A DNA stretch of 22,054 bases from a virus, in IMG/VR virus record IMGVR_UViG_3300049855_000419, positions 1-22,054 of that record; one strand, 5' to 3'. Under the pieces are notes generated by a model that worked only from the letters and a program-made list of their open reading frames with translations, ran no database searches and was not told where the DNA came from. The translations under genes and the position numbers were made by a program. Below are positions 1 to 22,054 of this stretch, one piece after another; the first letter of the stretch is position 1; each line of letters starts with the position of its first letter.

Positions 1-46
1 CGTGGCCGGGGTCTCACAGAGTAATACAGATGTGTCGCTTTCGTGG

Positions 47-880
47 TTATGTCTTGCCTCTGATCTTGTCGATCAGGTTGCCGAGCCTGCCGTGATTCGT
101 TGATGATGTCTTCTTGATGTCGTCGAGGCTTGAACTGATCAGCTGCCTCGTCTCGTCCGGCATTGCCGAAGCGACTTTGACTAGCAGGTCCTCGACACGA
201 TCGCCGTGGTCCGCTGTCGACCGAACAGATTGGATCAAGGCACGGATCAGGATGATCACCGTCACGACAGCGGCCAGTCCGGCAACCACGATGCCGATCT
301 TGATCGCGATCGGAACCCATGTAGGAGCGCTGTACGATACGGCGAACAGAACGACCATCGATGCCGCTCCTATGAGGGCTCTCTTCTTGCCGGCCCCGAG
401 AGGCAGGAACCAGGCGGCGATACAGCAGATAGCGAAGACGACCGACGAGAGTGCCATACCGAAGCGGCTGACCAATCGGATTCGCTCCTCGGTCAGCTTT
501 CGTTCAGCGGTGACTCTCTCGTCGGTCGCCTTCTTCTCCAGGGCTTTCGATTCAGCCTCCAAGGTGGAGGCTCGTGCTCGGAGAGATGATGCCTGCTCGC
601 TCAGAACGGATGCCTCGTGTGACGTTGCCTCGGCCCGGTCCCTCCAACCGGCGGCATTGTCTTTGAATGATTTGAGATCGACTTCTGCCTTCTGGCGAGC
701 AGCTCTCTCGATGTCGACGTTCGTCGTGGCGGATGCTAGACGGTCACGAAGATCGGCGATGACGGAGGCGGCCGTGTCGGATCCAGAAATGGACGAGGTG
801 GCCGCTCGTACGACCTGATCGGCGCAGCCGGACAGCATCACCGTCATCACAATGAAGATGAGTGCGACGAATCGGTTCAC
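47..880 (-). CDS. Lipoprotein with coiled coil and C-terminal membrane segments; u-spanin-like architecture
   Basis: 277 residues from a GTG start, chosen because GGAGG sits five bases upstream and the GTG overlaps the previous stop as GTGA. The open frame runs further upstream but reads as arginine-rich noise. Residues 4-18 are a hydrophobic signal ending in the lipobox L16-S17-G18-C19, so Cys19 is a likely lipidation site. Residues about 38-138 are charged, heptad-like and probably a long coiled coil. Three hydrophobic segments follow at about 140-160, 166-185 and 190-215, then a polar tail. A lipidated N-terminus joined by a rod to an inner-membrane anchor is the plan of unimolecular spanins, which fuse outer and inner membranes in the last step of Gram-negative lysis. 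Known u-spanins are shorter and have one membrane segment, so the function is inferred. A structural or superinfection-exclusion envelope protein is an alternative. Confidence 0.75.
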   Translation of the reverse strand: MNRFVALIFIVMTVMLSGCADQVVRAATSSISGSDTAASVIADLRDRLASATTNVDIERAARQKAEVDLKSFKDNAAGWRDRAEATSHEASVLSEQASSLRARASTLEAESKALEKKATDERVTAERKLTEERIRLVSRFGMALSSVVFAICCIAAWFLPLGAGKKRALIGAASMVVLFAVSYSAPTWVPIAIKIGIVVAGLAAVVTVIILIRALIQSVRSTADHGDRVEDLLVKVASAMPDETRQLISSSLDDIKKTSSTNHGRLGNLIDKIRGKT

Positions 881-981
881 GCGATCCTCCAGACGGCGAC
901 GATCGCCGCGACGATCAGAGCCCCTGTGCCGGCCGTCTTCACACGAAGCCAGTCGATGTGGTTGATAATGTCCTTCATCAT
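877..981 (-). CDS. 34-residue single-pass membrane microprotein (holin-like candidate)
   Basis: A short ORF of 34 codons plus stop. It starts with ATG overlapping the upstream stop (ATGA at 978-981) and ends by overlapping the GTG start of the lipoprotein gene (GTGA at 877-880). GGAGG lies nine bases upstream of the ATG; a second in-frame ATG follows at once. The product begins with a polar stretch (about residues 1-15, containing NHIDWLRVK) and then has one hydrophobic segment, TGALIVAAIVAVW, at about 18-32. The exact coupling on both sides argues that it is translated. Small one-segment membrane proteins beside envelope proteins are often holins or antiholins, but nothing in the sequence is diagnostic. 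Confidence 0.6.
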   Translation of the reverse strand: MMKDIINHIDWLRVKTAGTGALIVAAIVAVWRIA

Positions 982-1484
982 GGATGGGCACCTCCAGAGG
1001 CCGCGGCACTGGCAGCCTGTTGAACTGGCATTCCGAGACGTACTCCGAATGCCAGCAGCGTGATGGTGATGATCGTGCCGACAACCAGCAGCTCGAGAGC
1101 TCGAGTTGCCGCTTGTCCGAAGAACTCACCGAGTGTCAGACGTTTGTCCGACTTGCGATTGTACTGATCAGACGACATACCGTTCGACCGACGTTCCAGC
1201 ACCGTCACACGAGACGATAGACCGTCAACCTCGTGACGAATGCCTTCGAGGGCACTGATGCGTTGAAACAGTTTGCTGTAGTCCTCGGCTCGAGCGGTGG
1301 CCTCTTCTCTGGACTCGTGACGAAGCTCGTTGATGAGAGCTTTGATGTCGTTGGCTCTGGTCGTCTCCTCGATCTGGTGCTTCTCCAGCAATCGTTCGAG
1401 GACGACCATCCTGACGACGGCGTCCTCGGTGGGGTTGAATTCGCCGGAACGAGTCCGTGCATCTTGTCGTGGATTGGGCGGCAA
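978..1484 (-). CDS. Coiled-coil protein with one C-terminal membrane segment, function unknown
   Basis: 168 residues from a TTG start. AAGGAG, which overlaps the stop of the gene before it, lies six bases upstream of the TTG, and no better start is in frame nearby. Residues about 22-98 are charged with heptad spacing and are a likely coiled coil. A basic stretch follows, then a single hydrophobic segment at about 129-148 (ALELLVVGTIITITLLAF) and a short Ala/Gly tail. It lies directly after the tail-tip genes and is coupled to the membrane microprotein and lipoprotein, so the three probably form one envelope or lysis module. It could be a holin-type anchor or an inner-membrane spanin partner, but I do not recognise the family. 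Confidence 0.7.
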   Translation of the reverse strand: MPPNPRQDARTRSGEFNPTEDAVVRMVVLERLLEKHQIEETTRANDIKALINELRHESREEATARAEDYSKLFQRISALEGIRHEVDGLSSRVTVLERRSNGMSSDQYNRKSDKRLTLGEFFGQAATRALELLVVGTIITITLLAFGVRLGMPVQQAASAAASGGAHP

Positions 1485-1494
1485 GATGTTCTCC

Positions 1495-2133
1495 TTATCT
1501 GAGGAAAGTGACGATACCGTAGCCTACAATGCCGTCCGATACCGAACCGGTGCCGGTGCCTCCAGCCCCTGGGGCACCTGGTCCGGACGTCGACGGAGTA
1601 TCCGCATCATCCAGCAATAAGGTGTTGGACCCTGTTATAGAGGCCGCCGCGTGACTGTTCGTACCGTATCCGGCGGCGCCCCCTCCGACCGTGATACCTC
1701 CATACCCCCCAGACAGCGACGCCGTGCTGTTACCGCCCCCATACGGGCCTGGACCGTAGTTGCCGGTCTGCTTACCGCCTCCGGCCCCGACAGTAACAGT
1801 CAGAGTCTGTGTGGACGGCACAGCAATCACACACCTAGCGTGGCCACCACGACCACCGTCCGACCCCGGGTCACTGCCGTTGTAATCGGCACCACCGAAT
1901 GATCCACCACCACCGCCGGCCCACAACTCGACTTCGATGTAGACTGTGGCTCCTGTGCCGTTCGTGTACGTATACGCGGTGCCGCTCACCACACGTTTGA
2001 CGATGTTCAGAAGAGGCGCACCGACATCCTGATTCGCCAAGGCGGTGATGTTGTCGCGAATCGCCCGGATGTCGGAGGCGAGGATGGGCTCTCCAGGCGA
2101 GATACGTGCATCGGGGACGTTGGTCCAGGTCAT
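1495..2133 (-). CDS. Glycine-rich tail tip or fibre protein, putative receptor-binding
   Basis: 212 residues. The N-terminal third is ordinary (TWTNVPDARISPGEPILASD, then a helix-like stretch), as in proteins that dock to a tail tip. From about residue 72 it becomes very rich in glycine, with runs such as WAGGGGGSFGG, GAGGG and GGYGG, and ends in a short hydrophobic strand (GYGIVTFLR). Phage tail adhesins with glycine-rich loops, for example the T4-like gp38 type, use such regions to display variable host-contact loops. It follows the hub gene by nine bases, the usual place for fibre or receptor-binding genes. The receptor-binding role is inferred from composition and position; a structural tip protein is the alternative. 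Confidence 0.7.
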   Translation of the reverse strand: MTWTNVPDARISPGEPILASDIRAIRDNITALANQDVGAPLLNIVKRVVSGTAYTYTNGTGATVYIEVELWAGGGGGSFGGADYNGSDPGSDGGRGGHARCVIAVPSTQTLTVTVGAGGGKQTGNYGPGPYGGGNSTASLSGGYGGITVGGGAAGYGTNSHAAASITGSNTLLLDDADTPSTSGPGAPGAGGTGTGSVSDGIVGYGIVTFLR

Positions 2134-2142
2134 GGTCTGATC

Positions 2143-4059
2143 TCACTGATAGAGGTATGGGTTGCCAGAACCGCCGGCGACAAGGCCGCTGTCGTCTGCG
2201 TAGTAGCCGGCCGGACTTGGAGGTGGATCAGACCACGACGATGATCCGCCGGGCATGTACGCTGCGAATGCACCGTTGCCGTACAGATTGTAGCCGATGA
2301 TCGACACAGTGTCGCCGTCTTTGTCGATCTTCGCTTCGGTGATCAGGAACGTCATCGTCTTCGGTCTACCGTACAGATCGACGATCTCAGGGACGGTGAT
2401 CTGAATCGAATTGCCGACCCAGACGCTGTACTCCCTTATGTCGAAGTTGCCGGTCAGCTTGATCGGCGTCTCGCGAAGACACGAGACGATGCGTTGGGCC
2501 AAATCGTCGATCGGAACGTCGCTCTCACCTGGAGGCGATAGTGTGCCGTAAATCTTCCTGATCTTGTCGGACTTGTACTTCGAGCCGTTGATGTCGCCTG
2601 ATGCAACGTCGGCGATGATCGTCGTCTTGGAATAGTTGTCCGGTGTCGTACCGGCTTCGAGCTTGGTGGCCTGGAAGTAGTACCAGACTTGGCTGACTCG
2701 ATCCTCCTCCGAACGTTCAACCTTGACGGCGTCGACGAACCTCGTCGACTCGGCGATGACGGTGACTTCACTGTCCTGCGCCGGTCTGAAGCACCGTACC
2801 TTGATCTTGCCAGTACGAGAGTCGTAGTACAGCATGCAGCCGATCTGCTCGCAAAGATCCTGAAGGATCTTCCTTGCCGAGGTCGACTTCTTATACGCGT
2901 ACCAGAATCGCTTCTGTCCGACCCACGTCAGCAGCTCGTCAGAGATTTGGGCATCGTCGATGTACGACGATGGTATCGCAGAGGCACGAAGAACTGTCAG
3001 CACGGCCTGATCTGCCAGTTGCCCGAGGGCCAGCGACGGGTAGCCGAAACTCGGATCAAACGGGTTCGTGATGATGCCGAGAGCGAAGCACCACACCATC
3101 GTGGCCTTTGCTCCGGCCGTATGAGATGCCGCTGTTGTGCCGAATCCTCCACGCTGAACGATCGTATGCCAGGTATACCGGAACCTACCTGTTATCGGGT
3201 CCTGCCCCACCGGATAGTACGGCATGTATCCGTATACGACTTCGTCATCGACCTTGAAGCCGACACAGAAGCCGCCACTGAGCCCGTAGTCAACCATGCC
3301 GGGTGTGAGGAGTAAAGCAGAGTCTGACTGGATCTCGATCGAGCTCGGTCCACCAGTCCAGATGTCGTCTGTTGAACTGATCGTCGTCATCAGAACTGCA
3401 TCACCGTCCACCGGCAGCTGGGAGCGAGTGTCCTCCAGAAGCATCATCACGTCTTTGGCGGTGATGCTGACATTGCCGCTCGTATCCGGCCCAGTGATCT
3501 TCTCGATGAAGTACGTCGACTTCACCATGTTCGTGAGATTGACCGTACCGTCGGCTTCCAGAGCCCCCTGATAGATGATCAGGGGGCGAGTATGGTAGTA
3601 CGGATGACGAGACAGCAGCTTCGACCAGAATGTCGAACGGCTCTTCGATTGACCTCTGTACGACCTCTGTGTGCTGTACTTATCCATCACCGCGTCGTCG
3701 ACGGTGAAGTCTGTCAGACCGATTGTGGCGGAGCCGGTTGGGCCGACTCCTTTCAGATCGATCTTGGCAGCCGCTACTGACACACTCTTCACGCATGGGA
3801 AGATGATCTTGTCGCCGCTCTGGACGATCTGCTGTTGATCGGAGCAGAAGTAGAATGACCGCCGCGAAGCCGTCGGAGCGTTGAACGCCGACAGGTACTG
3901 GCACGAAGCTCTGGAGTTGAAGCACCGATCAGGGCCGGTCGTACCGACAGCGGCGAGGCACGGTGACGATCCGTAGGTACGAGTGCAGTAGTCGATCTGT
4001 ATCTCGACGATCGTGACGAGCTTGCGGCCCGGACGACGAACATTTGCCTGCAGTGTCAT
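2143..4059 (-). CDS. Tail hub/tip protein with N-terminal four-cysteine motif (lambda gpL-like region)
   Basis: 638 residues from the ATG that overlaps the distal-tail stop as ATGA; the frame is open nine codons further but that start would sit inside the upstream gene. The N-terminus carries Cys25, Cys34, Cys46 and Cys53 in a C-x8-C-x11-C-x6-C pattern within YCTRTYGSSPC and RCFNSRASC. Tail-tip proteins of the lambda gpL family carry four conserved cysteines that bind an iron-sulphur cluster. The long remainder is rich in beta strands and holds segments typical of central tail hubs, such as ARKILQDLCEQIGCMLYYD, followed by a Pro/Ser/Gly-rich C-terminus. The protein would close the tail tube at its end and carry the fibres. 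Family and place are convincing; metal binding is inferred. Confidence 0.8.
   Translation of the reverse strand: MTLQANVRRPGRKLVTIVEIQIDYCTRTYGSSPCLAAVGTTGPDRCFNSRASCQYLSAFNAPTASRRSFYFCSDQQQIVQSGDKIIFPCVKSVSVAAAKIDLKGVGPTGSATIGLTDFTVDDAVMDKYSTQRSYRGQSKSRSTFWSKLLSRHPYYHTRPLIIYQGALEADGTVNLTNMVKSTYFIEKITGPDTSGNVSITAKDVMMLLEDTRSQLPVDGDAVLMTTISSTDDIWTGGPSSIEIQSDSALLLTPGMVDYGLSGGFCVGFKVDDEVVYGYMPYYPVGQDPITGRFRYTWHTIVQRGGFGTTAASHTAGAKATMVWCFALGIITNPFDPSFGYPSLALGQLADQAVLTVLRASAIPSSYIDDAQISDELLTWVGQKRFWYAYKKSTSARKILQDLCEQIGCMLYYDSRTGKIKVRCFRPAQDSEVTVIAESTRFVDAVKVERSEEDRVSQVWYYFQATKLEAGTTPDNYSKTTIIADVASGDINGSKYKSDKIRKIYGTLSPPGESDVPIDDLAQRIVSCLRETPIKLTGNFDIREYSVWVGNSIQITVPEIVDLYGRPKTMTFLITEAKIDKDGDTVSIIGYNLYGNGAFAAYMPGGSSSWSDPPPSPAGYYADDSGLVAGGSGNPYLYQ
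3564..3586. repeat. Perfect 9-bp hairpin inside the hub gene
   Basis: CCCCCTGAT at 3564-3572 pairs exactly with ATCAGGGGG at 3578-3586 around a 5-nt loop. It lies in frame in the hub coding region, where it encodes PLIIYQGA. It may slow ribosomes or be a chance effect of codon choice; there is no U-tract. Confidence 0.6.
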
Positions 4060-4922
4060 CGGATGCCCCTGAACTTCAGGTTCCACGACAGCCAGTCCTG
4101 CTTCAGCCGGACAGGCGGATTGACATCACCGTCATGCCAGCAGAACTGAGAGGTCAGCACGGCATCGGAATCGCCTCCCGAAATGTCCTTGCGATCGACA
4201 TGCACCGGAGCCGTCTCCAGGTATCTCTGCAGATCGTACAGCCATGTCGTGGCCCACGACTGTCTGATCATTTCGAGAGAGATGCCGAACTGGGTGCCGC
4301 GATCGAGAACCGACCTGCCGATCAGGAGACCGGTCGATGCTGAGTTGTCCAGGATCTTGACATCGCGTGCCGACGTCTCCGGAGCCTCGCCGGACCACGA
4401 TCCGATCTCGAACTTGCGGCAACGATGGATCGACAGGTTGTTGACGCGAGGCGGCACTGACGGTGATGATCTGGGAGTGATGTTGAGTCTCCAGTACCGT
4501 CTCGTCAGTACCGACGTGCCTCCAAGAACGGCATGACGGACCTGAGGGATCTTGCCGGTGTACAGATCGGCGGATCCGGACCACAGACTCGACGCAACGA
4601 AGTTGGTCCACGTCGAGTTGTCCGGCGAGCTCTGCACTGCCAGATCCCAGCCGTCGGAGTAGTTGAAGCCTTGCACTCCAACACCATCGACATCGTAGGT
4701 CGGCGATGAGCCGAAGTCGACGGTGATCGTATGCGCCGACGTGTCCGTGCCTTTCCAGTATGTCGATGGCGAGCCGTCGACAAGGAAGTCGACTGGATAG
4801 TTCACATCAGACGAGCTGGCGACGATCGTGTTGGCGGACAGAGATCCGGCAGGAACGACATTCTGCAGGAAGCTCGGTCCGCTGATGATCAGTCGGTTCA
4901 TCCATGACGGGGTCACACTCAT
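4056..4922 (-). CDS. Distal tail protein with a discoidin-like (F5/8 type C) carbohydrate-binding domain
   Basis: 288 residues, starting in an ATGA overlap with the tape measure gene. Residues about 22-168 read like a discoidin/F5-8C jelly roll: the opening SANTIVASSSDVNYPVDFLVDG, here given only as the pattern S-A-N-x10-Y-P-V-D-F-L-V-D-G, then STYWKG, ITVDFGS, WDLAVQSSPDNSTW and RRYWRLNI are the expected strands. The C-terminal part ends in a region typical of tail proteins (WLSWNLKFRGIR). Genes directly after the tape measure usually encode the distal tail ring that joins tube to hub. A sugar-binding insert in that ring is common in phages that bind cell-surface polysaccharide. Ligand and specificity cannot be read from sequence. 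Confidence 0.72.
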   Translation of the reverse strand: MSVTPSWMNRLIISGPSFLQNVVPAGSLSANTIVASSSDVNYPVDFLVDGSPSTYWKGTDTSAHTITVDFGSSPTYDVDGVGVQGFNYSDGWDLAVQSSPDNSTWTNFVASSLWSGSADLYTGKIPQVRHAVLGGTSVLTRRYWRLNITPRSSPSVPPRVNNLSIHRCRKFEIGSWSGEAPETSARDVKILDNSASTGLLIGRSVLDRGTQFGISLEMIRQSWATTWLYDLQRYLETAPVHVDRKDISGGDSDAVLTSQFCWHDGDVNPPVRLKQDWLSWNLKFRGIR

Positions 4923-7327
4923 GCGACGTTCACCTTCATTGGGTAGCCGTTGTTGGATTCACGGGAGATTGCATCCATGATCTTGCGCACGGAGCCGATC
5001 GACACAATGTCATTGTCGGAACCGAACAGCGACAAGTTGACCGTACGTCCGCCCCCGCTGGCCTGATCGTTGATCGTGATGCCGCTATTGGCGCCTGACG
5101 GTGCTGAGAATGATGCGGCGGATCCGGACTGACCACCACCGAACTGGGTTGAGCTGATCTTCTGGATGTTCATCACACCAGCGGCGACCGCGGCTCCGGC
5201 CGCAGCGACACCGAGGGCCGGACCGACGATCGGAATGCCGGCCATTGCTTGGTACGCTTTGATCGCGGCCAGAGGCACATTGATGGCAGCCTCGGCCATG
5301 GCGGCGGCCTTACCGACCTCGAACGCCTTACGACTTCCAGACTGCATCAAGGTTGCGAGGTTGCCGAGGATCAGACTGTTCGCCTGATATGCTGCATTGA
5401 GATAGTACTCGCGAGTCTTCTGTCTGGCAGCTTCACCAGCCTCGGTGATGTCGGTCAGGTTCTGCTGGTGGACCTGCTCCGATTCCTCCAACATCTGCTT
5501 GCGTTGCACATCGTTGACTGCGTATTCGTCGAGCGAGGCAATCTTGGCCTGTTCGGCAGCGTAGCGGTCATCCTCGTTCTTCTTCAGATTGTTCTCGATC
5601 GCCAGACGCTCCTCGGACGACATCTTGTACACCTCGTTGGAACGAAGCTGTGCCTCCATCCGACGATTCTCACCGTCGATGAATTGCTTCTGATACGACT
5701 CGGCGTACTTCCTGTCATCGTCGATCAGCTTCTTGCGCTCCTCCATCTGCTTCTTGTCTTCCTCCGTCAGAAAGGGGCCCATCGGCGAAGCAGGAGCCTG
5801 ATGTGCGCCTTCATTCTTCTTGCTCGTGGCATCGGCAACGGCCGCGGCGGTGGTATTGACCTTGCCAACCATCTCGTCGAGCACGGCCTTCCATTCCGTA
5901 CCCATCCACGCTTCGCCCATCATCGTTTCGATCTTGTTGGTCGTCTCGTTGATGTTGTCGCTGAGGATCTGCTCCTTCTCGTTGAGCCATTCGATCCCCT
6001 CAGGCTTCGACGTGAAGGCGGTACCGATTGCCTTTCCAGCATCGACCAGCTCGCCAGCCTTCATCTTGGCTTCGTTGATCGCGCTGCCGAGATCCTTGTC
6101 GACACCTTTGGCCATCTCGGCCACACCACCTTGGATCTTACCAGCAGCGCCGCTGATCTTCTCTTCGAGATCGCTGCTGAACACACCGGCAGCTTTGGCC
6201 ATCGCCCTCATCGCGTCGGCCATCATATCGACGATGACCTGCAGGCCGGTCACGATCACCTTTTCGGCACCGTACCAACCGACCTTCAGACCGGACCACA
6301 CCAACGAGTATTCGGCACCGACGAACTCGCCAACCGACTGCAGCACATTTTGTACGTACTGGAAGCCCTTGACGATGTCGTTGACTAGCTGGATCGACCC
6401 CAGCTCGATCATCATGATGCCGGCCTTGAACGCCTGCCATCCGATCTGTGCGATCTGGAACGCGTTGCCGATCTTCTCGATCCACCCGACGACGGTCTGG
6501 ATGGCCGGGATGATGTTGTCTCGAATCAGCTTGCCGTTGTCAGTGAACTTCATGAATTGCTGCACCGTGGCGGTGATGTAGGGAGCCAGACCAACAGCGA
6601 GCTGGTTCTTGACCCCTTCCACTGCGCCGGACAGATCCTTGAAGGCACCGTCGACGAGGCTGATCTGTGCCGAGTCGAGCGAGCTGATCTTCGTGCCGAG
6701 GAGTTCGGCCTTCTTCGATGCCTCGGCCAGACCGGCTGAACCACCGTCGATCATCGTCGCCATCTCGGCGTACGACTTGCCGAAGATCGCCGCCCCCATG
6801 GCGGCTCTCTGTGTCGTATTGTCGACACGATTCAAGGCATCAGCAATCGTGCCGAATGCTGCCGTCGGATCCTGCTTCATCAGGTCGTCGACGGACAGAC
6901 CGAGGTTCGTGAATGCTTCTGCCGACTTGCCACCTTCGGTCGCTGCTTGACCGAGGTTCGTCGTCATCAGGCGAAGCGATTGGTCTGCCGACTCGATGTT
7001 CGTGTCGGCATCCCTGGCTGCCTGATGGAACGACGACAGAGCCTCAGTCGATGTGAACAGCTTGGAAGCCAGGTCGCCGAGACTGTCGATCGACTCGATC
7101 GATGACTTGGTGAACTCGATCAGAGCGCCGACGGCTTCCTTGCCAACCTCCAAACCGAAATGAGTGAAGGCAGCCGTCGCTCCAGCGACGGCACCTCCCA
7201 TCATCGCCATCTTGGCAGAGATCTGACCCGCCGACGAATCGACAGCCTTCTCCGAGTCCTTCAAGGTAGTCTTGAGGCCAGAGTTGTCCCCCATGATACG
7301 GAAGATCAGATCGCCGAGCAGACTCAT
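4919..7327 (-). CDS. Tail tape measure protein
   Basis: 802 residues, the longest protein in the window, placed right after the chaperone frameshift region and coupled to it by ATGA. The composition is typical: long Ala/Lys/Glu-rich helices, a hydrophobic patch near residues 40-55 (MAMMGGAVAGATAAF), repeated amphipathic stretches, a strongly charged middle (for example EEDKKQMEERKKLIDDDRKY), and a second hydrophobic region at about 680-720 containing IPIVGPALGVAAAGAAVAAG. It sets tail length during assembly and leaves the tail with the DNA. Using the known ratio of roughly 0.15 nm per residue, the tail would be near 120 nm; this is inference. No lysozyme or peptidase motif was seen in it. Confidence 0.93.
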   Translation of the reverse strand: MSLLGDLIFRIMGDNSGLKTTLKDSEKAVDSSAGQISAKMAMMGGAVAGATAAFTHFGLEVGKEAVGALIEFTKSSIESIDSLGDLASKLFTSTEALSSFHQAARDADTNIESADQSLRLMTTNLGQAATEGGKSAEAFTNLGLSVDDLMKQDPTAAFGTIADALNRVDNTTQRAAMGAAIFGKSYAEMATMIDGGSAGLAEASKKAELLGTKISSLDSAQISLVDGAFKDLSGAVEGVKNQLAVGLAPYITATVQQFMKFTDNGKLIRDNIIPAIQTVVGWIEKIGNAFQIAQIGWQAFKAGIMMIELGSIQLVNDIVKGFQYVQNVLQSVGEFVGAEYSLVWSGLKVGWYGAEKVIVTGLQVIVDMMADAMRAMAKAAGVFSSDLEEKISGAAGKIQGGVAEMAKGVDKDLGSAINEAKMKAGELVDAGKAIGTAFTSKPEGIEWLNEKEQILSDNINETTNKIETMMGEAWMGTEWKAVLDEMVGKVNTTAAAVADATSKKNEGAHQAPASPMGPFLTEEDKKQMEERKKLIDDDRKYAESYQKQFIDGENRRMEAQLRSNEVYKMSSEERLAIENNLKKNEDDRYAAEQAKIASLDEYAVNDVQRKQMLEESEQVHQQNLTDITEAGEAARQKTREYYLNAAYQANSLILGNLATLMQSGSRKAFEVGKAAAMAEAAINVPLAAIKAYQAMAGIPIVGPALGVAAAGAAVAAGVMNIQKISSTQFGGGQSGSAASFSAPSGANSGITINDQASGGGRTVNLSLFGSDNDIVSIGSVRKIMDAISRESNNGYPMKVNVA

Positions 7328-7641
7328 TGCTTCTCTCTCTTTCGTTTCTCGTCTCGAGCTTGGTCCATGGCCAGCAGCTCTCTCATTCTGGCCTTCGTCA
7401 TTCTCGGAGCTTTAGTCGACTTGTCTGGATCCATCTTCGACATGTACAGGCACCAGTACTCGGCCGTCGTGAGGTCATAGGCGGCTGCGGGTTGCACGCC
7501 GAAGACGGTGACCGCCGTGGACCAGTACTTGGCGTAGTCGACTACGTCGGATTGCTTTCCTCCTCGCTCTTCGGATACGCCTCCTCCACCGGCTGACGAT
7601 CCACCTTCAGGACGATCCCCGCCTTGATCGCCCTCTTCTCT
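7324..7641 (-). CDS. -1 frame extension of the tail assembly chaperone (gpGT-like), made by ribosomal frameshifting
   Basis: This frame has no start codon of its own at its beginning and opens inside the end of the chaperone gene. From the slip site it reads without a stop to a TGA that overlaps the tape measure ATG. The zero-frame product stops at 7542; the shifted product continues with a Gly/Glu-rich linker, then VDYAKYWSTAVTVFGVQPAA, TTAEYWCLYMSKMDPD and a very basic end (DEKRKREKQ). With the slip, 129 chaperone residues are followed by 105 more, giving about 234. In lambda and many siphophages the equivalent G-T fusion helps the tape measure and tube assemble. Position, frame and the slippery heptamer agree; the family of the extension was not identified further. 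Confidence 0.85.
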   Translation of the reverse strand, partial: REEGDQGGDRPEGGSSAGGGGVSEERGGKQSDVVDYAKYWSTAVTVFGVQPAAAYDLTTAEYWCLYMSKMDPDKSTKAPRMTKARMRELLAMDQARDEKRKREKQ

Positions 7642-8027
7642 TTTCCCAGCACGGCCTTCCCGTGCTCACCACCGCTGATCATATGCAGCAGCAGGGCAGT
7701 GCTGATCTCGATGAAGGCCGCCATCTCGTTGGCCTTGTAGATGATGTCGCCGACTTCCAGCACCGTGTACGGCTTGCCGGTCGTATCGCTCAGCTGGCCG
7801 GCCGTGTTCAAACAGCCGGTGACGATGCACACGATGTCGGTGAGGCGGAGGTTGCCGGTCTTGAAGTTGTCCGACATCGGCACGATACCGATGCCGGACA
7901 GCCTCTCGATCTCCATGATCGCGCGGATCGACGGACGAAGAGTCCGCTCGACGTTGTTGAAGAGGATGACGATCTCGCCATTCCACTTCTGCGATCCTTG
8001 CTGTACTGTGTTCGATGCAGGGTCCAT
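7542..8027 (-). CDS. Tail assembly chaperone, short form (gpG-like)
   Basis: 161 residues with AAGGA seven bases upstream of the ATG. The middle segment NNVERTLRPSIRAIMEIERL resembles the tail-assembly/GTA-gp10-type family, in which a small domain is set by an R-x2-I/L-x-A-I-x-E-I-E pattern. The end is charged and loosely structured (VEEAYPKSEEESNPT). It sits between the tail-tube genes and the tape measure, the standard place for this chaperone. It is expected to be made in excess over a frameshifted longer form. The product coats the tape measure before tube polymerisation and is absent from the virion in well-studied phages. Confidence 0.82.
   Translation of the reverse strand: MDPASNTVQQGSQKWNGEIVILFNNVERTLRPSIRAIMEIERLSGIGIVPMSDNFKTGNLRLTDIVCIVTGCLNTAGQLSDTTGKPYTVLEVGDIIYKANEMAAFIEISTALLLHMISGGEHGKAVLGKEKRAIKAGIVLKVDRQPVEEAYPKSEEESNPT
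7641..7647 (-). other. Slippery heptamer GGGAAAA for -1 ribosomal frameshifting
   Basis: On the minus strand the zero frame reads G GGA AAA, the canonical X-XXY-YYZ arrangement. GGA is codon 128 and AAA codon 129 of the chaperone. After a one-base backward slip the next codons stay open for 105 codons until the TGA overlapping the tape measure start. GGGAAAA is a known efficient site in phage G-T genes. Confidence 0.85.
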
Positions 8028-8094
8028 GTGCTGTCCTTGATGCGGCCCGGTCGTGGTGGGCCTCGGTTATGACGGTGATAATCCTGACTATGAA

Positions 8095-8550
8095 TCAGGC
8101 TGCGCCGGCAGTCAGGGAGATCACGTCGGCGCTGGTCAGCGTGACGTTGAACTCCTCGGCCCCGTCGTGGTTGCCGCTGCGCTCGAACTTCGTGACCGCG
8201 AACTTGCCGACGAATTCATCACCGTCGGCGAACGTGATCTTGAAGGTGCGGATCGTGGTGTACGTGATCGAGTTGGCAACGAACGCGGCACCGAGGGCGA
8301 TGTTCTGGAGGCTGTTTTGAACCGACGCATTGGTCCAGATACCGGAGGCGGACAGCTCCATCGAGCGGATGCCGCCTTCAATCAGCGTACGCCACGGCAT
8401 GTTGTCCTTGGTCGTGACGTCGATCGTCTCGTTGTTGATCGAGAGGCTGGTGGTCTTGAGGGCAGCGATCGTGGTGAAGACGGGCGAGGCCGCTTCGTCG
8501 CTGAGTTTGAGCAGGCAGTCCTTACCTGCCCAACCGGACTTGACTGGCAT
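8095..8550 (-). CDS. Major tail tube protein, short form
   Basis: 151 residues with a strong AAGGAG upstream of the ATG, as expected for a protein needed in many copies. It is a compact beta-rich protein with the signature SINNETIDVTTKDN, then IEGGIRSMELSASGIW and TKFERSGNHDGAEEFNVTL, which mark the TP901-1/HK97-type tail tube family. It lies just before the chaperone and tape measure genes. It shares clear similarity with the first 130 residues of the long tube protein encoded beside it. The short form is the most likely main tube subunit, forming stacked hexameric rings. Confidence 0.88.
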   Translation of the reverse strand: MPVKSGWAGKDCLLKLSDEAASPVFTTIAALKTTSLSINNETIDVTTKDNMPWRTLIEGGIRSMELSASGIWTNASVQNSLQNIALGAAFVANSITYTTIRTFKITFADGDEFVGKFAVTKFERSGNHDGAEEFNVTLTSADVISLTAGAA

Positions 8551-8574
8551 GATGCTTCTCCTTTCGTGGGAGGG

Positions 8575-10446
8575 TTAGACAACCGCGATTTGGTTTGCGG
8601 TCTTGGTGACTGCGCTGCCGAGTGCAGCGAAGGTTGCGCCGCCGTCCGTCGAACGGTACAGCTGCTGATTGTAGAGGTAGTACAGATTGTTGTCCGACAG
8701 CTTGCGAACCTTGGACGGACGAGCAGCCGTGCCGCCAGGCTGATGTACTTGCTGGAACATCGCCGTAGAGGGTCCGTGGTACGCCCACGTGACGGTGTTA
8801 TCCGCGATGCTCGATCCGGTGCCGGTCGGCCCGCCGGCACCTGCCGACGTGCCGCCAGTCGTGCAGATGTAGATGTTGCCGCCGTTCGTCCGTGCCTGTC
8901 CTGCCGTATAGACCGTGTTGATGGCCCACGCCGTGAACGTTGTGATGTCTTTTGGCGTCCGATACATCGTCCAGCCACCGGTCGTCAGTTTGACCGGATA
9001 GTAGATGTAGAAGTCGACCGCCGACATCAGACCCTTATCAGAGCGTGCGGTCGGCACTGACACGAACGTCTGGCGACTGGTCCACGAGATCGTACCGCTG
9101 GCCGACGTAAAGACCGTGTCATTGCTGTACGATCCGGAGTACGTGCTGGCGGAGCAGCAGATCGTGCTGTTGGCCGAGTTGTACGAGAAGCCGCCGATCA
9201 CAGCCCCAGGCGATGTCATCGCGCTAATCGTCGCGCCGCTGTTCAGACTGTAGCGAAGTGAGTTCCCACCACCACCGCTGTCCGTCGTACCGTACACGAC
9301 GAGACCGACTTCGTACTCGAAGAAGATCACACCGCCGCTGTACGACATGCCAGTCACGGTGCCACCGACCGCCCCGAACGTGTCGCCACCGTCGGTCGAG
9401 ATTGTGAGAGCAGTCGGAATAGGCGGCCCGCCAGAAGTCGTCAGCTTAAAGCATGCACCGTCGAAGTTGAATCGATACGTGCCGGCCGTGATCGGAACCG
9501 CATCGCCTTCCAACTGCAGGATCGATGTGTCGGTCGCGATCAGACCGTAGCCGGCTAGGTATGTCGTGTCCGACTTCGCGGCATACAGACCGGCGGAAGC
9601 GAATGCAGAGCCGACGAACGTTCCGATCTTGCTATCGGCGGACCGCTTCCAGAACACGGCGTCCTGGCTGACGGTCTGACCGCCAACGACCGGACTGGGC
9701 CACTGAGTGCTGTTCAGCTGAACGAGACCGGACGACGAGATGTAGTACGGCAGGTCGCCGTTCGCTGAGCCATTCAGAGCGACATACCCGAGGACGGCCG
9801 CAGTCACCGTCAACGTCAGAGTGAATGTCGGGCTGGTGCCAGAACCGTTCGTGGCGGTGATTGAAATCGATGACACCCCACTGCCGGACGGTGTGCCGCT
9901 GATCAGACCAGTCGTCGTGTTGATCGATAGGCCGGCAGGGAGACCGGCAGCGGCGTATGAGGTCGGCGTGCCCGTAGCGGTGATCTGGTAGCTGAATGCT
10001 TGGCCAGCCGTACCGGATGCCGTCGCGGCGGATGTGATCGTCGGGATGCCGAGTTCGTCCGTGATGCCCATCAATGACAGACTGTAGCTCCACTCTTCCG
10101 CACCGTCGTTGTTCCCCGAGCGTTCGTACTTCGTGCATTGACCGAGGCCGGTGATTACCGTGCCGTCGGGGTTACGATACTGGAAGCGACGAGCGACACC
10201 GTTCTGGATGTCGGCCTCGACCGATTGAGAGATCGTGCTGTTGACCCAGATGCCGGAAGCGGCGATCTCAATCGCTCTAACTCCGCCGTCCAAGAGCGTC
10301 CTGAACCAGACGTTGTCCTTGGTGGTGACATCGATTGTTTCGTTGCTGATGGACCACGACGACGACTTCAGCGCAGCGATCTGCACCCAGGCGCCGGCGT
10401 TGTAGATCCAAAGAGTGGCGCTCGCGCCTTTGTACCCGTTAGGCAT
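8575..10446 (-). CDS. Long tail tube paralogue with Ig-like, Asp-box and CBM-like modules
   Basis: 623 residues, overlapping the tail terminator gene by eight bases. Residues 1-130 are a second tail tube domain (SISNETIDVTTKDN, SGIWVN, TKYERSGNNDGAEEWSYSL). Residues about 133-216 are an Ig-like domain of the He_PIG type (TAGQAFSYQITATG, LPAGLSINTTTGLISGTP). The rest is beta-rich with two Asp-box-like motifs, STDGGDTF near 350-357 and STDGGATF near 599-606, as in sialidase-type propellers. A segment near 506-558 (WAINTVYTAGQ, GNIYICTTGGTS, then DNTVTWAYHG) resembles a chitin-binding/CBM5-12-like tail module. Ig domains on tube proteins, as in lambda gpV, decorate the tail surface and bind glycans weakly. 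It may be a minor or alternating tube subunit. No catalytic set was recognised, so enzyme activity is not claimed. Confidence 0.78.
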   Translation of the reverse strand: MPNGYKGASATLWIYNAGAWVQIAALKSSSWSISNETIDVTTKDNVWFRTLLDGGVRAIEIAASGIWVNSTISQSVEADIQNGVARRFQYRNPDGTVITGLGQCTKYERSGNNDGAEEWSYSLSLMGITDELGIPTITSAATASGTAGQAFSYQITATGTPTSYAAAGLPAGLSINTTTGLISGTPSGSGVSSISITATNGSGTSPTFTLTLTVTAAVLGYVALNGSANGDLPYYISSSGLVQLNSTQWPSPVVGGQTVSQDAVFWKRSADSKIGTFVGSAFASAGLYAAKSDTTYLAGYGLIATDTSILQLEGDAVPITAGTYRFNFDGACFKLTTSGGPPIPTALTISTDGGDTFGAVGGTVTGMSYSGGVIFFEYEVGLVVYGTTDSGGGGNSLRYSLNSGATISAMTSPGAVIGGFSYNSANSTICCSASTYSGSYSNDTVFTSASGTISWTSRQTFVSVPTARSDKGLMSAVDFYIYYPVKLTTGGWTMYRTPKDITTFTAWAINTVYTAGQARTNGGNIYICTTGGTSAGAGGPTGTGSSIADNTVTWAYHGPSTAMFQQVHQPGGTAARPSKVRKLSDNNLYYLYNQQLYRSTDGGATFAALGSAVTKTANQIAVV

Positions 10447-10873
10447 AGCAGGTCACCTTGAAGCGTTGTACGCCATGCCACGTCTCGCCGTCGGCATCGC
10501 GCATGATTTCGGTGTAGGTCATACGGCACAGCCAGGCTGCGAAGTCACTCGACTCCGTCAGGATCGCATTGGTCGATCCGCCTGCTTTGCTGATCTGATG
10601 AAGCAAACCGTAGACGGCTTCTTGGATTTCGCCTGTCTCCTTCTTGCCTTTGTACCGCGACCAGACATGGACATCGAACGTCAGCGCGACGCCGGCCATA
10701 TCCTTGGTGCCGTCATCTACAGCGGTCACGGAGTCGACGGTGATGTAAGGGAAGTTACATTCCTGTTCAGGGCAATCGAACACGCGATCAGAGACCTTGG
10801 CAGCGATCGTCGTGTTCGCCTTGATCAGCGTCACGACTTCTCTGATCACCGCGTTGGGCCGATACGCGCTCAT
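10439..10873 (-). CDS. Tail terminator/tail completion protein (DUF3168-like)
   Basis: 144 residues, starting in an ATGA overlap with the gp10-like gene. The pattern fits DUF3168 tail completion proteins: an N-terminal helix (VIREVVTLIKANTTIAAKV), FPYITVDSV, a strand pair with VALTFDVHVWSR, a helix with IQEAVYGLLHQI, and a C-terminal end with WHGVQRFKVTCYA. The family caps the tail tube after its polymerisation and later contacts the neck. Length and position between the gp10-like protein and the tail tube genes are as expected. Confidence 0.82.
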   Translation of the reverse strand: MSAYRPNAVIREVVTLIKANTTIAAKVSDRVFDCPEQECNFPYITVDSVTAVDDGTKDMAGVALTFDVHVWSRYKGKKETGEIQEAVYGLLHQISKAGGSTNAILTESSDFAAWLCRMTYTEIMRDADGETWHGVQRFKVTCYA

Positions 10874-11286
10874 TCCTTGACTTCCTTCATGAATGCTTCC
10901 TGCATCTCGTCCTTCTTCTCCTCGTACGACGGCGTGGCGAATGGGCGGGCGGCCATCTTCCGTGTGCCGAACTCGAGGGCCTTGGCGTACTTGGCTCTCA
11001 CGACAACGAAGATCACGCCGGTCTTCTCTCGGATGATCGAGATCGATCTGGCGAGATTGCCGGTCTTATTGTGAGGCGGCTCGCCGGGGGCCGATGCCTG
11101 ATGGCTGCCGTACACACGACCGCTCCATCCACCGAACTGCAGGATCTTCTGTACCATGGCGTTCCGGAGGATCATGCCAGCCTTGTATGCACCGACGTCG
11201 GCTCGCTTGGCGATCTCTTTGTCGATCGATCCGATGTCTCTCATCGTCTTCGTGGCGATGGCCGTGATCTTGAGGGCCGCCTTCAT
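10870..11286 (-). CDS. HK97 gp10-like neck/tail completion protein
   Basis: 138 residues, coupled by ATGA to the adaptor gene in front and the terminator gene behind. The middle of the protein contains SAPGEPPHNKTGNLARSI and, further on, AKYAKALEFGTRKMAARPF, which are the hallmark segments of the HK97 gp10 family (polar PGxPP-x2-TGxL turn, then Y-A-x3-E-F-G-T-x4-ARPF). The end is a charged helix (EEKKDEMQEAFMKEVKE). These proteins sit at the head-tail junction and are needed for joining tails to heads. The assignment is strong. Confidence 0.88.
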   Translation of the reverse strand: MKAALKITAIATKTMRDIGSIDKEIAKRADVGAYKAGMILRNAMVQKILQFGGWSGRVYGSHQASAPGEPPHNKTGNLARSISIIREKTGVIFVVVRAKYAKALEFGTRKMAARPFATPSYEEKKDEMQEAFMKEVKE

Positions 11287-11621
11287 TGCGCGATCCCCTG
11301 CCAGGCGGTGATCAGAATGAAGCGGTGACGAAGCTCAATGTCCTCGATCAGCACGATGTTCAGCTCCGCTCCGCCGAGTCGGATCTGATCTTGATAGTCG
11401 ATCGACGCATCGTACCGAGATACGAATTTGTATTGGGTCACATAGCCGACACGACCGTGGATTGTCTTCTCGCCGTTCGAGACCGACTTCTGCTCGACCC
11501 AGATGTCGCGGACCTTGGCCCACGTATCGACGTGACCGCCCTGATCGTCCGGTGCCGTGGTCTTTCTCCACAGCTCGGCACGAACGCGAATCGCGCAGAT
11601 GTTGACGTCGGTCAGCTTCAT
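11283..11621 (-). CDS. Head-tail adaptor (SPP1 gp16/HK97-like head closure protein)
   Basis: 112 residues from the ATG that overlaps the connector stop as ATGA; the frame is open 26 codons further but that extension lies within the connector gene and contains no plausible signal. Beta-rich protein with RVRAELWRKTTAPDDQGG, WVEQKSVSNGEK and a C-terminal RFILITAWQGIAQ, matching the head-tail joining family (Phage_H_T_join). The product closes the portal channel below the connector and provides the docking site for the tail. Size and order agree with this. Confidence 0.8.
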   Translation of the reverse strand: MKLTDVNICAIRVRAELWRKTTAPDDQGGHVDTWAKVRDIWVEQKSVSNGEKTIHGRVGYVTQYKFVSRYDASIDYQDQIRLGGAELNIVLIEDIELRHRFILITAWQGIAQ

Positions 11622-12289
11622 CGCAAGAACAGGGCCTTGTACTTCGACAGTATGGAACCAGCGAGAGTATTCGGGATCGCAGCCTCGGCACAATCGCACT
11701 CACCGCGATGATCGAACAGGTACGCGGCCAGAAGAGTGATCGCATGGCGGATGTCGGCCGGCAACGAGTCGAACGTTGTTCCGTAGCCGACGTCCATCTG
11801 AATCTCGATCGGCTGATACGAGCGAAGAGCGAGCGGCCACGATGCTCCGCGCTTCAGCATGATCACCGCTGGATGGGCGTTCTGGTTGACATTCTGAACA
11901 TGATACTCGGTCGACGGATAGACGGTGCCCGTATCGGTATCGTCGTACGTCGTGATGATGACCGAGTTGTCACGAACGGGTCGAGGCAGCAATTCAAGAG
12001 ACCCACAATCGAACGCACGACGAGACATCTCGACCACTCCGTCCCACCAGTGGCGACTGAAGTCGGTCGGGAAGCCCTCCATCACCTGTACGACGGTCTG
12101 AGTTGCTAGCGTGAGTCCAGTATACGCCTCGACGGACTTCCACGCGACCTGACCGACCAGATCAATCAGATCGTCTTCAGAGGAGTCGGTCAGATGCAGG
12201 AACGCTTTGATCTTGGTAACGTCGTACATCTTGACATCGCCGGCTGGCGGAGTCTTGATGATGATCTTACGGATCGGAACGGTCGACAT
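11618..12289 (-). CDS. Head-tail connector protein (HK97 gp6/SPP1 gp15-like)
   Basis: 223 residues with an excellent GAAGGAG upstream of the ATG. After a short polar start, VTKIKAFLHLTDSSEDDLID and the helix VAWKSVEAYTGLTL are the classic beginning of gp6-like connectors: a helix that pairs with the portal and is rich in acidic residues. The C-terminal part has PADIRHAITLLAAYLFDHRG, again family-like, and four cysteines are present overall, two of them in ECDCAE. The protein forms a ring of subunits under the portal. It opens a short neck operon and is separated from the decoration gene by a long hairpin. Confidence 0.86.
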   Translation of the reverse strand: MSTVPIRKIIIKTPPAGDVKMYDVTKIKAFLHLTDSSEDDLIDLVGQVAWKSVEAYTGLTLATQTVVQVMEGFPTDFSRHWWDGVVEMSRRAFDCGSLELLPRPVRDNSVIITTYDDTDTGTVYPSTEYHVQNVNQNAHPAVIMLKRGASWPLALRSYQPIEIQMDVGYGTTFDSLPADIRHAITLLAAYLFDHRGECDCAEAAIPNTLAGSILSKYKALFLR

Positions 12290-12314
12290 CTGTTTGCTCC
12301 TTCCAATCTCATCA

Positions 12315-12372
12315 CCGCTGGCTGGGCCTCACCCCACACCCACGACCGGACCAGATCAGGCCCAGCCAGCGG
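12315..12372 (-). terminator. 15-bp perfect hairpin between decoration and connector genes
   Basis: CCGCTGGCTGGGCCT (12315-12329) pairs exactly with AGGCCCAGCCAGCGG (12358-12372) around a 28-nt loop. It lies in the 97-bp gap after the decoration gene. No U-tract follows, so it could be an attenuator, a processing site or a 3'-end stabiliser rather than a simple intrinsic terminator. Confidence 0.6.
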
Positions 12373-12386
12373 ATCAGAGAAGTGAA

Positions 12387-12845
12387 TCAGGCCGGGACCG
12401 GCATCCGGTGGGGATGGCCGCGGGTGATCGAGGCGGCGGTCGAGGTGCCGTTGGTATGGGTACCCGAACGATCGTCGACCACGCGGATCCACCGCTTCAC
12501 GCCGATGTAGCCGAACTTGTAGCTCTTGGAGAGCTCGCCGGCGGTATCGACGGTGATCATCTGGCCGGTCGTCGACGCGGAGACGCCGCCGAGGATGTCA
12601 GTCGACGCGACATCGTTCCAGGTGCCGTCCGCCCCGTTGGTCGAATCGTCGGACTCCTGGAGACGGAAGTCGATCTTATTGGTGGTGTTGATGGTGTCGC
12701 CGGAAGCCCCGACGTGGATCTCGACCAGTGCCGAGTCGTAGTCGAGCAGGTCGACCCCGACGCCGTTGGCGTCGGCCGTCCGGAGCAGCGGCACGAGGCT
12801 CGCCACGACGGACAGACGGTTGAAGGTATCGCGCATCGCACGCAT
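12387..12845 (-). CDS. Head decoration/stabilisation-like protein
   Basis: 152 residues with AAGGA upstream of the ATG. The pattern is a compact beta sandwich: VVASLVPLLRTADANGVGVD, YDSALVEIHVGAS, KIDFRLQESDDS, TWNDVASTDILGG and KFGYIGVKRWIRVV. Small proteins of this type are common directly after the major capsid gene of siphophages and are thought to decorate or stabilise the head. Its own ribosome site and the hairpins on each side suggest it is made at high level, in line with a many-copy role. I recognise the type but not a named family, and direct evidence of capsid binding is missing. Confidence 0.6.
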   Translation of the reverse strand: MRAMRDTFNRLSVVASLVPLLRTADANGVGVDLLDYDSALVEIHVGASGDTINTTNKIDFRLQESDDSTNGADGTWNDVASTDILGGVSASTTGQMITVDTAGELSKSYKFGYIGVKRWIRVVDDRSGTHTNGTSTAASITRGHPHRMPVPA

Positions 12846-12883
12846 GATGATTGTTCCTTGAGTGGTGAGACGGTGATGTTCTT

Positions 12884-12912
12884 GCCTGCTCCAGAGTGTT
12901 TCTGGAGCAGGC
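12884..12912 (-). terminator. 12-bp perfect hairpin after the major capsid gene
   Basis: GCCTGCTCCAGA (12884-12895) pairs exactly with TCTGGAGCAGGC (12901-12912) around loop GTGTT. It occupies the 82-bp gap between the capsid stop and the decoration gene. There is no U-tract, so partial termination or protection of the abundant capsid mRNA are both possible. Confidence 0.6.
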
Positions 12913-12927
12913 TCGAACCGTCAGCGA

Positions 12928-14235
12928 TCAGTGGGCCAGGAGGAGCTTGAGCGCCTCGAAGTTCAGCACATCGCCGCCGACGCGCTTCGTGAAGTAGAAC
13001 TCCACGTAGGGCTTCACGGTGTACGGGTCGCGGAGGACACGGACACCCTGGCGATCGACGATCTGGTACGCTTCGGCCCAGTCGCCGAACGCAATCGACA
13101 GGCTGTTGTCGGCCCAGGCCTGCATGTCGTTGCACTCGACGATGTCGTAGCCAAACAGAGTCGGCATCTGGCCGTTGAGACCGCCGAGGCCCATCGGGGT
13201 CCAGACGTACTTGCCATCCATCTTCAGGAGGCGGCACTTCTCCTGGCCGGCGCGGCCCATCAGCCACTTGGCCCGGCTGCGATACGGCTCCTTGAGAGCC
13301 ATCTGCATCTTGATCAGGGCGTCGGCCGGACGATTGCCGGAACCGTCCGCCACACCGATCTCACCGGCCACACCAGAGGCGATCTGCTCGATCGAACCGC
13401 GCGGGGTATTGGCCACACCATTCGCACCCGTGGTCGGGTAGGTCAGGATGCCGCGGGGCTTGCCGGTGCCGTTGCCGTTGATGAAGGCAGCCGATTCGAT
13501 GCGCGCGAACTTGTCGCCGACCTTCCGCTGGATCAGGGCTTCCAGATCGACCTTGGCATCGTCCAGCAGACGCTGGCTGATACGGATCACCGCATACTGC
13601 TCATGGACCGGGATGCGCCACTGACCGAACTTGGCGGTATTGGTCTCGGAACGGGCACCGCGCTCGGCCGCCCACCCGGCGGACGCCTCATCGTCGTCGA
13701 CCAGACCTTCGAGGGCGTCGGTGGTGACGGTCTGGACAGAGGCGACCGACCGGAGGGCGGACGTCTCGAACACGCGCTGGATCACGCGGCCGGACTGATC
13801 CGGAGCGACGAACACGCCGCCGTTCGGATCGTCGCTGGTGTACATCGACTTCTTGGCGATCTCGGGGTCGATGTCCTTGCCCTTGCGGAAGAAGTCGCGG
13901 TACGACTTGACGTACTCCTTCTCCTCCGCGGTCAGGCGCAGCATGCTCTTGACGAGCCGGCCATGCTTGACGATCTGGAAGTCGCCATCCTTGAGATCGA
14001 TGTCGCCGTCGAGGTTCGACCGCGACATGGCGGACTTGATCTCGGTCAGGCCGTCGGTGATCTGCTTCTGGAGAGCGGTGATGTCCGTGTTGGCCTTGCC
14101 GAGCTTCTCCTTCATCTCGGCGGATTCGGTGTTGTGATGCTTGACGAACTTCTCGTGCTCGTCGTTGGTCTTCTGGAGGACGGCCACCGCGGACTGCAGG
14201 TCGCCGTTCAGCTTCTTCAGCTCTTCGGGAGTCAT
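12928..14235 (-). CDS. Major capsid protein, HK97 fold
   Basis: 435 residues with AAAGGAT overlapping the stop of the protease gene. Residues 1 to about 75 are a long charged coiled coil, as in the scaffold-like delta domain that the protease removes. The rest has capsid-family marks: SDDPNGGVFVAPDQSGRVIQ, ETSALRSVASVQTV, VHEQYAVIRISQRLLDDAKV, FINGNGTGKPRGILTY and the C-terminal domain with DPYTVKPYVEFYFTKRVGG. It forms the T-number shell after protease-driven maturation. Its place after the protease and before the decoration gene is standard. Whether subunits become cross-linked cannot be read from sequence. Confidence 0.93.
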   Translation of the reverse strand: MTPEELKKLNGDLQSAVAVLQKTNDEHEKFVKHHNTESAEMKEKLGKANTDITALQKQITDGLTEIKSAMSRSNLDGDIDLKDGDFQIVKHGRLVKSMLRLTAEEKEYVKSYRDFFRKGKDIDPEIAKKSMYTSDDPNGGVFVAPDQSGRVIQRVFETSALRSVASVQTVTTDALEGLVDDDEASAGWAAERGARSETNTAKFGQWRIPVHEQYAVIRISQRLLDDAKVDLEALIQRKVGDKFARIESAAFINGNGTGKPRGILTYPTTGANGVANTPRGSIEQIASGVAGEIGVADGSGNRPADALIKMQMALKEPYRSRAKWLMGRAGQEKCRLLKMDGKYVWTPMGLGGLNGQMPTLFGYDIVECNDMQAWADNSLSIAFGDWAEAYQIVDRQGVRVLRDPYTVKPYVEFYFTKRVGGDVLNFEALKLLLAH

Positions 14236-14242
14236 GATTGGA

Positions 14243-14926
14243 TCATCCTTTCGTGGTGATCTTGTTGATGGTGCTGGACAGCTCCTTGAGCGCCGCGTCG
14301 ATCTCAGTCGAACCGTCCCGGTTCCCTGCGATCAGTGCCTCATACCCTCCAGAGAGGAGAGCCTTGGCTTCTGCCGAAGAGAAACCTGCATCCCGCAGGG
14401 CCTCTTCGACTTCTCGCTTCGTCAATACCGATCCGTCAGACTTGACGGCGGTGATCTTGGCGCGGTCGTTCATCGGCCACGTCACGATCGAGGTTTCCAT
14501 GAGTTTGAGCTCATGAAGGTTGCGGATGCCTTTATCGTCGCGAGGATCGGCTCGATCGATCGTATACCCGATCGAGAGCCCCTTCGGTCCCTTCGACTTC
14601 AGCATCAGATGTGCTTGCTGGGCCTCTTTGATTCCCTCGCCGATCCAGATCGACCCGGTCTTCTTGAGGCCCTTGTTGTTGCTCTCGATCGCCTTCCACT
14701 CGCCGATCGGATTCTCCCAGTTGTGCTGCCAGAACAGACCTGGCATCGAGCCGTTGGTCTTGTGCTCTTCGATCGACTTGTCGAAGGCGCCAGGCATCAC
14801 GCGGTCACCGCCGAAGTCGACGTTGCCGTAAGTGCTGGCGTAGCCCTCGAAGTCGCCCGGAGCGGACTCCTTGCCGAGAGCCTTCACCTCGAGGAGGGGG
14901 ACGGTGATGAACTTGAGGCCCTTCAT
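14243..14926 (-). CDS. Prohead protease, HK97 family (peptidase U35/S78)
   Basis: 227 residues from the ATG four bases after the minor head stop, with AGGTG upstream. The frame is open 75 codons further, but that part lies in the minor head gene and reads as noise. The family marks are FEGYASTYGNVDFGGDRVMPGAF near the start (only key residues meant: G-Y-A-S and D-x2-G-D-R-V-x-P-G-A-F), the catalytic His68 in FWQHNWENPIGEW, and the catalytic Ser118 in GLSIGY. ELKLMETSIVTWPMN follows, again typical. The enzyme cuts the capsid delta domain inside the prohead. Confidence 0.92.
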   Translation of the reverse strand: MKGLKFITVPLLEVKALGKESAPGDFEGYASTYGNVDFGGDRVMPGAFDKSIEEHKTNGSMPGLFWQHNWENPIGEWKAIESNNKGLKKTGSIWIGEGIKEAQQAHLMLKSKGPKGLSIGYTIDRADPRDDKGIRNLHELKLMETSIVTWPMNDRAKITAVKSDGSVLTKREVEEALRDAGFSSAEAKALLSGGYEALIAGNRDGSTEIDAALKELSSTINKITTKG

Positions 14927-14930
14927 GGCG

Positions 14931-15683
14931 TCACCTGCTGATGTAGCCGACTTGGCATCGGCAGTTGATGATTTGTTCGGCAGACCCGCTCGGGTCGCCA
15001 GGATACATAAGACTCTCACCACCGACTTGGAACGGCTCATCCATGCTGGTCTTCTGACCGCTGGCGGAGGAATGATCCTCGCGAGTCGATTCGTCGGACG
15101 TCGCGATCCACTCGCGCTTGAAGTCGATGCCGGTCGAGGCCACGCTTTCATGCTGACCGATCTGTGCGGCAGAATGTGTCTCGGTACGAGCGATCGTCAT
15201 CGCCCTTCTCTCGGATACCGCTCCGCCGACACGCGCGACGATGTCGTCGGCGATCTCGGATGGTGACTTGTCGGCATCCATACCGCGAGCGATCACTCCC
15301 TTGATCCGCGAGATCGTGGTCTTCGAGGTCACATCGGCCACATCGAGGGCCCTGGCACGAACAGCCTTGACTGCGCGTGCACGATAGGCGTCCTCGGAGT
15401 CGTACTTGTGCTCGATCCGCACGATGCCCGACTTGCCGAGCTTGTCGATCGCATCATCGAAGGCACCGTTCACGGTCGACAGAGTGTTCCTCTGGACGAG
15501 CGACAGCACGTTCGACTTATGCTCCGACACGAGACCGTCGGCCGATCCCTTCGACGCCGCCTGTCTGGCGACGCGTTTGATCTCGGCCGACAGCTGACGG
15601 GCCAGACGTCTCTCCCGAACAGTCTGGTCCCTGAGGGCCAGACGCACATGGCGAGACTTCTGTGCGGTCGTGACGGTGATCAT
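14931..15683 (-). CDS. Minor head protein (Mu gpF/SPP1 gp7-like)
   Basis: 250 residues from the ATG overlapping the portal stop as ATGA. A longer open frame upstream is arginine-rich noise within the portal gene. The N-terminal half is helical and basic. The C-terminal half, from about residue 165, carries the domain signature: TIARTETHSA, then FKREWIATSDESTREDHSS, GQ, MDEPFQVGGESLMYPGDPSG and a final INCRCQVGY. In SPP1 and Mu this protein enters the prohead through the portal and influences the fate of ejected DNA. Two cysteines near the end (NCRC) are typical. The call is strong although the molecular role is not well defined for the family. Confidence 0.9.
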   Translation of the reverse strand: MITVTTAQKSRHVRLALRDQTVRERRLARQLSAEIKRVARQAASKGSADGLVSEHKSNVLSLVQRNTLSTVNGAFDDAIDKLGKSGIVRIEHKYDSEDAYRARAVKAVRARALDVADVTSKTTISRIKGVIARGMDADKSPSEIADDIVARVGGAVSERRAMTIARTETHSAAQIGQHESVASTGIDFKREWIATSDESTREDHSSASGQKTSMDEPFQVGGESLMYPGDPSGSAEQIINCRCQVGYISR

Positions 15684-17158
15684 TTGCGCCTCTTGCCGAT
15701 CGTCAGCAGCCGGCGGGTCAGATCGTTCACCTTCTTCAGCTCTCGGATTGAGGCCTTGCTTTGGTTCTGATCTCCCTCGGACGATCCGCCTTGATCGGCG
15801 GCATCGTCGCCTGCCTCTGGATCTTTGGCGGCAGGATCTGCCTGTGGGTCGGCGTTCGGGTCGTCGGGATTGGCGGGGTCCGCATTCGGATCCTCCACAG
15901 AAGCGAGGTCTTCGAGCGGGATCAGGGACGATTGGACCAGCACCGTGTCGGCCATCTCGTCGTCGATCTCTTCGTAGCCGAGGGCTGCGCGCTTCTCGTT
16001 GATCGTGAGGCAATTGTTCTGGCTGACCGCCTGCCACTTCGATGCACGACGAGGCTCCAAAGCCTCAATCGCGTCCGCATCGTAGTGGAGGCACAGGTCA
16101 TCACCGTACCGAGGGACGAGCCACGCATTGAACTCGTCGAGCAGAGCGTCGAGGGTCGGCAGGACTGTCTCATCGTACAGACCCATCCGAGCTTCCGCCA
16201 TGTTGGCGTACGTATTGTCGCCTGGGATACCGAGGATCTGTGACGGCACACCGAACGCCAGGGCGATGTCACGTGCGGACGTGTTCTTGCTCTCGATCCA
16301 GTCCATGTCCTTCGGGCTGAATGACATCTCTTGCCACTGCAGACCGCCTTCGAGCAGCATCGGACGACCGGCGTTCTCGGGACCGGACAGAGTGTCGTCG
16401 ATCTCCTTCTTCATCCGCTCGCGCTGCTCCGGCGTCAGCGTCTTGGTGGTCGAGTCCTTCGGGAACCCGAAGCCGCCAGACGGACGAGCGCCATTCTTGA
16501 GCAGGTTGAAATTCCACCGTCCGGTCGCGTTGTGCTGATCGATCGACCACGCGGCGGACTCTGACGGTGACATTCCCCACACCGGATCGAATGGGTTGAA
16601 CGTCTTCCAGTGGAGCAGGTTCGCACGGCCATTGATCGGATCGGTCAGCCACACGACTTCGCCGGACGATCCACGGTACGTGTACGACGACACGCCGAAC
16701 TGCCCTTTGGTCACAGTGAAGCGATCAGGACGAATCGGCCACAGCTCCGTGAATGGCATGTCGTTCGGAACGATCGCTCCCTTGTTGAGGGTCGGCTGCA
16801 CACCGGCGACCATTGAGTTGCCGCCAAGCATCCGATACGCCACGACAGCCTCGATGAACGCGGCACCGGCAGTCGTCGGGTTGGGACGGTGAAGAAGTTT
16901 CAGCAGCGGGTGATTGCGATCGTCGACTTCCTTCTTGCCGCTCTTCAGACACAGAGGAACCTTGGCGACGTTCTGGGCGACGATCGTGATGCACCGGCGA
17001 GCGATCACATTCTTCTGGTAGCCGTTCTCAGCGAACGTCGCATAGTTGCGAGCCGACCATGCGGCCGACGACGTGGCCCACGGCGAGTTCGCGCCCCAGG
17101 TCGGGTCCGACTTGCGGGCCAGGCCGACAACACCGAGAGCTTTGTCGATGATGCTCAT
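15680..17158 (-). CDS. Portal protein (HK97 family)
   Basis: 492 residues, starting in an ATGA overlap with TerL. Family marks appear in order: VIARRCITIVAQNVAKVPL with DDRNHPLLKLLHRPN, then AVVAYRMLGGNSMV, PIRPDRFTV, LLHWKTFNPFDPVWGMSP, LLKNGARPSGGF, DWIESKNTSARDIALAFGVP and GDNTYANMAEARMGLY. The C-terminal region after about residue 430 is an acidic tail rich in Asp, Pro and Ala, probably flexible and inside the head. The dodecameric portal is the DNA gate and the docking point for the terminase and the connector. Confidence 0.93.
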   Translation of the reverse strand: MSIIDKALGVVGLARKSDPTWGANSPWATSSAAWSARNYATFAENGYQKNVIARRCITIVAQNVAKVPLCLKSGKKEVDDRNHPLLKLLHRPNPTTAGAAFIEAVVAYRMLGGNSMVAGVQPTLNKGAIVPNDMPFTELWPIRPDRFTVTKGQFGVSSYTYRGSSGEVVWLTDPINGRANLLHWKTFNPFDPVWGMSPSESAAWSIDQHNATGRWNFNLLKNGARPSGGFGFPKDSTTKTLTPEQRERMKKEIDDTLSGPENAGRPMLLEGGLQWQEMSFSPKDMDWIESKNTSARDIALAFGVPSQILGIPGDNTYANMAEARMGLYDETVLPTLDALLDEFNAWLVPRYGDDLCLHYDADAIEALEPRRASKWQAVSQNNCLTINEKRAALGYEEIDDEMADTVLVQSSLIPLEDLASVEDPNADPANPDDPNADPQADPAAKDPEAGDDAADQGGSSEGDQNQSKASIRELKKVNDLTRRLLTIGKRRK

Positions 17159-18609
17159 AGACGGCTGATCCTGGGCTCGTCGCCAGAAACGAGTACGTTG
17201 TAGCCTCCGGAGCCGGAGTCCACCTGATCGTCGTGATAGCCTTCAGGCTCCTTCAGAATCTTCGTGTCCATGAACATCTCATACTCGCGGAGCCACTCCT
17301 CGTTCCAGGGACCGCGTACAACGGTGATGTTCCCAGACTCAGCAGCGGCGGACATCGGCTTCGCTCTGGTCGCCTTGTCCTTCGTGACGCGGTTCGAGTA
17401 GAACGGACGATCGAGGAACATCTTCGACAGGTCGTCGATCTCACTCTTGCCTGCACCACCTGGATCTTCCTCGGCCCACACCTCGACTTCGGCGCCGTCC
17501 TGATCGGCGCAGTTCCTCATCATGCGCTTCACACCTTCAGGACGAACACGATCACGGCAAACATCCAGCACGAACACACGACCATTGACGAGGCGCATCA
17601 GAGTGCCGACCGTCCAGTCAGGATCAGGGTACGCGGCAGTCGGTTCAGACGCAGCACGATCCCAGTAGCGCACCGTACGTCCACCGACAGGTGCCTGATC
17701 GACGAGTGGGAACCAGAACTTCTTGAAGAACATGCCGCTGGTCGGCAGGACATTCCAGTTGCATCCGAGTAGTTGGAGTCGCTCGACCATCGGCAGAGCC
17801 TGTAGGCGAGCACGATACTCGGGATCGTTCTTGACGAGCGCCGGATTGTCCGACAGCTTGCTGGCGATGAATGTCAGCGAGCGAGGGCGGATCTGATCTT
17901 CGTGATCGAGGGGCAGATCCTTCTTGCCGTACTTCTCGTACGACTCTTCCTTGCTGTCAGCCCACTTCAGATGGTCGCCATCACGGATGAACCACCGCAG
18001 CACACCGCTACGTTCCGGAATCGCCAGACCAGTCTCCTTGTCAATCCACCAATCGACCAGCTTACGGACCCACGACGTCGAGTCCGGATTGCATGTTGCG
18101 TCCATGTACGGCCGCATCGGCAACGGTGCTGACATACGATTCCGAGATGTCATGTACCAGAACATGTACTCGGTAAAGTGTGTCAGCTCGTCGAAGTCGA
18201 TGATCGGGATCTGAGCGCCCTGCCACGACAGGACGTCGCTCTGATGTTGCAGATGGCTGAACTTGATCGTTGCACCGCTCGGAAACTCCCATTCACACCG
18301 CGACACTCTTGGCTTGCCGCCGAGGTACGGGTAGATCATCATGCTGGTGTCCCACAGACCGCCAGGATTCATGATGTCCGGATACGTACGACGGAAGATC
18401 ACCGCACTGAACCCAGGGTGCTTCACATACCGAGCTTTGTCGAGGCAGATCACATACGACTTCCCACCACCGGCACCTCCGCCGAACAGACGAATGTCAG
18501 CACGTGATGCGCAGAGCTGAGTCTGAGGACCAGCCTGAGGGCGCAGAACGATGTTCTGTATCGTCATGATCGCGAGGATGACGGTGATGTAGAAGGCGTG
18601 GACGCGCAT
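17155..18609 (-). CDS. terL: Terminase large subunit
   Basis: 484 residues from the ATG one base after the stop of the Cys-rich gene (TGA-C-ATG). An ATG 14 codons further in (18567) is the alternative, since the first residues (MRVHAFYITVILAI) do not look conserved. The ATPase half shows the Walker A GGAGGGKS near residues 44-51, an arginine-containing FRRTYPDIM, and Walker B IPIIDFDEL. The nuclease half shows VRYWDRAASEP with the first acidic residue, VEVWAEEDPGGAGKS, and DDQVDSGSGGYN near the end with the last acidic pair. It cuts concatemeric DNA and drives packaging into the portal. Length and motifs are typical of Terminase_6-type proteins. Confidence 0.94.
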   Translation of the reverse strand: MRVHAFYITVILAIMTIQNIVLRPQAGPQTQLCASRADIRLFGGGAGGGKSYVICLDKARYVKHPGFSAVIFRRTYPDIMNPGGLWDTSMMIYPYLGGKPRVSRCEWEFPSGATIKFSHLQHQSDVLSWQGAQIPIIDFDELTHFTEYMFWYMTSRNRMSAPLPMRPYMDATCNPDSTSWVRKLVDWWIDKETGLAIPERSGVLRWFIRDGDHLKWADSKEESYEKYGKKDLPLDHEDQIRPRSLTFIASKLSDNPALVKNDPEYRARLQALPMVERLQLLGCNWNVLPTSGMFFKKFWFPLVDQAPVGGRTVRYWDRAASEPTAAYPDPDWTVGTLMRLVNGRVFVLDVCRDRVRPEGVKRMMRNCADQDGAEVEVWAEEDPGGAGKSEIDDLSKMFLDRPFYSNRVTKDKATRAKPMSAAAESGNITVVRGPWNEEWLREYEMFMDTKILKEPEGYHDDQVDSGSGGYNVLVSGDEPRISRL

Positions 18610-18610
18610 G

Positions 18611-18865
18611 TCAGGCGGACGTGACTTCGGCAGGAGGTGTATCGACGACCGGAGCGGGCTCGTCGGTCGTGGCGGGAGGGGCCTCACGGACGATGTGGAA
18701 GAACTTGTCGAGGCTGCCCTTCAGTGCGGTGAGGCACGACAGACAGATGTCGTGGTCGCCGTTCACATACTCGGTCTTGCCGCCGACGAACAGGGCCGGC
18801 GACACGACACGTGCCACATCGGGGCCGAGTTCTGCCTGGCAGCAATCGCAGGTGATGGTCTTCAT
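18611..18865 (-). CDS. Small protein with two CxxC pairs, probable zinc ribbon
   Basis: 84 residues, started within an ATGA overlap with the TerS candidate. Cys6/Cys9 (CDCC) and Cys41/Cys44 (CLSC) make a C-x2-C...C-x2-C pattern that would hold one zinc ion; an additional Cys8 lies in the first pair. The remaining C-terminal part is Pro/Thr/Ala-rich and probably unstructured. It sits between the small and large terminase genes, so a packaging or DNA-ends role is possible, but a small host-directed zinc ribbon is equally possible. No named family is recognised. Confidence 0.72.
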   Translation of the reverse strand: MKTITCDCCQAELGPDVARVVSPALFVGGKTEYVNGDHDICLSCLTALKGSLDKFFHIVREAPPATTDEPAPVVDTPPAEVTSA

Positions 18866-19197
18866 ACTTCAGGCTCCTTGTCACGGCCATTATCAGGCAG
18901 CGTGACGTTGACGGTGACATTGGTCGGCATTGCAGAATCGTCGCCACTCTCGGTGACCATGTCCTTCGGAGTGACCGGCAGGACGAACTCCTTGTAGAAG
19001 CCGACAGGGTCGGTGTCGAACCTCTCCTGTGCCGCATCGTAGAACTTCTGGATGTTCGCCGACTCGCTCAGCATCACATCGAGAGCCATCAACATGCAGC
19101 GGCGACCCGGAGCCTGCACCGGAGTACGAGACTTCATCGAGGCCGCTTTGATCGCCTCGCTCCTGATCAACTCGATACGGTCAGTCTCACTGAGCAT
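18862..19197 (-). CDS. Probable terminase small subunit
   Basis: 111 residues, overlapping the gene before it by 11 bases and the next by ATGA. The segment QKFYDAAQERFDTDPVGFYKEFVLPVTPKDM resembles small terminase-like proteins that carry an (F/Y)-x6-(D)P-x2-F(Y/L)K pattern; only these residues are meant. The N-terminus is helical and basic (IRSEAIKAASMKSRTP), and the C-terminal end is acidic (DNGRDKEPEV). Position just ahead of TerL supports a role in recognising packaging sites. Small terminases diverge fast, so the identification leans on position and one motif. Confidence 0.62.
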   Translation of the reverse strand: MLSETDRIELIRSEAIKAASMKSRTPVQAPGRRCMLMALDVMLSESANIQKFYDAAQERFDTDPVGFYKEFVLPVTPKDMVTESGDDSAMPTNVTVNVTLPDNGRDKEPEV

Positions 19198-20641
19198 GGA
19201 TCAGTTCCCGCTGCACCTTCACGTTGTAGTTCGCGATGATCAGCCCCTCAGCTTCGAGCATGGCAATCTGGCGGTCGAGTCGATTCTCGTCGACCCAGCC
19301 GTTGCCCTCACTGCCATATCGCTCTCTGCCGATCTCACGCCACCATGTGACCCAGCCTGGATGGAGCGGTGCTGAATCGACCAGACGATTGTAGGTCGAC
19401 ACGATGAATTGCTGCTTCCAGCGCTTCCTGAGGGCCGCACCGACAGACGACACGCGATTCTGTGACAGGATCGACCAGATCAAAGTCTCCATCGGCACAG
19501 AACCATCGAGCATGCCGCTGAATGCCTTCGGGGGGCACACAGCATCAGACAACCACGATCTCTCGCCGAGCTGGGTCATCGTGGCAAGGAGCATCGAGCC
19601 CATCGTGATATCGAACACGCCCTTGCCGACTGCCGACCCGTGCTTTTCCTGCAGCTTGATCCACAGGCGGCACAAACTCTCTCGTGCAGCATTATAGCCA
19701 AGCTGGAGGGTGACCACAGACGGTGATGTTCTGTAGCCGGAAAGAACAGCGACGAGGGCGAGATGGTGTGTCGACAGACCGCAGCCACTCTTCTTGAACG
19801 GCTGGCTGCGATCGTGGTGCGACTCAATGAAGTTGGGGCCGATCTTCGCAGCCTTCTTCCACTCGGTGTGCCATTCCCACGGCGTGGTGATCACGCCGGT
19901 AAGGGCGCCAGGAAGTCCGAGACCGATCATCAGGGCGGTGAGGACGGTGACCTTGTTGGACGTGGAGCGAATTTCGCGAGCGAACGGTACGAAGAGCGTG
20001 CTCCATTCCTCCTTCGTGAAGAACATTCGAATCGTCTCGTCCTCTCCACCGCACTCATCGACGATCTCCTGCACAGTGAAGGCCTGGCATCTCTGCACAT
20101 GCCGGCCATCGAGGCATGAACCCATCATCGCCGCCGAGGCCAGGACGGTGAAGCCTTCCGCCTTGCCGAGCGACTCGAGGTCAGCCGGCAGAATCGACTT
20201 CATCCAGCGAGGGATCGGGACATTCACCACTACATCATCGGTGTGGGTGTGTCTTGGGCACGGTGACAGAGTCATCTCAGGGACAGTGTCGTTCGTGTAC
20301 GTGGCACTCGGGATTGGCAGCCCCTTGATCTCACCGTCGAAGGCCCACTCACAAGCATCACGTGCCGGTCTGTTGGTGTGGAGCGCGTGGAACATTCCGA
20401 GAGCGACATCGAGGACGTTGATGCCTTCGTAGTCGCCGATGTGCACGTGAGACGGTGACGTAGCCAGACGATGTTCGCACCAGGCACGAAACGTCGATGC
20501 CAGCTCACCACTCCGAGATTTCGGGTTTGTCTGTGTATAGACACCGGCCGTCATATCAACGACCAACATACCGAGATCGAAGCGACGGATCCTGTCCACC
20601 GCTCTCTCTCTCAGATAGATGTGTCGGAGTGACGCGATCAT
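19187..20641 (-). CDS. 484-residue protein of unknown function, first gene after the late promoter
   Basis: The frame is open from 20731, but the start at 20641 is preferred because a promoter-like element would begin transcripts near 20695, downstream of the first ATG. That start has no clear Shine-Dalgarno. The protein is globular, with many His, Trp and Cys residues. Segments include DMTAGVYTQTNPKSRSGELA, GDYEGINVLDVALGMFHALH, PCPRHTHTDDVVVNVPIP, WEWHTEWKKAAKIG and SHHDRSQPFKKSGCGLSTHH. The C-terminal third is helical (WREIGRERYG, DRQIAMLEAEGLI). I recognise no family. Helix-rich ends and its place before the terminase genes might suggest a DNA-linked or early packaging role, but this is a guess. 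It overlaps the TerS candidate by 11 bases and is therefore part of the same operon. Confidence 0.8.
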   Translation of the reverse strand: MIASLRHIYLRERAVDRIRRFDLGMLVVDMTAGVYTQTNPKSRSGELASTFRAWCEHRLATSPSHVHIGDYEGINVLDVALGMFHALHTNRPARDACEWAFDGEIKGLPIPSATYTNDTVPEMTLSPCPRHTHTDDVVVNVPIPRWMKSILPADLESLGKAEGFTVLASAAMMGSCLDGRHVQRCQAFTVQEIVDECGGEDETIRMFFTKEEWSTLFVPFAREIRSTSNKVTVLTALMIGLGLPGALTGVITTPWEWHTEWKKAAKIGPNFIESHHDRSQPFKKSGCGLSTHHLALVAVLSGYRTSPSVVTLQLGYNAARESLCRLWIKLQEKHGSAVGKGVFDITMGSMLLATMTQLGERSWLSDAVCPPKAFSGMLDGSVPMETLIWSILSQNRVSSVGAALRKRWKQQFIVSTYNRLVDSAPLHPGWVTWWREIGRERYGSEGNGWVDENRLDRQIAMLEAEGLIIANYNVKVQRELIHAQ

Positions 20642-20686
20642 GGTATGTCGTACACTATGGTTACAGTCCTGGACCCGGCCATAGTA

Positions 20687-20718
20687 CCCTCTCCCTATAT
20701 GTAATACAACAAGATCAC
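20687..20718 (-). promoter_or_regulatory. T7-class-like phage promoter, leftward, for the late operon
   Basis: Read on the minus strand: CTTGTTGTATTACATATA followed by GGGAGAGGG, with the GGG at 20695-20693. The tail TATAGGGAGA is identical to the -4 to +6 part of the T7 consensus promoter. The expected start near 20695 lies 54 bases upstream of the preferred ATG at 20641. A matching element lies on the other strand at 20783-20808. No good -35/-10 pair was found here. The polymerase itself is not in this window. Confidence 0.5.
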
Positions 20719-20737
20719 CACCATCCCACACTTGTTG
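20707..20737. repeat. 7-bp inverted repeat CAACAAG/CTTGTTG upstream of the leftward promoter
   Basis: CAACAAG at 20707-20713 and CTTGTTG at 20731-20737 are exact inverted copies 17 bases apart, and flanking TGTA/TACA bases extend the symmetry. The inner arm overlaps the leftward promoter-like element, so it could be an operator for a dimeric regulator, or a hairpin. Confidence 0.45.
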
Positions 20738-20782
20738 GATTGCAATACATTAGCCATCCTCAAAAAAAATCACCCAGGACCA

Positions 20783-20808
20783 CTTTATTTATTAGGATCG
20801 GGGAGAGG
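20783..20808 (+). promoter_or_regulatory. T7-class-like phage promoter, rightward, for the noncoding RNA
   Basis: CTTTATTTATTA, six bases, then GGGAGAGG at 20801-20808. It shares TATTA-N6-GGGAGAGG with the leftward element, at identical spacing, and 9 of the 12 bases ending in TATTA. The predicted start is G20800 or G20801, at the head of the structured region. These two are the only copies of the full pattern seen in the window. Confidence 0.5.
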
Positions 20809-20812
20809 AGCT

Positions 20813-20832
20813 CTATCTATCTATCTATCTAT
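20813..20832 (+). repeat. Tandem CTAT repeat, five copies
   Basis: Five exact CTAT units in a row directly after the rightward promoter-like element, in the presumed first 35 nt of the RNA. Such short repeats are prone to slippage, so copy number may vary. Confidence 0.9.
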
Positions 20833-20858
20833 AATATGATTTATTTTTGTTACACCCA

Positions 20859-20893
20859 TATTATATTACACCATCATCAACTATTATATTACA
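20859..20893 (+). repeat. 12-bp direct repeat TATTATATTACA, two copies
   Basis: Exact copies at 20859-20870 and 20882-20893, period 23 bases, in the AT-rich leader. They resemble the TATTACA core of the leftward promoter-like element but lack GGGAGA behind it. Confidence 0.85.
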
Positions 20894-21506
20894 AGATATC
20901 ATCCCTTATCCCCCAAGGATTTACATTTAGAGACACACGGGAACCGCCCGAGAATCGTCTAGGCTCGACGATCGCCTCTACTGCACTATCCCCATACTGC
21001 ATTGCAACGATCTCACGTCCTAGCCTCCTACCGCCTTACGGAGCATGGACAGTCCCTTTGACCAATCGCACACCCAGAATTATTGGTCAAGGATCCTGGA
21101 GGGTCCAAATCAACTCCAGTGCTAGATCCGCATTCCTCCCTCCACCAAACGAGTACACCCAGCCGGTCGTGTCGGCTGGGTGCTATCGTGGGGCAGCAGC
21201 GGATCAACGGGTAAGTCCCCATGTGATCCTCGAGTTGTTGACTCCCGAATGGCCACGGCTCTCCGACTCGGACGGAGCGCACACCAACGACTAGGTCACC
21301 GTTAAAACCTTCACCCGTCCATGCCCGGACCGCCGAGGTGACCTAGCAGCTTGTGGAGCCGTGACAAGAGGAGGGTCAACGGATAAGGCATGCGGTTGCC
21401 GTCTCCTCGCCTCCAACTGTGGTGGGATCGACCTGGGTCGATGCCGGACTCCCACCGTACCGTTGCCTCCCGTTTGGCCGCATGCACGGGAGGACTTAAT
21501 CGGACA

Positions 21507-21541
21507 CCACAGCCGTGGCCCTTTCACAGGCCACGGCGTGG
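21507..21541. terminator. Strong 13-bp hairpin between the RNA and the convergent gene
   Basis: CCAC-(A)-GCCGTGGCC (21507-21520) pairs with GGCCACGGC-GTGG (21529-21541) around loop CTTTCACA. It sits between the end of the RNA body and the stop of the convergent gene at 21562, so it may end transcripts from both sides. No U-tract is present on either strand. Confidence 0.5.
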
Positions 21542-21561
21542 ATCACCGATCGTTGCCTGGC

Positions 21562-22054
21562 TCAGGCCTTCTTGGCGGCAGGGAGCTCGACGGCCTTGCC
21601 GTCGAACGCCACACCGAAGGTCTTGGCATCGTACTCCGCGGCCCGGATCGCCTGCTTGAGGGCACGGGTGCGGGCCTTGGTGGTCTCCTCGGTGGTGTCA
21701 GCCACCGTGAACCGGAAGAACGCACGGCCATCGGTGATGTCGCCGCGCTTGGCGACCTCGACGACCTGCAGGCCGTTGGTCTTGCCGTCCTTGACGAGGG
21801 GCTTGACCCAGAAGCCAGGGGCGGAGCCAACCGAGATCGCACCGGTCCGACCGACCGCCTTGATGTCGCCAGCCTTGGGCGGATTCTTGAGGAGAGCCTC
21901 GACGGCGTGCCACACGACGGCGCCGGGCTTCACGCCCAGGCTGTCGGCGAGCTTCTCCAGCTTGTCGTGGGTCTCGGCGTGGGCCGAGCCGATGCCGACG
22001 ATCATGGTCTCGTACTTGGACTTCTTCTCCGCTCCGGCGGCCGGGGGCACGTTG
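21562..22054 (-). CDS. Conserved-looking protein of unknown function, probably 5'-truncated by the window
   Basis: A GTG at 22050 could start a 162-residue protein, but the frame stays open to the last base, so the true start may lie outside. The visible sequence is well behaved: a charged start (GAEKKSKYETMIVG), a helix with HDKLEKLADSLGVKPGAVVW, beta-like parts (FWVKPLVKDGKTNGLQVVEV, RAFFRFTVADT), a helix with ARTRALKQAIRAAEYDAKTF and an alanine/lysine end. I recognise no family. Composition is soluble and cytoplasmic. It transcribes towards the RNA region and would converge with it at the 21507-21541 hairpin, so it belongs to a different unit from the late genes only if the leftward promoter at 20695 is the main late start. 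Confidence 0.72.
   Translation of the reverse strand, partial: NVPPAAGAEKKSKYETMIVGIGSAHAETHDKLEKLADSLGVKPGAVVWHAVEALLKNPPKAGDIKAVGRTGAISVGSAPGFWVKPLVKDGKTNGLQVVEVAKRGDITDGRAFFRFTVADTTEETTKARTRALKQAIRAAEYDAKTFGVAFDGKAVELPAAKKA

Follow-up and report, generated by a model that had tools for sequence, protein, structure and literature searches.

GOLLD and ROOL, both found in phages, are RNAs that build cages consisting of RNA alone (PMC12286853). GOLLD is a large, elaborately folded RNA of phages and prophages with unknown function, in many cases longer than 800 nt, and ROOL is phage-borne, 659 nt long for the solved one, and multi-helical with pseudoknots and kissing loops (PMC12286853). A first-pass annotation of the window analysed here, a 22,054-base IMG/VR virus record that is apparently a fragment, had proposed a large, ornate noncoding RNA of a known class or a new one on the plus strand at 20800-21541. 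Our analysis favours, at a probability of roughly 0.45, a structured noncoding RNA of roughly 600-650 nt on the minus strand, reaching from about 21551 or 21497 to about 20900 and having its own role late in infection. Every identifiable gene in the 22-kb window, which is otherwise densely coding, lies on the minus strand:

21562-22053, minus: orphan gene of 163 aa upstream of the noncoding gap, reaching the contig end; codon score +0.41
19187-20641, minus: orphan ORF of 484 aa, first gene of the late operon
18862-19197, minus: 111-aa protein; its counterpart in L112 (46% identity over 74 aa) also lies just upstream of the terminase
17155-18687, minus: terminase large subunit, Terminase_6 type
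15680-17158, minus: portal
within 14931-15920, minus: head morphogenesis protein
14243-15151, minus: head protease
12928-14235, minus: major capsid protein
4919-7327, minus: tape measure protein

The late operon runs on the minus strand away from the gap in the order 484-aa ORF, terminase, portal, protease, capsid and tail, and the region had thus been placed correctly at the head of the late genes. Three proteins upstream of the terminase (84, 111 and 484 aa) belong to no family; from its sequence match, the 111-aa protein may be the small terminase subunit or a packaging partner. The 484-aa ORF has a weak codon score (+0.17 per codon) and no relative in Pfam, PHROGs, phages, IMG/VR patterns or 297 genomes, and its fold predicted without alignment was useless (pLDDT 34). 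A search for relatives of the 163-aa gene found none either, and the flanking orphan proteins led to no relatives of the phage.

The gap between these two minus-strand genes measures about 880 nt (20683-21561). With the structural genes of the window as training set, codon-usage scores were negative across it in six of six frames, compared with +0.22 to +0.45 per codon for known genes, and a Pfam search of its six-frame translations matched no family. The claim of about 740 nt without a credible gene therefore holds for the whole gap, which is noncoding in all frames, as is generally expected of a large noncoding RNA. Enough upstream sequence was available for 132 distant relatives sharing the terminase type, and only five of them carry a gap of at least 450 nt within 6 kb upstream of the terminase; a large gap is therefore not routine for such a gene order. 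The gap consists of two parts, an AT-rich, unstructured one from 20683 to about 20903 and one of near-normal GC content with many inverted repeats at 20904-21551. Of the span first proposed, the structured part is retained, whereas 20800-20900 is AT-rich and unstructured; minus-strand 200-nt windows over the AT-rich part gave z +0.47 (20701-20900) and z −0.39 (20801-21000). On the side of the late genes the following features were found:

20683-20903, minus: AT-rich unstructured stretch, defined by composition
20891-20882 and 20868-20859, minus: TAATATAATA twice, 23 nt apart, facing the late genes
20682-20638, minus: 14-codon leader ORF MAGSRTVTIVYDIP with ribosome-binding site GGGAGAGG

Within the 22 kb, TATAATA is confined to these two minus-strand sites and one on the plus strand at 20830. 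From these motifs the AT-rich stretch is probably the late promoter region of this GC-rich phage, and the two copies of TAATATAATA are candidates for its promoter boxes. The leader ORF and the start of the 484-aa ORF share an ATGA overlap, suggesting translational coupling. The stretch also contains a (TCTA)5 tandem repeat at 20812-20832, and TATAGGGAGA at 20699, just upstream of the leader ORF, resembles the end of a T7-type promoter.

Folding of the minus strand predicted the following elements:

21498-21551, minus: long hairpin H0, supported by inverted repeat I2, immediately following the stop codon that ends the 163-aa gene
21466-21493, minus: hairpin H1, CCTCCCGT-gcatgcggccaa-ACGGGAGG, upstream of the core
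21421-21456, minus: double hairpin H2, GGTGGGA..TCGAC ccag GTCGA TCCCACC, upstream of the core
20904-21388, minus: core domain closed by P1; MFE −218, z −5.0, 0 of 300 shuffles as low
21388-21381 CCTTATCC / 20911-20904 GGATAAGG, minus: helix P1, 8 Watson-Crick pairs enclosing 485 nt
21237-21380, minus: P2 arm, pair probabilities 0.74-0.99
20912-21234, minus: P3 arm, pair probabilities 0.85-0.99, enclosing P4, P5 and P6
21155-21183, minus: hairpin P4, GCACCCAGCCG-acacgac-CGGCTGGGTGT, 11 bp, p=1.00; the plus strand can form it too
21060-21088, minus: hairpin P5, GACCAAT...ATTGGTC, p=0.95
20959-21023, minus: P6 arm, 21023-21019/20963-20959 and 21012-21006/20976-20970, p about 0.95

P1, P2 and P3 meet in a three-way junction that is almost free of linkers (0, 2 and 0 nt): P2 begins at the base after P1 (21380) and ends at 21237, and P3 begins at 21234 and ends at 20912 beside P1. 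The pair probability of P1 was 1.00 in contexts of 611 to 1351 nt, and those of the core were mostly 0.85-1.00 and the same to two decimals with 611 or 1351 nt folded. P2 consists of helices 21380-21375/21242-21237, 21365-21356/21261-21252, 21347-21337/21300-21290 and 21330-21326/21321-21317 with a side hairpin at 21276-21262 (p 0.74), and P3 of 21234-21226/20920-20912, 21225-21214/20945-20934 and 21211-21208/20950-20947. As 5 of the 21 pairs in the first two P3 helices are G-U, P3 fits the minus strand. The dozen helices noticed on first inspection, several of them adjacent, were thus recovered as about a dozen of 5-12 bp, several abutting. Upstream of the core, pair probabilities depended on context for H2 (0.87-0.92 in 662 nt vs 0.24-0.39 in 1.35 kb) and H1 (0.89 vs 0.36, same contexts), and H0 was stable in every context folded (p 0.99). 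H0 has no T-tract on either strand and was not called by intrinsic terminator scoring; we regard it as terminator- or processing-like. The H1 loop GCATGCGG is complementary to CCGCATGC (21396-21389), directly 5' of P1, which is suggestive by its position, although an equal 8-nt loop complement appeared in 12 of 200 shuffles and is not significant alone. By complementarity, the loop could possibly form a pseudoknot with CCGCATGC or kiss itself through its palindromic GCATGC. Imperfect direct repeats were also seen at 21201-21215/21373-21387 (13/15 identical) and 21237-21254/21462-21479 (15/18); their segments are mutually complementary (GTTGAYCC / GGGAGKCAAC), so that alternative pairings would be possible in a putative RNA.

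Compared with dinucleotide shuffles, the minus strand of 20900-21561 (662 nt) folds at −302 kcal/mol (shuffle mean −263, z −4.9), with none of 200 shuffles as low (lowest −286). The fold is stronger than that of composition-matched shuffles, a general mark of large noncoding RNAs, though coding windows reach similar values: 400-nt windows of the region, at −2.8 and −2.7 sd in composition-corrected energy, are among the lowest of the contig, some minus-strand windows inside genes are equally low (e.g. 6641-7040 and 15441-15840), and coding windows of 640 nt go down to z about −5.5. Folding energy alone therefore does not mark the region out. High-confidence pairs were matched or exceeded in 3 of 100 shuffles (top 3%) and long-range pairs in 11-12 of 100 (top 11-12%), so that the fold is moderately strong overall and one sequence cannot settle whether it is an RNA.

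Searches for relatives of the region gave no support by conservation. Rfam returned no match at the gathering score nor at E≤10, and hence no GOLLD, ROOL, HEARO or OLE. Homologue collection by blastn yielded none among phages, plasmids, about 228 related loci and 385 genomes. Phages and plasmids gave nothing beyond one 36-nt match to Bordetella phage FP1, located on the AT-rich TCTA-repeat stretch, and the 385 genomes, from the class of the Sinorhizobium relative, just two matches, 32 and 49 nt long (E near 1e-3), assigned to chance because such hits are expected over 385 genomes. The related loci showed no DNA similarity to the region with blastn and nhmmer, and the five relatives with a gap of at least 450 nt have none like it in sequence. 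Searching IMG/VR for the exact patterns of the P4 hairpin and the P1/P2 junction found no match, nor did a covariance model built on the P2 arm against 180 sources comprising the window and the loci (best outsider 17.6 bits, E 0.14). Terminase and portal queries did retrieve many relatives, the close ones at about 37-51% identity; as the best terminase relatives all lie at about 40-51% identity, the phage is without close kin in the collections searched. The capsid as query and the terminase as single-sequence query in bacterial genomes retrieved nothing. The large RNA remains an unproven candidate, because no relative was found in any collection searched.

The order of stop codon, H0, structured 600 nt, AT-rich TATAATA stretch and leader ORF agrees with an RNA on the minus strand whose 3' end precedes the late promoters. 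Such a transcript would arise by read-through from the upstream 163-aa gene or else initiate at an undetected start of its own, and would stop short of the AT-rich stretch; no promoter or terminator bracketing it is recognisable. It would fold into the three-way-junction core (P1-P3) closed by 8 bp, with additional side hairpins, and probably work as RNA itself in late infection, as is thought for GOLLD and ROOL in their role as scaffolds or cages. The analysis establishes that the region is noncoding, can base-pair and lies among minus-strand genes, and from this we infer transcription, end points and stability of the RNA; a cage-like or scaffold role, by analogy, is speculative. It is favoured by the missing coding signal, an MFE below 200 of 200 shuffles, the context-stable core, the minus-only G-U pairs of P3, the strand of the genes and the rarity of the gap; against it count the lack of homologues and hence of covariation, coding windows that fold alike, and the loop complement in 6% of shuffles.

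The main rival explanation, possible but less likely, is a control region acting as DNA or leader, without a separate large RNA, in which H0 stops transcription after the 163-aa gene and the AT-rich stretch carries late promoters, together with protein-binding inverted repeats and perhaps, close to the terminase genes, the site where packaging starts. The extensive fold would then be what GC-rich intergenic DNA with several inverted repeats yields, and indeed the majority of the perfect helices are possible on either strand, as expected of DNA repeats, G-U pairs lie below the shuffle level on both strands, and the fold energy is not unique in the contig. H0 following the stop codon and the paired TATAATA boxes pointing toward the late genes agree with it, but 600 nt is long for a control region, distant relatives have no comparable feature upstream of the terminase, and the long-range pairing of P1 and P3 has no evident use at the DNA level. 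That the region is the remnant of a decayed gene or functionless inserted foreign DNA would agree with the lack of conservation in every collection searched, and is improbable given six frames without trace of a protein family, codon scores negative throughout and an organised low-energy fold.

A large noncoding RNA on the plus strand, as first proposed, would start in the AT-rich stretch at the single plus-strand TATAATA (20830) and end at H0, convergent with the 163-aa gene. The plus fold also beats its shuffles (−255 kcal/mol vs mean −230, z −3.6), but is weaker in energy and z than the minus fold, has 5 pairs with p>0.9 spanning more than 100 nt vs 46 on the minus strand, and runs against every identified gene. 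Its original basis, G-U pairs fitting only the plus strand, proved wrong: there are 24 among 225 pairs in the minus fold and 7 among 202 in the plus fold. Because shuffles give about 33 and 18, more than the real folds on either strand, these counts reflect base composition and give no support to the plus strand; G-U counting was discarded as an uninformative strand test. The putative RNA thus most likely lies on the minus strand, and we consider a plus-strand RNA unlikely. An intron is rejected, with no Rfam match and a normal-looking C-terminus of the upstream ORF.

The large structured noncoding RNA proposed initially stands as the best reading, whereas membership of GOLLD, ROOL, HEARO or OLE is not supported, with no Rfam match and no tRNA nearby. 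If real, the minus-strand RNA would join the few large RNAs of unknown purpose in phages as another lineage unrelated to them and strengthen the view that such RNAs are made by many phages; at present it is a single-sequence candidate, mainly of use as a query once closer phage relatives are sequenced. It would be a long shot that it represents a new class of ornate phage RNA apart from GOLLD and ROOL, in which the H1 loop GCAUGC and the three-way junction assemble copies into an RNA-only particle late in infection.

Packaging RNA of the phi29 type was considered because the region lies near the terminase genes. That RNA has about 174 nt and is tied to phi29-like packaging motors, whereas the terminase here belongs to the Terminase_6 type, and the region has no match in Rfam. 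Neighbouring or embedded tRNAs are frequent for GOLLD, though not obligatory, and ARAGORN finds none in the window, itself a fragment. Membership of GOLLD or ROOL is not supported: the candidate matches no Rfam model even at E≤10, the conserved 3' region of GOLLD was not found, and the comparison with ROOL has no covariation support. In its predicted fold, the candidate resembles GOLLD as a large, elaborately folded and phage-borne RNA, and ROOL in its similar length, phage origin and multi-helix architecture.
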